From Yaniella halotolerans DSM 15476 (GTDB lineage Bacteria > Actinomycetota > Actinomycetes > Actinomycetales > Micrococcaceae): a stretch of DNA of 64,000 nucleotides. The notes under the pieces are model-generated. The model did no database searches. It was not told where the DNA came from and was given only the letters and a program-made list of their open reading frames with translations. The stretch lies in the NCBI RefSeq assembly GCF_000420805.1, contig NZ_ATVQ01000001.1, positions 1 to 64,000 of the forward strand, read 5' to 3'. Position numbers and translations under genes: made by a program. Shown here piece by piece: positions 1-64,000 of this stretch; positions within the stretch are counted from its first letter, which is position 1; the number at the start of each line of letters is the position of its first letter.

Positions 1-100
1 CGCTATACAATTTTCAACAAAAACCTTCATGTCACAGCGCTTCACGTCTCCGATCCGCCCTGGGCACGAGAGATAACTATACACACCCCAAACCAAAACG

Positions 101-159
101 CAAAATCGGCGGGCTCATTTGGAACTGTCGTCTAGTTCCGCATGAATCCGCCGATTTTG
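101..159 (-). terminator. Likely intrinsic terminator of tyrS
   Basis: Perfect 12-base inverted repeat (CAAAATCGGCGG at 101-112, CCGCCGATTTTG at 148-159) with a second inner stem GGAACT/AGTTCC. Read on the minus strand the stem is followed by a T-rich run (TTTTGCGTTTTGGTTT), as expected for an intrinsic terminator just downstream of tyrS. Positions 1-100 hold nothing else I can recognise. Confidence 0.7.
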
Positions 160-212
160 GTGGCAATTCTATTCAATTTGTGCCGATTGGGCCGTTTTTA
201 GAGACCTAGATC

Positions 213-1538
213 TCAATTTTCGTTTGGAATCAGGTTGATAAAGCCGAGATTTTTGCGTCCGCGTCGTACAACAAAGTATTTTCCGTGCAGAGCATCCGCC
301 TTCGTGAAGACCTGTTCAGGATCTTGAATTTTGACGTTGTTCAAGTATGCGCCGCCATCGCCTACGGTGCGACGTGCAGAGGACTTCGATTTCTCGAGAC
401 CGGTAGCAACCAACAGATCGATGATGGTCATCGCATTGCCTAGGTCAGTTTGCTCAGCCATCGGGAGTTCAGAACCTGCTGCGTACAATGTTGCCTCGTC
501 AATTGATTCAAGCTCGCCGCGACCAAACAGCGCAGCCGAGGCATCGATAGCCCGTTGGGTCTGGTCTTCCCCGTGTACCAATGACGTAACTTCCCATGCC
601 AAACGACGCTGCGCTTCGCGACGGAAGGGTTCATCTGCGACTTTCTGTTCGTATTCTGCGATTTTTGCGCGACCAAGAAAAGTAAATACCTTCAGTCGCT
701 CTACCACGTCCGCATCCGCTGTATTGAGCCAGAATTGATAGAAGGTGTATGGGGAGCACATGTCCGGATTCAACCAGATAGCGTTGCCCTCAGATTTACC
801 AAACTTGGTTCCGTCTGCGTTCGTAATCAACGGCGTACCAATAGCATGTACATGTTCGCCTTCTACCTTGCGCACGAGTTCGGTACCCGACGTGAGGTTG
901 CCCCATTGATCCGAACCGCCTGTTTGTAAGGTGACGTTATGTCGCCGGTACAACTCCATAAAATCCATACCCTGCAGCACCTGGTAGGAAAATTCGGTGT
1001 AGGAGATTCCTTCATCAGAATCTAACCGTGAGGCCACAATTTCTTTTCGGATCATAGTCCCGACCCGGAAGTGCTTACCGATATCTCGCAGAAAATCGAG
1101 AGCTGACAATCCACCGGTCCAATCCAGGTTATTCACCATGGTGGCACCGTTGTCGCCTTCAAAGGATAGATAGTGCTCGATCTGTGTTCTCAGTGAGTCG
1201 ACCCAACCTTCGACGGTGTCACGAGTATTGAGACTACGTTCATTCGTTTGACGTGGGTCCCCGATCAGTCCGGTTGCACCACCGACCAATGCGACCGGGT
1301 AGTGACCTGCCAATTGCAGTCTGCGCAGCACCAAAAGTTGCACGAGGTGTCCAAGATGCAGAGATGCGGCCGTCGGGTCGAAGCCACAATAATAGTTTAT
1401 TGGGTCCCCCGATAGGGCTTCCTCGAGTTTGGCTTCATCAGTCGAGACCTGAATAAGGCCACGCCATTGCAATTCCTGCCAGATATTCTCGAACGAAGGA
1501 TCATTTGTTTGTCGGCTCAAAAACTCTTCATTGTTCAC
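213..1538 (-). CDS. tyrS: Tyrosine--tRNA ligase
   Basis: Cytoplasmic class I aminoacyl-tRNA synthetase that charges tRNA-Tyr with tyrosine. Visible are the HIGH-type motif HLGH (about residues 61-64), the tyrosine-site motif GSDQWGN (about 208-214), the KMSKS-type loop KFGKS (about 245-249) and a C-terminal S4 RNA-binding domain (about 375-440). At about 441 residues it is full length for the bacterial TyrRS family. Two starts are possible: TTG at 1547 and GTG at 1538. I prefer GTG 1538 because a TAGTTT box lies exactly seven bases upstream of it, the leaderless-transcript spacing also seen at other genes here, and because no ribosome-binding site precedes TTG 1547. A hairpin terminator follows at 101-159. 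The function is certain; only the start is open. Confidence 0.96.
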   Translation of the reverse strand: MNNEEFLSRQTNDPSFENIWQELQWRGLIQVSTDEAKLEEALSGDPINYYCGFDPTAASLHLGHLVQLLVLRRLQLAGHYPVALVGGATGLIGDPRQTNERSLNTRDTVEGWVDSLRTQIEHYLSFEGDNGATMVNNLDWTGGLSALDFLRDIGKHFRVGTMIRKEIVASRLDSDEGISYTEFSYQVLQGMDFMELYRRHNVTLQTGGSDQWGNLTSGTELVRKVEGEHVHAIGTPLITNADGTKFGKSEGNAIWLNPDMCSPYTFYQFWLNTADADVVERLKVFTFLGRAKIAEYEQKVADEPFRREAQRRLAWEVTSLVHGEDQTQRAIDASAALFGRGELESIDEATLYAAGSELPMAEQTDLGNAMTIIDLLVATGLEKSKSSARRTVGDGGAYLNNVKIQDPEQVFTKADALHGKYFVVRRGRKNLGFINLIPNEN

Positions 1539-1545
1539 GCTGATC

Positions 1546-1551
1546 AAACTA
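1546..1551 (-). promoter_or_regulatory. Predicted -10 box of tyrS (leaderless)
   Basis: TAGTTT on the minus strand, seven bases before the GTG start at 1538. This fits TANNNT -10 boxes of actinobacterial leaderless promoters. The -35 region (TATTCA at 17-base spacing) is weak. Confidence 0.45.
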
Positions 1552-1585
1552 CCAGTTCTAGTTGTGGCTGAATAAAAAATTGTGT

Positions 1586-3862
1586 TTATATGTCACGAAG
1601 GCCTGCAGGCAGATCTTCGTCTCGGGCGGTCGTGATTATGGCGAGGCTCTGAGTTGCTCGTGTCATCGCCACATAGAGGTCACCGACCGAACCATTCGCT
1701 GATGCAACCACATGTTGTGGTTCAGAGATAATCACTACGTCATACTCCAGACCTTTTGCTTGTTGTGGGGTCACCAGCGCTAAGTCACGTTGACGACGTC
1801 GTCCTGCTCCCGTCCAGACTCTTCCCGGATAGGCGCTCTCAAGCTGCCGGTACACATCTACGTATTGGTCAGCCGTTACGATAATGCCTACGAGCCCACC
1901 GTGGTGCCGTTCCAACTGTGATTGCACGACATGCAGAAGTGTATCGCCAACATCTTCGTCGGTGGTTCGAATAAGTTCTGGGTCGAAGTCTCCCAAACGC
2001 AGCGCTTTCGGCCTTGTCACTGGGCGGCCAGCATGAGTTGCTACACGCGTCGCAACATCGGTGATTCGTTCTGGAGTGCGGTAGTTTACGGTCAGTTCAG
2101 AAAGTCTCCAGTTCTGCCCTGCAAACGGTTCGAGTACAGTCGTCCAGTCTGCACTAGCGTCGGCCCAGGAAGCCTGAGCAAGATCACCAACAATGGTGAA
2201 GGAACGCAAGGGTGAGCGACGAAACAGCATCCGCCACTGCATATACGTCAATTCTTGGGCTTCATCAACGATGATATGACCATATGTCCACGTGCGGTCA
2301 GCTTTCGCTCGGTCGGCCACCGAGGCCCAAGTGGTTTCAGGCTCTTGGGCTGCTGCAAGCATCTCAGCTGTAACGATGCCGTCGACGCCGATGTCTTCTA
2401 GCGCATTGTACATATTGTCTAACGCTGCTTCTGCGGTATCGACATTGCGTTGGTTCAGGGACTGTTCCGCTTCGGCAGTGTCCGCTACGAGTTCCCCTAA
2501 TAATTCCGCTGCTTCATCGATCAACGGGACATCAGCATCGGTAAATGGTGTCCCGTCTTCTCTGAGCAATGTCAGGATTTCACTCGTACTGAGCATCGGG
2601 GCCGCATCAACCAGATACTTCGGTTGGGATAGCAGGTCGTTGACAACCCCGGTGGGTGTCAACGGTTTCCAACACATATTCAATAACCGGCGGACGTCGC
2701 GAGACTGCCGGATTTCTTGATGCAGATACGTCCTATCAGCCTTATTTACGAGGCCGTCTTCACGCTTCGGGCTCACAATATCGCGCAGCTGGTCATATAA
2801 CGTCCGCACCATATGGTCGACGAAGACTTCTCGTGCTTGGTTGTGTGGTCGTTCAGATTTCCGAGCATGTCCTATTGCTCTACGGATTTGTACAGGACGC
2901 ACTCTTAGATCGATGCCGTCGACATGCACCCAGGTGGTTTCCGGGATGGAGCGTTGACGGAGACTTACAGCGTTCGCAAGGACTTCGGTCATCAAGGCAC
3001 GACCTTTGATTTCTGCTGCACTGCGGTCATGTCCTGGAACGACTTCAATCCCCGGATACAGGTTACCGACCGAGCTCATCACAACCCCGGTCTCCCCTAA
3101 CGAGGGCAGGACCTGGTCAATGTAGTTCATGAATGCTTCGGACGGGCCAACGAGGAGAACGCCATTTTTCGCGAGTCGTTCGCGATGGGTATAGAGCAGG
3201 TATGCGGCACGGTGGAGAGCAACTGCTGTTTTCCCCGTACCTGGTCCTCCTTGAACGACGAGCACGCCACGCATTTCGTCACGAATAATCTCATCTTGTT
3301 CGCGTTGGATCGTGGCGACGATATCGCCCATGACTCCGGTACGAGGTGCACTTACAGCAGACAACAATGTCTGAGAGGCCTCCCCTGGATGCGAACTATT
3401 GAGTACATCGTCTTCGAACGACTCAACTTCGCGCCCGGTCATCATAATGTGACGACGCCGAGCTACCCCTTGTGCGTTGGCGGCGGTAGCTTGATAAAAC
3501 GGTGCAGCTTCCGGTGCGCGCCAATCGACCAGAAGGCGAGTTCGCTCATCATCTGATAAACCAATCCGACCGATATGACGGTGACTTTCCTGCTCGGTGT
3601 CCAGACGCCCGAACACCAACCGGTCATCTACAGCATTCAATTGGTTGATACGGTCTTGGTAAAGACTCGCGAACGAATCACGCTCTGACTGGTTCTGAAA
3701 CGAACCCTGCAGTCCTTGAGCTTGGATACGCTTGAGTTGTTCTTGTTTTTCGTCCCGTAGTCCGTCTAAACGTTCATAGAGCTTGGCAACATACCTACGC
3801 TCTATTGCCAGTTCTTGTTCATACCAGGACGTGGTGTCGGTTGACCCTTGTTGGTCGGTCAC
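1586..3862 (-). CDS. HelD/HelR-type RNA polymerase-associated UvrD-like helicase
   Basis: Superfamily 1 ATPase of the HelD group, which binds RNA polymerase and helps release it from DNA or stalled complexes; some actinobacterial members (HelR) protect against rifamycins. The N-terminus (about residues 10-90) is a charged coiled coil, as in HelD. Next come the Walker A motif GGPGTGKT (about 205-212), the Walker B/DEAQE motif IIVDEAQE (about 530) and a C-terminal helicase motif QAKGLEYD (about 700). At 758 residues it is in the family range. The start is GTG at 3862, five bases after AAGGAG; the adjacent TTG at 3865 is too close to that site. It lies between tyrS and argH, transcribed in the same direction with short gaps. 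Family assignment is firm; rifamycin resistance is only a possibility. Confidence 0.88.
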   Translation of the reverse strand: MTDQQGSTDTTSWYEQELAIERRYVAKLYERLDGLRDEKQEQLKRIQAQGLQGSFQNQSERDSFASLYQDRINQLNAVDDRLVFGRLDTEQESHRHIGRIGLSDDERTRLLVDWRAPEAAPFYQATAANAQGVARRRHIMMTGREVESFEDDVLNSSHPGEASQTLLSAVSAPRTGVMGDIVATIQREQDEIIRDEMRGVLVVQGGPGTGKTAVALHRAAYLLYTHRERLAKNGVLLVGPSEAFMNYIDQVLPSLGETGVVMSSVGNLYPGIEVVPGHDRSAAEIKGRALMTEVLANAVSLRQRSIPETTWVHVDGIDLRVRPVQIRRAIGHARKSERPHNQAREVFVDHMVRTLYDQLRDIVSPKREDGLVNKADRTYLHQEIRQSRDVRRLLNMCWKPLTPTGVVNDLLSQPKYLVDAAPMLSTSEILTLLREDGTPFTDADVPLIDEAAELLGELVADTAEAEQSLNQRNVDTAEAALDNMYNALEDIGVDGIVTAEMLAAAQEPETTWASVADRAKADRTWTYGHIIVDEAQELTYMQWRMLFRRSPLRSFTIVGDLAQASWADASADWTTVLEPFAGQNWRLSELTVNYRTPERITDVATRVATHAGRPVTRPKALRLGDFDPELIRTTDEDVGDTLLHVVQSQLERHHGGLVGIIVTADQYVDVYRQLESAYPGRVWTGAGRRRQRDLALVTPQQAKGLEYDVVIISEPQHVVASANGSVGDLYVAMTRATQSLAIITTARDEDLPAGLRDI

Positions 3863-3933
3863 CAAGGCTCCTTTACTGCTAGCGCCGTAGCACCAGCACT
3901 CAGCTAACTTCGACCACTTAGTCTAGTGGTCAT

Positions 3934-5406
<1,473 letters not shown>

Positions 5407-5516
5407 TCAGTCCTTACTTCAAAACTATCAAATATCCCTCAAGCAAATTGACTCCGAACGCTGAGAATACGAAATACCACCCTTGCGGCTTCTTATGGGA
5501 TCTAGTTGGCGACGCC

Positions 5517-5600
5517 ATGAATCACGATACTCGTCCAATCGCCTCATACAACGTCCATCTTTGGCACGGTGGACCACGTGATGGCCTTGAAATCATTTAG
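5517..5600 (+). CDS. Possible 27-residue ORF or gene remnant (GGPRDG motif)
   Basis: Short open frame ATG 5517 to TAG 5600 in the argH-ankyrin gap. The C-terminal half, YNVHLWHGGPRDG, looks like conserved protein sequence rather than random translation. The frame stays open upstream to 5343 but there overlaps the start of argH in antisense. No convincing ribosome-binding site is visible, and the frame ends 27 bases before the ankyrin start. It could be a microprotein, a decayed gene tail, or chance. Confidence 0.22.
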   Translation: MNHDTRPIASYNVHLWHGGPRDGLEII

Positions 5601-5615
5601 TGGCCGAAAATTGTC

Positions 5616-5621
5616 TAAACT
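5616..5621 (+). promoter_or_regulatory. Predicted -10 box of the ankyrin gene (leaderless)
   Basis: TAAACT six bases before the ATG at 5628, with no Shine-Dalgarno sequence in between. A TTGAAA at 5587-5592 is too far upstream (23 bases) to be a normal -35 element. Confidence 0.5.
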
Positions 5622-5627
5622 GCATAC

Positions 5628-6068
5628 ATGACTGATAACGAACCAGAACTGTCAGACGATCAGATTGAATTCCTCAATTCGTTGTATGACTTCGCCCGTG
5701 AAGGGAAAGTACAAGCCTTGTCGTCGGCTATTGATCAGGGTATACCGGTGAATCTCACGAACCATAACGGGGATACTTTTTTGATTTTGGCAGCCTACCG
5801 TGAGCAGGCTGCTGTAGTGAATGCACTCATCGAGCGTCATGCCGATGTCAACGCATTGAATAGCCGTGGACAGTCAGCGTTGACGAGTGCAATCTTTATG
5901 CAAAACGAAGAGATATCGACAGCCCTGCTCAACGCGGGGGCAGATCCTGATCACGGACCGCAGTCGGCTCGAGCGACAATTACCGCAATGGGTTTAGACA
6001 AAATGGGCGAGTTCTTAACTGCCTATGAAAATCACCCGGTGACAGATCCACCCGAACAACATCAATAA
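5628..6068 (+). CDS. Ankyrin-repeat protein
   Basis: Small cytoplasmic protein of 146 residues. After a short acidic N-terminal helix it has about three ankyrin repeats (residues 25-125), seen in the phrases NHNGDTFLILAAYREQ, NALNSRGQSALTSAI and ALLNAGADPDHG. Ankyrin repeats are protein-protein interaction scaffolds; the partner is not evident. It has no signal peptide or membrane segment. The start is ATG 5628, supported by the leaderless-type TAAACT box. The lipoprotein gene follows 62 bases downstream on the same strand, so they may be co-transcribed. In many actinobacteria small ankyrin proteins of this type sit near catalase or arg genes; no specific function can be assigned. Confidence 0.85.
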   Translation: MTDNEPELSDDQIEFLNSLYDFAREGKVQALSSAIDQGIPVNLTNHNGDTFLILAAYREQAAVVNALIERHADVNALNSRGQSALTSAIFMQNEEISTALLNAGADPDHGPQSARATITAMGLDKMGEFLTAYENHPVTDPPEQHQ

Positions 6069-6130
6069 GCAATACGTGGGGTGTGCAGCATTTCTCGCCT
6101 CGCATTTCACATCACATCTGAGGAGCTTTT

Positions 6131-6889
6131 TTGACTAGAACGATGACGCGACCAACCCGATGGCTTTCGTTAACAGGACTCGGAGTCGTCTCTGCTTGGA
6201 CGCTCGCTGCTTGCAGTGGCGGTGCCCCAGACCTGACAGAGATTTCTGAATCGGCACAACAGTCCATGGAAGAAGCTGAGTCTCTGACCTATACCCTGTC
6301 TGATCCAGACGGTGTCCATGCGAACGACCTGAGTGCCATGGAGTTTTCTGGCCAGACGGATCAAGCAAACTTCGCGATCAAAGCGAACACAACGGATATG
6401 GACATGGAAATCTTGGTCGTTGATCAACAATCTACGTTTATCCGAATGACGTTCACCGATGAAGATATGCAGGCAATGTTTGACGCCGAGGGTATCGAAG
6501 AAGGTCAGTGGATCAAGACTCCAGAGTCTGAAGTAGCTGATATTGAACAATTTACCGATGAATTCGAAGGGCTTTCAGACCGGACATTTGCTCTCACAGA
6601 GGGCCTGACGGAAGAAGACTTGGAAGCAGTAGAAGTCGAGGAAACTGAACTGGAAGACCAGGCTGTCTATAAATATACTGTTCCAGCCACCGGCGAGACA
6701 GAAACCGAGCTCTATCCAGGCGCGGACACTGTTGCCTTCTATTTCTCACAAGATTCATCTGAATTAGTTCAAGTCGAGGCCAGTGCAGGCGAAAGCACTG
6801 CAACCCACACGTACGGTGACTACGATTCAGTAGAACCAATTGAGGCGCCGCCTGAAGATGAGATCGCCGACCTGGACTGGGAATTCTAA
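6131..6889 (+). CDS. Putative cell-surface lipoprotein (LppX/LprG-like, DUF1396 type)
   Basis: Secreted lipoprotein of 252 residues. A basic N-terminus and hydrophobic core (residues 10-25) lead to a lipobox LAAC, so Cys28 is the likely lipidated residue that anchors the mature protein outside the membrane. The remainder is very acidic (many Glu and Asp), with alternating patterns typical of beta-rich folds. The pattern 'S.A.E.AESLTYTLSDP...' resembles actinobacterial LppX/LprG-type lipoproteins, but that is only a likeness by eye. The start is TTG 6131, five bases after GAGGAG; an in-frame ATG at 6143 is 17 bases away and less likely. A strong bidirectional hairpin at 6921-6960 ends the unit. 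Confidence 0.8.
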   Translation: MTRTMTRPTRWLSLTGLGVVSAWTLAACSGGAPDLTEISESAQQSMEEAESLTYTLSDPDGVHANDLSAMEFSGQTDQANFAIKANTTDMDMEILVVDQQSTFIRMTFTDEDMQAMFDAEGIEEGQWIKTPESEVADIEQFTDEFEGLSDRTFALTEGLTEEDLEAVEVEETELEDQAVYKYTVPATGETETELYPGADTVAFYFSQDSSELVQVEASAGESTATHTYGDYDSVEPIEAPPEDEIADLDWEF

Positions 6890-6920
6890 CCTCGGGCCCA
6901 GTTCACACTACATAACTATC

Positions 6921-6960
6921 ACAAAGCGCTCGGATAGTAGTATCTAGCCGAGCGCTTTGT
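6921..6960. terminator. Bidirectional hairpin terminator between the lipoprotein gene and argR
   Basis: Perfect 13-base inverted repeat, ACAAAGCGCTCGG (6921-6933) and CCGAGCGCTTTGT (6948-6960), with T-rich sequence on the plus-strand side. It lies between two convergent genes and can serve both. Confidence 0.85.
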
Positions 6961-6969
6961 CGTTTGTCT

Positions 6970-7482
6970 TTAGGAACGCGGGTCTTGTTCCGCATAGCTA
7001 ATAAACTCCGAGGCGGCTTCAGGGCCCCCGTCTGCCAGTCGGGTCACTACCATAATTGAGTCGTCACCTGCGATACTGCCCAAAACGCTCGGCAACCTGG
7101 CATGATCAATTGCCGAGGCTAAAAACTGGGCTGCTCCCGGTGGTGTACGAAGCACTGCAATATTGCCGGATCCTTCAGCAGACAACAGCAAATCTCTGCA
7201 CAATGCGGAAAGACGCGCTCCTGTAGCTTCCGAACCTTGGGCACCCGAAACTGCTGTGCTATCAATGCCTTCGGCTGGGACGTGGTACACGGTAAGACCC
7301 GAATCAGTGCGTATTCTCGTAGCTCCGATGTCAACTAAATCACGAGAGAGCGTACCCTGCGTGACCGAAACGCCACGTCGCTGAAGCGCATCTGCTAATT
7401 CTGCTTGCGAACGGATGTGTTCGATGCTGAGCACAGTCCGAATTTCGTGTTGTCGAGCGACCTTGGTCAACGGAGTGGTCAT
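6970..7482 (-). CDS. argR: Arginine repressor
   Basis: Arginine-responsive DNA-binding hexamer that represses arginine biosynthesis. The N-terminal winged helix (residues 5-75) contains the recognition motif QGTLSRDL (SRDL at 46-49). The C-terminal oligomerisation/arginine-binding domain has the PPGAAQFLASAID stretch and GDDSIMVV. The start is ATG 7482, two bases after the argF stop. A longer in-frame reading exists but runs back into argF and gives no ArgR-like sequence. At 170 residues it has the usual size. It is the last gene of the argCJBDFR operon, so it probably controls its own transcription through the ARG boxes ahead of argC. Confidence 0.95.
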   Translation of the reverse strand: MTTPLTKVARQHEIRTVLSIEHIRSQAELADALQRRGVSVTQGTLSRDLVDIGATRIRTDSGLTVYHVPAEGIDSTAVSGAQGSEATGARLSALCRDLLLSAEGSGNIAVLRTPPGAAQFLASAIDHARLPSVLGSIAGDDSIMVVTRLADGGPEAASEFISYAEQDPRS

Positions 7483-7484
7483 GA

Positions 7485-8483
7485 CTACTGCACTTGGCCT
7501 CGAGAGGCTTCTGCCAGCGGCAGGATCAATTCTTCTGGAATCTCCGCCAAACCGGATGCATACAGCAACCATGCGATAAGAGCTTTCTGCGCATGAAGCC
7601 GGTTTTCGGCCTCATCAAAAACTCGCGATTGTGGTCCGTCAATGACTTCGGATGAGACTTCATACTCTCGATATGCAGGTAAGCAATGCAAAAATATGGC
7701 GTTATCTGCAGCTTGGGCGATTGCCTCGCTATCCACTGAGTACGCTTCAAATAACTTCAACCGCTGTTCAGTTTCGTCTTCTTGTCCCATGGAGATCCAT
7801 GTATCAGTGACGACAACGTCAGCGGCTTCCAGAGCCTGCGATGCATCGGTTGTCACCGTAATGGAGCCGCCGGTTTCTTGTGCGCGAGCTTGGGCTGCTG
7901 CAACGATAGCTTCATCTGGTAAATAGCCTTCAGGTCCGGCGATCCGTACATGCATCCCGGCGGTAGCTCCACCGAGAAGATAGGAATTGGCCATATTGTT
8001 GGCAGCGTCGCCGAGATACGTCATGACGAGTCCCTGGGTCGAACCGCGGTGTTCTCGCACAGTTTGCAAATCGGCGAGCACCTGGCACGGATGGTAATCA
8101 TCCGTGAGCGCGTTCACCACAGGGATGGCTGAGTTCTCAGCGAGCTCGTTGATCCCCGACTGCGCATAGGTACGCCAGATGACGACAGACACCATACGCT
8201 CAAAAACCTTGGCCGAATCGTAGATGGATTCTTTATGCCCGAGCTGGGATTCGCCAGGGTTGATAATCAGTGGGTTCCCACCAAGTTCGGTAAGACCCGC
8301 CGCAAACGAAATTCTCGTCCGCGTTGAGGTCTTGTCGAACATGACGATCCCGGTCTGTGGTCCAGCCAGCGGTTTGAAGGAATAGCGCTGTCTCTTCATC
8401 ATCTCTGCGAGATCGAGAACTTCAGATTGCTCAGCCGGGGTGAGGTCGGTATCGACCAGAAAGTGGCGTGGTGTTGTTGGCAT
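7485..8483 (-). CDS. argF: Ornithine carbamoyltransferase
   Basis: Transfers a carbamoyl group from carbamoyl phosphate to ornithine, giving citrulline. The carbamoyl-phosphate motif STRTR is near residue 53, and the ornithine-site motif HCLPA is near residue 265. Its 332 residues are slightly long for the anabolic enzyme but within range. The enzyme works as a cytoplasmic trimer. It sits between argD (23-base gap) and argR (2-base gap) in one operon. Confidence 0.96.
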   Translation of the reverse strand: MPTTPRHFLVDTDLTPAEQSEVLDLAEMMKRQRYSFKPLAGPQTGIVMFDKTSTRTRISFAAGLTELGGNPLIINPGESQLGHKESIYDSAKVFERMVSVVIWRTYAQSGINELAENSAIPVVNALTDDYHPCQVLADLQTVREHRGSTQGLVMTYLGDAANNMANSYLLGGATAGMHVRIAGPEGYLPDEAIVAAAQARAQETGGSITVTTDASQALEAADVVVTDTWISMGQEDETEQRLKLFEAYSVDSEAIAQAADNAIFLHCLPAYREYEVSSEVIDGPQSRVFDEAENRLHAQKALIAWLLYASGLAEIPEELILPLAEASRGQVQ

Positions 8484-8506
8484 GGTGCCGCTCCTTATGC
8501 TGTGGT

Positions 8507-9769
8507 CTACGAATTCGCTTCGGCTACAGTTTCAGCGATGATATTTGGCAGATCCGTCAGCAGCGGGTCGACCTGGTCTTTGGTGATGATCAGCGGTGGT
8601 GCTAGACGAAGCGTTAGTTCCCCGGTGGCATTGATGATGTAGCCGTACTCGAGAGCCTTAGCCACAATTTTCGGTGCGAGCCCTTTTTCGGGAAGCTTCT
8701 GTCCTTGGGCGAGCAAAGCATCTGTATCGAGTTCGATGCCCTGCCACAAACCATAAGCTCGTACAGCTTTGACCCCTGGCAGCTCTCTGAGCTGTTGAGC
8801 AAGGTAACTTCCGACATCGCGGACATTGTCTAAAATTTGTTCAGCTTCGATGGTATCGAGTACTGCCAAAGCAGTTGCGGTTGCCATTGGGTTACCACCA
8901 AACGTGGTCCCGTGTTGGCCTGCGGTAAAGAGTTCGGAGACGGCACGGCCAAAGGTGACCATCGCGCCGATCGGCATGCCACCGCCCAAGCCCTTGGCTA
9001 ACGTCATTGCGTCAGGGATGACAGGTTCTGCTGTGCCAGTCAGCTCGGTGTTTTGAAACCCGAACCATGTACCAGTGCGTCCGATGCCCGATTGAATTTC
9101 ATCAAAAATAAGCAATGCGCCGTGATCGTTACACGCTTGACGCACCTGTGCGAGATACCCCGCAGGGAAGTTCTGCACACCGGCTTCGCCCTGTACTGGT
9201 TCAATCACGACTGCCGCGACGGTGTCGTCGAGCTCAGCCTGCAACGCAGTAAGATCTCCGGCTGGCACGAATGTCACCCCACCCGGCAGCGGTTCAAATG
9301 GTTCACGGTACTGTTGCTTCCAAGTCAAGGCGAGTGCACCCATGGTGCGGCCATGGAAGGCGTTCTCCAACGCGATGATTTTGGTTCTTTTACCACCGGT
9401 AGAGTGTCCGTACCGTCGTGCTAATTTGAACGCCGCCTCGTTGGCTTCGGTTCCGGAATTCGCAAAGAAACATGCTCCGTCATTGGCACCAGCAAGCGTG
9501 ATGAGGCGTTCAGCCAGTGAAACTTGCGGTAGTGAAGTGAACAGGTTCGAGATATGACCGAGGGTTTGAGCCTGTTCTGTTAGTGCCTGGACCAGCGCGG
9601 GATGGGCGTGGCCCAAGGCATTCACCGCGATCCCCGCAAGAAAGTCTGTGTACTGTTTGCCATCGGCGTCCCAAACATAGACACCTTCGCCTTTTACAAG
9701 GGCGCGAGCTGGGGTACCGAACATGTTGGTCATGGTCCGCTGGTAACGGTCCAATACATTTTGTGACAA
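8507..9769 (-). CDS. argD: Acetylornithine aminotransferase
   Basis: Pyridoxal-phosphate enzyme of fold type I that converts N-acetylglutamate semialdehyde to N-acetylornithine, using glutamate as amino donor. It may also act in lysine synthesis as succinyldiaminopimelate aminotransferase, as some ArgD proteins do. The cofactor lysine lies in TLAKGLGGGMPIGA (about residue 255), the preceding cofactor-site motif is LLIFDEIQSGIGRTG, and the phosphate-binding region is near SGTEANEAA. It has 420 residues, as usual. It follows argB by 8 bases. Confidence 0.95.
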   Translation of the reverse strand: MSQNVLDRYQRTMTNMFGTPARALVKGEGVYVWDADGKQYTDFLAGIAVNALGHAHPALVQALTEQAQTLGHISNLFTSLPQVSLAERLITLAGANDGACFFANSGTEANEAAFKLARRYGHSTGGKRTKIIALENAFHGRTMGALALTWKQQYREPFEPLPGGVTFVPAGDLTALQAELDDTVAAVVIEPVQGEAGVQNFPAGYLAQVRQACNDHGALLIFDEIQSGIGRTGTWFGFQNTELTGTAEPVIPDAMTLAKGLGGGMPIGAMVTFGRAVSELFTAGQHGTTFGGNPMATATALAVLDTIEAEQILDNVRDVGSYLAQQLRELPGVKAVRAYGLWQGIELDTDALLAQGQKLPEKGLAPKIVAKALEYGYIINATGELTLRLAPPLIITKDQVDPLLTDLPNIIAETVAEANS

Positions 9770-9777
9770 GTGGGCTC

Positions 9778-10686
9778 CTATGGTGTGACTTGGGTGCCGA
9801 CACCGGCGGTTGTAAAGATTTCTAGCAGCATGGAGTGCGGTTGACGGCCGTCGACGATGTGCGCTTGTGGCACACCGGATTCAACCGCTGATAAGCAGGC
9901 ACGCATTTTGGGGATCATGCCTGACTCGAGGTCTCCGAGCATGTCGCGAAGTTCGTCAGCACTGATCGAAGTGATCAGGGATGCCGGATCCGGCCAGTTT
10001 CCGTAGAGACCTTCGACATCGGTCAGTACCACGAGTTTGGCCGCCCCAAGCGCACCGGCAAGCTCTGCAGCAGCCGTATCAGCGTTGACGTTGAGGACTT
10101 GACCCGTAGGCTGGCCGGTCTCTGCGTCAAACTCCGGCGCTACAGACGAAACGACCGGGATGCGTCCGTTGTCGATCAAGTCGGTTATAGCTTCGGCGTT
10201 GACTTTGACGACATCGCCAACCAGTCCTAGATCAATAATCTCACCATTAACGACATGTTCGGTGCGGTGGGCAACAAACAGATCGGCGTCTTCACCCGAC
10301 ATGCCAACGGCATACGTGCCGTGGGAGTTGATCAAACCCACAAGTTGGCGGCCAACCTGTCCGGTTAAGACCATGCGAACCACTTCCATGGTTTCTTCAG
10401 TAGTGACTCGAAGTCCGCCGCGAAATTCAGATTGAATTTCGAGTTTGTCTAACATGGCGTTGATTTGGGGGCCTCCCCCGTGGACGACCACGGGATGGAT
10501 GCCGCAGTGGTGCAGAAATACCATGTCTTTCACAAATGCTTCGCGAAGCTCGTCGGAGACCATAGCGTTACCGCCGTATTTAATAACCATGGTTGTGCCG
10601 GCAAACTTTTGAACCCACGGTAGGGCTTCGATGAGAACGGCTGCCTTTTCGGCAGCTTTGGACATATCACGAGGTGTTGTAGTCAT
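9778..10686 (-). CDS. argB: Acetylglutamate kinase
   Basis: Phosphorylates N-acetylglutamate at the gamma-carboxylate, the usual point of arginine feedback in this pathway. It is an amino-acid-kinase-fold protein of 302 residues. Visible motifs are the N-terminal VIKYGGNAM (about residues 33-41), VHGGGPQIN (about 67-75) and the nucleotide-site stretch [10 protein letters not shown] (about 217-226). The argJ-argB gap is 9 bases and the gene is in the same operon. The N-terminal helix ahead of the kinase core (residues 5-25) is of the type found in arginine-inhibited hexameric enzymes, which suggests but does not prove feedback inhibition. Confidence 0.96.
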
Positions 10687-10695
10687 GTGGCTCTT

Positions 10696-11847
10696 CTATG
10701 AGGAGTATTCGGCGTTTTCGCGAATATAGTCATATGACAGATCATTGGTCCAGACTGTCACGTCGTGCTCGCCGGCTTTCAGATAGATGTCGACGGTGAC
10801 TTCACGATTATCAAAGTTCACCAAATTCCGATCTTCACCGATTCCAGCGTTCTGGCACACCAAGACGTCGTTGACTGCGACATCAATGGTAGTGGGATCA
10901 AATGCAGCGTCCGTGGTGCCGACGGCTGAGATAATACGTCCCCAGTTGGGATCTTTACCGAACATTGCGGTCTTGAACAGATTTGAACGCGTCACGGTCC
11001 GAGCTACGTCTTCGCCCTCTTGTTCTGTTGCAGCACCGTGGACTGTCACGGCAATGTCCCTGGTTGATCCTTCGGCATCTCCAATAATCTGTCGGGCCAG
11101 TGAAGCACACACTTCGCGAATGAGTTCTTGGAGCTCATGGGTATCTGGTGTCACGCCCGAAGCCCCCGAAGCCATGAGAATGACCGTGTCGTTGGTCGAC
11201 ATGCAACCATCTGAATCGGCACGGTTGAACGTGGTTCGCACCGCTTCGGCTAGCAGCTCTTGGGCATCTGTGCCTTCGACGACCGCGTCGGTGGTGACAA
11301 CCGCCAGCATGGTTGCCATGCCCGGTGCAATCATCCCCGCCCCCTTAGTCATGCCGCCAACAAGATAGCCGGTGCCGTTGGCCGAAGCGACTTTATGCAC
11401 GGTGTCGGTGGTCATGATGGCTTTGGCAGCACTCTCGGATCCGTCAGCACTGAGTACATCGGCAGCGAGTTTGATGCCCGAGGTCACGTTATCCATGGGT
11501 AAGCGCTCACCGATCAGACCGGTGGAGCATACCAACACATCATCTGCAGCAAGCTTTAACGCTGCTGCGGTCTGTTCGGCCATGACCGCAGCGTCTTGGT
11601 CGCCAGGTGTACCGGTACACGCATTTGCGCCGCCAGAATTCAGTATGACCGCACGAGCTTGTCCGTTGTGAATGGCGGACTGGGACCATCGAACGGGTGC
11701 GGCAGCAATCCGGTTGGTTGTAAACACCCCCGCCGCATCAAACCGCGGACCGTGGTTCACAACGAGAGCTACATCAAGCCCGCCGGAGTCTTTAATTCCT
11801 GCGGCAACTCCCGAGGCTGAAAAACCTGCTGGTTGGGTAATACTCAC
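10696..11847 (-). CDS. argJ: Bifunctional glutamate N-acetyltransferase / ornithine acetyltransferase
   Basis: Recycles the acetyl group from N-acetylornithine to glutamate, so the pathway runs in its cyclic form; bifunctional members can also use acetyl-CoA. The precursor cleaves itself into two chains before the threonine in the motif [14 protein letters not shown] (about residue 180), which is intact. The length is 383 residues. The gene overlaps argC by four bases, indicating translational coupling. Whether it is mono- or bifunctional cannot be read from the sequence; presence in an operon without a separate argA is compatible with either. Confidence 0.95.
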
Positions 11848-12875
11848 GGGGCTACTCCTTGTGCGGTGAGTCCTGTTCCTTCTGGGTATCCAAGGGCGAC
11901 GTTCATGGATTGGATCGCTCCTCCGGCGGTACCTTTGGTCAAGTTGTCGACGGCAACGACCACGACGACACGTCCCGAGGATTCATCAACCGCCAGCTGC
12001 ATGACGACGTGGTTCGAGCCCAGCACGGATTTCGTGGATGGCCACTGACCTTCAGGAAGCAGGTGGACGAACTGTTCATCCCGGTAGGCTTTGTCCCAAG
12101 CAGCACGGATTTCAGGAACGGATACGCCGCGTTTAAACTTCGCGGTCGCAGTGGTTAAAATGCCTCTCGGCATTGGTGCCAGCGTTGGCGTAAACGAGAG
12201 GCTGACCTCTTCACCAGCGGCCCAGGACAGGCCTTGAATGATCTCTGGAGTGTGCCGATGCACGCCGCCAACACCATAAGGGCTCATATTCCCCATGGCT
12301 TCGGAACCGATTAAGTGGGGCTTCAAGGACTTACCTGCACCAGAAGTACCTGATGCTGCAACAATGACCACATCCTCGGCTTCTAACACCCCGGCGTCAA
12401 AACCCGGTGCTAGACCAAGCAATGAGCCGGTGGGATAGCATCCCGGAACGGCAATGCGTCTAGCACCTACGAGCTTCTCACGACGTCCTGGCAGTTCTGG
12501 CAATCCGTAAGGCCAGGTTCCTGCGTGCGGTGAACCATAAAACTTCTCCCACATTGGGGTCGATTCCAGACGGTGATCTGCGCCAGCATCGATAACCAGC
12601 GTATCGTCAGAAAGTTCAGCGGCGATATCTGCAGACGCACCGTGCGGCAGCGCCAGGAACACAACGTCGTGCCCGCGCAGCACTTCGACTTCGGTGGGTT
12701 CAAGCACTCGATCAGCGAGTGCGTGTAGATGGGGCTGAAGTCCCCCGAGTTTTTGGCCGGCATTGGAATGGGCGGTAATCGAGCCAATCTCTACTTCCGG
12801 ATGCGAGGACAATAAGCGAAGAACCTCGCCACCGGCATAGCCACTGGCTCCTGAAACAGCTACACGAAGAGTCAT
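11844..12875 (-). CDS. argC: N-acetyl-gamma-glutamyl-phosphate reductase
   Basis: Reduces N-acetylglutamyl phosphate to the semialdehyde with NADPH. It has an N-terminal Rossmann motif [15 protein letters not shown] (residues 8-22), and the catalytic cysteine lies in [12 protein letters not shown] (about residue 140). At 343 residues it is full length. It is the first gene of the argCJBDFR operon. The start is ATG 12875, six bases after a TAGGGT box and without a Shine-Dalgarno sequence, suggesting a leaderless operon transcript. Two ARG-box-like repeats lie just upstream. Confidence 0.96.
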
Positions 12876-12881
12876 GAATCC

Positions 12882-12887
12882 ACCCTA
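12882..12887 (-). promoter_or_regulatory. Predicted -10 box of the arg operon (leaderless)
   Basis: TAGGGT on the minus strand, six bases before the argC ATG. The proximal ARG-like box (12890-12903) lies directly upstream in the -10/-35 spacer, so ArgR bound there would block RNA polymerase. Confidence 0.5.
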
Positions 12888-12889
12888 AC

Positions 12890-12923
12890 ATTATTTTATG
12901 CAGTATCTCTAATAATTATGCAG
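12890..12923 (-). promoter_or_regulatory. Two tandem ARG-box-like operators
   Basis: Two similar A/T-rich sites in the same orientation: ATTATTTTATGCAG at 12890-12903 and TAATAATTATGCAG at 12910-12923, offset by 20 bases (about two helical turns). They resemble the half-palindromic ARG boxes bound pairwise by hexameric ArgR (TGCATAATTATGCA-like). Position over the argC promoter and presence of argR in the operon support the call. Confidence 0.65.
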
Positions 12924-12957
12924 GAGTGCAGCTCTGGCGATGCACTCCCGTGGAATG

Positions 12958-12963
12958 TAGCGT
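12958..12963 (+). promoter_or_regulatory. Predicted -10 box of the quinone oxidoreductase gene (leaderless)
   Basis: TAGCGT six bases before the ATG at 12970, with no ribosome-binding site. The promoter is back-to-back with that of argC; the start codons are 94 bases apart. Confidence 0.45.
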
Positions 12964-12969
12964 AGCAAT

Positions 12970-13965
12970 ATGACGCAAACTCCTGTTGAACTTCCTGAAA
13001 CTATGCACGCCGCCGTTGTAACTGATGCTGGCGGGCCCGAGAAATTCGAGTGGCGCGAGACGCAAGTTCCGACACCACGGTCTGGCCAAGTCTTAGTTGA
13101 GACTGCGGCCACCGGGTTAAATTTCATCGAAACGTATCAACGATCTGGTCTCTACGACGTCGAATACCCGTTTATTCCCGGCAGCGAAGCTTCTGGGACC
13201 GTTGTGGCCCTGGGCGATGGCGTAGATAACGTCGCGGTCGGTGACCGCGTCGCGACCGCTTCAGCTAGCGCAACGTATGCTGAGTTCTTTGTAGCACCGG
13301 CCAATAAACTCCTCCCGGTACCCGATTCAATCGATCTCATCGAAGCAGCGGCCATCCCGCTGCAAGGAATGACTGCTCACTATCTCTGTCGTTCTACCTT
13401 TGAGGTTTCGAAGGGCCACAATGTCTTTCTCACGGCGGGCGCCGGTGGTGTCGGACAGTTATTGACTCAGATGTGCAAACATTTGGGTGCGAATGTTTAC
13501 ACAGTGGTCTCAACGGACGAGAAACGTAAACTTGCACTAGCGGCCGGCGCTGATGACGTGTTTGATTACGATTCCTTTGGCAGCAAGTTGCAAGAAGTCA
13601 CCGACGGCGTGGGTGTTGACGTTGCTTTTGACGCCGTCGGTGCTGACACATTTGATACGACGTTATCGTCGGTGCGCGTTCGCGGCATGGCTGTTCTCTT
13701 TGGGGCAGCATCTGGGCCGGTTCCCCCGTTGGACCTGCAACGGCTCAATGCTGAAGGAGCGCTTTTCACAACTCGTCCGTCTCTGGCGCACTATACGAGA
13801 ACCGGTGACGAAGTTTCCTGGCGCGCAGGAGAAATTTTCGGTTGGCTTTCGGAGGGGGCGCTGAAACTGAGCGTGGACCAACGATTTGATCTCTCCGACG
13901 CTGCTAATGCCCACCGTGCGTTAGAGTCTCGCGAGACCACCGGTAAAACCGTTCTCATTCCATAA
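12970..13965 (+). CDS. Quinone oxidoreductase, zinc-free MDR family (QorA-like)
   Basis: Predicted NADPH-dependent quinone (or enone) reductase of the medium-chain dehydrogenase/reductase superfamily; cytoplasmic. It has a GroES-like N-terminal domain (residues 20-130), then a nucleotide-binding fold with the motif AGAGGVGQLLTQ (about residues 156-167). The zinc-ligand cysteines of alcohol dehydrogenases are absent, which fits the quinone reductase branch (NFIETYQRSGLY motif near residue 52, close to the NFID.Y.R.G.Y of QOR). It has 331 residues. It stands alone, divergent from argC, and ends at a strong hairpin. The true substrate is unknown. Confidence 0.88.
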   Translation: MTQTPVELPETMHAAVVTDAGGPEKFEWRETQVPTPRSGQVLVETAATGLNFIETYQRSGLYDVEYPFIPGSEASGTVVALGDGVDNVAVGDRVATASASATYAEFFVAPANKLLPVPDSIDLIEAAAIPLQGMTAHYLCRSTFEVSKGHNVFLTAGAGGVGQLLTQMCKHLGANVYTVVSTDEKRKLALAAGADDVFDYDSFGSKLQEVTDGVGVDVAFDAVGADTFDTTLSSVRVRGMAVLFGAASGPVPPLDLQRLNAEGALFTTRPSLAHYTRTGDEVSWRAGEIFGWLSEGALKLSVDQRFDLSDAANAHRALESRETTGKTVLIP

Positions 13966-13984
13966 CGCCTAACACGATCCGGTT

Positions 13985-14030
13985 AAATGTCTGGCCCCGT
14001 TGGGAAAACTTCCAACGGGGCCAAACATTT
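13985..14030. terminator. Bidirectional hairpin terminator
   Basis: GC-rich perfect stem TGGCCCCGTTGG (13992-14003) and CCAACGGGGCCA (14012-14023), extended by AAATGT/ACATTT at the base. The A/T-rich flanks give a T tract in both directions. It lies between the quinone oxidoreductase and the convergent small gene behind pheT. Confidence 0.88.
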
Positions 14031-14041
14031 CGTAATGCTTC

Positions 14042-14188
14042 TTAGAACAGCGACAGCACGGTCGTGCCGAGGAGCCCGACGACAACCAGCAGGGCAATCA
14101 GCGTCGTCGCAAACTGCCGCCGTCGACGTCGAGAACGGTCATAGTTGTTTTCCGGCACTGGATCATTCAGTTCCCAAGGTTGTGTCAC
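14042..14188 (-). CDS. 48-residue single-pass membrane microprotein behind pheT
   Basis: Open frame GTG 14188 to TAA 14042, overlapping the pheT stop by four bases (GTGA), the classic arrangement for translational coupling. The protein starts with a polar, Trp-containing stretch (MTQPWELNDP), has a run of arginines at residues 18-24 (RSRRRRR) and then one hydrophobic segment (about 28-48) rich in Leu, Val and Gly. The arginine cluster before the hydrophobic helix predicts an inner-membrane protein with N-terminus in the cytoplasm. A terminator follows directly. No function is known to me; the layout argues that it is a real gene and not chance. Confidence 0.65.
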   Translation of the reverse strand: MTQPWELNDPVPENNYDRSRRRRRQFATTLIALLVVVGLLGTTVLSLF

Positions 14189-16743
14189 CGTAGTACTGCT
14201 CCGTGTTCTGCTTCCGCTGCGTTGATTGCTGCCAAACGCGCCTCCGAAGCTTCATCCGCTGTCAGAGTACGGTCGGCCGCTCGGAAGCGTAGATTGAACG
14301 CCAAGGATTTCTTGTCGTCTGCAATGCCTGTACCGGTATAGACGTCAAAGAGACTGATGCCTTCCAACAGCTCTCCTGCTGCTGACCGCAAGGTTTTCTG
14401 CACGTCTGCGGCTACCACGGCAGCATCTACCACCAGTGCGACATCCTGGTACGTGGCAGGATAACTTACGACCGGTGCAGCTTCAACCACATCTGGACCA
14501 GCTGCGATGAGGGCATCCAAATCCAGCTCCAGGGCTGCGGTCCGTGCAGGCAAGTCCCACGTGTCAATAAGTTGAGGTAGCAGTTCACCAGCATGGCCGA
14601 TCACTTCACCGGCAACAACCAGTTCGGCATTGCGTCCGGGGTGAAAGGCTTGGTGTTTACCCTGGCGTACCGTGAGTTCCGCACCAACGACGTCGGCGAT
14701 GTCTAACGCGGCAGCAATCGGATCTTGCCAGTCGTACCTCCGAGGCGTGTGATCAGGTCCGGGATGTGAGTCATGACCGGCAAAGACTGCGGCTATGCGA
14801 TGTGGTTGCTCGGGTATCCCCGCCTCGATCTCTGCCAAGACCTCGGCGGTAGGTTTCGCGCCCAAGGGTGGGATGTGCGCAGAACCAATTCGCTCCCCCG
14901 GTAGAAAAACCAGCCCGGATTCGTACAGGGCGATATCACGGAAACCGCGTGATACGTTGCGGCGCAAGGTTTCTAACAGACCGGGAAGGATTGTCGTGCG
15001 CAACCAACCAAATTCAGACGAGATGGGGTTGGCCAGTTTGACCATGCGTTGTGTTTGCGCTGAGGTTTCGTCTGCCGCACCAAACTTCTGATTCTGTGCA
15101 ACTGTAACAAACGGGTACGACAGTGTCTCGATCAGCCCTGCGCTGGCCAAAGCGTTGGCCACTTGACGTCGGGACCGCTGACGTTTGGTCAGACCTCGCC
15201 CCGGTGGAGGCACCGGCAATGTCGCCGGGATTTTTGAGTATCCCACGAGACGAGCAACTTCTTCCACCAAATCTTCAGCGATCTCTATGTCAAGACGCCA
15301 AGACGGTGGAATGACATCGAAAATGGTGGTCCCATCACTGTCGTCGCGTTGCTGTGTTACATAGGCCCCCAACTGGACCAACACATCATTGATCTGCTCT
15401 TCGGTGTAGTCGTATCCAACAACTTTAGAAGGATAGTCAGCACGAAGGCGGACCGGTTGTGCAACAGGTGCCTCTCCGATATCTGTTACGCCTGGATTGA
15501 TGGTACCGCCGGCGAGTTCGACCAGAAGTTCGGCAGCGCGCTGTGCTGCTTTATCCGCGACATGCCAGTCCACTCCACGGGTATTTCGCTTAGAGGCTTC
15601 GGAGGGCAACCGATGACGACGTTGGCTTCGTGAAATAGAAATGGGATCGAAATTTGCTGATTCGATGAGAACCGACGTGGTGTCATCGCCAACTTCGGTT
15701 GCCAGGCCCCCCATGACACCGGCCATACCGATCGCTCCGGAGTCGTCGGTAATGAGTAAATCCTCGGGATGTAGTGTTCTGGTCTTACCATCCAACGTCT
15801 CGAGTGTCTCGTCAGCTGCAGCCCGACGAACTACGATCGGGCCGGTAAGCTTTTCGGCATCGTAAAAGTGCAGTGGTTGGCCTAGTTCCAGCATCACATA
15901 GTTCGAGATGTCCACCGGTAAGCTCAACGGCCGGATTCCAGCCAAACGCAGACGGGAGACCATCCACTGCGGTGTGAGCGCCGTTGGGTCAACGTTATCG
16001 ACCCGCCGTGCCACGAACCGCGAAGCTCCAGGAGCCCCATGGATAGGCGCCTGATCTTCAACCCGGACGGGCCATCCGTCCTCGTTAGGTACAGGTACGT
16101 TGACAGCAGCCGCTGGATCGGTGAATTCGGTGCCGGTAGCCAGTCCGTATTCACGGGCGACTCCACGCATTGACAGCACATAACCGCGGTCTGGAGTGAC
16201 GTTAATCTCCGCTGCTTCATCATCAAGGTGCAACAGCGCGCGTACGTCAGTACCTATTTCTGGGTCGAGTCCCCATTCGGAAAGAACTACAATTCCAGCG
16301 TGGCCTTCACCCAGACCGAGTTCGGCTTCCGAAGCAATCATTCCAGCGGAAGTGTGCCCGTAAGTCTTTCGTACAGAGATCGCAAAGTTCCCGGGTAGGA
16401 TCGCCCCGGGCAGCGCAACAATGACCTTGTCGCCGACCTCAAAATTATGCGCGCCGCACACTACACCTTGAACACCTGAGGGTTCAATGCCTTTGCCTTC
16501 AAGTTCCTGTGGGGCACCATCAGGGACGACCTGAACGTGTGTCCAGTTAATAGTTTTTCCGTTGGAGTGCTCTTCAGGCACCTTTTCTAGCACTTTGCCC
16601 ACGACAATGGGGCCGGTCAGTTCGAAACCGTGAACATCTTCTTCTTCTAAACCAACGGTGACCAAGTCCGCCATGAGATCTTCAGCGGTGGCATCGGTTG
16701 GAAGTTGCGTGTATTCGCGCAACCAAGATAACGGGATACGCAT
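14185..16743 (-). CDS. pheT: Phenylalanine--tRNA ligase beta subunit
   Basis: Beta chain of the alpha2-beta2 PheRS; it binds tRNA-Phe and carries the editing site that removes misacylated tyrosine. Domains in order are the N-terminal tRNA-binding EMAP-like domain (about residues 40-150), the B3/B4 editing domain (about 210-400), B5 (about 410-480), the catalytic-like core (about 500-700) and the C-terminal ferredoxin-fold anticodon-binding domain (about 755-850). The start is ATG 16743 (MRIPLSWLREY), matching the family; a longer frame reads into pheS. It has 852 residues and follows pheS by 7 bases. Confidence 0.97.
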   Translation of the reverse strand: MRIPLSWLREYTQLPTDATAEDLMADLVTVGLEEEDVHGFELTGPIVVGKVLEKVPEEHSNGKTINWTHVQVVPDGAPQELEGKGIEPSGVQGVVCGAHNFEVGDKVIVALPGAILPGNFAISVRKTYGHTSAGMIASEAELGLGEGHAGIVVLSEWGLDPEIGTDVRALLHLDDEAAEINVTPDRGYVLSMRGVAREYGLATGTEFTDPAAAVNVPVPNEDGWPVRVEDQAPIHGAPGASRFVARRVDNVDPTALTPQWMVSRLRLAGIRPLSLPVDISNYVMLELGQPLHFYDAEKLTGPIVVRRAAADETLETLDGKTRTLHPEDLLITDDSGAIGMAGVMGGLATEVGDDTTSVLIESANFDPISISRSQRRHRLPSEASKRNTRGVDWHVADKAAQRAAELLVELAGGTINPGVTDIGEAPVAQPVRLRADYPSKVVGYDYTEEQINDVLVQLGAYVTQQRDDSDGTTIFDVIPPSWRLDIEIAEDLVEEVARLVGYSKIPATLPVPPPGRGLTKRQRSRRQVANALASAGLIETLSYPFVTVAQNQKFGAADETSAQTQRMVKLANPISSEFGWLRTTILPGLLETLRRNVSRGFRDIALYESGLVFLPGERIGSAHIPPLGAKPTAEVLAEIEAGIPEQPHRIAAVFAGHDSHPGPDHTPRRYDWQDPIAAALDIADVVGAELTVRQGKHQAFHPGRNAELVVAGEVIGHAGELLPQLIDTWDLPARTAALELDLDALIAAGPDVVEAAPVVSYPATYQDVALVVDAAVVAADVQKTLRSAAGELLEGISLFDVYTGTGIADDKKSLAFNLRFRAADRTLTADEASEARLAAINAAEAEHGAVLR

Positions 16744-16750
16744 GGTGGGA

Positions 16751-17812
16751 CTATATCTCCATTCCAAATTGCGACGAGAAACGTACGTCGCCTTCAATCA
16801 TGTCGTGCATATCGGTTACACCGTTGCGGAACATCAGGGTTCGTTCTACACCCATACCAAACGCGAAACCTGAGTATACATTCGGGTCAATTCCTGCTGC
16901 GCGCAGTACTTGCGGATGCACCATACCGCAGCCTCCCCATTCAACCCACTGTGGGCCGCCTTTGGCATTGGGGTACCAAACATCGAGTTCAGCCGAGGGT
17001 TCTGTAAACGGGAAAAAGTTTGGCCGCAACCGTATGGCTGCTTCGGAACCGAACATCGACGTTGCGAAGTATTCCAACGTGCCGCGCAAATCGGCCATGG
17101 TCAGGCCTTTATCAACCGCTAGTCCTTCGAACTGATGGAAGACCGGCGTGTGGGTGGCATCGAGTTCATCCGTTCGGAAGGTTTTACCTGGAACAAGAAT
17201 GTAGGTGGGCGCACCGCGCTCCAACATCGCACGGATTTGTACCGGAGACGTGTGAGTCCGCAACAACAAATGCCCGTCAGCAGGTTCCACGAAGAAGGTG
17301 TCTTGCATCTCTCGAGCTGGGTGGTCTGGCTCAAAGTTCAAAGCATCAAAGTTGTACCACTCGGATTCCAACTCGGGGCCCTCTGCAATTTCCCAACCCA
17401 TCCCGATGAAGATATCGGAGGCACGTTCCTGCAAGAGCTCCAGCGGATGGCGTGCGCCATGTCGACGTCGACGCACGACGGTGGTGACATCGACGGTCTC
17501 TTCCACGAGCATGCGGGCTTCGTACTCCGCCTGCAGTTGCTCTTCTCGGGCTGCGAGCGCTGTGTTCATCTTGCCGCGGGCTTGGCCCATGCGCTTACCG
17601 GCGTCGGCTTTTTCTGCTTTATCGAGCTTACCGATCAACCGGTTCGCAAGCGTCAATGGTGCATTGTCACCGGTATGGGAGATTCGTGCTGCTTTGAGCT
17701 CATCCAGATTACTGGCTTGCTCAAAGGCCGCGATAGCCGCTTCTACAGCCTGATTTACGGCCGTTTCGTCGGCCGGTGAAACCTCCGGTGGGAGGTTCGA
17801 AGTATCGGTCAT
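16751..17812 (-). CDS. pheS: Phenylalanine--tRNA ligase alpha subunit
   Basis: Catalytic subunit of PheRS, a class II synthetase. The N-terminal coiled coil (residues 20-100) that reaches the tRNA is present. Class II motif 2 is visible as [10 protein letters not shown] (about 205), and motif 3 as [10 protein letters not shown] (about 318). The length of 353 residues is normal. It forms an operon with pheT and the 48-residue membrane protein. The 158-base region upstream carries a hairpin that probably ends the preceding acyl-CoA ligase gene. Confidence 0.97.
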
Positions 17813-17853
17813 ATGGTTACACGCCTTTAGTTCTCAAACCAAATGTTCACTCG

Positions 17854-17883
17854 TGGGGCCGAAACAATGATGTTTCGACCCCA
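17854..17883 (-). terminator. Hairpin between the acyl-CoA ligase gene and pheS
   Basis: 13-base stem with one G-T pair: TGGGGCCGAAACA (17854-17866) and TGTTTCGACCCCA (17871-17883), loop ATGA. It lies after the acyl-CoA ligase and ahead of pheS. There is no long T tract, so a role as a pheS leader element cannot be excluded. The rest of 17813-17970 shows no gene. Confidence 0.6.
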
Positions 17884-17970
17884 ATTAGTCTAAGACGTGA
17901 AGTCAACAACTCCGAAGTATTGCCGTCGTGCGTCACGCAGCCCGCCCACCAGCGAACTACTGCTGGGAAC

Positions 17971-19650
17971 TCAGTGCGAAGCAGTTTCGGTCATCGGACT
18001 ACGATAATCATCGATAACTCCACCTTGCTCCAGCAGCGACACTGATGTTTCTCGCATTTCTACTTTCCGCACTTTGCCTGTGACAGTGGTAGGGAAATCC
18101 TCAACAACATAGACGTAGCGCGGGATTTTATATTTCGCTAGCGATCCCACGGAAAACTCGCGCAACCCCTCGGCTGTTAGCTGTGGTGCGCCTTTACGCA
18201 ATTGCACCCATGCCATGAGTTCCTCACCGTAGCGTTCATCAGGAACACCGATAACCTGGGCGTCCAAAATATCCGGATGAGTATAGAGGAACTCTTCGAT
18301 CTCCCGTGGATAAATATTCTCACCTCCACGAATGACCATGTCCTTCATACGGCCTGTCACCTGCACGTAGCCACGTTCATCCATCTGAGCGACGTCACCG
18401 GTGCGCATCCACCCGTCTTCACCAAGGGCCTCATCAGTCTGGTCTTGCTGGTTCCAGTAGCCCTGCATGACGAGGTAACCGCGGGTGCACAACTCACCGG
18501 CAGTATTGATCGGCTGGGTTTGCCCGGTAGCCGGATCAACGATTTTGATCTCGGCATGTGGACTCGGTCTGCCCACCGTTGAGACACGGAGCTTCAGGTC
18601 ATCGTCGGGACGAGTCTGCATGGAGACAGGTGAGGTTTCTGTCATGCCGTAGCATATGGTCACCTCGTCCATATTCATGGTGTCAATGACCTTACGCATC
18701 ACCTCGTCGGGGCACGGTGAACCAGCCATAATGCCGGTCCGCAGAGACGATAAGTCGAAGTCGGCCAAGTGGTCTAACGCCAGTTCTGCGATAAACATTG
18801 TTGGCACCCCGTAAAGCGAGGTGCACTGATATTTTTCAACGGTCGCCAACGTCTGTTCGGCATTAAAACTTTGTGCCGGAAGAACCATTGCAGCACCGTG
18901 AGTGGTTGCCGCAAGATTTCCCATGACCATCCCGAAGCAATGGTAATACGGCACAGGAATGCAAATTCGGTCCTGATCGGTATAGCGGTTGATCTCACCG
19001 ACGAAGAAACCGTTATTCAGAATGTTGCGATGCGACAGTGTGGCACCTTTCGGGAACCCTGTGGTACCCGAGGTGTATTGAATGTTGATGGGGTCGGTGT
19101 TGCTCAGCGTCGATTGAATCGCGTCCAGCGCCGCGTCGTCGGGTTCTACGTCAAAGACTTCGTCCCAGGAGGCGTCATTCATGATAATCACCCGGTCCAA
19201 CGCGCCCAGCTCGTCTTCCGCACGCTGAATGAGCTTGGGATAGTTCGAGGTTGGCACTGCCTCTGATGCAATGAGGGTGGTTATACCGGCTTGTTGCAAC
19301 ACGTAGTTCAGTTCATGCTGCCGATAGGCTGGATTAATGTTCACCATGATGGCGCCCAATTCTGCGGTCGCATATTGGACCATTGCCCACTCCCACCGGT
19401 TTAGGGCCCAGATACCAACACGCTCTCCTGTGACGACTCCAGCTCGGTGCAAGCCGGTTGCAAGACTCCGCACGTCGCGATAAAACTCTTGATAGTTCCA
19501 TTGGCGGGCCGCGGCTGCATCAATGAGCGCGATGTTGTTGGGATATTGAGCCGCAGTTTTCGCAAGATTGGCGGAAATCGTGTCCTCGATCAAAGGAACA
19601 TCGGTGGGACCTGCGGCATAGGAGTACGTCAGTTGTTCTGTCATAACCAT
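17971..19650 (-). CDS. AMP-binding acyl-CoA ligase (FadD35-like)
   Basis: ANL-superfamily enzyme that activates a carboxylic acid to an acyl-adenylate and then to the CoA thioester. The AMP signature YTSGTTGFPKG is at about residue 190, the adenine-site motif YGMTETSP at about 335, the hinge motif GDVAQMDERGYVQVTGR at about 430, and the C-terminal lysine motif TVTGKVRK at about 530. It has about 559 residues. The start is ambiguous: ATG 19650 lies four bases and ATG 19644 ten bases after GAGG. It is downstream of a TetR gene on the same strand and next to the carboxylase operon, which matches fadD35 of the mycobacterial accA1-accD1 locus. A branched short or medium acyl substrate is likely but unproven. 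Confidence 0.9.
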   Translation of the reverse strand: MVMTEQLTYSYAAGPTDVPLIEDTISANLAKTAAQYPNNIALIDAAAARQWNYQEFYRDVRSLATGLHRAGVVTGERVGIWALNRWEWAMVQYATAELGAIMVNINPAYRQHELNYVLQQAGITTLIASEAVPTSNYPKLIQRAEDELGALDRVIIMNDASWDEVFDVEPDDAALDAIQSTLSNTDPINIQYTSGTTGFPKGATLSHRNILNNGFFVGEINRYTDQDRICIPVPYYHCFGMVMGNLAATTHGAAMVLPAQSFNAEQTLATVEKYQCTSLYGVPTMFIAELALDHLADFDLSSLRTGIMAGSPCPDEVMRKVIDTMNMDEVTICYGMTETSPVSMQTRPDDDLKLRVSTVGRPSPHAEIKIVDPATGQTQPINTAGELCTRGYLVMQGYWNQQDQTDEALGEDGWMRTGDVAQMDERGYVQVTGRMKDMVIRGGENIYPREIEEFLYTHPDILDAQVIGVPDERYGEELMAWVQLRKGAPQLTAEGLREFSVGSLAKYKIPRYVYVVEDFPTTVTGKVRKVEMRETSVSLLEQGGVIDDYRSPMTETASH

Positions 19651-19728
19651 TTTTCCTCGGGAACTGATTGTTTCGACCATCAATCTAACAAACCGTGAAC
19701 TACGTCACCAGGTCATCTGATCGAAGGA

Positions 19729-20379
19729 CTACTCAGGTGCTGCGTAGATGGACTCCATGGCCATCTGCGGCAACATTTTTTTGAGGTATGCGAGGAAATT
19801 GCCGGTCTGCTGACGCTTTGCCAATCCCCTGAAAGAATGGCCCGTCGAGTTGATCAAGCCGAACAATGCATGCGCTCGCACGAGTCGCTGCTCTGTAGTC
19901 TCACTTGGATGAATGTCACGCATGGCTCGAACCCAGATATCAATGTACTCACGCTGAGTGCGCCGAATCTCGCGCTGCTGTCGAGCCTCCACGGCCGCCA
20001 GATCCCGGTCTTGCACTCGAATAACGTCGGGCGAGGTTAAAGCAAAATCTGTCTGTAACTCAACCAGTTGCTGCAGCCGCTCATACGTGTCAGTGCACTC
20101 CGCTTCGATCACCTTTCCCGCCTGCAGCAGGTTATAGCCCGCCTGCCCGATGAGCGCGCCAAGCATATGCTGCTTCGATTCGAAGTGCCGATATATAGCT
20201 TGACCCGTCACCCCGACTTCAGCTCCAATTTCGTCGAGCGAGACGGCGGCAAATCCTCGCTGCGAGAAGAGCCGTCCCGCAGCAGCCAGGAGCTGCCCCC
20301 GGCGCTTTTCCTTTTCGAGTTGGCGCTGGGTTTTCGTCCCGCCGCCCTCTGTGTTCATCTCAGTACTAGACAAATGCAA
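19729..20379 (-). CDS. TetR-family transcriptional regulator
   Basis: One-component repressor of 216 residues. The N-terminal TetR helix-turn-helix is clear (about residues 26-72; key stretch LDEIGAEVGVTGQAIYRHF). The C-terminal ligand-binding domain is variable. Proposed starts are TTG 20379, TTG 20373 or ATG 20358; TTG 20373 has the best distance (seven bases) from GGAG. It is divergent from the carboxylase operon with a palindrome in between and precedes the acyl-CoA ligase gene. It most likely represses this whole acyl-CoA island and responds to an acyl-CoA intermediate, like other TetR regulators of such loci. Confidence 0.9.
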   Translation of the reverse strand: MHLSSTEMNTEGGGTKTQRQLEKEKRRGQLLAAAGRLFSQRGFAAVSLDEIGAEVGVTGQAIYRHFESKQHMLGALIGQAGYNLLQAGKVIEAECTDTYERLQQLVELQTDFALTSPDVIRVQDRDLAAVEARQQREIRRTQREYIDIWVRAMRDIHPSETTEQRLVRAHALFGLINSTGHSFRGLAKRQQTGNFLAYLKKMLPQMAMESIYAAPE

Positions 20380-20399
20380 TCTCCATTCACTATTCTGAA

Positions 20400-20425
20400 T
20401 TTCAGTTAGTCTCCATAAACTGAAA
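20400..20425. promoter_or_regulatory. Probable TetR operator between tetR and accD
   Basis: Inverted repeat TTTCAGTT (20400-20407) and AACTGAAA (20418-20425) with a 10-base spacer. It overlaps a TAAACT -10 box for accD (20416-20421), with a weak -35 at 20393-20398. Location in the divergent promoter region is typical for a TetR operator. Confidence 0.6.
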
Positions 20426-20456
20426 CTTCCACTGCATCCATTCTGTCAGGAGAAGA

Positions 20457-22064
20457 ATGCAACAGCTGATTACACAGGTTGATGCCAACTCCGAGCAATA
20501 TCAAGCAAACTTTACCCATCACAGCCAACTGCGCCAACAACTGCGCGACCGCATGGCTGAGGTTGCTAAAGGCGGTTCGGAACGTGCTCGTCAACGCCAT
20601 CTAGATCGGGGACGCTTACTGCCCCGCGAGCGCGTTCATCGCGTACTTGACCCGGGTTCCCCGTTCTTAGAGATTGGCTCATTAGCAGCCTTCGGGATGT
20701 ATGACGACGATGCCCCCGGAGCCGGGCTTATCGCCGGGATCGGGCTAGTCCAGGGTCGCTACGTCATGATCGTGTGCAACGATTCGACAGTTAAAGGTGG
20801 CACATACTATCCAATGACGGTCAAAAAGCACCTCCGTGCACAAGAGGTCGCCATGGATAACCGTCTCCCATGCTTGTACCTTGTGGACTCGGGCGGCGCA
20901 TTTCTACCACGGCAGGATGAGGTTTTTCCTGATCGAGAGCACTTCGGACGCATCTTTTATAACCAGTCACAACTGTCATCACGTGGTATTCCACAAATCG
21001 CAGCGGTACTTGGGTCTTCTACAGCCGGTGGCGCATATGTTCCGGCAATGAGCGACGAATCCGTCATTGTCAGGAACCAAGGCACGATTTTCCTGGGTGG
21101 CCCCCCGTTGGTAAAGGCGGCCACCGGAGAAGTCGTGACTTCGGAAGCACTCGGCGGCGCTGAGGTGCATACGGGGACGTCCGGTGTGGCAGATCATATT
21201 GCAGAAAACGACGACCATGCCCTGCAGATCGTTCGCAATATTGTCGCTACGCTGCCGGAAACCCCTGACCGAATCTGGAGCAAGCTTGAAGCTGTAGAAC
21301 CTGCTCACGATCCAGGCGAGATCTGCGGAGTTGTTCCAACCGATCAGCAAACCTCGTTTGACGTCCGCGAAATCATTTCACGCATCATTGACGCTGATAC
21401 GTTTCATGAGTTCAAAGAGAATTACGGCACGACGCTTGTCACGGGTTTTGCCCGCATCGATGGACACCCGGTGGGCATCATCGCCAACAACGGCATCCTG
21501 TTTTCGGAATCTTCTCTCAAAGGCGCACATTTTATTGAACTCGCCGATCAGCGAGGGATTCCGCTCTTGTTCCTGCAGAATATTTCAGGCTTTATGGTTG
21601 GTAAAGACTATGAGGCTGGCGGCATTGCGAAGAACGGCGCCAAGATGGTGACCGCTGTATCCACCACTCGAGTACCAAAAATCACCGTGGTCATTGGTGG
21701 CTCCTTCGGTGCCGGCAACTACTCCATGTGTGGACGTGCATATTCACCACGATTCCTTTTCATGTGGCCCAATGCCCGGATCTCCGTCATGGGCCCCGAA
21801 CAGGCAGCCGGGGTCTTGGCCACTGTAAAGCGAGACCAGTATGAGGCCGCCGGCGAAGAGTGGTCTGACGAGGACGAAGTTGCCTTCAAACAACCAATTT
21901 TGGACCAATACAATGCTCAGGGCGACGCTTACTATTCCACTGCGCGGCTCTGGGACGACGGCATCATCGATCCAGAAGATACTCGTCGTGTAGTGGCCAT
22001 GGCACTCGATGTTTGCGCCCGCGCCCCAATGGCTGACCCCCAATTTGGTCTATTCCGGATGTGA
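20457..22064 (+). CDS. Acyl-CoA carboxylase beta (carboxyltransferase) subunit, AccD1/MccB-like
   Basis: Carboxyltransferase half of a biotin-dependent acyl-CoA carboxylase, 535 residues. Both crotonase-like halves are present. The oxyanion-hole regions are visible as [16 protein letters not shown] (about 190) and [20 protein letters not shown] (about 420). The stretches [15 protein letters not shown] and [11 protein letters not shown] are typical of methylcrotonyl-CoA carboxylase-type beta subunits (AccD1, MccB) rather than AccD5/PccB. The start is ATG 20457 after AGGAGAAG. It overlaps the next gene by four bases if that starts at GTG 22061. The substrate is inferred to be 3-methylcrotonyl-CoA from the leucine pathway. 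Confidence 0.9.
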
Positions 22065-22069
22065 TTGAT

Positions 22070-24055
22070 ATGCAGCTATTTTCTAAAGTCCTCATTGCAA
22101 ATCGTGGCGAAATCGCTATTCGCATTGCCAAAACACTCCATGACCTAGGTATTCGATCGGTGGCTGTCTATTCAGAGGCTGATCAGGATGCAGCCCACGT
22201 GCGGTTCGCGCACCAGGCTGTATTGCTCGGTGAGACATCTGCGGATTCCTACCTCAATCCCCATGCGGTGGTACAAGCTGCGGTTGAAACCGGTGCCGAG
22301 GCGATTCACCCGGGCTATGGTTTCATCTCTGAAAACGTGGAGCTCGCACGGGCTTGTCAACAAGCCGGCATCACATTCATCGGGCCCAATGAACATGCCC
22401 TTGAAGTCATGGGCGACAAAATTCGGTCCAAGAATCATGTCGCCGAGGCCGGTGTGCCGATGGTAGAGGGGGTTTCTGAACCCGGACTCAGCGATGCAGA
22501 ACTCATCGATGCCACCCGACATATGACCTTCCCGATGCTCATCAAGCCATCTGCCGGCGGCGGCGGCAAAGGTATGCACGTCGTCGAATCACACAGTGAA
22601 CTCGCGGGGCAGTTGGAAACCGCACGCCGTGTTGCCAAGGCAGCCTTTGGCGACGATACGCTGCTGATTGAACAACTCGTCCGCGCGCCGCGTCATATCG
22701 AAGTACAGGTGTTAGCAGACACCCACGGTAATGTCATTCATCTGGGCGAACGCGAGTGCTCATTGCAGCGTCGTCACCAAAAAATTATCGAAGAAGCCCC
22801 TTCAGTACTACTGACCCCCGAAACGCGGAACCGCATTGGAGAAGCTGCCGTAGAAACGGCAAAGTCCGTGAACTATGTGGGTGCCGGAACCGTAGAATTT
22901 CTGGTGTCCGATACAGAACCCGACAAGTTCTATTTCATGGAAATGAACACCCGGTTGCAGGTTGAACACCCCGTTACCGAAGAAACCACCGGCATCGATC
23001 TGGTAGAACAGCAGATTCGGATTGCCGCTGGAGAAGTTCTATCCGTGGAACAACATGATGTGATTTCACAGGGGCACTCCGTTGAAGCTCGTGTCTACGC
23101 GGAAACCCCGGCAGCCGGATTCATGCCCTCTACCGGAACAGTGCTACATCTAACTGAACCTACCGGCGCCGGTATACGCGTCGACTCTGGGCTTCGGGTC
23201 GGTTCGGAAATTGGCATTGAGTTCGACCCGATGGTGGCCAAAGTCATCGCGACTGGCCGCAACCGAGCAGAAGCGTTAGCACGGTTGGATCAAGCCTTAG
23301 ATGAGATGACCATTCTGGGGGTCAATACCAACCTCGAATACCTCCAGCACCTCATCAGAGATCCAAATGTCGTCGCAGGCGAGATGGACACAACACTGGT
23401 AGAGCAACGGCTTCCCAACATGGAGTTTGATGATCCCGCACCACAACATGCTCACATGGCAGCACACCTGGTGCATATCAATACGCAAGCGCCCACATCC
23501 GCGTGGTCCAATGACGGATTTAGAATCACTGGTTCCGTCTCCCCCGCCTACCAAGTTCACACCGACGAGGAAGAAAGCCAAGTCTTTCAGATATCACTTG
23601 ACGCCGATACCCATTTGGTCCCCGCTGAAAAACAACATGAATTCATCTATCACGATGAAGCTGGCGCACAGCTAGTCACACTGATCGCAGAAGCGCGAAA
23701 GCCTACCGGCACACGCGTTTGGGTGGATTCCAATACCTTCACCGGTGTGGTGACGGTACTTGATCACCGAGCCCAGGTACTCCACACGCTGGCCAGCCTC
23801 GAAGCCGAAGAACGTGGCGTCGACCCACAGGTCCGAGCACCACTCCCAGGCACCGTGACGGCGATACATGTGCCTGACGGAAGTCATGTCAGTGCAGGCC
23901 AAACGGTTGTCACGATTGAAGCAATGAAAATGGAGCATCCGCTCAAAGCCCCGCTGAATGGCACCGTGACAATTCACGTTACCGATGCGCAACAAGTCAG
24001 ATTAGATCAGAATATTCTAACGGTCACCGCAGACAATACCGAAGACGGCGAGTAG
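22070..24055 (+). CDS. Acyl-CoA carboxylase alpha subunit (biotin carboxylase + BCCP), AccA1/MccA-like
   Basis: ATP-dependent biotin carboxylase fused to the biotin carrier domain, 661 residues. The biotin carboxylase domain covers residues 1-450 (N-terminal SKVLIANRGEIAIR, ATP-grasp glycine loop KPSAGGGGKGM, catalytic region MEMNTRLQVEHPVTE). A linker/BT region follows, and the C-terminal carrier domain has EAMKMEH with Lys620 as the biotinylation site. GTG 22061 is an alternative start overlapping the accD stop. It works with the AccD-like protein encoded just upstream. Biotin ligase is not in the window. Confidence 0.93.
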   Translation: MQLFSKVLIANRGEIAIRIAKTLHDLGIRSVAVYSEADQDAAHVRFAHQAVLLGETSADSYLNPHAVVQAAVETGAEAIHPGYGFISENVELARACQQAGITFIGPNEHALEVMGDKIRSKNHVAEAGVPMVEGVSEPGLSDAELIDATRHMTFPMLIKPSAGGGGKGMHVVESHSELAGQLETARRVAKAAFGDDTLLIEQLVRAPRHIEVQVLADTHGNVIHLGERECSLQRRHQKIIEEAPSVLLTPETRNRIGEAAVETAKSVNYVGAGTVEFLVSDTEPDKFYFMEMNTRLQVEHPVTEETTGIDLVEQQIRIAAGEVLSVEQHDVISQGHSVEARVYAETPAAGFMPSTGTVLHLTEPTGAGIRVDSGLRVGSEIGIEFDPMVAKVIATGRNRAEALARLDQALDEMTILGVNTNLEYLQHLIRDPNVVAGEMDTTLVEQRLPNMEFDDPAPQHAHMAAHLVHINTQAPTSAWSNDGFRITGSVSPAYQVHTDEEESQVFQISLDADTHLVPAEKQHEFIYHDEAGAQLVTLIAEARKPTGTRVWVDSNTFTGVVTVLDHRAQVLHTLASLEAEERGVDPQVRAPLPGTVTAIHVPDGSHVSAGQTVVTIEAMKMEHPLKAPLNGTVTIHVTDAQQVRLDQNILTVTADNTEDGE

Positions 24056-24083
24056 AGCTGGTTCGGCGAAAGAAGGTTTATCT

Positions 24084-25223
24084 ATGTCAATCGATCACCT
24101 CCTGGATGAAGAACAACTCGCCCTCGTTGAAGGCGTCCGCGAGTTCACTCAAGACGTGGTAGCCCCCGTCTCTGCAAAGCACGACAAAGAAAAATCATTC
24201 CCCTACGAAGTCATTGACCAGATGGGTGAGATGGGGCTATTTGGGCTGCCGATTCCCGAAGAATACGGTGGCCAAGGGGGCGACTATTTCACCCTGTGTT
24301 TGGCGCTCGAAGAGTTGGCCAAAGTCGACCAATCAGTAGCCATCACTCTTGAGGCGGGGGTATCGCTTGGTATGATGCCCATCCTGAAGTACGGGACCGA
24401 AGAACAGAAGCAACAGTGGCTCCCAGCGCTCGCCGAGGCAAAACAGCTCGCCGGGTTCGGACTCACAGAACCTGCAGCGGGATCCGACGCCGGTGGCACA
24501 CAAACCAAGGCCACACTAGACAATGGGACCTGGACCATCAACGGAAACAAAGAGTTCATCACGAACTCAGGCACCGATATTACCTCGATGGTGACTGTCA
24601 CCGCCGTAACCGGCCAGGATGAGATCACAACAATCATCGTGCCGACAGATACGCCCGGCTTTACCGCAGAACCAGCCTATGACAAGGTCGGCTGGAACGC
24701 CTCCGATACCCATCCACTGACCCTTCAAGATGTTCAGGTCCCTGAAGAAAATTTACTGGGCGAACGTGGACGCGGCTTCGCCAATTTTATGGGCATCCTT
24801 GATGAAGGTCGCGTGGCAATTGCCGCTCTTGCCACCGGTGCTGCTCAGGGCTGTGTGGACGAATCCGTACGGTATGCCAAGACTCGGACAACCTTTGGCC
24901 GCCCCATCGGAGAAAACCAGGGCGTCTCGTTCAAGATTGCGCGGATGCAGGCTCGAGCCTATGCCGCACGTTCCGCATATTATGCAGCTGCTATGAAAAT
25001 AGTGGCAGGTCAGCCGTTCAAAACCGAAGCTTCGATTGCCAAGATGGTGGCGTCTGAGGCTGCTATGGACAATGCCCGAGACGCCACCCAGATTTTCGGT
25101 GGCTATGGTTTCATGAACGAGACGCTTGTGGCTCGCCATTATCGGGATTCCAAAATCCTGGAGATTGGCGAGGGCACTACCGAAGTACAACTTATGCTGA
25201 TCGCCAGATCACTGGGCTTGTAG
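24084..25223 (+). CDS. Acyl-CoA dehydrogenase (FadE19/isovaleryl-CoA dehydrogenase-like)
   Basis: FAD enzyme that introduces the alpha,beta double bond into an acyl-CoA, passing electrons to electron-transfer flavoprotein. Order of domains is alpha (1-120), beta with the flavin motif FGLTEPAAGSDAGG (about 125-138), then alpha with FGGYGF (about 342) and the catalytic-base region IGEGTTEVQ (about 363-371; Glu is present). Its 379 residues are typical of short or branched-chain enzymes. By its place in the cluster it should supply the unsaturated substrate of the carboxylase. Isovaleryl-CoA is the likely substrate, but 2-methyl-branched acyl-CoA is possible. Confidence 0.92.
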   Translation: MSIDHLLDEEQLALVEGVREFTQDVVAPVSAKHDKEKSFPYEVIDQMGEMGLFGLPIPEEYGGQGGDYFTLCLALEELAKVDQSVAITLEAGVSLGMMPILKYGTEEQKQQWLPALAEAKQLAGFGLTEPAAGSDAGGTQTKATLDNGTWTINGNKEFITNSGTDITSMVTVTAVTGQDEITTIIVPTDTPGFTAEPAYDKVGWNASDTHPLTLQDVQVPEENLLGERGRGFANFMGILDEGRVAIAALATGAAQGCVDESVRYAKTRTTFGRPIGENQGVSFKIARMQARAYAARSAYYAAAMKIVAGQPFKTEASIAKMVASEAAMDNARDATQIFGGYGFMNETLVARHYRDSKILEIGEGTTEVQLMLIARSLGL

Positions 25224-25230
25224 GAGCGGC

Positions 25231-25731
25231 ATGACTGATCACCCTAAAATCATTCAGCAACGTGGTCTTTACTACGATGAAATCGAAACGGGCGCCATCT
25301 ATCGGCATGCGCCCGGGCGTACAGTCACAGAATCTGACAACGTGAACTTCACGACGCTAACGATGAACACCCAGTCACTGCACTTGGATGCACATTGGTC
25401 TTCACAGCAAGAGTTTGGTCACCCGCTGGTCAACTCAATGTTCACTTTATCGACGATCGTTGGGGCATCGGTCGCCCAGCTCACCCAAGGCACTATCGTG
25501 GCAAACCTAGGATTTGAGAAAGTCAATTTCCCCAAACCGCTTTACCACGGTGACACGCTATATACCGAGACTGAAATTTTGGATAAACGGCTGTCGTCGT
25601 CCCGCCCAGGTCAGGGCATCATTAAATTCCAACATATCGGTCGGAATCAACACGGCGATGTTGTAGCAGAGTGTATTCGCTCGACCATGTTGTGGGAATC
25701 AGAAGCAAAGCATCGAGGGGCAACTGCATGA
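25231..25731 (+). CDS. MaoC-family acyl-CoA hydratase (Rv2499c-like)
   Basis: Hot-dog-fold enzyme of 166 residues. The MaoC signature is visible as VTESDNVNFTTLTMNTQSLHLD (residues about 30-51), where Asp and His correspond to the catalytic pair of R-specific hydratases, followed by LVNSMFTLSTIVG. The start is ATG 25231 after AGGAG, eight bases past the dehydrogenase. It overlaps the lyase gene by four bases (ATGA). In Mycobacterium the gene at this place acts with the CitE-like lyase, in itaconyl-CoA hydration. Whether it hydrates itaconyl-CoA, methylglutaconyl-CoA or both here cannot be told. Confidence 0.88.
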   Translation: MTDHPKIIQQRGLYYDEIETGAIYRHAPGRTVTESDNVNFTTLTMNTQSLHLDAHWSSQQEFGHPLVNSMFTLSTIVGASVAQLTQGTIVANLGFEKVNFPKPLYHGDTLYTETEILDKRLSSSRPGQGIIKFQHIGRNQHGDVVAECIRSTMLWESEAKHRGATA

Positions 25732-26585
25732 TGACGTTTGACATGGGACCAGCAATACTCTTTGTCCCGGCAGACCGTCCCGAGCGATATGCGAAAGCAT
25801 ATGAACGATCCGATGCCGTAATCATCGACCTCGAAGACGCTGTGGCTCCGAGTGACCGGCCGAACGCTCGGAAAGCACTGGCAGACCATTTGTCCAGCAG
25901 TGATGCAGCAACAATCTCGAAAACGATCGTTCGTGTAAATCCTGTCATGGAACCAGATTTCGGCAAGGACGTCGAGCTATTAGCCGACACTGCTATTCGC
26001 TATGTGATGGTTCCAAAAGTCGAAAGCAGCGACGATATTTCGCGTGTCACCTCGGAGCTGCCCGGTGTGGAGATCATTGCACTGTGCGAGTCAGCGTCGG
26101 GCGTTACGGAGGCTCCGCAGATCGCCAAACATCCCTCAGTCGTTGCACTCATGTGGGGGTCTGAGGACCTGATGGTCTCCACGGGCGGTTCGGCTTCGCG
26201 ATTTGCCGACGGCACGTATCGGGATGTGCCACGTTTCGCCCGTGCGCAGGTGTTATTAGCCGCAGCTGCAGCTGGCAAAGCTAGCATCGATACCATCCAC
26301 ACCGACCTGTCGCCTACTGACCAGTTCATTGCTGAGGCCCAGGACGCTGTAGCAACCGGTTGGACAGCAAAGGCGTGCATTCACCCAGCCCAAGTGCAGG
26401 TCATCCGCGAGGCTTATCGACCCACTGATGACGAACATGAATATGCGCTTGCACTCTTAGCGGAAGTTCAACGGCAGCGAGGAGTGTTCCAGTTCCGTGG
26501 AACGATGGTGGACGGCCCCCTGATCGCCCATGCACAGAATGTAGTGAATCGAGCCGCGAAATTGAATACTCGAGGCGCCGAATAG
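25728..26585 (+). CDS. CitE-like CoA-ester lyase (Rv2498c-like)
   Basis: HpcH/HpaI-aldolase-family lyase, 285 residues, Mg2+-dependent TIM barrel. Visible motifs are LFVPADRPERYAKA (about 11-24), VIIDLEDAVAPSDR (about 33-46; acidic metal ligand), KVESSDDI (about 100) and the late CIHPAQVQVI (about 215). Start ATG 25728 is five to eight bases after GAGGGG and overlaps the MaoC stop; an upstream in-frame GTG at 25671 lies inside maoC and is less likely. The mycobacterial ortholog by position cleaves citramalyl-CoA and HMG-type CoA esters, linking itaconate and leucine breakdown. That role is inferred here from synteny. Confidence 0.9.
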   Translation: MMTFDMGPAILFVPADRPERYAKAYERSDAVIIDLEDAVAPSDRPNARKALADHLSSSDAATISKTIVRVNPVMEPDFGKDVELLADTAIRYVMVPKVESSDDISRVTSELPGVEIIALCESASGVTEAPQIAKHPSVVALMWGSEDLMVSTGGSASRFADGTYRDVPRFARAQVLLAAAAAGKASIDTIHTDLSPTDQFIAEAQDAVATGWTAKACIHPAQVQVIREAYRPTDDEHEYALALLAEVQRQRGVFQFRGTMVDGPLIAHAQNVVNRAAKLNTRGAE

Positions 26586-26604
26586 CCATCGAACAACGGC
26601 TCTG

Positions 26605-26633
26605 GTTGACGGTGCAACGTCGATGCCGTCAAC
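26605..26633. terminator. Weak hairpin between the lyase gene and mutT
   Basis: Inverted repeat GTTGACGG (26605-26612) and CCGTCAAC (26626-26633) between two convergent genes. It has no T tract, so a terminator function is tentative. Confidence 0.4.
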
Positions 26634-26640
26634 TACGGTC

Positions 26641-27090
26641 CTACACCGTGCTTTTGTGGTCGCTTAGCTGAGCAAGTATGGCATCAACAATCGGACGATC
26701 CGCCGGAATCCAATCCAGAGCATGCAGGTCGTGTGCATTCAACTCGGTCCATTCCAAGCGATCATGCTCGACCAGTGGCAGCGGTTCACCGGCAGTCACG
26801 ACAGCCGTGAAAACGTGGAGATGCATGCCATTGTCCAAAGGCCAGCCCGTATCATCTGGTGCTTCGATCAAATCCAGAATCTCAACGTCGACACCTAGTT
26901 CTTCTCGAATCTCGCGGAGGAGTCCACCTGTATGAGATTCACCCGGCTCTACCTTGCCACCTGGAAACTCCCAGTATCCTGCTAAGGATTTCGGTGCCTT
27001 CCGTCGAGCCGCCAACATTTTAGTTGGCTGGGACGCATGATCGAAAATAGCGGCACCCACAACGACTGGTTGAGACAAAGTGTTATGCAT
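26641..27090 (-). CDS. NUDIX hydrolase, MutT-like
   Basis: Small pyrophosphohydrolase of 149 residues that cleaves nucleoside diphosphates linked to another group; MutT members remove 8-oxo-dGTP. The NUDIX box is complete (G45 to about residue 67, GGKVEPGESHTGG then REIREELGV). The start is taken as ATG 27090, seven bases after a TAAACT box. A longer frame from 27186 adds 32 residues that do not look like NUDIX sequence and reach to the edge of the flavin-gene operator. The gene is divergent from the flavin monooxygenase. The exact nucleotide substrate is unknown. Confidence 0.88.
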   Translation of the reverse strand: MHNTLSQPVVVGAAIFDHASQPTKMLAARRKAPKSLAGYWEFPGGKVEPGESHTGGLLREIREELGVDVEILDLIEAPDDTGWPLDNGMHLHVFTAVVTAGEPLPLVEHDRLEWTELNAHDLHALDWIPADRPIVDAILAQLSDHKSTV

Positions 27091-27097
27091 GCCTTCC

Positions 27098-27103
27098 AGT
27101 TTA
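27098..27103 (-). promoter_or_regulatory. Predicted -10 box of mutT (leaderless)
   Basis: TAAACT on the minus strand, seven bases before ATG 27090. It is the main reason for choosing the short reading frame. Confidence 0.45.
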
Positions 27104-27186
27104 TCGTGTGCCTCAAGATCCGCGGCAGCGGTTGTTCTTGGTTCACGAAGAGCATGTCGCGGAACTCGAATATGTCTGAACACCAA

Positions 27187-27210
27187 AAGTATTTCAGATT
27201 TGAAATACTT
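27187..27210. promoter_or_regulatory. Palindromic operator, probably for the MarR protein
   Basis: Perfect 10-base arms AAGTATTTCA (27187-27196) and TGAAATACTT (27201-27210) with spacer GATT. It overlaps the -35 element of the flavin monooxygenase operon, which ends with a marR gene. MarR dimers bind such 20-24-base palindromes, so autoregulation is likely. Confidence 0.72.
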
Positions 27211-27228
27211 GCAATTTGCAGATACACT
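27200..27228 (+). promoter_or_regulatory. Promoter of the flavin monooxygenase operon
   Basis: -35 TTGAAA (27200-27205), 17-base spacer, -10 TACACT (27223-27228). Expected start of transcription is near 27235, giving a short leader with AAGGGGAAA before the ATG at 27269. The -35 lies inside the palindromic operator. Confidence 0.65.
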
Positions 27229-27268
27229 CGGGTTAGTTCAGAGTTGAAAAATTTTTAAGGGGAAATGC

Positions 27269-28429
27269 ATGCAGTTCGGTATCTTCACCATCGGCGATAT
27301 AACGCCGGATCCACACACCGGGAAGGCTCCGTCCGAGAACCAGCGTATAAAGGACACAGTGAAGATAGCAAAGCATGCCGAACAGGCTGGCTTTGAAGTC
27401 TTCTCAACCGGCCAGCACCACAACCCTCCATTTGTTGCGCCAGGTAACCCGCCGGTTCTGCTTTCGTACCTCGCGGCACAAACGAAGAAACTCGTCTTAT
27501 CGACGGCGACCACCCTGATTACTACGATGGATCCGGTTCGCCTGGCAGAGGACTATGCCTACCTACAACACTTGTCCGACGGACGTGTCGACCTCGCCAT
27601 GGGGCGTGGTAATACCGGCCCAGTCTATCCATGGTTTGGCAAAGATATCCGTCAAGGCATCCCGCTAGCCGTCGAAAACTACAACCTGCTCTACCGTCTC
27701 TGGCGAGAAACTGAAGTCGACTGGGAGGGGCGCTTCCGCACTGCGCTACAACAATTCACTTCGACTCCACGTCCGCTCGACGATGTGCCACCATTTGTTT
27801 GGCATGGGTCCATCCGATCACCAGAAATTGCTGAGCAAGCGGCATATTACGGTGATGGCTTCTTCCACAACAATATTTTCTGGAACAAGGAACACGTAAT
27901 CCAGATGGTACAGCTGTACCGTCAACGCTACGAGTACTACGGTCATGGGAAGGCCAATCAGGCATACGTCGCATTGGGAGGGCAAGCCTTCATGCGTGAG
28001 AACTCCCAGGATGCCTGGAATGAGTTCCGCCCCTATTTTGATAATGCTCCGGTCTATGGCCATGGTCCGTCAATGGAGGATTTCACTAAGATGTCCCCTC
28101 TGACAGTCGGCTCACCAGAACAAGTCATTGAACGAACACTAGAATTCCGCCAGTGGGTGGGCGATTACCAGCGTCAAATGTTCTTGATCGACCATGCCGG
28201 TCTTTCAACGAAGACTGTGTTAGAGCAGATCGATTTGTTCGGCGAAAAAGTTCTGCCTGCCCTGCGCAAGGAATTTGCAAAAGGCCGCCCCGAAGATGTC
28301 CCATCTGCACCAACCCACGAGTTCCTTAAAGCACGCCAAGCCGCAGGCAATGCTCCAATCGCAGGTGGCGGGCTCGGCTCTCGAGCCTATGAAGAACGCC
28401 AGAAGGCGCAAGAAGGCGAATCTGAATAA
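27269..28429 (+). CDS. LLM-class flavin-dependent monooxygenase, CE1758 family
   Basis: Luciferase-like TIM-barrel flavoprotein of 386 residues, expected to use reduced FMN and oxygen to oxidise an unknown substrate. Typical features are MQFGIFTIGDITPDPHTG at the start, EVFSTGQHH (about residue 45), STATTLITTMDPVRLAEDY (about 78-96) and GRVDLAMGRG (about 105-114). The partner reductase and a MarR regulator follow, the arrangement of the CE1758/CE1759 pair known in corynebacteria and relatives. The long C-terminal tail (about 345-386) is Ala/Gly/Glu rich and probably flexible. No substrate has been assigned, to my knowledge. Confidence 0.88.
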   Translation: MQFGIFTIGDITPDPHTGKAPSENQRIKDTVKIAKHAEQAGFEVFSTGQHHNPPFVAPGNPPVLLSYLAAQTKKLVLSTATTLITTMDPVRLAEDYAYLQHLSDGRVDLAMGRGNTGPVYPWFGKDIRQGIPLAVENYNLLYRLWRETEVDWEGRFRTALQQFTSTPRPLDDVPPFVWHGSIRSPEIAEQAAYYGDGFFHNNIFWNKEHVIQMVQLYRQRYEYYGHGKANQAYVALGGQAFMRENSQDAWNEFRPYFDNAPVYGHGPSMEDFTKMSPLTVGSPEQVIERTLEFRQWVGDYQRQMFLIDHAGLSTKTVLEQIDLFGEKVLPALRKEFAKGRPEDVPSAPTHEFLKARQAAGNAPIAGGGLGSRAYEERQKAQEGESE

Positions 28430-28482
28430 CACCTTGTCACAACCGAGTACACTAAGCTATCGGATACGATACGAGGATTGCC

Positions 28483-29166
28483 ATGGAATTGTCATTTGAA
28501 TCAACAGACCCGTTCACTCCGCACACCCGACACATTGCAGTCATCACGGCAGGTCTGAGTGACCCGAGCTCAACCTCGCTGCTAGGCAAGCAGCTTGCTG
28601 AGGCCACCGCTGATGCATTGTCGCAGCGTGGCTACAGAGCTGAGGTGGAGCATTTCGAACTGCGCGAAGTAGCTACCGATATCGCCGATTCAATGGTCAC
28701 TTCTAGTCGTTCTGAGCGATTGAGCAAAATGATCAATGAGGTTGAACAAGCCGACGGGATCATCGCCGTTTCCCCTGTGTTCAAAGCGACGTATTCTGGT
28801 CTTTTCAAGTCATTTTGGGATCTTATCGACAATGATTCCCTGACCGGCGTGCCAATCCAGTTGGGTGCAACCGGAGGCAGTCCTCGCCACTCGTTAGTGA
28901 TCGATACGGCGATGAGACCCCTGTTTTCCTATCTACGAATGCGCGTTATGCCCACCGGGGTGTACGCCGCCACGGAAGACTGGGGTTCGGCCAACCCCGA
29001 CCCGAATTCCAATGAAGCGTATTTGAGTCGTAGAATAGCTCACGCTGGAGATGACCTGACTGACGTCGTCACCCGCTTAGCCCCGCGCCCACGCCGTGCA
29101 CCGTCACAGCCGAAAGTACTGGAAGTGATTCCCTTTGAACAACTCCTCAACGGATCTGACAAGTGA
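28483..29166 (+). CDS. NADPH-dependent FMN reductase, CE1759 family
   Basis: Flavodoxin-like reductase of 227 residues, predicted to provide reduced FMN to the monooxygenase encoded just upstream. The N-terminal phosphate-binding region VITAGLSDPSSTSLLGKQLA (about residues 20-39) and the stretch AVSPVFKATYSGLFKSFWD (about 92-110) are typical of NAD(P)H:FMN reductases. Start ATG 28483 has GAGGA upstream. The end overlaps marR by 32 bases, showing tight coupling of all three genes. Confidence 0.88.
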   Translation: MELSFESTDPFTPHTRHIAVITAGLSDPSSTSLLGKQLAEATADALSQRGYRAEVEHFELREVATDIADSMVTSSRSERLSKMINEVEQADGIIAVSPVFKATYSGLFKSFWDLIDNDSLTGVPIQLGATGGSPRHSLVIDTAMRPLFSYLRMRVMPTGVYAATEDWGSANPDPNSNEAYLSRRIAHAGDDLTDVVTRLAPRPRRAPSQPKVLEVIPFEQLLNGSDK

Positions 29167-29620
29167 ACAGCTGCGTCAGCCTCTTGGCCCAGCGTTTCGC
29201 GTCTACTTTGAGACCACGGCTCGTCTTCTCGACACCTTAGAGAAGCGTCTAAAGCAGCAAATGGGCCTCACCTTGAGCGAGTACAACATGCTGCTGTTGC
29301 TCTCAGAGGCTCCTGAGGGGCGTATGCGCATGGGGCAGCTTGCGGATGCGATCGTCTTTTCACCATCCAGACTGACTTATCAAGTCAAGGTGCTCTCCGA
29401 ACGGGGTCTCGTGAAACGGGTGAAGTGTCCAGAGGACGGACGTGCTTGGCAAACCGAGCTCACGGCCGAAGGCAGAACCATGTTTCGACGAGCTTCGATT
29501 GTCCATGCAAAAGGCGTCAAAAGCCTTTTCACCGATGCTGTCTCCGACGAACAGCTCGCGATGATCCGTCAGATCTTTGGGCAGGTCTCGGAAAATCTTG
29601 ATCAAGTCAAAGATGACTAA
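29135..29620 (+). CDS. MarR-family transcriptional regulator
   Basis: Winged-helix regulator of 161 residues. The DNA-binding domain spans about residues 45-115: MGQLADAIVFSPSRLTYQV is the recognition helix region and KRVKCPEDGRAWQTELTAEG the wing. The start is TTG 29135, seven or more bases after GGAAG and inside the reductase gene. Such regulators are usually released by a small, often aromatic, ligand. Its likely target is the palindrome at 27187-27210. The stop codon abuts the stop codon of the convergent SseB gene, with no terminator. Confidence 0.88.
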   Translation: MNNSSTDLTSEQLRQPLGPAFRVYFETTARLLDTLEKRLKQQMGLTLSEYNMLLLLSEAPEGRMRMGQLADAIVFSPSRLTYQVKVLSERGLVKRVKCPEDGRAWQTELTAEGRTMFRRASIVHAKGVKSLFTDAVSDEQLAMIRQIFGQVSENLDQVKDD

Positions 29621-30544
29621 TTAGTCGGTCTCGCCAAGGATTATTTCCACGGTATCGGCCCGCTGCGCGAGCAGCTCTTCGTCGGCAATAAGCGTTTGCA
29701 ATGTCGACAGCATCAGCTTATTCCCTACGGTGTCCGAGGGATCATTCGGGGTAGCAACTAATGCAAGTTCAGGTCCCGCTCCCCCGCCTGCAACGACGGT
29801 CCCGTCAGCTGTCTGAGTTGCGACGCCTCGACCCGGCGCCATGGCGAGCTGTGCTAACCCAGGAATAAGATCCGTGAGGTTTGAAAGGTCTTGCGCAATC
29901 TCAACATCTTCATATGATGGTGTCCATTGCTGCTGCTGGGCAAGCGCATATACAGCAGGACGACGGACCACATATGTCAGCGTCGCTCCAGGATCTACTA
30001 CAACTAATTCGTTACCTTCATCTACGGCGCTCAGGCACGCACGAGGCATCCAGACGGCAACGGGCCGCGCATCTTTGTGCCAAGCCGTTAATTTCGGGAT
30101 AGATGTGAAGACGGGTAAAGCGCCGCGACCGTCGGCTGATGCCAGCGAGACTAGCGCAACATCGGACTCTTTGTCCGACTCCACTGTGTGTTCGTGACCA
30201 TGGTGGTCAATATGCGTGTGGCTGTTCGATTCGGCAACGGTTGGCACAACTGCCGCAAAGACTCGAATCTTTTCAAGGACTTCGAAGACGTCATTTTCAT
30301 TCGCATTGCCGTCAATCAAATCTTGGCTGACTTTGGTCCATGCGTCATCTGCTAGGCCGTCATCTGTGTCGAATGCATGCAGTGGGTTGGTTGAGCCATC
30401 GATCCCAGGACCAGACAAATCTCGTCCCTCCCACGTCGCACCGGCTGAATCAGCGGGACGACCAAAAGCATCTCGATTTTGGCGGGCCAAGTTGCGATCT
30501 ATCGCTGCTTGAATATGGCCTGGCAGTTGGGGTTGATCTCGCAT
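29621..30544 (-). CDS. SseB-family protein
   Basis: Protein of 307 residues with an SseB domain in the middle (about 90-205), recognised by FAAVVPTV, then LPVFTSIPKLTAWHKDARPVAV and VDPGATLTYVVRRPAV. A His-rich patch (SHTHIDHHGHEH, about residues 107-118) could bind metal. The second half (about 215-307) is a separate, less conserved domain. SseB proteins in actinobacteria are of unknown function and often follow hisA/priA, as here (6-base gap). No membrane segment or signal peptide is seen. Confidence 0.8.
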   Translation of the reverse strand: MRDQPQLPGHIQAAIDRNLARQNRDAFGRPADSAGATWEGRDLSGPGIDGSTNPLHAFDTDDGLADDAWTKVSQDLIDGNANENDVFEVLEKIRVFAAVVPTVAESNSHTHIDHHGHEHTVESDKESDVALVSLASADGRGALPVFTSIPKLTAWHKDARPVAVWMPRACLSAVDEGNELVVVDPGATLTYVVRRPAVYALAQQQQWTPSYEDVEIAQDLSNLTDLIPGLAQLAMAPGRGVATQTADGTVVAGGGAGPELALVATPNDPSDTVGNKLMLSTLQTLIADEELLAQRADTVEIILGETD

Positions 30545-30550
30545 TATTGC

Positions 30551-31297
30551 TTAGACGTCTTTCACCGCAGTGCCGGAAGCGACCTGTAGGGCCTGTTGAA
30601 GCGTAAATTGGCCCGCGTAAAGGGCTTTTCCAATAATTGCGCCTTCAATACCGTGATCGACCATGCCGGTAAGTTTGGCAATATCATCAAGAGTTGAGAT
30701 CCCGCCAGAGGCGATCACAGGTTTGCCGGTCTTTTCGGCGATTTGGACCAACAGCTGGGTATTTGGGCCAGTCAAGGTACCGTCCTTCGTGATGTCCGTG
30801 ACAACGTATCGTGCGCAGCCGGCTTCTTCGAGCTGGGCGAGGACGTCCCAGATGTTGCCACCTTCTTCAACCCAACCTCGGGTCGCGAGCTTTTCGCCCC
30901 GCACATCGAGACCTACAGCAATCTTAGCGCCATACTTGTCGATCACTTGAGCAGTCCACTCTGGGTTTTCTAGAGCAGCAGTACCAAGGTTCACGCGTGT
31001 CGCGCCCATTGCGAGTGCTTCATCCAGGGAGGAGTCGTCACGTAAACCACCGGAGAGTTCGATTTTGATGCCGAGCTCGCCCGTGATGCGCCGGATAATT
31101 TCGCGGTTATTGCCGTGTCCAAACGCTGCATCGAGGTCAACGAGATGCAGCCATTCAGCACCCGCTTGCTGCCAACCAATTGCTGCGTCGAAAGGGTCAC
31201 CGTAGTTGGTTGCAGTACCGTAGGCACCCTGTACTAGACGCACGGCTTTGCCATCTTGAACGTCGACGGCTGGTAAAAGTTCTAATGGTGTGGACAT
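30551..31297 (-). CDS. priA: Phosphoribosyl isomerase (HisA/PriA)
   Basis: TIM-barrel isomerase of 248 residues. HisA acts on ProFAR in histidine synthesis; the actinobacterial form PriA also acts as TrpF in tryptophan synthesis. Catalytic aspartates are in [15 protein letters not shown] (near residue 11) and [14 protein letters not shown] (near residue 130). Actinobacteria commonly lack a separate trpF, so the dual role is likely but needs genome context. The start is ATG 31297 after GGAGAA. It is part of the his operon, after a small membrane protein gene. Confidence 0.93.
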
Positions 31298-31309
31298 GAT
31301 TCTCCGTTA

Positions 31310-31474
31310 CTAGTCGGCCCATGGAATGGTAAAGAACGCCGCAATTATTGCAAGGGCAGCGAGGATGATAGCGGCAATGCGAACCCATACAGGTGCTTTT
31401 TGTCTGTGCAGTGACCAGGCGCCACCCAACAAGATACCGCCTAGCGCCAACAGCAACGTCGACCACCAAGGCAT
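31310..31474 (-). CDS. Small membrane protein (54 residues) in the his operon
   Basis: Two hydrophobic segments (about residues 5-22 and 32-50) joined by a short basic loop with RQKAPVWVR. The start is ATG 31474, overlapping the hisH stop by one base (TAATG), which indicates coupled translation. The protein begins MPWWSTLLLALGG. Small membrane ORFs sit between hisH and hisA in related genera, by recollection; no function is known. It is expected to be an integral membrane protein with both ends on the same side. Confidence 0.75.
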   Translation of the reverse strand: MPWWSTLLLALGGILLGGAWSLHRQKAPVWVRIAAIILAALAIIAAFFTIPWAD

Positions 31475-32112
31475 TATAGAGTTCCTAACCAATTATTTAA
31501 CAGTTGCAGGCCTGCATAGCCTGAAAGTTCGGGATGAAATTGAATGCCAGTTAACGGTCCGTTTTCCACAGCTGCAATAAAGTCTCCGCCATGATTCGAC
31601 CACGATACGTGGGGCGGTTCCATGACCTCTATCCCCTGATCAAAATTCCACTCCAGCACTGCATACGAATGCGCAAAATAAAAGCGCTCGTTCTCTAAAC
31701 CTGCAAATATGGTGCTGTTCTGGGCCGGACGTATGGTGTTCCAGCCCAAGTGTGGGACGGTAGCCGCTTTGAGTTTTTCAACGGTACCTGGCCATTCGCC
31801 CATTCCCTCATGGCTGCCAAACTCGGTTGAGTCATCAAAAAGTACTTGATGGCCGACACATAGCCCGAGCACTGGACGACCGCCTGACACCCGTTGTCCG
31901 ATCCACCGTGAAATACTGAGTTTGTCCATAGCTTGTTTGCATGCCCCGAATGCCCCGTTACCGGGTAGCACCATGCCGTCAGCCGCAACGAGGTCAGCAC
32001 CTCGGGAAGTAACCAGCACATCGGCACCGTTATAGGCAAATGCATTGGCTAATGATCCTAGGTTGCCAATGCCGTAGTCGGCGATTGCAATAGTAGGTTT
32101 CTTAGCGGACAC
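31474..32112 (-). CDS. hisH: Imidazole glycerol phosphate synthase glutaminase subunit
   Basis: Class I glutamine amidotransferase subunit that feeds ammonia to HisF. The nucleophile is the Cys of GLCVGHQVLFD (about residue 82), and the His-Glu pair is in GIQFHPELSG (near 195). It has 212 residues. The start is GTG 32112, sharing one base with the hisB stop (TAGTG). hisF, its obligate partner, is not in this window and must be elsewhere. Confidence 0.95.
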   Translation of the reverse strand: MSAKKPTIAIADYGIGNLGSLANAFAYNGADVLVTSRGADLVAADGMVLPGNGAFGACKQAMDKLSISRWIGQRVSGGRPVLGLCVGHQVLFDDSTEFGSHEGMGEWPGTVEKLKAATVPHLGWNTIRPAQNSTIFAGLENERFYFAHSYAVLEWNFDQGIEVMEPPHVSWSNHGGDFIAAVENGPLTGIQFHPELSGYAGLQLLNNWLGTL

Positions 32113-32729
32113 TAGAGCGCGCCCTTAGTGGAAGGAATCCCGTCAACTCGCGGGTCCTGTTCAATCGCCTGGCGGAGGGCTCGGGCAAATGCTTTAAACT
32201 GCACCTCGACGATGTGGTGCGGGTCACGACCCCGCAGCAAGTCGATGTGCACGTTGACTGCAGCGTGATGGGTGAACGACTCAAAAACATGGCGGGTCAT
32301 GGCACCAGTAAAGTGCCCACCTATGAGGTGGTAGACCTGGGCTTCAGATTCACCCTCATGCAGAAAATATGGACGGCCAGAAAGATCGACCACAGCTCGA
32401 GCTAAAGCTTCATCCATTGGTATTGTCGCTTCACCGTAGCGACGGATGCCACGCTTATCCCCTAGCGCAACCCTAAATACTTCGCCCAGTGTGATCGCGG
32501 TGTCTTCGACCGTGTGGTGAACATCAATGTGGGTGTCACCTGTTGCCTGTACTGTCATGTCCATGAGCGAGTGACGAGTCAGAGCATCCAGCATGTGGTC
32601 GAAAAATGGCACGCCGGTCGATATGTCGGAGGTACCGGTGCCATCAAGGTCGAGTTCAACATAGACGTCCGACTCGGATGTCGTACGCTTCATCGATGCT
32701 TTTCGACCTGAGATCAGTTCAGCTGTCAT
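32112..32729 (-). CDS. hisB: Imidazoleglycerol-phosphate dehydratase
   Basis: Mn2+-dependent dehydratase of histidine synthesis, forming a 24-mer. The two metal motifs are visible: [11 protein letters not shown] (about residue 70) and [10 protein letters not shown] (about 165), plus [12 protein letters not shown] near 40. The start is ATG 32729 (MTAELISGR); a longer in-frame reading to 32777 adds unrelated sequence. AGGAG is 13 bases upstream, a bit far. It has 205 residues, the normal monofunctional size. Confidence 0.95.
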
Positions 32730-32808
32730 AGAGGTCAGGAAACTCCTTATTAGGCGGATTTGGGGGCGACAATTCATTGTAGCCGCCGCCGCATATTTTC
32801 AAGCTATT

Positions 32809-33924
32809 CTAGGCGCTAATTACCTCGCGAAGCGCAACAAGGAACGCAGTGGTTTCTTCAGCTGTCCCAGCTGTTACACGCAAATGGTGTGGTATGCCCA
32901 CATCCCGAATCAAAACTCCTCGGTCTAACAAGCCTTGCCATACCGCGTGGGCATCTTCAAACCAGCCGAAGAAGACAAAGTTTGAGTCAGAAACAGCAGG
33001 CTTCAATCCCATTTCCTCTAGCTCATGTACAATCCGGTCGCGTTGAGCTTTGATTTCATCGACAGTCGCCAACAACACGTCTACGTGTTCTAGGGCTGCA
33101 TTCGCTGCGGCCTGAGTAATAGCGGACAAATGGTACGGAAGACGCACCAGCCTCAAAGCATCGGTGACTTGTGGGGAGGTTGCCAAATACCCAAGACGGG
33201 CACCAGCTAAGGCAAATGCTTTCGACATGGTCCGTGAGACGATCAGCCGTTCACGCCCCTGTAACAGTGTCAAAGCTGATTTGGTGCCTGAAAGTGAGAA
33301 CTCTTCATAGGCCTCATCTACCACGACGATGGTGTTGAACTGTTCACCTGCCTGATAGACCGCTTCAACTACGTCAAGCCCGAGGGCAGTCCCGGTGGGA
33401 TTGTTGGGTGAGCACAGAAAGACAATGTCTGGCGCTGTGTCTTTAACTTGGCGTGCCGCTTCATCTGGTGTCAGAGTAAAGTCGTCTGCCCGAACACCAC
33501 TGATGTATTCAGTGTTCGTACCAGACGCAAGGAGCGGATACATCGAGTATGTTGGTGGAAAACTGAGCACTTTACGGCCCGGGCCACCGAATGCTTGGAG
33601 GACTTGCTGTAACACTTCATTAGAACCATTCGCCGCCCACACATTATTTTCCGTGAGTTCGTGCCCGAGGTAGGCCGCCAAGCGTTGGCGCAGTTCGGTA
33701 AATTCCCGATCAGGGTAGCGATTCAGCGAGGTTGCCGCTGTATGCACTGCCTTGCCGATTGCATCAGCAACCACCTGGGGCACCGGATGTGTGTTCTCAT
33801 TCGTGTTCAGTAGGTGCGTTACTTCCAACTGTGGCGCCCCGTATGGGAATTGCCCGCGCAAGTTGTCACGAAGTGGTAGTGCCTCTAGGGCAACAGTTTT
33901 GGCTTGTTCTTGCTGATTAGTCAC
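32809..33924 (-). CDS. hisC: Histidinol-phosphate aminotransferase
   Basis: Pyridoxal-phosphate fold-type I aminotransferase of 371 residues, converting imidazole acetol phosphate to histidinol phosphate. The cofactor lysine is in SRTMSKAFALAGARLGY (about residue 225), and NNPTGTALG (about 165) is the substrate/cofactor loop. The start is GTG 33924, six bases after a TAAGCT box, so the transcript may be leaderless and this may be the first gene of the his unit. hisD, which precedes hisC in many relatives, is not here. Confidence 0.94.
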   Translation of the reverse strand: MTNQQEQAKTVALEALPLRDNLRGQFPYGAPQLEVTHLLNTNENTHPVPQVVADAIGKAVHTAATSLNRYPDREFTELRQRLAAYLGHELTENNVWAANGSNEVLQQVLQAFGGPGRKVLSFPPTYSMYPLLASGTNTEYISGVRADDFTLTPDEAARQVKDTAPDIVFLCSPNNPTGTALGLDVVEAVYQAGEQFNTIVVVDEAYEEFSLSGTKSALTLLQGRERLIVSRTMSKAFALAGARLGYLATSPQVTDALRLVRLPYHLSAITQAAANAALEHVDVLLATVDEIKAQRDRIVHELEEMGLKPAVSDSNFVFFGWFEDAHAVWQGLLDRGVLIRDVGIPHHLRVTAGTAEETTAFLVALREVISA

Positions 33925-33930
33925 GGCAAT

Positions 33931-33936
33931 AGCTTA
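33931..33936 (-). promoter_or_regulatory. Predicted -10 box of the hisC operon (leaderless)
   Basis: TAAGCT on the minus strand, six bases before the GTG start of hisC. The same hexamer occurs at dapB. Confidence 0.45.
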
Positions 33937-33986
33937 GCTGGGAGTTCATTGGCGCAGTGCTGAGTGACGCGCACGACGCGTACCTT

Positions 33987-34340
33987 CTACTCAGATGCGG
34001 GGACTAATAGTACTTGGCCAACTTCCAGTTCGGATGTTTCGAGATGGTTATACGTCAAGATTTTGTCGAGTACCACTGATTGATTGCCATTATCCGAAAG
34101 TCGACTAGAAATGCCCCACAGGGTGTCTCCTGGTTGCACGACAATTTGTTGGTACGTTACCTGTTCCTTGTCATCAGCAGCTACTGCAGAAGAGATCGGC
34201 GGCCGAGATCCGAACGCTGCTATTGTCACAGCTGCAAGTACAACCGCAACAAGACCAACGGTGAGCTGGAGCACGCAACGACCTCTGGAGGTCAGTTTAA
34301 GGTGCTGTATTGTCTTGCGGATATTCAGTGTTGTAGCCAT
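33987..34340 (-). CDS. LysM-domain membrane protein
   Basis: Protein of 117 residues with a basic N-terminus, one membrane segment (about 27-47, LTVGLVAVVLAAVTIAAF) and an extracytoplasmic LysM domain (about 62-115; IVVQPGDTLWGISSRL and LTYNHLETSELEVGQVLLVP). LysM binds peptidoglycan. The start is ATG 34340, nine bases after GGAAGG; an upstream ATG at 34349 is too near that site. Small LysM proteins next to lexA (YneA/DivS type) delay cell division under DNA damage in other Gram-positives. Here the neighbour is dinG and lexA is absent, so that role is only a hint. Confidence 0.82.
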   Translation of the reverse strand: MATTLNIRKTIQHLKLTSRGRCVLQLTVGLVAVVLAAVTIAAFGSRPPISSAVAADDKEQVTYQQIVVQPGDTLWGISSRLSDNGNQSVVLDKILTYNHLETSELEVGQVLLVPASE

Positions 34341-34440
34341 CGCAAGCATCCTTCCGTTGTTCAACTCGAATGTTCTATACATTCATTGAATCAACGGGGT
34401 GGGACATGATAAGCCAGAGCCGGCATCGCCAGACCTGTGA

Positions 34441-36483
34441 CTAAATTTCGGCTGACAGTCGTTTCAAACTCGAAAGCGCTTGTTCGGTGGACCGAGTCGC
34501 CCAAAAGTCGGGCATGGAAGCTTTCAAGAAACCGCCGTATCCAGCCGTAGCAAGTCTCGAATCCAATATTGCAACCACTCCCCGGTCCGAGGTCGAGCGA
34601 ATAAGCCTCCCGGCACCCTGCGCTAGACGTACTGCCGCGTGGTTTGCTGACACCGCCATGAAACCGTTACCACCGCGCTGGCTGATATACCGAGAGCGAG
34701 CAGAAGCCAGCGGATCATCCGGACGTGGGAAGGGAATTCGATCTATCGTGACCAAACGTAAAGCGTCACCGGGAACATCTACGCCCTGCCAAAGGGTGAG
34801 AGTCCCGAAAAGACACGTGTGTGCATCTTCAGTGAACTCTTCGATGAGTCCGGAGAGCGTTGACTCTCCCTGCAAAAGAATGTTGAGCTTGTCGCCAAAC
34901 CGAAGTCGCATTTCTTCAGCTGCAGCCTTTGCCGCACTCCGGGATGAGAAGAGGCAGAGCGCACCACCGTTGGACGCCTCAAGAAGTTTTTCAAGACGCT
35001 CATGCGTCTGGGGTGAGGCTTGCGGCCCGGGCTTCGGCAAGTCATCAGCAACATACAAGATCCCTTGCTGTGGATAGTCGAAGGGACTGCCGACGTCCAG
35101 GGTCTTGTACTTTGTTCCTCCGTTGAGCGTGAAACCTAGGTCTCCGACGATTCCATCAAATTTTCCACCAATGGCTAATGTCGCTGACGTCAGGATGGTG
35201 GTCGATTCGTTGAGCAGTTTGTCGCGAAATTTCCCGGCTATTGAGAGGGGCGCAGCGTAAAGTAAAGGCGCACTATGAGGGTCAGCTTCCATCCACCCTT
35301 GGCCTGGCTCAAAATGGGAAGGCCTGGTCGCCCAGACGACCGTATCGCCTTTGGGCTGAGATCCGGCAGAAATCAACAACTCTGAGGTCTCTAGAATTTC
35401 GCTCAATCGGTTTTTCACCAGCTGGCGGTTGGAATCTTCGGTGTCCTTAGAAGCTGGTTCTTTCAGATCTGTCATCATTTGTCGCGTCTCATGTTGCACG
35501 GTTTCGAGCGCGGTGAGCTGATGCTCATTGAGTCCTTGAGCGAACCAGCCAGATGGCGCCGGAGTAAACGCGGCTTCTAGCCCGGCTGCAGCATCTGTCA
35601 GGTCAGAAGCAACTACTGAGGCCTCTTGGCGGGCTTGTTTGGCGACATTGCGAATCATTGGCCCAGATAAATGCGACGTTACCGCAGAGGTCACCCGGTC
35701 GGTAAGCTCATGCGCCTCGTCAATAACGATCGCATCGGTTTCAGGCATAAGATTGAGGTCTTCGAAAGCCGCAATCGCTAACATTGCGTGGTTAGTCACG
35801 ACAATATCGGCTTTTCCTGCAGCGTCACGGGCAAGTTCCGAAAAGCACTCTTCGGCAAACGGACATTTGGATGCCCCAATACACTCCCGCGCTGTCACTG
35901 AAATCTGACGCCAGGCTTCATCGGTCACGCCGGGTTTCAAATCGTCCCGGTCCCCCGTGTCAGTCTCTTCGGCCCAGTCCCGCAGGCGAACAACTTCTTC
36001 GCCCAACTGAGATAAGGGCTGTCCGGTTGTATCTGTCGAGCCAAAAAGACTCTCATCCTCAGGTTCGGGAGCAGCTCCGTGGAGCTTATGTTTGCACACA
36101 TAATTGGCCCGACCTTTAAGCAACGCTACTTCAACGGTTCTCGGCAACGATGGTTCAAGTGTGTCCAACAAGCTTGGTAAGTCTCGGTTGATGATCTGCG
36201 ATTGAAGCGCCAAGGTTGCTGTTGCAATCACTACAGGAGAATCGCTGCCAAGGGCATGGTCCACGGCAGGTATTAAATAGGCCAAAGACTTGCCCGTGCC
36301 GGTGCCAGCTTGCACTAATAAGTGGGTTCCTGTTTCAAACGCATGAGTGACTTCTTCAGCCATTTGCTGCTGACCGGGACGCGTTTGACCTCCAAGCTCG
36401 TCAACAACGTCGGCCAGCCACGCTCCAACTTGGGTTTGCGTTTGACTGGATGGCTGGGTGTCTACCGGTTGATTACCGGACAT
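34441..36483 (-). CDS. dinG: ATP-dependent DNA helicase, DinG/XPD family
   Basis: Superfamily 2 helicase with 5'-3' polarity that unwinds R-loops and forked DNA. It has Walker A AGTGTGKS (59-66), four cysteines fit for an iron-sulfur cluster (C130, C201, C207, C213), the DEAH box (255-258) and C-terminal motifs QGVDVPGD and AQGAGRLIRS. It has 680 residues. Start ATG 36483 overlaps the end of hflX by 11 bases, so the two are translated from one message. It is the last gene before the LysM gene. Confidence 0.92.
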   Translation of the reverse strand: MSGNQPVDTQPSSQTQTQVGAWLADVVDELGGQTRPGQQQMAEEVTHAFETGTHLLVQAGTGTGKSLAYLIPAVDHALGSDSPVVIATATLALQSQIINRDLPSLLDTLEPSLPRTVEVALLKGRANYVCKHKLHGAAPEPEDESLFGSTDTTGQPLSQLGEEVVRLRDWAEETDTGDRDDLKPGVTDEAWRQISVTARECIGASKCPFAEECFSELARDAAGKADIVVTNHAMLAIAAFEDLNLMPETDAIVIDEAHELTDRVTSAVTSHLSGPMIRNVAKQARQEASVVASDLTDAAAGLEAAFTPAPSGWFAQGLNEHQLTALETVQHETRQMMTDLKEPASKDTEDSNRQLVKNRLSEILETSELLISAGSQPKGDTVVWATRPSHFEPGQGWMEADPHSAPLLYAAPLSIAGKFRDKLLNESTTILTSATLAIGGKFDGIVGDLGFTLNGGTKYKTLDVGSPFDYPQQGILYVADDLPKPGPQASPQTHERLEKLLEASNGGALCLFSSRSAAKAAAEEMRLRFGDKLNILLQGESTLSGLIEEFTEDAHTCLFGTLTLWQGVDVPGDALRLVTIDRIPFPRPDDPLASARSRYISQRGGNGFMAVSANHAAVRLAQGAGRLIRSTSDRGVVAILDSRLATAGYGGFLKASMPDFWATRSTEQALSSLKRLSAEI

Positions 36484-38011
36484 AACTTAGGTACTGGTCC
36501 TTGTCTTCTGGGTACACGACGACCGTCATCGCCGTACCTTCTGGCTCATACGTTTCAGCCAGAATTTCAGTGTCATCCGAGTGTAGCCGGTGAACTACGT
36601 CGCCGTCCGTATATGGCACCAAGAGATCCATATGCACTGTGGGACGAGGCAACGCCGCTGCGATAGCTGATTCAAGTTCGTCAAAGCCTTCACCGGATGC
36701 TGCTGATACTATGACGGCGTTTGGGTAACGACGCCGCAAGCGGACCAACACAAGCGGATCAGCCGCATCAGCCTTGTTAAAGATAATGATCTCAGTCATG
36801 TCTTGAATCTGGGTATCAGCAAATACCTGGTGTACTGCTTCAATTTGTGCCTCTGGTTCCGGATGTGAGGCATCAACTACGTGCAGTATGAGATCTGCTT
36901 CTTCAACTTCTTCCAGAGTTGATCGAAAGGCTTCGACCAACTGAGTTGGTAGCTGACGTACAAAGCCAACAGTATCGGTCAGCGTGTATGCAACACCATC
37001 GTCAGTTTGTGTAGCACGAACAGTTGGGTCCAACGTAGCAAATAGCGCGTTTTCGACTAGGACGCCTGCTTTAGTTAAGCGGTTCAGGATCGAAGATTTC
37101 CCGGCGTTGGTGTATCCAGCGATAGCCACAGAGGGGACTTGATTACGGCGACGCCGCGCGCGTTTGGTGACACGCGCATTTTTCATTTGCTTGATGTCGC
37201 GCCGCAGTTTCGACATACGGTCACGAATACGACGGCGGTCGAGTTCGATCTTGGTTTCACCTGGTCCACGCGAGCCGATTCCAGCGCCGCCAGCAGCCTG
37301 ACCACCAGCCTGACGTGACATGGATTCACCCCAACCACGCAGGCGGGGTAACAAGTATTCAAGTTGTGCCAGCTCCACCTGGGCCTTACCCTCTTTTGAC
37401 TGGGCATGCTGCGCAAAAATATCCAGAATCAACGCTGTGCGGTCAATAACTTTGACGCCAACTACGTCTTCGAGGCCCCTCCGCTGGGACGGTGCCAACT
37501 CGGTATCAACGATCACCGTATCCGCGCCGTGCTCCCGAACGACGTCGGCAAGCTGCTGTGCTTTACCCCGTCCTAGAAATGTTGCAGGATCCGGGGCATG
37601 GCGTCGCTGAATAATGCCATCGAGCACCGTTGATCCTGCTGTGCTCGCCAAGGCGGCGAGCTCGCGCAGAGAATGTTCCGCTTCAGCAACAGAACCATCT
37701 GTCCATAACCCGGCCAGGACTACGTGTTCCAGCCGAAGTTTTCGATACTCAACTTCGGTAACGTCCTCCAGTTCTGTCGAAAGACCTGCAACGCGGCGCA
37801 GAGCGTGACGTTGTTCTAACTCAAATTGATCACCATCAAATTCGGTATGATTCGAAGCCCCTGTGTCGAGTGCTTGAGCAGTCGCTGCTACATCTGGAAG
37901 TTCAGAGCTGCTATGCGACGGCTTCGCGTCGTCGGCAGACAGAATTCGGTCGATCAACGCTTTGACTTGTTGATCGATGTGAGGTTCAGAGGGCTCGTGT
38001 TGTGTGACCAT
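36473..38011 (-). CDS. hflX: GTPase HflX
   Basis: Ribosome-binding GTPase that splits stalled 70S ribosomes under stress; related proteins give macrolide/lincosamide tolerance in mycobacteria. It has an N-terminal HflX domain with FLGRGKAQQL (about residue 145) and a coiled linker (about 230-290) with the glycine-rich loop QAGGQAAGGAGIGSRGPGE. The G domain follows: G1 GYTNAGKS (about 300), G3 DTVGF (about 346), G4 NKAD (about 412). Its 512 residues include a longer acidic N-terminal extension than in E. coli. The start is ATG 38011 after AAGGAGAAA. Confidence 0.95.
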   Translation of the reverse strand: MVTQHEPSEPHIDQQVKALIDRILSADDAKPSHSSSELPDVAATAQALDTGASNHTEFDGDQFELEQRHALRRVAGLSTELEDVTEVEYRKLRLEHVVLAGLWTDGSVAEAEHSLRELAALASTAGSTVLDGIIQRRHAPDPATFLGRGKAQQLADVVREHGADTVIVDTELAPSQRRGLEDVVGVKVIDRTALILDIFAQHAQSKEGKAQVELAQLEYLLPRLRGWGESMSRQAGGQAAGGAGIGSRGPGETKIELDRRRIRDRMSKLRRDIKQMKNARVTKRARRRRNQVPSVAIAGYTNAGKSSILNRLTKAGVLVENALFATLDPTVRATQTDDGVAYTLTDTVGFVRQLPTQLVEAFRSTLEEVEEADLILHVVDASHPEPEAQIEAVHQVFADTQIQDMTEIIIFNKADAADPLVLVRLRRRYPNAVIVSAASGEGFDELESAIAAALPRPTVHMDLLVPYTDGDVVHRLHSDDTEILAETYEPEGTAMTVVVYPEDKDQYLSYVR

Positions 38012-38215
38012 TTTCTCCTTGTTCAGAGACGAAATTCTTATCTAGCAGTATCTCATATTTGTCACCGATAGGCCCGCCATCAGCGGCCTGTCCTAGCGGT
38101 TATTCGAATATTCACTACTGTCTAGAACAACGCTGAGACAGCATGACGTATTCCCGAGGGTCTCTACTGTTTGCCTTGTCCTACTGCCCTTCAAATACTC
38201 GTGTTATACACGTAC

Positions 38216-38221
38216 TAGACT
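38216..38221 (+). promoter_or_regulatory. Predicted -10 box of the methyltransferase gene (leaderless)
   Basis: TAGACT seven bases before ATG 38229. The nearby in-frame GTG 38223 is only one base after the box and so unlikely to be the start. The remaining 38012-38215 shows no gene; it must hold the hflX promoter. Confidence 0.48.
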
Positions 38222-38228
38222 GGTGGTA

Positions 38229-38849
38229 ATGAACGAGCACTACTTTTCTGCCGCCCCTGGAGGCGAAGAGCGTCGCCGCCGCATTGATGTACAGATTGCG
38301 GGCGAGGCTTTCAAGGTCGACACTGCCGCTAGCATTTTCTCTCCCGATGGGTTGGATCGCGGTACTGAAGTGTTACTGAACAATGTGCCCGTGCCTCCGC
38401 AAGAAGGTAGTTTTCTCGATATTGGTTCGGGCTGGGGTCCAATTGCCCTCACCTTGGGACGGCTCGCGCCAAATGCAGATGTTCTCGCAGTCGAGGTCAA
38501 CGAACGGGCCGCCGAGTTAACAGCACGAAACGCAGAACACCTTGGGCTATCAAATATCGAGGTCAGACACCCAGATGAAGTCACCGAAGATATACGCTTT
38601 GACCTAATTTGGTCGAACCCACCAATTCGGATTGGGAAGAAAGCCCTTCACGAACTGCTGATTCGTTGGTTACCAATGCTCAATCCTGGAGGCGCTGCCT
38701 GGCTGGTTGTTGCTAAAAAGCTCGGGGCTGATTCACTGTTGCCTTGGATAGACGCGATGCTTGAGCAGAAGATGCCGGGCCAGTTCAATGTCCGACGCAC
38801 GGCAACAGACAAAGGTTTTCGTGTGCTCCACATCGAGAGAGTTTTATAG
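38229..38849 (+). CDS. RsmC/RlmG-like class I methyltransferase
   Basis: SAM-dependent methyltransferase of 206 residues. Motif I is FLDIGSGWGPIAL (about residues 62-74), the acidic end of strand 2 is LAVEVNERA (about 86), and the catalytic motif NPPIRIGK (about 130-137) is that of guanine N2 rRNA methyltransferases of the RsmC/RlmG group. It corresponds to the C-terminal half of E. coli RsmC, the usual actinobacterial short form. The likely target is a guanine in 16S or 23S rRNA. The 3' end overlaps the convergent dapF-like gene by six bases. Confidence 0.88.
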   Translation: MNEHYFSAAPGGEERRRRIDVQIAGEAFKVDTAASIFSPDGLDRGTEVLLNNVPVPPQEGSFLDIGSGWGPIALTLGRLAPNADVLAVEVNERAAELTARNAEHLGLSNIEVRHPDEVTEDIRFDLIWSNPPIRIGKKALHELLIRWLPMLNPGGAAWLVVAKKLGADSLLPWIDAMLEQKMPGQFNVRRTATDKGFRVLHIERVL

Positions 38850-39752
38850 CTTCCCGTAGAAGACTCTCGTTAGTTTCGCAAACGTCGACAACCTATTCTG
38901 ATCATGAACTTGGACAACGATATCTCCGTGTTCCGTGGCGACGTTCCAGACATTCAGCTGGTCTAGACCACTCCAATGCTGTAAAGCGACGGAGGCTGCA
39001 GCGGCGGCAGCTGCAAGATCGTGGGCATGTTGTTTTTCTGTATAGTTACGTAAACGCAATTGGCCCATGCCACTTGACATCAAAGGATCTTCAGGAACGA
39101 CAAAGTTGATCCCTGTCAGTCTGGGAGCTGGTGGTTCAAGCGAGGGCTGTTGCTCGAGATCGATAGATTCAAGTTCGTCGAGAGTTTCTACAGCAACAGT
39201 TACGTGATTACTTTGAATATGAATGCTCAGTCCCGGCCGGGGATCGAGAAGTCCTGCTGCCATGACCAAAACATCAGACCCAGCAGCGACGGCGGTTTCT
39301 GAGTCTGAAAATTCCCAACTACCAATATCCACACCAATATATGACGGCGTGTAAACCGTTGTAATCGGTCCAAAATCTGTATCGAATATATGATGACTTG
39401 TTTCGTCGAATGCAATCTTCTTGAGCACTGCTAGCAGGCACGTAGCAACACGTGCCGGCTCAGTCATATTTGGAGCAGGCTGACCGTTTGCTTCCCAGGC
39501 AACGAGCCGATACTCTGCGGCTGTTGCGCTAGATTGTTGCCGTACCGATCTAACTACAACGATGCCCGCAGCACCCACGCCGGCAATGCGGTCGCACAAT
39601 ATCGCGGCAAGAGTGTCTGTCAGTTGCACCGAGTCAGTCGGGTCATAGAACACGATCCAGTCCCCAACCGGTCCTGCGATCTTCACAAAACGTGTCCCTG
39701 TGAGGTCGTGGAGTCCACGGTTGTCGTCTTGGGCGGGTGAAGGGGCGATCAT
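38844..39752 (-). CDS. DapF-like protein lacking both catalytic cysteines
   Basis: Protein of 302 residues at the usual actinobacterial dapF position next to miaA. Weak but ordered family landmarks remain: VKIAGPVGDWIVF (where active DapF has KxxGxxNDF), CDRIAGVGAAG (for CDRxxGxGADG, residues 53-63) and an SNH at 181-183 (for GNPH). The first active-site motif MCGNGxR is replaced by NMTEPARV (95-102). The second, GxxxxCGTG, is replaced by an alanine run (247-253). The only cysteines are C53 and C105, so the two-base racemase mechanism cannot work. It is either an inactive relic, a structural or regulatory pseudo-enzyme, or a divergent family. The reading frame is intact and codon use looks normal. 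Confidence 0.72.
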   Translation of the reverse strand: MIAPSPAQDDNRGLHDLTGTRFVKIAGPVGDWIVFYDPTDSVQLTDTLAAILCDRIAGVGAAGIVVVRSVRQQSSATAAEYRLVAWEANGQPAPNMTEPARVATCLLAVLKKIAFDETSHHIFDTDFGPITTVYTPSYIGVDIGSWEFSDSETAVAAGSDVLVMAAGLLDPRPGLSIHIQSNHVTVAVETLDELESIDLEQQPSLEPPAPRLTGINFVVPEDPLMSSGMGQLRLRNYTEKQHAHDLAAAAAAASVALQHWSGLDQLNVWNVATEHGDIVVQVHDQNRLSTFAKLTRVFYGKL

Positions 39753-39761
39753 ATGGCTACC

Positions 39762-40682
39762 TTAACTGGATTTTATGACGTCCAAAGCCTGGATCTTGAG
39801 GTCCGGGGCTTCTGCATCAATCCATCGTACTCGTGGATCGGCTTTAAACCAGGTTTCCTGACGACGAGCAAATCGCCTGGTCGCTACTATTGTAGAATCC
39901 ATTGCCGCTTGTTGAGTGGTGTCATCTACAAGAAAGTCCATCATCTGCCGATAGCCTATGGCGCGCGAGGCTGTAGGCGCATCAGCGAGTCCTTCGGCTA
40001 ATAGTCGTTGGACCTCAGGAATCCAACCATCATCAACCATGGCTTCTACGCGTTGTTCAATACGTTCGTGAAGCCGGGCCCGATCAATGCGTAAACCTAT
40101 CTGCACAACCGGCAACATCTCTGGGTGATATTGGCGTCTCGGCATAAAGGAACTGAAGGGCCGTCCAGTCAACCGATACACTTCTACAGCACGGATGATG
40201 CGTCGTTCATCTTTGATGCGTTCTGCCGCCGTTGGATCGACTGACTTGAGTTCTTCAATAAGGTGTCTGCTACCCAGCTGATGAACCTCGTTAGATAGGC
40301 GTTCTCTCAGCTCGTCATCGGTAGGGGGAAATTCCAATATGTCGAGTGCTGCCCTCATATATAAACCAGAACCACCGGTGATTATTGGTGTTTTTCCTCG
40401 GGATCGTATTTCGCATACTTTTTCGCGGGCAAGCTTTTGGAACTCTGCGACGCTGGCTTCCATATTAAGATGGTAGATATCAAGCAGGTGGTGGGCAATA
40501 CCCTCACGTTCAGCAAGTGTCGCTTTGGCTGTCCCTATATCCATACCCTTGTAGAACTGCATTGAATCTGCGTTAATCACTTCACCGTTGAGTGCGTGCG
40601 CCAATCCAACCGCCAGATCAGTTTTACCTGTTGCGGTTGCTCCTACAAGGGCGATGACAGGACTGTTAGTTTGCACCGACAC
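39762..40682 (-). CDS. miaA: tRNA dimethylallyltransferase
   Basis: Adds the dimethylallyl group to A37 of tRNAs reading U-initial codons. The P-loop GATATGKT (14-21) is present, followed by [15 protein letters not shown] (about 39-53) and [11 protein letters not shown] (about 100-110). It has 306 residues. The start at 40682 lies 17 bases inside the end of miaB, so translation is coupled. MiaB, encoded just upstream, acts on the product of this enzyme. Confidence 0.95.
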
Positions 40683-42183
40683 GCAAGCTTGGTAGTCCGA
40701 GATTCACGCCACTTGCGGGTGCTCCCGTTGACGTTCCACACGATTCAGCTTGTGCACGGTCCCACGCGTCTCCAGCACTCGATCGACGGAGTACGTAGTC
40801 TTCTGGAGTCTCTGGGTCCGCAATGAGGTGATATGAATGCGATTCTGTGATGGGCACCGTTACGAAATCTCCGGGGCGCGGCCGTTCTACGCCCGAGGGC
40901 ATGCTGAAATGCACAAGACGGTTATCAGGTGCTCGACCGGTTAGTCTACCTGTTTTCTCGTCTCGAGCCCCTGCGTCATTGGTCACTAATAGTTCCTGTA
41001 GAGTACCGACCAACTTGGCCGATTCTTCAGCTGCAATCCGGTCTTGGAGTGCGACGAGGCGCTCAAAACGTTCTTGCACGATTTCTTTTGGTATCTGATC
41101 TTCCATCTCCGCTGCAGGAGTACCTTCTCTGGGGGAATACTGGAAGGTGTACGCCATCGAGAAGCGTGAAGCCTCTACAACGTCTAGCGTCTGTTGGAAA
41201 TCTTCTTCGGTTTCGCCGGGGAATCCGACGATAATATCGGTAGTCACCGCAGCGTGCGGGATCCGTTCCCTGACTTTGTCCAGAATGCCTAGAAAGCGCT
41301 TTGACCGGTAAGAACGGCGCATGGACTTCAAGATAGAGTCTGAGCCGGATTGCAGGGGCATATGAAGTTGCGGCATGACGTTTGGTGTTTCTGCCATGGC
41401 GTCTATGACATCATCGGTAAATGATGCCGGGTGTGGACTCGTAAAACGGACACGTTCGAGTCCCTCGATTTCGCCTGTTGCTCTCAACAATCTGGAGAAT
41501 GCTTGGCGATCTCGAAACTCGACCCCGTAGGTGTTTACGTTTTGTCCAAGCAGCGTTACTTCTGCCGCACCGTCATCCACCAGCGCTTGGACCTCTGCCA
41601 AGATGTCACCTGGGCGCCGGTCTTTTTCTTTTCCACGGAGCGACGGAACAATACAGAATGTGCAAGTGTTATTACATCCGACTGAAATTGAAACCCATCC
41701 TGAGTAACTCGACTCACGCTTCGTCGGCAACGTTGACGGAAAAGTTTCTAATGCTTCTAGAAGCTCCACCTGTGCCTCGTTATTATGCAACGACCGATTG
41801 AGCAACGCAGGTAACGAACCGATATTATGCGTGCCAAATACTACGTCGACCCAGGGAGCCCGCTCTACAATCGTATTCTGGTCCTTTTGCGCCAGACAGC
41901 CACCTACAGCAATCTGCATGCCTGGATGAACATCTTTTGTCGCTTTCAGGTTCCCTAGGTGCCCATATAACCGGTTCGAAGCGTTCTCTCGCACTGCACA
42001 AGTATTGAATACCACAAGATCGGGGGTGGACTCTTCAACCGCGGGGATGTACCCGTTTGACTCCAAGAGACCAGAAATACGCTCCGAATCGTGGACGTTC
42101 ATCTGACATCCAAAGGTGCGGATTTCATATGAACGTGGTGTTGTAAGTTCGGTTACGGCTTCAGTCACGGGGCTCATTTTCAT
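40666..42183 (-). CDS. miaB: tRNA-2-methylthio-N6-dimethylallyladenosine synthase
   Basis: Radical-SAM methylthiotransferase that converts i6A37 to ms2i6A37. The N-terminal cluster ligands are C26, C62 and C96; the radical-SAM triad is C170, C174 and C177 (CNNTCTFC). A TRAM domain follows (about residues 385-455). A C-terminal tail of some 40 residues is longer than in E. coli MiaB. It has 505 residues. The start overlaps the recX stop by four bases. Confidence 0.96.
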
Positions 42184-42716
42184 TCGTCGAGGGGGTCAAG
42201 ATCATCTGCATTCAGCGCATCCGTTACAACGCTGAATGCCATACCTGGCGGGTATCCTTTCCTGGATAACATCCCGACCAGGCGTCGAACCATTCTATCG
42301 CGTTGTTTGCGCTCTTCCGGATCTGTTGATAAAGGCACAGAGGCACGTGATATTTTGCGCGCTACCAGTTCGGTCGCCTTATGCCATTCATCATCGTCCG
42401 ATACTTGTTCCAGCGCAACTTCGGCTTCATGTTCGTCGATACCGCGTTTACGGAGTTCCATACTTAGTGCCCGACGCGCTAAACCCTTTGAGCGATGCCG
42501 GGACCGGACCCAACTCTCTGCAAATGCCGCGTCGTCAATAAGTTCAACTTCTTCGAACCGGTCCAGCACTTCGCTAACAACATCGTCTGGAAGTTCTCGT
42601 TGCAACAATTTCTCGGCAAGCTGGTGGCGCGTTTTCGGCGCGGCAGAGAGTTGGCGCAACACAATATTTCGTGCTTTCTGGCTCAGGTCTGCCTTATCAG
42701 CGTCCTGTTCCACCAT
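42180..42716 (-). CDS. recX: Regulatory protein RecX
   Basis: RecX modulates RecA filament growth. The protein has 178 residues with three-helix repeats, seen in [23 protein letters not shown] and the later [21 protein letters not shown]. It lies five bases after recA on the same strand, the standard actinobacterial recA-recX pair, and continues into miaB. Confidence 0.93.
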
Positions 42717-42721
42717 CTGGT

Positions 42722-43774
42722 TTAGGCGTCCTCTACAGCTTTCAGTGCGACTTCGTCGTCAACAGCTTCTTGATTCTCTGCACCAATTCCGAGAGTCGAC
42801 TTGATGCGATCTTCAATCTCGACCGCCAAATCAGGATTGTCTTTCAGGAAACGACGAGAGTTCTCTTTACCTTGACCGAGTTGATCACCATCATAGGTGT
42901 ACCATGCCCCGGATTTCCGGACGATGCTGTGCTCTACGCCCATATCTAGCAAGCCACCCTCGCGGGAAATACCTTCACCGTATAGGATGTCGAATTCGGC
43001 TTGCTTAAACGGTGGGGCCATCTTATTCTTGACGATCTTCGCGCGGGTTCGGTTGCCAACGGGGTTGCCAGCTTCCTTGAGAGTTTCAATGCGACGGATA
43101 TCGATGCGTACCGAAGAATAAAACTTCAGAGCTTTACCACCGGTAGTAGTTTCCGGCGAGCCAAAGAATACACCGACTTTCTCACGCAACTGGTTGATGA
43201 ATACGGCCGTGGTCTTTGACTGGGCCAAACGGCCGGTGATCTTTCGAAGCGCTTGCGACATCAGGCGCGCTTGAAGGCCCACGTGTGCATCGCCCATTTC
43301 ACCCTCGATTTCAGCACGAGGGACCAAAGCAGCGACAGAGTCGATCACGACGATGTCTAATGCCCCAGATCCAATCAGCATGTCCATGATTTCCAGTGCT
43401 TGTTCACCGGTATCAGGCTGCGAAACTAGCAGGGCATCAGTATCAACCCCAAGTTTCTTTGCATATTCTGGATCAAGTGCGTGCTCCGCGTCGATAAATG
43501 CAGCAATGCCACCTTTACGTTGCGCTTCAGCTACGGCGTGTAGAGCGACGGTTGTTTTACCTGAAGACTCAGGACCGTAGATTTCAACAACACGTCCACG
43601 TGGCAAACCACCAATGCCCAAAGCAATATCGAGCGCAACAGAGCCGGTTGGAACGACTTCGAGAGGCGCCCGTACTTCATCGCCGAGGCGCATGATCGAG
43701 CCCTTACCGTAACTCTTGTCGATTTGTGCAAGCGCTGCGTCCAGTGCTTTGTCACGGTTATTTTTTGAAGACAT
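42722..43774 (-). CDS. recA: DNA recombination protein RecA
   Basis: Strand-exchange ATPase and co-protease of the SOS response. Walker A is GPESSGKT (67-74). L1/L2 loop regions ([16 protein letters not shown] and [12 protein letters not shown]) and the acidic C-terminus are normal. No intein is present: 350 residues. The start is ATG 43774, eight bases after AAGGAG; an upstream in-frame start gives ten unrelated residues. The promoter region (43775-43977) contains a perfect palindrome and two DnaA-box-like sites but no canonical GAACnnnnGTTC LexA box that I can see. Confidence 0.98.
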
Positions 43775-43877
43775 ACTCTGTTCTCCTTGAATTGTAGATG
43801 GCAAGCCGAGTTAGCTTGCTGCCATGCTCAAAAGTTTATGATGCTGCCAGGACACGATAAGCCACCTAAATTCGTTA

Positions 43878-43925
43878 TGTGGAAAACCCTCTGATACTCC
43901 GACCTTCGTGGCAACCTGTGGATAA
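43878..43925 (-). promoter_or_regulatory. Two DnaA-box-like sites upstream of recA
   Basis: On the minus strand TTATCCACA (43917-43925, exact consensus) and TTTTCCACA (43878-43886), same orientation, 39 bases apart. Both fit TTWTNCACA. Whether DnaA binds here is untested. Confidence 0.4.
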
Positions 43926-43945
43926 TTCTACAAACTTAGAATTAT
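43922..43945. promoter_or_regulatory. Palindrome over the predicted recA -10 region
   Basis: Perfect 9-base arms ATAATTCTA (43922-43930) and TAGAATTAT (43937-43945), spacer CAAACT. The right arm overlaps a consensus TATAAT on the minus strand (43941-43946), with a poor -35 (CCGACA). This is an operator-like position; it does not match the usual actinobacterial LexA motif. Confidence 0.5.
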
Positions 43946-43977
43946 ATATCGAGGACCCCCTAGCGTGTCGGTGGGTC

Positions 43978-44208
43978 TTACAGCGTGCCGGTGTCGCGTG
44001 GCTCGATATCTTTCCCGAGCCGCTGCTGGGGTGGAATATCATGCAAGTCGCAGACGGCCGCCCAGACGGCCCTTGGATCAATGCCCTGAGCCAGAGCGTC
44101 CTGAGCCGTCGTGTTCAGTCCAGGCAGCTCAAGCGATGACGCAATCACACCAGCGTTTGCGGAACCGAATTCAGCCTGGATAAGAGTCCAGAAATGCGAT
44201 TCTCTCAT
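43978..44208 (-). CDS. DUF3046 protein
   Basis: Small protein of 76 residues with the typical DUF3046 start MRESHFWTLIQAEFG. It continues with TAQDALAQGIDPRAVWAAVCDLHDIP, as in other actinobacteria where the gene precedes recA. Function unknown. The start ATG 44208 has GAGG upstream; a longer frame adds 15 unrelated residues. It is probably soluble and alpha-helical. Confidence 0.88.
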   Translation of the reverse strand: MRESHFWTLIQAEFGSANAGVIASSLELPGLNTTAQDALAQGIDPRAVWAAVCDLHDIPPQQRLGKDIEPRDTGTL

Positions 44209-44243
44209 ATAGCGTCCTCTTCCCCGGTCACGCGAAAAACAGT

Positions 44244-44285
44244 TAGGCCGCAAGCCTCTAGCTATCGTAGAGGGCTTGCGGCCTA
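44244..44285 (-). terminator. Intrinsic terminator after clgR
   Basis: Long stem TAGGCCGCAAGCC-TCTA (44244-44260) with TAGAGGGCTTGCGGCCTA (44268-44285), one bulged base. Read on the minus strand it is followed by ACTGTTTTTCG, giving a T tract. It separates clgR from DUF3046. Confidence 0.85.
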
Positions 44286-44316
44286 GTTCAAAGCTTTTGA
44301 ACCTATCGCAGACTAA

Positions 44317-44751
44317 CTAACGGTTAGCCAGTTGATCGCCACGGCTGAAGCCCTGGCTTTGCTGTTGTTGCTGTGCGTAGCGATGTGCCAGCTCGGCGGG
44401 AATAGTGTCTGGGATCTGCACTGCTTCTTCAACGGCAATACGATCGGACACCTCGCGGAGCATCACAGACAGTGGAATATCGAGTGCTGCAGTGATTGCA
44501 CTGAGCAGTTCAGAGGATGCTTCTTTCTGACCGCGCTCTACTTCGGAGAGGTATCCCAGAGATACGCGTGCATCGTGCGATACCTCACGCAGAGTACGTC
44601 CTTGGCGTTGACGAACGTCACGCAAAACGTAGCCGATCTCTTCGCGCAGCACTGGCAGGGTGGGCTCCTTGGATTCGTTTTGCTGGCTCAACGATTCGCC
44701 AGCTTTCAGCCAACGAGTTACACCATTTACGACAACCGGTTCTCTCATCAT
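44317..44751 (-). CDS. clgR: ClgR-like XRE-family transcriptional regulator
   Basis: Helix-turn-helix regulator of 144 residues that in actinobacteria activates clp protease and stress genes. The DNA-binding domain spans about residues 36-96 ([33 protein letters not shown]). The C-terminal tail is Gln-rich ([11 protein letters not shown]) and ends LANR rather than the Ala-Ala degron seen in Streptomyces ClgR. The start is ATG 44751 or the adjacent ATG 44748. The 212-base region upstream has a palindrome at 44828-44843 that may be its control site. Confidence 0.85.
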
Positions 44752-44827
44752 ATTTAACCACCATCTCCTGTATTTACATGAATCCCTGCTGGAGGAGCAT
44801 GGGGACTCTAAGACCTTCCACCATTAC

Positions 44828-44843
44828 ACAACACACGTGTTGT
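44828..44843. promoter_or_regulatory. Palindrome upstream of clgR
   Basis: ACAACA and TGTTGT arms around CACG, containing the self-complementary core ACACGTGT. It is next to a TGTAAT that could be the clgR -10 on the minus strand. Nothing else identifiable lies in 44752-44963. Confidence 0.35.
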
Positions 44844-44963
44844 CGAATTTGTTCCCGGAGGGATCAAATTATTTAAAATTTCTTTCAAATTGGTGTTCTA
44901 TGTGATACAACGCACATGGCTTCGGTCTCTACGGCACCACGTCTGCGCTTCGTGAAGATATGC

Positions 44964-45446
44964 TCAACCACGTTGTTCGAACCATTCTGCCATTAGCTTG
45001 AGGCTTGCGGCTACCGTCGAACGTCGTATTTTTTCACGGTTGCCGGCAAAACGTAACAACTTGGCATATGTCCCATCAGGTGTAGCCAGTGCAATGAACA
45101 CGATGCCGACCGACTTACCCTCGGATGGCTCCGGCCCTGCAACGCCTGTCGTTGCGATACCTAAGTCGGTATCCAGACGATCTCGTGCACCACGGGCCAT
45201 TTGTTTTGCGGTTTCAGCATCTACTGCGCCCCGAGCTGCGAGGGTATCCGCAGACACACCCAGTAGTCGGTGTTTAATGGTGTTGTTGTAAGCGACCACA
45301 CCACCGTGCAAGACGGCTGAGGCTCCGGCTACATCAGCGATCGTTGAGCTCAACATACCTGCTGTGAGTGACTCTGCAGTCGCAACGGTCAGATTCTTTT
45401 TTCTTAACTGTGCAACAATCTGTTCGGCGTCGTAGCTGTCAATCAT
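44964..45446 (-). CDS. CinA C-terminal-type nicotinamide-nucleotide amidase
   Basis: Single-domain protein of 160 residues corresponding to the C-terminal half of CinA (PncC type), which deamidates NMN to nicotinate mononucleotide. Motifs are TAESLTAGMLSSTIADVAGAS (about residues 20-40), VVAYNNTIK (about 50) and ATTGVAGPEPSEGKSVG (about 98-114). The N-terminal CinA domain (COG1058) is absent, as in many actinobacteria. It lies after pgsA, 11 bases away. Confidence 0.9.
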   Translation of the reverse strand: MIDSYDAEQIVAQLRKKNLTVATAESLTAGMLSSTIADVAGASAVLHGGVVAYNNTIKHRLLGVSADTLAARGAVDAETAKQMARGARDRLDTDLGIATTGVAGPEPSEGKSVGIVFIALATPDGTYAKLLRFAGNREKIRRSTVAASLKLMAEWFEQRG

Positions 45447-45457
45447 ACCCGCTCGCT

Positions 45458-46057
45458 TTACTTATCGGTCTGAGACTCTTCTTTCGGCGCAGTTGCGGCT
45501 TTGAAGACGTAGTCTAGTCCGGTCACGAGTGTTACAGCTAGCGCTGCAATCACGATGGCCCAGCCGAACCATAGCCACCATTCACCTATAAACGTGGCCA
45601 GTGGCAAAAGTAGCGCCAGAATCGCAGCTGTCTGCAGCACAGTCTTAATTTTGCCCCCGCGGCTGGCCGGTAACACACGGGTTTGAAGCATCATTAGACG
45701 CATGACTGTGATGCCCCATTCCCGAAGCAAAATCACAATGGTGATCCACCACCAGATCTCGCCTAGGAGCGACATCGTGATCCATGCAGCACCGGTCAAA
45801 AACTTGTCTGCAATTGGATCTGCAATTTTGCCAAAATTTGTTACTAGTCCCTTAGCGCGGGCTATGTCACCATCAAGTTTGTCGGTGTACATAGCTACTG
45901 CAAATATGGCAACAGCAATCCACCGAGCCTGCATTGACTCTTCGCCAAAGGTACCTGATTCCCATAAGGCCCAAATAAAAAATGGGACCAGAAATATGCG
46001 AATACTGGTGAGCACATTGGGTAGATTCAATGCACTTACCTGCCCGTTAGCTGCCAT
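45458..46057 (-). CDS. pgsA: CDP-diacylglycerol--glycerol-3-phosphate 3-phosphatidyltransferase
   Basis: Integral membrane enzyme of phosphatidylglycerol synthesis. The CDP-alcohol phosphotransferase motif D-x2-DG-x2-AR-x8-G-x3-D-x3-D is complete (TDKLDGDIAR ... GKIADPIAD, about residues 58-83). About four to five hydrophobic helices are seen in 199 residues. The start ATG 46057 follows GAGGACGC and lies 22 bases inside ftsK, so translation is coupled. Confidence 0.92.
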   Translation of the reverse strand: MAANGQVSALNLPNVLTSIRIFLVPFFIWALWESGTFGEESMQARWIAVAIFAVAMYTDKLDGDIARAKGLVTNFGKIADPIADKFLTGAAWITMSLLGEIWWWITIVILLREWGITVMRLMMLQTRVLPASRGGKIKTVLQTAAILALLLPLATFIGEWWLWFGWAIVIAALAVTLVTGLDYVFKAATAPKEESQTDK

Positions 46058-48948
46058 GCGTCCTCGGATTCACTGTCATCTGTTGGGTCATAATAATCTG
46101 GGATATCGGTCTCTACGGGGCTATCGAACGCCTGTGATCCAGTATCGTCTGTATGGTCGGCCATCGGCTTGGTGTCTTCACCTTTTATATTGCCAATAAC
46201 TTCTGCTAGCTCTTCTGGCTTCACCAAGACATCACGTGCCTTGGAACCCTCTGATGGTCCAACAACACCGCGGGACTCCATGAGGTCCATAAGTCGACCG
46301 GCACGGGCAAATCCGACGCGTAGTTTACGTTGCAGCATTGAAGTTGAACCGAATTGTGAGGTGACAACAAGTTCCACAGCTTGCAACAAGTCTTCAAGGT
46401 CATCTCCGATGTCTTCATCGATCACCTTGGCCTGTTTCTCAGGTAAGACGTCCTCGCGGTATTGAACCTGCATCTGGGACTTCACATGATCAACTACATC
46501 ACGGATTTCAGATTCGTTGACCCAAGCGCCTTGGACACGCATTGGTTTGGACATACCCATGGGTAGGAATAAGGCATCACCTTGTCCTAACAGTTTTTCC
46601 GCACCGGGTTGGTCCAGTACCACTCTGGAGTCGGTGACTGAAGAAGTGGAGAAAGCCATCCGTGAAGGAACGTTTGCTTTAATCAAACCAGTCACGACGT
46701 CAACGGAAGGCCGCTGGGTAGCCAGGACCAGGTGGATTCCTGCCGCACGGGCCAACTGTGTGATACGCACGACGGCGTCTTCCACATCTCGCGGAGCGAC
46801 CATCATGAGGTCTGCGAGCTCATCAATAATAACGAGCAGGTACGGGTACGGCTTCAGTTTGCGTTTCGAATCCGGTGGAAGAACAACTTTGCCAGCACGC
46901 ACGGCGTTGTTGAAATCATCGATGTGTTTAAACCCGAAGTGGGCAAGATCATCGTATCGGGTGTCCATTTCATCAACCACCCACTGCAGCACTTCAGATG
47001 CTTTCTTGGGGTCCGTGATGATCGGTGTGACCAAGTGCGGAACGCCTTGGTAAGCGGTAAGTTCAACGCGCTTTGGATCCACTAAGACCATGCGAACATC
47101 ATCCGGGGTGGCACGCATCAGGATCGACGTGATCAAGGAGTTCACGAACGCCGATTTACCAGCACCGGTGGCACCTGCAACCAAGAGGTGCGGCATTTTG
47201 GCCAGGTTGGCCATGACGTAACCGCCTTCAACGTCTTTACCAACGCCCATGACCATGGAATGCTCGGTCTTACGTGCTGCGTTGGAACGGAGCACGTCGC
47301 CGAGGGCAACGATTTCTTTATCGGTGTTGGGAATTTCTACACCGATGGCTGACTTGCCTGGAATTGGTGAGAGAACTCGAACGTCGGTAGAAGCAACCGC
47401 ATAGGCAATGTTGCGTTCAAGGTTCGTAACCTTCTCCACCTTGGTCCCGGGAGCTACTTCAACTTCATAGCGTGTGACCGTTGGTCCACGCGAGAAACCG
47501 GTCACTTCGGCTTCGACTTTGAATTGTTTGAACACGGTGTCGAGCGCGGCAACGACACGGTCATTGACCTCAGACCTGTCTTTAGCCGGCGGCCCTTGCG
47601 GAAGCATCTCCATACTGGGCAACGTATAGGTAACGTCACCGTCGAGTTCCAGCTGTTCAGAACGGGCGGGGATAGTCGGCAAGTCTGCGACAGGTTTGGC
47701 AACTTCAGCAGCTGCGACTGCGGGTTTTTCCTCCCCTAATCCTGCTTCATCACGTGCTTGCTGTAGGGCAATTTCATCCGCCGTTGGACGGCGTACACCC
47801 GGCCGGACAGCAGGTTCTTGCGCTTCTTCGGCGCCGTCGTGTTCCCCACCTACAGCCTCTGTAGTTGAGTCAGCAGATTCTTCATCTTCAAAGAGCGACC
47901 CAAAGTCCATGACTTGGGTTTGTTTATTAGCTTGAGGACGAGATACCGGTGCCGGTTCCGCCTCAACATCACCAAGGATTTCGACGGCTGGGACAGCTTC
48001 TTCATCGTCAATAATCGCGGAAGCAAAGGCTTCGTCACCGGCTAGAGAATGGCCCTCATCGTCGGTTTTCGCCGAAGATTTTGCGCCGAATAGTCGTGCG
48101 AAGAAGCCAGGCTGTTTGGTCTTGGCTTCGGGCTGACGCTCGCGCTGGTAGAGATACGACTGATCGTGACCGGTGTTTGGGTGCTCTGTTTCAGTTCCAT
48201 CGGCGTCACGACCAGCAGTACTGTCTGCGGCATCTTGGCCCGTCAACCATTGGTAGGAACCCACAATGCGGGCAGGGATTCTGCCGACTGGTGTCGCGGT
48301 AATCACGAGCACCGAGAAGAAGGCAACGACAACGCTGAGTACCCACACTGGTACAGGTGTCACCAGTGTGGCTAGTGGATCCACGACGAGGTACCCGACG
48401 ACTCCCCCGGAGGTGAGTTTTTCTTCGAGCGTTGCTCCCATAGAGGGGTTGTCAAAAATCAACTGGCTGATACTCGAGCCTGAGATTGTGGCGAAAAGTA
48501 AACCAAAAAAGATTCGCCCGTTGGCACTATGTTCCTGGGGAAAGCGGAAAAATCGTACGGCGATGACCAGTAAAACCATCGGCAATAGAATGGAAAACCA
48601 GCCGAAAGTACCCGCCACGACATGATAGATGAAGGATCCCACGGCTGGGTCGCTGGCCGGTGCCCACCAGAACGTCCAAGCGATAATCAACGCGAGAATC
48701 AGTACGAAGAATCCAGTGCCATCACGGCGATTCTCCACCGGGATGGCAACGTCTGGTCCCATTTTCCGCACTGCGGCGCCGAACGGTGTGGCAAGGGCAG
48801 ACCAAAGTCGCGTGACCGCCCGGACCACCCACGGTTGGGTCGTCTCGGTTACGTTATAAGGGGTCTCTTCCGTCGTCTCAGTCGTCTTTTTCGATTTCGA
48901 ATTAGACTTCTTATTCGACGAACGGGCTGGGGAAGTTCGTGTCGCCAT
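46036..48948 (-). CDS. ftsK: DNA translocase FtsK
   Basis: Septum-anchored DNA pump for chromosome segregation, 970 residues. The N-terminus is a basic, Ser/Lys-rich stretch (1-30), followed by four membrane segments (about 75-215). A long acidic low-complexity linker covers about 225-450. The motor domain has Walker A GATGAGKS (about residue 592), Walker B LLVIIDELADLMM and the ATQRPS motif. The C-terminal winged-helix gamma domain (about 865-935) recognises polar DNA motifs. Start ATG 48948 (MATRTSPARSS) was chosen over an upstream in-frame codon. Confidence 0.95.
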   Translation of the reverse strand: MATRTSPARSSNKKSNSKSKKTTETTEETPYNVTETTQPWVVRAVTRLWSALATPFGAAVRKMGPDVAIPVENRRDGTGFFVLILALIIAWTFWWAPASDPAVGSFIYHVVAGTFGWFSILLPMVLLVIAVRFFRFPQEHSANGRIFFGLLFATISGSSISQLIFDNPSMGATLEEKLTSGGVVGYLVVDPLATLVTPVPVWVLSVVVAFFSVLVITATPVGRIPARIVGSYQWLTGQDAADSTAGRDADGTETEHPNTGHDQSYLYQRERQPEAKTKQPGFFARLFGAKSSAKTDDEGHSLAGDEAFASAIIDDEEAVPAVEILGDVEAEPAPVSRPQANKQTQVMDFGSLFEDEESADSTTEAVGGEHDGAEEAQEPAVRPGVRRPTADEIALQQARDEAGLGEEKPAVAAAEVAKPVADLPTIPARSEQLELDGDVTYTLPSMEMLPQGPPAKDRSEVNDRVVAALDTVFKQFKVEAEVTGFSRGPTVTRYEVEVAPGTKVEKVTNLERNIAYAVASTDVRVLSPIPGKSAIGVEIPNTDKEIVALGDVLRSNAARKTEHSMVMGVGKDVEGGYVMANLAKMPHLLVAGATGAGKSAFVNSLITSILMRATPDDVRMVLVDPKRVELTAYQGVPHLVTPIITDPKKASEVLQWVVDEMDTRYDDLAHFGFKHIDDFNNAVRAGKVVLPPDSKRKLKPYPYLLVIIDELADLMMVAPRDVEDAVVRITQLARAAGIHLVLATQRPSVDVVTGLIKANVPSRMAFSTSSVTDSRVVLDQPGAEKLLGQGDALFLPMGMSKPMRVQGAWVNESEIRDVVDHVKSQMQVQYREDVLPEKQAKVIDEDIGDDLEDLLQAVELVVTSQFGSTSMLQRKLRVGFARAGRLMDLMESRGVVGPSEGSKARDVLVKPEELAEVIGNIKGEDTKPMADHTDDTGSQAFDSPVETDIPDYYDPTDDSESEDAWQLTGR

Positions 48949-49010
48949 ACCGTCTAGGCTACCGCTTTTGAGCAATTAAGGTCGCATCGAGGCGAAATTT
49001 AGACAAAAAT

Positions 49011-50699
49011 TTACGCTTCAATGACGATTGGAACGATCATGGACCGGCGTCGTAGTTTACGTGCAACCCATGAGCCCAGAGTGCGACGCATCATTTGTTG
49101 GAGCTGGTGTGTGGAGTGTTCCTTCTCCGATGCGGCTGCATCTTCCAGTGCCTTAACAAGCTTGGGCTTGATCGCGTCAAACACACCATTGTCCTCCGCA
49201 ACCCCGCGGAAGTGTATCTCTGGGCCGGAGATAACAGTGCGCGTGTCACGATCGATAACCGCAATAACAGAGATGAAGCCTTCTTCACCCAGCACCTGAC
49301 GGTCTTTGAGATCGTCTTCGGTCACAGCACCGATAGAACGTCCATCGACATACACATACTCGGAAGCAATCTCCCCCACTTGTCGGGCAACACCGTCGGC
49401 AAGATCAATGACGCCACCGTCACCCGTCACAATCACGTGTTCTCTGTCCACGCCTGTTGCTTCTGCGATTCTGGCATTTGCCATCAGGTGACGGTACTCA
49501 CCGTGAATCGGCATGACGTTCTTTGGCTTGACGATGTTGTAGCAGTACAGCAACTCACCTTCCGAAGCGTGTCCTGATACGTGTACGTGGGCGTTGCCTT
49601 TGTGAATGACGTTGGCGCCCAGCTTCATTAGCCCGTTGATGATACGGGTGATAGCGTTCTCGTTCCCTGGAATCATTGAGGAAGCCAGAATGACGAGGTC
49701 GTCTTCTTGAATAGTGATTTGACGGTGCTCGTCGTTGGCCATGCGTGAAAGAGCGGCCATAGGCTCACCTTGCGAACCCGTCGACATCAGCACGACTTCG
49801 TGATCTTCATAGTCGTTCACATGCTTAAGTTCGATCACGGTGTTTGCAGGAATATCTAAGTAGCCCAGTTTGGATGCAATGCCCATGTTATTGACCATCG
49901 ACCGGCCAACGAAGGCGACCTTGCGTCCGTGTTTGACCGCGGCATTGAGTACTTGTTGCACTCTGTGAATATGCGAAGCGAAGGACGCGACAATGACACG
50001 GCGTTGTGCTTGACCAATATACTGGTCAATGACGGGTCCGATGTCTTTCTCCGTCGGGGTGAATCCGGGTACTTCAGCATTGGTGGAGTCTGTCATGAAC
50101 AGATCCACACCTTCTTCGCCGAGTCTCGCAAAGGCTCGAAGGTCTGTAATGCGACCATCGAGCGGCAGCTGATCCATTTTAAAGTCACCGGTGTGCAGGA
50201 TCGTGCCCGCCTCAGTGCGGATAGCAATCGCTAGGGAGTCAGGGATGGAGTGGTTCACCGCCACGAACTCTAAATCAAACGGGCCGAGCTGCTCGCGCCC
50301 ACCATCATGTGCCTCTAGCGTCAGTGGCTTGATCCGATGCTGCTGGAGTTTAGATTCCACGAGTGCAAGCGTCAGTTGCGAACCGATAAGCGGAATATCC
50401 GGATTCAAACGCAACAGATACGGAACTGCACCAATGTGGTCCTCATGTCCGTGTGTCAGCACAATCGCCACGATGTCGTGCAACCGGTGTTTGATGTAGT
50501 CAAAATCAGGCAGGATCACATCGATGCCGGGTTGAACTTCTTCGGGGAACAAGACGCCAGCATCGACAACAAGGAGCTTCCCGTTGATCTCGAAGACCGT
50601 CATGTTGCGACCAATATCGCCAAGTCCTCCCAGCGGCACGATACGACAGGTACCGTTTTGCAGTTTTGGTGGATGGGCTAGTTCTTGGTTTTCGGTCAT
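49011..50699 (-). CDS. rnj: Ribonuclease J
   Basis: Metallo-beta-lactamase/beta-CASP ribonuclease with endo- and 5'-3' exonuclease activity in RNA processing. The zinc motif HGHEDH is at 83-88, beta-CASP region near 350-450 (SGHASEGELL, PIHGEYRHL), and the C-terminal domain follows. The length of 562 residues is normal for actinobacterial RNase J. It lies between dapA and ftsK in the usual order. Confidence 0.95.
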   Translation of the reverse strand: MTENQELAHPPKLQNGTCRIVPLGGLGDIGRNMTVFEINGKLLVVDAGVLFPEEVQPGIDVILPDFDYIKHRLHDIVAIVLTHGHEDHIGAVPYLLRLNPDIPLIGSQLTLALVESKLQQHRIKPLTLEAHDGGREQLGPFDLEFVAVNHSIPDSLAIAIRTEAGTILHTGDFKMDQLPLDGRITDLRAFARLGEEGVDLFMTDSTNAEVPGFTPTEKDIGPVIDQYIGQAQRRVIVASFASHIHRVQQVLNAAVKHGRKVAFVGRSMVNNMGIASKLGYLDIPANTVIELKHVNDYEDHEVVLMSTGSQGEPMAALSRMANDEHRQITIQEDDLVILASSMIPGNENAITRIINGLMKLGANVIHKGNAHVHVSGHASEGELLYCYNIVKPKNVMPIHGEYRHLMANARIAEATGVDREHVIVTGDGGVIDLADGVARQVGEIASEYVYVDGRSIGAVTEDDLKDRQVLGEEGFISVIAVIDRDTRTVISGPEIHFRGVAEDNGVFDAIKPKLVKALEDAAASEKEHSTHQLQQMMRRTLGSWVARKLRRRSMIVPIVIEA

Positions 50700-50762
50700 G
50701 GTCGCGATTTTCCTCCGTAAAATTTCGTGAAGTGTGGGTTGTGGGGGTCTGCTTCGCAGATG

Positions 50763-51653
50763 TCAGATTGCCATACCGGCCTCGGCTAGGTCTGCCTTGA
50801 TGATGGCCTCTTCTTCAGCAGTTGCCGCTATAAGTGGTAGGCGTACCCGTGCAGAAGGGATAATGCCCTGCCACTGCAACACGGTTTTCGCAGCGACGGC
50901 CCCCTGAATATGCGTCATGACAGCGCGCTGGATCGGATCAAGCTCAAAGTGTTTCTGACGTGCGGTCGCGAAATCACCGGCGTTCGCTGCATCAACTAAC
51001 TCACGGTAGGTGCGAGGTGCGGCATGACCTGACACAGACACCACGCCGACTGCACCGGCCGCCATCAACGGTAATGTCAACCCATCGTCACCTGAATAGA
51101 CTGCTAAATCCGTGTTGGCTAACACCAATGTGGTGGACTGGTAGTCGGATTTGGCGTCTTTGAGCGCGACGATATTTGGATGTTCTGACAAGGCAATGAT
51201 TGTCTCGGGTTCGATAGGCATAACTGAGCGACCCGGAATGTCATACATCATGACTGGAAGGTCGGTTGCAGACGCAATGTATTCGAAATGTGCCTTGATG
51301 CCAGCCTGATTCGGTTTGTTGTAATACGGCGTGACAAGTAATAACCCATCAACGCCAGCGGCTTCGGCGCGTTTCGACAGGCCCGCGGAATGCATCGTGT
51401 CGTTCATTCCAGTACCGGCGAGCACTTTTGCACGCCCGCCCACGGCCTCAACGACGGCTTCAAAAACTTTGATATTCTCGTCATCGGTTAGTGTTGATGT
51501 TTCGCCTGTTGTACCAGTTACAACAAGGCCGTCGGCACCGTTATCCACCAGATAATTGGCAAGCGACTGGGCTGCATCAAGATCCAACGCACCGTCATCC
51601 GTAAACGGGGTGACCATAGCTGGAACCATGGTGCCAAGAATTGGTTCTGTCAT
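50763..51653 (-). CDS. dapA: 4-hydroxy-tetrahydrodipicolinate synthase
   Basis: First committed step of the diaminopimelate/lysine pathway, condensing pyruvate with aspartate semialdehyde. A TIM barrel of 296 residues: TGTTGE substrate loop (about residue 46), the tyrosine in LVTPYYNKPNQAG (about 137) and the Schiff-base lysine in VALKDAKSD (about 166) are all present. It is followed by rnj. dapB is 1.8 kb away on the same strand beyond a plus-strand gene. Confidence 0.96.
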   Translation of the reverse strand: MTEPILGTMVPAMVTPFTDDGALDLDAAQSLANYLVDNGADGLVVTGTTGETSTLTDDENIKVFEAVVEAVGGRAKVLAGTGMNDTMHSAGLSKRAEAAGVDGLLLVTPYYNKPNQAGIKAHFEYIASATDLPVMMYDIPGRSVMPIEPETIIALSEHPNIVALKDAKSDYQSTTLVLANTDLAVYSGDDGLTLPLMAAGAVGVVSVSGHAAPRTYRELVDAANAGDFATARQKHFELDPIQRAVMTHIQGAVAAKTVLQWQGIIPSARVRLPLIAATAEEEAIIKADLAEAGMAI

Positions 51654-51786
51654 CTTATCTCACCGCTGCTTGTTTGTAGGTTGTCTGAGCTTCTTGATCT
51701 CAGCTTACCTGTGACAATAGATGAAAACACCATAGGTCACACAAATGCAATTGTGTTGATCAACATTCGTCAGAAAGTTGCACTGC

Positions 51787-53013
51787 ATGCGTCCACTTAA
51801 TGTCCCAGGTCGAATCACTGGCCTAGATACAGCCCGTGCTGTTGCGATATTGGGTATGATCGCCACCCATATCTTTCCACTGCTGCGATCTGAGCCAGAC
51901 GGGACATTATCGCCAACGTGGGTAGGTGTCTCGCTGACAGGTGTTTCTTCCGCCTTGTTCGTGGTGCTTGCCGGTGTAGGGCTCACACTGTTGACGAGGA
52001 ACTCCACCGATGTGTTTACCTCGCGGATGCAACTGTCATTACGGGCAATCATCCTGATCTTGATCGGCCTAGTGTTGGGTTATGCCGGCTCGAATGTAGC
52101 CATCATTTTGGTGCACTACGGGGTTTTGTTCTTCCTGGCTATGTGGTGCATTCAGCTGTCGACACGGGCTCTGACCGCCTTGGCAGTTTCCTGGGTTGTC
52201 TTAGCACCAATATTGCACGGGGTGCTGACTCGGTTCATGCATCTTCAAACTGGCGGGTCCACCACCTATGTTGATACCTGGCGGTTATGGACGTCTCCAG
52301 CCCTGTTGGACGTGGCACAGCAACCTGGACTTTTGCTCTGGGACATCTTTTTCACGGGCTATTACCCGGTGGTCTCATTCTTCGGGTACGTGCTGCTCGG
52401 GATGGCAATCGGTCGCACCAATATGCACAAGTGGGCAATTGGAGTACGGCTATTAGGTATAGGCGTATTCAGCTATCTTGTGTGTCGCGGCCTCGCCATA
52501 TGGTTGCTCACCGATACTGACTTCGCGAATCGCATCGCGCATACCACCGGGGTCCCTGTGGAGCAGCTACCGGCTATGAGCGCTACCGGTGCCGGCATTA
52601 ATACTGATTTAGCTATGGGAGCGCCCCATTGGTATGGTCTGGCCGTCCCCCACTCTGGTGCTCCCCTGGATATCTATTCGACAGCTGGCGCTGCGATGGC
52701 AGTTATCGGATTTTTTTTGCTCGTGACTCGCTTGGGATTAGTGCGCAAGCTCCTCTTCCCGCTGACTGCCACCGGCATGATTGCATTAACTGCTTATGTC
52801 GTCCATGTAATCGTGACCGGTCTATGGCCAACCGATTGGAGCCAAACCCTACACGTTGGCGATCCACTATTCGCCGATGCATGGATCATGCTGATCGTGC
52901 ACTGGGTCATGGTAGTAGCGATAGGAATCGTCGTGTATTTCGCTGGAGTGCGCGGCCCACTTGAGTCTTTACTCCGGAAGGTCTCTAATGTCGGATCTTC
53001 AGCAAAACGTTAG
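51787..53013 (+). CDS. Integral membrane acyltransferase-like protein (DUF1624/DUF418 type)
   Basis: Polytopic membrane protein of about 408 residues with around ten hydrophobic segments. The start RITGLDTARAVAILGMIATHIFPLL is typical of the heparan-alpha-glucosaminide N-acetyltransferase-like (DUF1624) and DUF418 families, where a conserved Asp and His mark the first helix. The substrate is unknown; related proteins may acylate sugars or envelope components. I chose ATG 51787; TTG 51778 is possible. It stands alone on the plus strand between dapA and dapB and converges on a TPR gene with a four-base overlap of the stops. Confidence 0.82.
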   Translation: MRPLNVPGRITGLDTARAVAILGMIATHIFPLLRSEPDGTLSPTWVGVSLTGVSSALFVVLAGVGLTLLTRNSTDVFTSRMQLSLRAIILILIGLVLGYAGSNVAIILVHYGVLFFLAMWCIQLSTRALTALAVSWVVLAPILHGVLTRFMHLQTGGSTTYVDTWRLWTSPALLDVAQQPGLLLWDIFFTGYYPVVSFFGYVLLGMAIGRTNMHKWAIGVRLLGIGVFSYLVCRGLAIWLLTDTDFANRIAHTTGVPVEQLPAMSATGAGINTDLAMGAPHWYGLAVPHSGAPLDIYSTAGAAMAVIGFFLLVTRLGLVRKLLFPLTATGMIALTAYVVHVIVTGLWPTDWSQTLHVGDPLFADAWIMLIVHWVMVVAIGIVVYFAGVRGPLESLLRKVSNVGSSAKR

Positions 53014-53447
53014 GCGCCGTGATACATGCTGATAGCGTCGCGTAGGGCTGCCCGAGCACGTTTTCGGTCCCCGGCGGCATCGTAGGCAAGACCGAGGCGA
53101 TACCAGCTACGCCAGTTCTTCGGATCAGCTTCAGTTTCGCGTCGGTAATTTTCAAATTCTTGGTCGGCTGCCTCGCGGTCAATGCGCCCACGTACACGTG
53201 GCAGATTATCTTCAGGGAGTTTGCCCTCCCGCTCGAGAATACTGGCCAATTTCTCGGTATTCGCACCAAACCGGATTTCGCGGATCAGCGCCCAAATACC
53301 AGCGATCACGATCGCGACAACCGCAAAACCCAACACTTTAGCTATCCAATTATCGGCAATGATAAATGCCAGGGCGGACCACAGCGCTAAGAATGCAAAA
53401 AGTAATGTCAGCGCGGTCAGCAGCGCCACAGCTATTTTGTTTTTCAT
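53010..53447 (-). CDS. Membrane-anchored TPR-like protein
   Basis: Protein of 145 residues. Two hydrophobic segments at the N-terminus (about 5-28 and 36-55) are followed by a soluble charged part with a tetratricopeptide-like repeat (about 105-140: NWRSWYRLGLAYDAAGDRKRARAALRDAI). It lies five bases after dapB and is probably co-transcribed with it. Function unknown; a scaffold for a membrane complex is the simplest guess. Confidence 0.82.
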   Translation of the reverse strand: MKNKIAVALLTALTLLFAFLALWSALAFIIADNWIAKVLGFAVVAIVIAGIWALIREIRFGANTEKLASILEREGKLPEDNLPRVRGRIDREAADQEFENYRRETEADPKNWRSWYRLGLAYDAAGDRKRARAALRDAISMYHGA

Positions 53448-53452
53448 AGTGG

Positions 53453-54229
53453 TTAATCCAGGTCAAGGTAAGCGTCCAGGCCGTAGGACAGACCCGGTCG
53501 AGAAGCAACAGTTCGCAAGCCAAGCAGAACACCCGGCATGTAGGAGGACCGGTCAAAAGCGTCGTGCCGTAGCACTAGTTGCTGGCCGGGGGTGCCCATG
53601 AGCACTTCCTGGTGCGCTTCTAGACCTGCTAGCCGTACCGCATGCACGTTAATTCCTGCAACAGTGGCACCACGGGCATGATCGGGGTCGTGTTCTGTCG
53701 CATCTGGTGAAGGTGCGACCCCTGCCTGTTCACGGGCATCAGCAATCATTTCGGCAGTACGAACAGCCGTGCCTGACGGTGCGTCGATCTTGTTGGGGTG
53801 ATGCATCTCGATGACTTCGACCGAATCAAAATAGGGCGCTGCTTGAGCTGCGAACCGAGTCGCTAGAACAGACCCAATTGAGAAATTTGGTGCGATCAGT
53901 ACACCAAGATTGGGATGTTCTGCCAGCTGCTTGGCCAATGTCGTTCGCTTATCTTCGGTCCAGCCGGACGTTCCGATCACGGTATGTAGGCCGTTGTTGA
54001 TCGCGTATTCCACGACCTGAGAGGAAACGTTCGGGACGGTCAAGTCGAGCACGTGGGTTGCGCCAGCTGCACAGATATCGTCCAGTGGATGCTTCGAGGA
54101 GAGTTTCGCAACGAGTTCCATGTCGTCAGCTGCGTTTACGGCATCAATGGCATACTGCCCCATTTTTCCGGTTGCGCCTACCAACGCTACTTTGACGGGG
54201 TCTTGTGCAGAATCTTTTTCAGTGGACAT
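53453..54229 (-). CDS. dapB: 4-hydroxy-tetrahydrodipicolinate reductase
   Basis: Second step of the DAP/lysine pathway. Rossmann motif VGATGKMGQ (about 18-26), GTSGW (about 88) and the catalytic motif HHPNKIDAPSGTA (about 143-155, His and Lys present) are all intact. It has 258 residues. The start is ATG 54229, seven bases after a TAAGCT box, suggesting a leaderless message; six extra codons upstream are possible but lack support. Confidence 0.95.
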   Translation of the reverse strand: MSTEKDSAQDPVKVALVGATGKMGQYAIDAVNAADDMELVAKLSSKHPLDDICAAGATHVLDLTVPNVSSQVVEYAINNGLHTVIGTSGWTEDKRTTLAKQLAEHPNLGVLIAPNFSIGSVLATRFAAQAAPYFDSVEVIEMHHPNKIDAPSGTAVRTAEMIADAREQAGVAPSPDATEHDPDHARGATVAGINVHAVRLAGLEAHQEVLMGTPGQQLVLRHDAFDRSSYMPGVLLGLRTVASRPGLSYGLDAYLDLD

Positions 54230-54236
54230 ATCGCCT

Positions 54237-54242
54237 AGCTTA
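54237..54242 (-). promoter_or_regulatory. Predicted -10 box of dapB (leaderless)
   Basis: TAAGCT on the minus strand, seven bases before ATG 54229. No ribosome-binding site lies between. Confidence 0.48.
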
Positions 54243-54298
54243 GTCAATGTTGTGCGTGCTGCGCCTAGCGCAGCAGCTGTGGGCTATGTTTTGAACGG

Positions 54299-54339
54299 CA
54301 AAACGCCGGACCAAATGCTATGTTCGGCCCGGCGTTTTG
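54299..54339 (-). terminator. Intrinsic terminator of pnp
   Basis: Stem CAAAACGCCGG (54299-54309) and CCGGCGTTTTG (54329-54339), with T-rich sequence on the minus-strand side. It lies between pnp and the dapB promoter and allows independent dapB control. Confidence 0.82.
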
Positions 54340-54354
54340 TGCTGTCAGAAGGCT

Positions 54355-56580
54355 TTAGCCTTCTTCACCGTCTTCATCGATGACGGGTACCAGCGAAAGT
54401 TTGCCGCGGTCATCAACCTTGGCGATTTCGACCTGCAGTTTGCTGCCGACTGCAACGATGTCGTCAACTTCATCAACGCGCTTGCCGTCATTGAGTTTCC
54501 GCAGTTCGGAGATGTGCAGCAGCCCATCTTTACCCGGGGTCAGGGAGATGAAGGCACCGAAGCTGGTGGTCTTGACCACGGTGCCGAGGTAGCGTTCACC
54601 TGCCTCTGGAACCTGTGGGTTCGCGATCGCGTTAATGGTATCGCGGGCTTCTTCTGCTGCTTTGCCTTCGGCCGATCCAATCAGCACGGTGCCGTCATCT
54701 TCAATGCTGATGTCTGCACCGGTGTCTTCTTGGATCTGGTTGATCATCTTTCCCTTGGGCCCAATGACCTCACCAATCTTGTCGACCGGGATCTTGACCG
54801 AGAGGATACGTGGAGCGGTTGGGCTCATGTCGTCTGCTTCATCAATCACGGAGTCCATAACTGACAGGATGTGCAGACGTGCTTCACGTGCCTGGGTCAA
54901 TGCCGCTGCCAGGACATCGGCTGGGATGCCGTCAAGTTTGGTGTCCAGCTGAATAGCAGTAATGAAGTCCTTGGTACCGGCGACTTTGAAGTCCATATCG
55001 CCCATGGCGTCTTCAGCACCCAAGATGTCAGTCAGCGCGGCATAACGTGTTTCGTTGTTCACGGTGTCTGACACGAGGCCCATAGCAATACCTGCAACAG
55101 ATGCACGCAGCGGTACACCGGAGTTGAATAGGGATAACGTCGAGGCACAGACCGAGCCCATTGACGTTGAGCCGTTGGAGGCTAGTGCTTCGGATACCTG
55201 GCGGATCGCGTAGGGGAATTCCTCACGAGAAGGCAACACTGGCAAGATGGCGCGTTCGGCTAGTGCACCGTGACCGATTTCGCGACGTTTTGGTGATCCA
55301 ACGCGTCCGGTCTCCCCTACCGAGTATGGCGGGAAGTTGTAGTGGTGCATGTAGCGTTTCGAGGTTTCTGGGCTCAGGGAGTCCAGTTGCTGTTCCATTT
55401 TGAGCATGTTTAGGGTGGTCACACCCATGATCTGCGTTTCGCCACGTTCGAAGATTGCTGAGCCGTGGACGCGCGGCAGAACTTCTACTTCCGCGGTCAA
55501 CTGGCGAATATCGGTGAGCCCGCGACCGTCGATACGTACTTGTTCTGTCAGAACGCGCTGACGCACGATGTGGCGAGTGACCGCACCGTAAGCTTTGACG
55601 ATCTCGTCTTGACGCTCAGCGTATGGTTTGCCTTCACCTGCAAGTGCTTCAACAACTTCCTGATGGTACTCATCAGAGGCTGCTTCGCGCTCCTGTTTGT
55701 CGGCAATCGAGAAGATCTCAGCCAAACGGGTTCCGGCGTAATCCTTGACGGCGTCGAAAGCGTCTTGTTCAAACGCCACGAACCGTGGGATTTCAACCGG
55801 TGCTTTAGCAGCACGGTCGGCCAGGTCTGCCTGCGAGTCGCATAGAACCTTGATGAACGGTTTAGCAGCTTCGAGGCCGTCGGCAACGATTTCTTCGGTC
55901 GGGGCAGAGACACCCTTGCCGTTGATCATTTCCCAGGCGCCTTCAGGTGCTTCGGCTTCAACCATCATGACGGCGATGTCGCCATCGTCGGACATGCGGC
56001 CGGCTACCGCCATGTTGAACACAGCGTTTTGCAGCTGGGAGTACTTCGGGAACGCGACCCACTGGGTTTCGCCGTTCTCGTCAGCAATCAGTGCGATTCG
56101 GACGGCACCGATAGGACCTGCAAAGTCCATGCCCGAAAGTGTGGTGGACATCGAGGCTGCGTTGATTGCAACAGTGTCATAAACTTCGTCGGCTGCAATC
56201 GAGGTCACGGTGACAACGACCTGGACCTCATTGCGGATGCCGTCAGCAAACGCAGGGCGCAACGGGCGGTCAATCAAACGTGCCGTCAAAATGGCATCCG
56301 TTGGTGGCCGTGCTTCACGACGGAAGAAGGATCCCGGGATTTTTCCGGCTGCGTACTGACGTTCTTCAACATCAACGGTTAGCGGAAAGAAGTCAAACCC
56401 TTCACGTGGGTTCTTGCCAAAGGTGGTGGTCGATAGCATCGACGTTTCTTCGTCGATCGTCACCAAGGTTGCACCGGCTGCCTGTTTGGCCAGTCGACCG
56501 GTTTCGAAACGCACGGTACGAGTACCGTATTTGCCGTTATCAATCACGGCTTCTGCAAATTGAATTTCTGGACCTTCCAT
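54355..56580 (-). CDS. pnp: Polyribonucleotide nucleotidyltransferase (PNPase)
   Basis: 3'-5' phosphorolytic exoribonuclease and tail polymerase; trimer. Two RNase PH domains (about residues 15-235 and 335-575), then KH (about 600-660) and S1 (about 670-738) RNA-binding domains. Visible phrases include RPLRPAF (first PH domain), [20 protein letters not shown] (second), [12 protein letters not shown] (KH) and [11 protein letters not shown] (S1). It has 741 residues. The start is ATG 56580 after GGAGACCT; the frame remains open into the leader RNA, which should not be read as protein. Control by the structured leader is likely. Confidence 0.97.
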
Positions 56581-56598
56581 AGGTCTCCTTTCATACAA

Positions 56599-56699
56599 TT
56601 TGCACCAAACCTGCAGGTCGGTCTTCGATCGAAGCCTCCGCAACGCGTGCTCCGGAGGCCACTGTCGAGGACCGGGACTCGGAACAGGCTTGATGCAAA
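56599..56699 (-). ncRNA. Actino-pnp-type structured leader RNA
   Basis: The 5' leader of pnp can close a 15-base outer stem: 56599-56613 (TTTGCACCAAACCTG) with 56685-56699 (CAGGCTTGATGCAAA). The two non-Watson-Crick positions are G-U wobbles on the plus-strand sense and A-C on the transcript. Inside are a hairpin with arms GCCTCCG/CGGAGGC (56634-56640, 56653-56659) and the self-complementary CTTCGATCGAAG (56623-56634). A conserved leader called Actino-pnp is known in actinobacteria at this place. Assignment rests on position and fold, not on a covariance search. It ends about 10 bases before the pnp ribosome-binding site. Confidence 0.72.
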
Positions 56700-56707
56700 A
56701 TTTCTTC

Positions 56708-56736
56708 GGTACCAATTGGTACCAGGTTCCAGTCTA
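56708..56736 (-). promoter_or_regulatory. Predicted pnp promoter -10 with palindrome at the start site
   Basis: TAGACT on the minus strand (56731-56736) predicts a transcription start near 56724. A perfect 16-base palindrome, GGTACCAATTGGTACC (56708-56723), begins exactly there and would form the first bases of the transcript, as an operator or a 5' hairpin. Confidence 0.45.
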
Positions 56737-56748
56737 GTTAAACTTCAA

Positions 56749-56781
56749 GGCGGCGTCCGGTAAATTTCCCGGAGCGCCGCC
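56749..56781 (-). terminator. Terminator/attenuator hairpin between rpsO and pnp
   Basis: GGCGGCGTCCGG (56749-56760) pairs with CCGGAGCGCCGCC (56769-56781) with one bulge. Read on the minus strand, TTGAAGTTTAAC follows. It is placed right after rpsO and may end or weaken transcription into pnp. Confidence 0.72.
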
Positions 56782-56798
56782 CCAATGTGTGTCTCACC

Positions 56799-57068
56799 TT
56801 ATTTGCGCAGACCCAAACGTTCGATCAATGAACGGTAACGTTCAATGTTTTCGGAGTAGAGGTACTGCAGCATACGACGACGACGACCGACCAAGGCCAT
56901 GAGGCCGCGGCGGGTGTGGTGATCGTGTGGGTGATCCTTGAGGTGCGCAGTCAGATTCGAAATACGACGGGAAAGTACAGCAACCTGTACCTCCGGTGAG
57001 CCAGTGTCACCTTCATGTGTGGCGTATTCTTCAATAATCTGCTGTTTTACTTCACGGGAAATCGACAT
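56799..57068 (-). CDS. rpsO: 30S ribosomal protein S15
   Basis: Binds 16S rRNA helices 20-22 in small-subunit assembly. It has exactly 89 residues, the family length, with [14 protein letters not shown] (about 23-36), [14 protein letters not shown] and the C-terminal LIERLGLRK. The start is ATG 57068, seven bases after AAGGAG; upstream in-frame codons are part of the leader. Next to pnp as in most bacteria. Confidence 0.97.
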
Positions 57069-57105
57069 GAGAAACTCCTTGAGAGTTGTACCGCGATCAG
57101 TCAAA

Positions 57106-57121
57106 GGCCGAAGGTTCGGCC
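57106..57121 (-). promoter_or_regulatory. Hairpin in the rpsO leader
   Basis: GGCCGA (57106-57111) and TCGGCC (57116-57121) with loop AGGT, inside a GC-rich 104-base leader. S15 in many bacteria represses its own mRNA through such leader structures; the shape here is compatible but unproven. Confidence 0.4.
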
Positions 57122-57172
57122 GGTGCCGCCACCGCGGACCGCAGCGTACACCAAGGCTTCACAATACCACCT

Positions 57173-57967
57173 TCACGCCAAAGCGCCCAACTCAGTTCGC
57201 TGCATACGCCATGCGGAAGTCACATATGGAATACGGATCATAGTGTTTTGTTCGTATCCCTGGTGTTCCAGCAGATACCAATTGAGGTTGTCATGCATGC
57301 GCTGTCGCTGTTTGTCGTGCGTCCGGAGATAAAACGCGCGGGACATCATAAGGTGGTGAATTTGTTCAACGCTCAGCAATTGTTCCCAGCACCACCACTT
57401 CCCTACCGGTTGGGTAAAGCGAGAAGTCACTTCTGGTGGGTGTTCCGCGGGATGAATGTCTCCGGAATGCATGATCTTGCAGAGCCGCAAAACCCAGGCT
57501 TCGGAAGTATCTATCTGATGGTGCACGATGCCAAATACACCGTCTTCGGTAAGCAGCTCGGCGGCTTTCTGGCACCCTTGTACGGTATCGATCCAGTGCC
57601 ATGCCTGCGCAGCGACCACGAGTTGGGCTTGTGCTTGCCGCTGTGCGGTGTTGAGCTCCTCTACTTGGGTGACTACCGTTTCAACCTCCGGGTGTTCACG
57701 CGCGAGGACAGACAGCATGTTAGCGGCTGGATCAACGGCCACCACATCCCATCCAGCTGCAACAAGTTGTGCTGTAAAGAGGCCGGTCCCGGCGCCGAGG
57801 TCTACAGCTAGACCTGGTTGCTGCTGGGTCAGGAACTCGAGTATTTCAGGCTGATAGCCGGGGCGTACGCCATGATAGATATCTGCTTGGTCAGTATCAA
57901 AGGCCAGGGTATACCGGTTACGGGTGTCGAGGCTAAGTTTTGGCGCGACAGTGGGACGCGTAGACAA
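57173..57967 (-). CDS. Class I SAM-dependent methyltransferase
   Basis: Protein of 264 residues with a methyltransferase fold: motif I AVDLGAGTGLFT (about residues 54-65), strand 2 acidic DVVAVDPAANML (about 74-85), and AQAWHWID (about 118-125) at the motif IV position. The last pattern (AxAxHW) is typical of the methyltransferase 11 group acting on small molecules, like the UbiE/Coq5-like proteins. The N-terminal FDTDQADIYHGVRPGY is common in this group. It sits between ribF (6-base gap) and rpsO. The substrate is unknown. Confidence 0.85.
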   Translation of the reverse strand: MSTRPTVAPKLSLDTRNRYTLAFDTDQADIYHGVRPGYQPEILEFLTQQQPGLAVDLGAGTGLFTAQLVAAGWDVVAVDPAANMLSVLAREHPEVETVVTQVEELNTAQRQAQAQLVVAAQAWHWIDTVQGCQKAAELLTEDGVFGIVHHQIDTSEAWVLRLCKIMHSGDIHPAEHPPEVTSRFTQPVGKWWCWEQLLSVEQIHHLMMSRAFYLRTHDKQRQRMHDNLNWYLLEHQGYEQNTMIRIPYVTSAWRMQRTELGALA

Positions 57968-57973
57968 TGATTT

Positions 57974-58957
57974 TTAACTCCGCGGTTGTGGTGCATCTAT
58001 TTCGGGAGCTTTGCCAGATAAGACCTCTCCTGCTTGTCGGACGTCATCATCCATCTGTTTAATGAGATCGTCAATACCGGTGAAAGCTTTCATGCCCCGT
58101 ATGCGTGCAACGAATTCAACTGCACAGTGTTGACCGTACAGATTAAAGTCTTCCAGCACTTCCCCGTCTGGCCGATCAAAAATATGGGCTTCCACGGTCC
58201 GTACAACGTCGTTAAATGTGGGGTTACTCCCCACTGAAATAGCAGCGGGGAGTTGCTTCCCAACTTCATTGGTGAACCACCCCGCGTAGACTCCGTCTGC
58301 CGGAATCATGCCCTGGGAGTCTGAAGCAAAATTCGCTGTAGGAAAGCCGAGCTCACGTCCGCGGGCATGACCGTGGACAATTTCGCCTTCGACGGTGTGG
58401 TAGCGACCGAGAATACGGCTTGCCTGGGCCACTTTGCCCGCTTCGAGGGTGTCCCGTACCCATGTTGACGACCATCGCTCGGTTTCGCCGATGTCATCCA
58501 CTTGGACAACTTCGAAATCATGAACTTTGCCGAGTTTGCGCAGGGTATTGATGTCCCCGGTATTTCCGGCGCCGAAGCGCGTGTCTGTCCCTACGACGAC
58601 AATCTGGACGTTGAGCGCGTCGACGAGAATGTTTTCTACGAATTGCTCGGCTGTTTGTGTAGCAAAATCCAACGTGTAGTGAATGACAAGGGTGGCGTCA
58701 ACGTTGCTGGATTCCAAGAGCCGAATTTTCTGGGGCAGTGAGACGATTGGCACGAGTGGTTCTTCGGGCAGGTGTACAAGCCGAGGGTGTGGGTCAAACG
58801 TTACGGCCACAGACTGCAAGTCGTGCTGTTTCGCTGTGTCATCGACGAGTTTGAGCACGGCTCGGTGCCCCCGATGTACGCCGTCAAAGTTGCCTAGCGT
58901 CACCACAGACGGCGGTGATGGCTGGGGAATTGCAGCGGTGCCTGCCCAATATTGCAC
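57974..58957 (-). CDS. ribF: Bifunctional riboflavin kinase / FMN adenylyltransferase
   Basis: Makes FMN and FAD from riboflavin. The N-terminal adenylyltransferase domain has TLGNFDGVHRGH (about 20-31) and the C-terminal kinase domain has GRGRELGFPTANF-like sequence (GHARGRELGFPTANF, about 195-209) and NPTFND. It has 327 residues. It is the usual neighbour of truB and rpsO in actinobacteria. Confidence 0.95.
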   Translation of the reverse strand: MQYWAGTAAIPQPSPPSVVTLGNFDGVHRGHRAVLKLVDDTAKQHDLQSVAVTFDPHPRLVHLPEEPLVPIVSLPQKIRLLESSNVDATLVIHYTLDFATQTAEQFVENILVDALNVQIVVVGTDTRFGAGNTGDINTLRKLGKVHDFEVVQVDDIGETERWSSTWVRDTLEAGKVAQASRILGRYHTVEGEIVHGHARGRELGFPTANFASDSQGMIPADGVYAGWFTNEVGKQLPAAISVGSNPTFNDVVRTVEAHIFDRPDGEVLEDFNLYGQHCAVEFVARIRGMKAFTGIDDLIKQMDDDVRQAGEVLSGKAPEIDAPQPRS

Positions 58958-58991
58958 TTGGTGTCTTCCTTTGCTTAGCGAGCGGTTGACT

Positions 58992-59399
58992 CTAGGTTAG
59001 CGGTTTGGGCGGGTGTTTATACAACCAATACAAGCCGATAATGGGTAGGACTAGGGGAATGAATCCGTAACCAATTCCGAAAGTGGACCATACTGTCGGC
59101 TCGGGAAACACTTCTGGTGTTAAAAGCGACCAGGCACCAACAATGATGACTCCCAGGAGTTCAAACCAGACGGCAAGATGAGCTATCTGCCAGGCTCGTC
59201 GACCACGTGTAGCTAAAGCAAAGGTTGCAATGATGTACACCAGACCAGAGAATCCAGAAAGGATGAACGCGACTGGCGCCTCATCGAATTTTGATAGCAG
59301 TTGGAATCCGGATCGCCACGATGCCGCCAACGCTAATATGGCGTATACCATGACGATGATACGCCCGACTCCTGTGGTACGGCCTGTGGTTTCAGCCAT
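58992..59399 (-). CDS. Small integral membrane protein (135 residues)
   Basis: Four predicted membrane segments (about 14-34, 43-64, 72-92 and 106-126). Short basic loops (RGRRAWQ) and the end YKHPPKPLT suggest cytoplasmic ends. It overlaps the next membrane gene by eight bases, so the two are probably translated together. Function unknown; similar small membrane genes lie between truB and ribF in related genera. Confidence 0.78.
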   Translation of the reverse strand: MAETTGRTTGVGRIIVMVYAILALAASWRSGFQLLSKFDEAPVAFILSGFSGLVYIIATFALATRGRRAWQIAHLAVWFELLGVIIVGAWSLLTPEVFPEPTVWSTFGIGYGFIPLVLPIIGLYWLYKHPPKPLT

Positions 59400-59745
59400 G
59401 CCAAATCACCTGCAATCTGTGAATCATGACCAATACGGTTGGGCCTACTGCTGCCATGACCAGATTGGACCAACGAGTTTTGTCAGTAATCCCCCAGAAA
59501 AACGCTATTGGGGGCAAGATCATTGCGGTAAAGATATATCCCCAGAACTCCCAGCCAGGACCGTTTAAAGGTATGGGTGAGAGTAGCGCGTAGACAGCGT
59601 ATACCGCGAGATATAGCTCAACTGCAGCTAGCGAAAGGACTGATGAGTCTGCCGGGTAATTCCGGAAGATGGTAGCGATGATGCAGATGACCGCTGAGAG
59701 AGCACCGATGGTAGCGCCAGTAAAGAACCAGCCGTCGAGGATCAT
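59392..59745 (-). CDS. Small integral membrane protein (117 residues)
   Basis: About four membrane segments (about 5-25, 37-58, 68-86 and 92-110), beginning MILDGWFFTGATIG. Start ATG 59745 overlaps the truB stop by four bases; the end overlaps the following membrane gene. The pair may form a heteromeric membrane complex. No function recognised. Confidence 0.78.
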   Translation of the reverse strand: MILDGWFFTGATIGALSAVICIIATIFRNYPADSSVLSLAAVELYLAVYAVYALLSPIPLNGPGWEFWGYIFTAMILPPIAFFWGITDKTRWSNLVMAAVGPTVLVMIHRLQVIWHG

Positions 59746-60662
59746 GCGGTTGCTCCGGTGATGTCTTCCATGGTGGCGAATACGATTTCTGGTTTTGCTT
59801 CGATCTTATTGGCCCGCTCGGCATCAGTGATGAGGGCAATGACCTTACCGTTGTCCAAATGTGCTGCGCTGAGCTCTGTGGAATCTGTAGCGGTGATACG
59901 CCGACCATGGACCAGGTCAGTTGCTTCGGCTTCGGTGACCGTACGAGTTGGGAACAATTTTTCGGTCGCCGTGGAAATATCAGTGTACCGGAATTCTTGT
60001 GCGAGACGTTCGAGGGTGACAGCGTCGTCGACATGATAGGGGCCGACCGCCGTCCGTCGTAAGGCGGTCAGATAACCACCTGTTTCTAGCGTTTCGCCAA
60101 GGTCTCTGGCCAAAGCCCGAATATATGTGCCGGGGGTGCACACCACTTCAACTTCGATGTCTATGGTCTTGCCGTCTTGAGCCCGCTGAATATCCTCAAT
60201 GTCAAAACGGTGAATCGTGACTTCTCGAGATGGTATCTCTACGGATTCGCCTTCACGAACCCGTTGATATGCGCGTTTACCATCAATTTTGATCGCGGAA
60301 ACCGCTGAGGGCACCTGTTGAATCGTTCCGGTGAGGTCGCTGATGGCCTCGTCGATATCTTCAATTGTGACAGCATTTGCTAAACGAGTTTGGACGATTT
60401 CCCCGTCTGCGTCATCTGTGGTCGTGTTGTGGCCGAGACGGATTGTTGCCCGGTATGTCTTAATGGTATCCACGATATAGGTAAGCAGCCGAGTGGCCTT
60501 GTTGAACCCGATGACCAACATTCCGGTGGCCATCGGGTCCAGCGTGCCAGCATGACCGACTTTTCGAGTACCGGCAATTTTACGGGTACGGGACACCACG
60601 TCGTGGGACGTCCAACCCGCAGGTTTATCTACCAGTATTAACCCCGAAATTAGTCCAGTCAT
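59742..60662 (-). CDS. truB: tRNA pseudouridine(55) synthase
   Basis: Converts U55 of tRNA to pseudouridine. The catalytic aspartate is D42 in HAGTLDPMATG, and the KPAGWTSHD motif is at 13-21. The C-terminal domain (about 235-306) is of the actinobacterial type, with VHGRRI. It has 306 residues. It follows rbfA by three bases. Confidence 0.95.
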   Translation of the reverse strand: MTGLISGLILVDKPAGWTSHDVVSRTRKIAGTRKVGHAGTLDPMATGMLVIGFNKATRLLTYIVDTIKTYRATIRLGHNTTTDDADGEIVQTRLANAVTIEDIDEAISDLTGTIQQVPSAVSAIKIDGKRAYQRVREGESVEIPSREVTIHRFDIEDIQRAQDGKTIDIEVEVVCTPGTYIRALARDLGETLETGGYLTALRRTAVGPYHVDDAVTLERLAQEFRYTDISTATEKLFPTRTVTEAEATDLVHGRRITATDSTELSAAHLDNGKVIALITDAERANKIEAKPEIVFATMEDITGATA

Positions 60663-60665
60663 GTG

Positions 60666-61079
60666 TTAGTCCTTATAAGGATCTTCGTCGCCTGCATAGG
60701 TTGCAGAATCGCGTTGAGCTGCGATTTCTGCATCCCGTGCTTTGGCTTCGCGTAGTACTTCTTCGAGTTGTGCTGCACTTTCAGGCACTGTGTCACGGAT
60801 GAGTTCCAGGGTTGGAACTAGCCGGATGTTCAGGCCTCGGCCCATTTCTCGACGCAACAGGCCACGGTTTTCTTCCATGGCTTGGTGCGCGGCAGCTACA
60901 GCTTCCTCATCACCGAAGACGGTGTAGTACACGCTTGCTTGTTGCAGGTCGTTCGTAACCCGTGCTTCTGTGAGGGTGACATTGTCGATTCGGTCATCCT
61001 TCACCGTTTTCTGCAACGCTTCGGCAAGGATGACTTTGATTCGCTGTGCCAACCTTGCGGCACGTGTGCGATCTGCCAT
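60666..61079 (-). CDS. rbfA: Ribosome-binding factor A
   Basis: Helps late 16S rRNA maturation, especially in the cold. KH-like fold of 137 residues starting MADRTRAARLAQRIKVIL, with LTEARVTNDLQQASVYYTVFG (about 38-58) and RLVPTLELIRDTVPESA (about 89-105). The start is ATG 61079, eight bases after AGGAG; a longer frame adds 15 unrelated residues. It lies between infB and truB. Confidence 0.95.
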   Translation of the reverse strand: MADRTRAARLAQRIKVILAEALQKTVKDDRIDNVTLTEARVTNDLQQASVYYTVFGDEEAVAAAHQAMEENRGLLRREMGRGLNIRLVPTLELIRDTVPESAAQLEEVLREAKARDAEIAAQRDSATYAGDEDPYKD

Positions 61080-61138
61080 TGTAGATCTCCTGTGGTGTGG
61101 GCCTGCGGTGCCCAATGTGGACACCGCAGGCTTGCAAG

Positions 61139-63928
61139 TTAGTCGCGTGGCTTCTCTTGCATCTCGTAGTTTTCGATGATGTCGCCCTCGCGGATGTCGT
61201 TGCTCTTACCGAGTCCGATACCGCATTCGAAGCCTTCGCGAACTTCGGTGACATCGTCGGTGAAGCGACGTAGCGACGTAATCGTCACGTTATCGCCGAC
61301 CACCTTGCCATCACGCAGCAACCGGGCCTGGGTGTTGCGACGCATAATGCCTGATGAAACCATCGAACCGGCAATAGTACCGGCCTTCGATGAGCGGAAA
61401 ATCTCGCGGACTTCGGCGCGGCCGAGGACCACTTCTTCGTAAATTGGCTTGAGCATGCCCTTGAGTGCCAGTTCGATGTCGTCAATAACGTCGTAGATGA
61501 CATTGTAGAAGCGCATATCGACGCCTTCTTCATCAGCGATTTCGTTGACGCGTTCTGCTGGGCGAACGTTGAATCCGATGATGATCGCATTATCAACAGT
61601 AGCCAGGTTGACGTCGTTCTGTGTGATGGCACCGACACCGCGGTGGATAACACGCAGTTGAACTTCGTCTTCACCGCCAACATCAACCTGCATAAGCGAA
61701 TCTTCAAGTGCTTCAACCGGACCGGATGCGTCACCCTTAATAATGAGGTTGAGCGTATCCAGTTTGCCTTCGGCAACAGCCTGGTCAAACTCTTCGAGCG
61801 TGATGCGTTTACGGCGGCGGGCCAGTGTTGCGTTTCGCTTGACTGTCTCGCGACGCTCCGCGATTTGCCGGGCGGTGCGTTCGTCGTTGGTTACCAAGAA
61901 GACGTCGCCTGCACGGGGCACGCTGGACAGACCAAGGACCTGTACCGGGCGTGACGGGAGTGCTTCGCTAACGTTTTCGCCATATTCGTCGAACATTGCA
62001 CGGACACGGCCGTGTGCGTCTCCGACCACGACGGTATCCCCTACGCGGAGAGTACCGGTTTGGACGAGTACGGTCGCAACGGGGCCTCGACCGCGGTCGA
62101 GGTTTGCCTCAATGGCTACACCACGTGCATCACGATCTGGGTTTGCGTTGAGTTCCAGTGCCGCGTCGGCGGTCAAAAGGACCGATTCCAGCAGTCCGTC
62201 AATATTCTGGTTCTTCAGGGCGGATATTTCCACGAACATGGTGTCGCCACCATATTCTTCGGGAACAAGGCCGTACTCGGAGAGCTCACCACGGATACGG
62301 TCCGGGTTCGCGCCTTCCTTATCGACCTTGTTAATGGCGACCACGATCGGTACTTCAGCCGCTTTGGCGTGGTTGAGCGCTTCAATTGTCTGCGGCATCA
62401 CACCGTCGTCAGCTGCTACTACGAGCACGGCGATGTCAGTAACTTTGGCACCGCGAGCACGCATAGCTGTAAACGCCTCGTGACCCGGGGTGTCAATGAT
62501 AGTCACCGAACGGTTTTTGCCTTCGTGCTCGACATCAACCTGGTAAGCACCGATGTGCTGGGTAATGCCCCCGGCTTCAGATTCACGAACGCGTGCTTTA
62601 CGGATAGCGTCCAATGTACGAGTCTTACCGTGGTCGACGTGACCCATCACAGTCACCACAGCTGGACGAGCGATCATGTCTTCCGCTGCGTCTTTGTCAT
62701 CGAGATCGATGTCGAAGTCGTCAAGGATTTCGCGGTCTTCGTCTTCGGGCGAGACAATCTCGACCTGATAGCCGATCTCGGCGCCCAATACCTCAAAGGT
62801 ATCTTCATCCAACGACTGGTTCGTGGTAGCCATTTCACCGAGGTGGAATAGGACCGTCACAAGTGCTGCTGGATCTGCCTTAATCTTGTCCGCAAGATCA
62901 GCAATAGAGGAACCACGGCGAAGGCGAATAACAGTAGTGCCATCACCTTTCGGAACCTTCACACCACCGATTACCGGTGCCTGTTGATGCTGATCGTCTT
63001 GACGCTGACGCTTCTTGGAGCGGCGACGACGACCGGTCTGTGGACCACGGCCGAATGCGCCCTGCGGCGAACCGCGACCGGGGCCACGACGTGGACCGCC
63101 ACCACCGCGACGAGGTCCACCACGGCCAGCATCTGCTGGCGTAGGTTTCTGAATCTGATCAGGCATCATTGCCGGTGTTGGGCGTGGACCTGACTCACGT
63201 GGCTGCTGTGGCTTGGCACCTGATTTTTGACCTGGCTTTGGTCCTGATTTTGCAGGGCCCTTGCTTGGTCCAGGTTTTGGAGCTCCACGTCCTGCTGGTC
63301 GTGGACCTCCACCGTGCTCTTGGCGCATACCTTGCTGTGGAGCGAACGGGTTGTTTCCAGGACGTGGTCCCCCACCGCGTGGGCCAGGCCGTGGCGCGGT
63401 CGTGTCTTGTTTTGTCTGGAAAGGGTTGTTTCCAGGACGTGCTTGTCCTGGTTTTGGAGCAGGCTTTGGACCTGGTTTCGGTGCGGCCGGTTTTGGCGCC
63501 GCGGACTTTGCCGCTGGTTTTGGCGCAGCCGGTTTTGCATCAGACTTCGGCGCTGCAGGTTCGGCTTCAGGTTTTGGATCCGCAGGTTTCGCAGCCGCTT
63601 TTGGTGCGGCCGGTTTTGCGGCAGGCTGCGGTGCTGCCGGCTTTGGATCTTCTGCCGGGGCTTCTGGTTGTTCCGTTTTAGACGCAGCAGGCTTAGCCGG
63701 TTTTGGTTTAGGAGCAGCAGGCTTGGCCGCCTGCGGCTTGGCAGCCGGTTTCGGTTTCTCCGCTGGTGCCGCATTTTCAAATTCGGCACGTAGGCGTTTC
63801 ACCACCGGTGGTTCGATAGTTGAGGACGCTGAAGATACAAACTCGCCAATTTCTTCAAGTTTGCTCAGCGCCTCGCGGGAAGGAATCCCAAGTTGCTTGG
63901 CAACTTCGTGGACGCGCAATTTCGCCAC
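61139..63928 (-). CDS. infB: Translation initiation factor IF-2
   Basis: GTPase that brings fMet-tRNA to the 30S subunit. It has an N-terminal IF2-N helical domain ([16 protein letters not shown], about 6-21). A long low-complexity stretch follows (about 50-320), rich in Pro, Ala and Lys and then Gly and Arg, with a PGNNPF motif occurring twice. The G domain has GHVDHGKT (about residue 430), IDTPGHEAF and NKVD. The C-terminal domains follow (about 610-929). It has 929 residues, normal for actinobacteria. Positions 63929-64000 upstream show no gene, only an imperfect 9-base stem (63947-63955/63977-63985). Confidence 0.96.
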
Positions 63929-64000
63929 GATTCTCCTGTTCTGGCTGAATCGTGGCTTGCACTATTTAGTACACAACCGCGATTCTGGCCGGTCGAATGT

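Follow-up and report, generated by a model that had tools for sequence, protein, structure and literature searches.

A DapF homologue without catalytic residues, apparently retained under selection in a Yaniella genome with a DAP dehydrogenase

The window (the whole stretch of DNA that was analysed, 64,000 nucleotides, from the beginning of contig C1 of a 2.78 Mb genome in 6 contigs) contains a dapF homologue that has lost the residues needed for epimerase catalysis. Its product, called a dead DapF in what follows, is most likely a DapF-derived protein that folds but does not catalyse. The favored explanation, which is considered probable, is that the DAP dehydrogenase Ddh took over, catalysis by DapF was lost, the protein diverged fast, and it was then held as a non-catalytic protein. 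This would be a natural and apparently repeated experiment in which a redundant biosynthetic enzyme becomes an inactive yet selection-guarded protein, the replacing enzyme being unrelated. With no paralogue found, a known bypass and a single gene, it offers a clean system for asking what an ex-enzyme does without catalysis. The case also cautions that a gene annotated as dapF behind miaA may not encode an epimerase, a point relevant to predictions of auxotrophy and to the use of DapF as a drug target. No DapF retained without its catalytic residues was found in the literature searched, a scope that mostly excluded subscription papers, and the available part of PMC6113628 carries no mention of the Yaniella cell wall.

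The open reading frame begins with ATG and lies behind miaA, where the sequence-only reading had placed it (Table 1). At their stop ends, this gene and the methyltransferase gene, which is convergent to it, share 6 bases (38844-38849).

Table 1. Features of the window discussed in the text, with positions counted from its first letter
Feature	Position	Strand	Basis
Dead dapF (302-aa DapF homologue lacking the catalytic residues)	38844..39752	-	profile matches and alignment A2
Residues 96-101, MTEPAR, at the site of canonical CGNGVR; M96 for C83 (first catalytic cysteine in C. glutamicum), E98 for N85	39450..39467	-	alignment A2
Residues 246-253 (L, then alanines) at the site of canonical CGTGACAA; L246 for the second catalytic cysteine, C221	38994..39017	-	alignment A2
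Residues 160-175 (DVLVMAAGLLDPRPGL), stretch common to dead and many canonical relatives	39228..39275	-	post hoc pattern
miaA, upstream neighbour, selection yardstick	39762..40682	-	PF01715, E 1.1e-79
Methyltransferase gene, convergent, second yardstick	38223..38849	+	PF05175, E 4.9e-28
dapA, passes curated cut-off	50763..51653	-	TIGR00674, 282.1 bits, cut-off 206.15
dapB, passes curated cut-off	53453..54247	-	TIGR00036, 183.4 bits, cut-off 122

Judged by its sequence, the protein is a DapF homologue, with matches that are weak but real. It scores 25.6 bits against PF01678 (E 1.3e-5, cut-off 34.7) and 31.5 bits against TIGR00652 (E 1.2e-7, residues 21-300, cut-off 114.65); the canonical DapF L011 scores 192.5 bits against the latter. 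A profile built from the dead proteins matches solved DapF chains with a best E of 2e-8; the known C. glutamicum DapF structures are 5h2g and 5m47. DAP_epimerase is the sole Pfam match of the window protein at E up to 1, with no other family of the fold. The protein resembles DapF in chain-wide homology, length and its place behind miaA, but differs in having neither catalytic cysteine, in having none of eight other required residues, and in falling below both cut-offs.

According to the available part of the report on C. glutamicum DapF, alanine mutants of ten residues abolish activity, including both cysteines (C83 and C221) as well as N15, N74, N85, N159, N194, E212, R213 and T223 (PMC5296763). 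In alignment A2, which sets the window protein beside nine canonical proteins from its taxonomic family, all ten are replaced: N15 to G, N74 to E, C83 to M, N85 to E, N159 to S, N194 to G, E212 to T, R213 to E, C221 to L and T223 to A, with positions matched by motif and a shift of one residue possible at this divergence. No catalytic cysteine motif occurs anywhere in the protein. NMTEPARV is at the position of MCGNGVRV, the start of the CGTG helix reads LAAA, and the motifs for holding the carboxylates of the substrate have been lost. The sequence-only reading had described NMTEPARV in place of MCGNG, a run of alanines in place of CGTG, and C53 and C105 as the only cysteines, and this description is exact. 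Its further statement that no catalytic cysteine is left agrees with the alignment, which puts M96 and L246 at the two sites, and the predicted inactivity as an epimerase is supported because all ten required residues are lost.

C53 is the cysteine of LCDR and is also present in six of the nine canonical proteins of the alignment. C105, nine residues beyond the lost catalytic cysteine, was considered as a displaced catalytic cysteine and rejected, since it is missing from five of the nine genus proteins. A frameshift or misreading, which the earlier reading had named as a ground for refutation, is excluded because the frame is free of stops and lacks both cysteine motifs in all nine genomes of the genus. 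It is hardly credible that the protein is still a DAP epimerase by way of displaced cysteines or a misread sequence. The standard gene position and the overall homology would fit such an enzyme, but the change of ten out of ten required residues, the agreement of nine genomes, the patchy occurrence of C105 and a Ddh that would make the reaction unnecessary all argue against it.

The rest of the pathway indicates how meso-DAP may be made. Both dapA and dapB are in the window and pass their curated cut-offs, in line with the earlier view that they are intact, and lysA is present in the genome. That reading had offered a second dapF or a DAP dehydrogenase as the source of meso-DAP. A second dapF was sought in the genome in three ways and not found: PF01678, which is blind to dead DapFs, gave none, and a protein query and the A2 profile each returned the window's own gene only. 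A full-length ddh is present on another contig (C4), with 412.4 bits against an equivalog cut-off of 180.6, and residues 3-315 of its product align without gaps over 313 residues to residues 4-316 of C. glutamicum Ddh (1dap). The dehydrogenase option is thus confirmed at the level of sequence. Ddh is also found in seven of the eight other genomes of the genus, the eighth being only 71% complete. There was no dapD match in the nine genomes of the genus (g1), four of g12 and one of g17, and dapE gave only weak matches (at most 58 bits) in these 14, none above the cut-off. In the 16 relatives tested outside these three groups, dapD passes in all and dapE in 15 (the exception is G020). The DapD/DapE (succinylase) branch appears to be gone. 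Because the ddh gene is full-length, and neither dapD, dapE nor another DapF was found, Ddh, whose activity is predicted from its sequence, is presumably the evident route to meso-DAP in this genome.

Ddh converts tetrahydrodipicolinate to meso-DAP in one step, bypassing DapD, DapC, DapE and DapF, so the epimerase would have become dispensable. A comparable case is Corynebacterium ulceribovis, for which the available part of the genome report describes an annotated dehydrogenase route, with dapE and dapF missing and dapC and dapD present (PMC4572677). As far as that part goes, the two bacteria are alike in the dehydrogenase route to meso-DAP and in the loss of dapF function, but differ in that here dapD and dapE were not found and the DapF frame is retained.

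The dead dapF is a constant feature of the genus. It is an open frame without catalytic cysteines in all nine Yaniella/Enteractinococcus genomes, the copy in G007 being cut by a contig end. The named loci in the profile search came from three Yaniella, three Enteractinococcus and one 'Micrococcaceae bacterium' record, and plasmid records gave one match, in Arthrobacter, with 28% identity. In the family as a whole (197 genomes, including the one studied here), 181 have a DapF, defined as PF01678 over its cut-off, a definition that a protein minus one or two cysteines may still pass. The DapF was read in 38 of the 181 (L010-L030 without L015, L022 and L029, and L104-L123), and both cysteine motifs are present in all 38. 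The 16 genomes with no PF01678 match over the cut-off comprise all nine from g1, four from g12, one from g17, G153 and G171. The DapF homologues of g12 (four) and g17 (one) were also read; none of the five has a catalytic cysteine motif and all five are free of stops. The g17 protein has a chance CAT tripeptide close to its C-terminus.

Ddh passes in 47 of the 197 genomes, 14 of the 16 without PF01678 and 33 of the 181 with it; the family genomes are related, and these counts are not independent events. Since 33 genomes with Ddh retain DapF, Ddh does not force its loss. Two of the 16 lack Ddh, namely the incomplete G007 and G153. Neither G153 nor G171 gives a DapF match, both retain dapD and dapE, and an assembly gap is a guess at the cause. 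The type of Ddh was considered as a cause and rejected: the family's dead-DapF genera share one of two types (27 proteins), yet g4 has the same type and a canonical DapF. In G149, one of the 47, the ddh match (G149:C1:2058471-2059413) is broken by a TGA stop and the DapF passes PF01678, the opposite fate, with Ddh decaying.

Dead DapFs also occur elsewhere in the order. A sample of 396 genomes from the order contains 39 in which Ddh passes, and 36 of these are outside the family. Both cysteines are present in the DapFs of 24 of these 36, one is left in G363, and both are lost in six (G054, G337, G385, G433, G479 and G470); the DapF of G468 is in two contig-end pieces and outside this tally. 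No DapF match was obtained in the other four (G038, G311, G415 and G495), so a dead DapF is not indispensable everywhere. Among the family genomes and the Ddh-bearing genomes outside it, every dead DapF encountered was accompanied by Ddh, except that of the incomplete G007. dapD is above the cut-off in 26 of the 36 and is kept in five of the seven with a dead or half-dead DapF (G054, G337, G363, G470 and G479), with none in G385 and a match below the cut-off in G433. Outside the family, then, DapF can become a dead protein while dapD is still there.

A graded loss can be seen in g47, in another family of the order, where all four genomes have Ddh and keep dapD: G363 (L084) has lost the second cysteine only, G479 (L088) and G337 (L089) have lost both with their surroundings mostly kept, and G054 (L099) has lost most motifs. 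In G263 and G250 (L086 and L087, g34), Ddh is present, dapD is absent at the cut-off and DapF has both cysteine motifs, which is either another LL-DAP route or the same process at an early point. In G470, a DapF-like frame of 178 aa behind miaA (L101:3133-3667, reverse complement) has no cysteine motifs, with Ddh and dapD present, and looks like a truncated remnant.

Selection on the dead dapF was estimated from pairwise Nei-Gojobori counts, reporting the four pairs of lowest pS in each set. In three close Yaniella pairs (dS 0.8-1.1), its dN/dS is 0.07, 0.11 and 0.12 (pN 0.077-0.106 vs pS 0.50-0.58), with 0.12-0.14 for miaA and 0.09-0.12 for the methyltransferase gene. In the pair L007-L008 (dS 1.9), it is 0.11 vs 0.07 and 0.08 for the neighbours. 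The four closest g12 pairs give 0.09-0.21 vs 0.05-0.15 for miaA, and the range for canonical dapF in three other genera is 0.05-0.36. Non-synonymous change is depressed in two Yaniella pairs (Fisher p 2.5e-47 and 5.1e-33) and in a g12 pair (9.8e-19). In g47, the pair G337-G054 has 0.59 for the dead dapF and 0.39 for miaA, and the remaining pairs have 0.25-0.34 vs 0.33-0.47. Within the genus, the dead DapF has a mean identity of 0.61, below the 0.69 of MiaA and the 0.71 of the methyltransferase, so the constraint on it is somewhat weaker.

Change on the stem appears to have been fast. The stem branches of the DapF tree amount to 1.9 + 1.0 + 1.75 changes per column for g1 and 1.9 + 2.9 for g12, and those of the neighbour tree to 0.27 + 0.18 and 0.62, a rough comparison since the two trees differ in shape. 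For L001-L003 the tip lengths of the two trees agree; for L005-L008 the DapF tips are longer by a factor of 1.5 to 2.6. A rapid phase with later constraint is a pattern that a change of function can leave. DapF may have given up catalysis and changed rapidly along the group's stem, after which selection would have held a folded, non-catalytic protein in a structural, partner-binding or regulatory role.

The dead dapF in Yaniella/Enteractinococcus does not look like a decaying relic. A plain relic, decaying after replacement by Ddh and merely not yet deleted, is quite unlikely here. With Ddh present, DapF is expected to lose its function, and the absence of DapF from 4 of the 36 Ddh genomes outside the family, the 178-aa frame in G470 and the g47 pair with a dN/dS of 0.59 fit such decay. 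These same absences and that pair also count against the favored explanation, as do the faster evolution of the dead DapF than of its neighbours over the whole genus and g12 values exceeding the miaA range. Against a relic, the pN of the close Yaniella pairs is far below their pS, the frame is free of stops in nine of nine genus genomes and in all five of g12 and g17, many new columns are fixed across the genus, and the dN/dS speaks against decay for g1 and g12. As the low dN/dS suggests that selection retains the gene, the protein probably has a role of its own. The new role proposed in the sequence-only reading is to this extent favored over a relic.

In alignment A2, the eight genus proteins have 40 invariant columns in common with canonical DapF and 47 that differ, 9 of the 47 being at the C-terminus, where the canonical rows were cut. 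E98 is among the differing columns and is invariant in the nine dead rows. A new enzyme that uses the DapF fold with other catalytic residues, for example around E98, would account for these columns but is unlikely. DapF-like proteins do take new substrates, and the DapF of Chlamydia is reportedly bifunctional. The histidine racemase of F. nucleatum is active and DapF-like, with C67 and C209 as catalytic cysteines, according to the available part of its report (PMC11602996). It is like the window protein in being a re-used DapF-type protein, there in a bacterium without a DAP pathway, but differs in keeping both catalytic cysteines and being active. The loss of the substrate-carboxylate motifs and the match to DAP_epimerase alone in Pfam also argue against a new enzyme.

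Of the 40 shared invariant columns, 23 are at residues 142-224, away from the catalytic cysteines. Within this region, the pattern [DN]..V...G....R[PA].L (residues 160-175), which was selected post hoc and is no more than a lead, occurs in 18 of 20 proteins that lack both cysteine motifs (the exceptions are L005, one residue off, and the short L101). The one-cysteine protein has it as well, as do 40 of the 66 two-cysteine rows (L050 and L078 being one gene). It is a possible, if doubtful, extension that the DapF of the order long had a second, non-catalytic job in partner binding or regulation, perhaps in residues 142-224, and that, where Ddh relieved it of epimerisation, the catalytic site was lost in separate lineages and the protein was kept for this second job. 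If so, the pseudoenzymes would bring to light a concealed function of a textbook enzyme.

The number of losses was addressed with trees. The DapF tree unites g1, g17 and g12 (support 98/98), and the program warns that long branches may join falsely. In the tree of MiaA and the methyltransferase (34 rows, G007 left out), g1 and g17 are grouped (support 100/99) and g12 stands apart, beside the canonical G034. A single origin of the family's dead DapFs was tried as a constraint and rejected by this tree (p-AU 0.002). Two losses inside the window's family are probable rather than proven. Of the seven DapFs read in family f13, six are canonical and one, from G433, is dead; family f3 has three canonical, six dead or half-dead and four genomes without DapF. 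Since both families mix canonical and dead DapFs, separate losses in different families are very likely.
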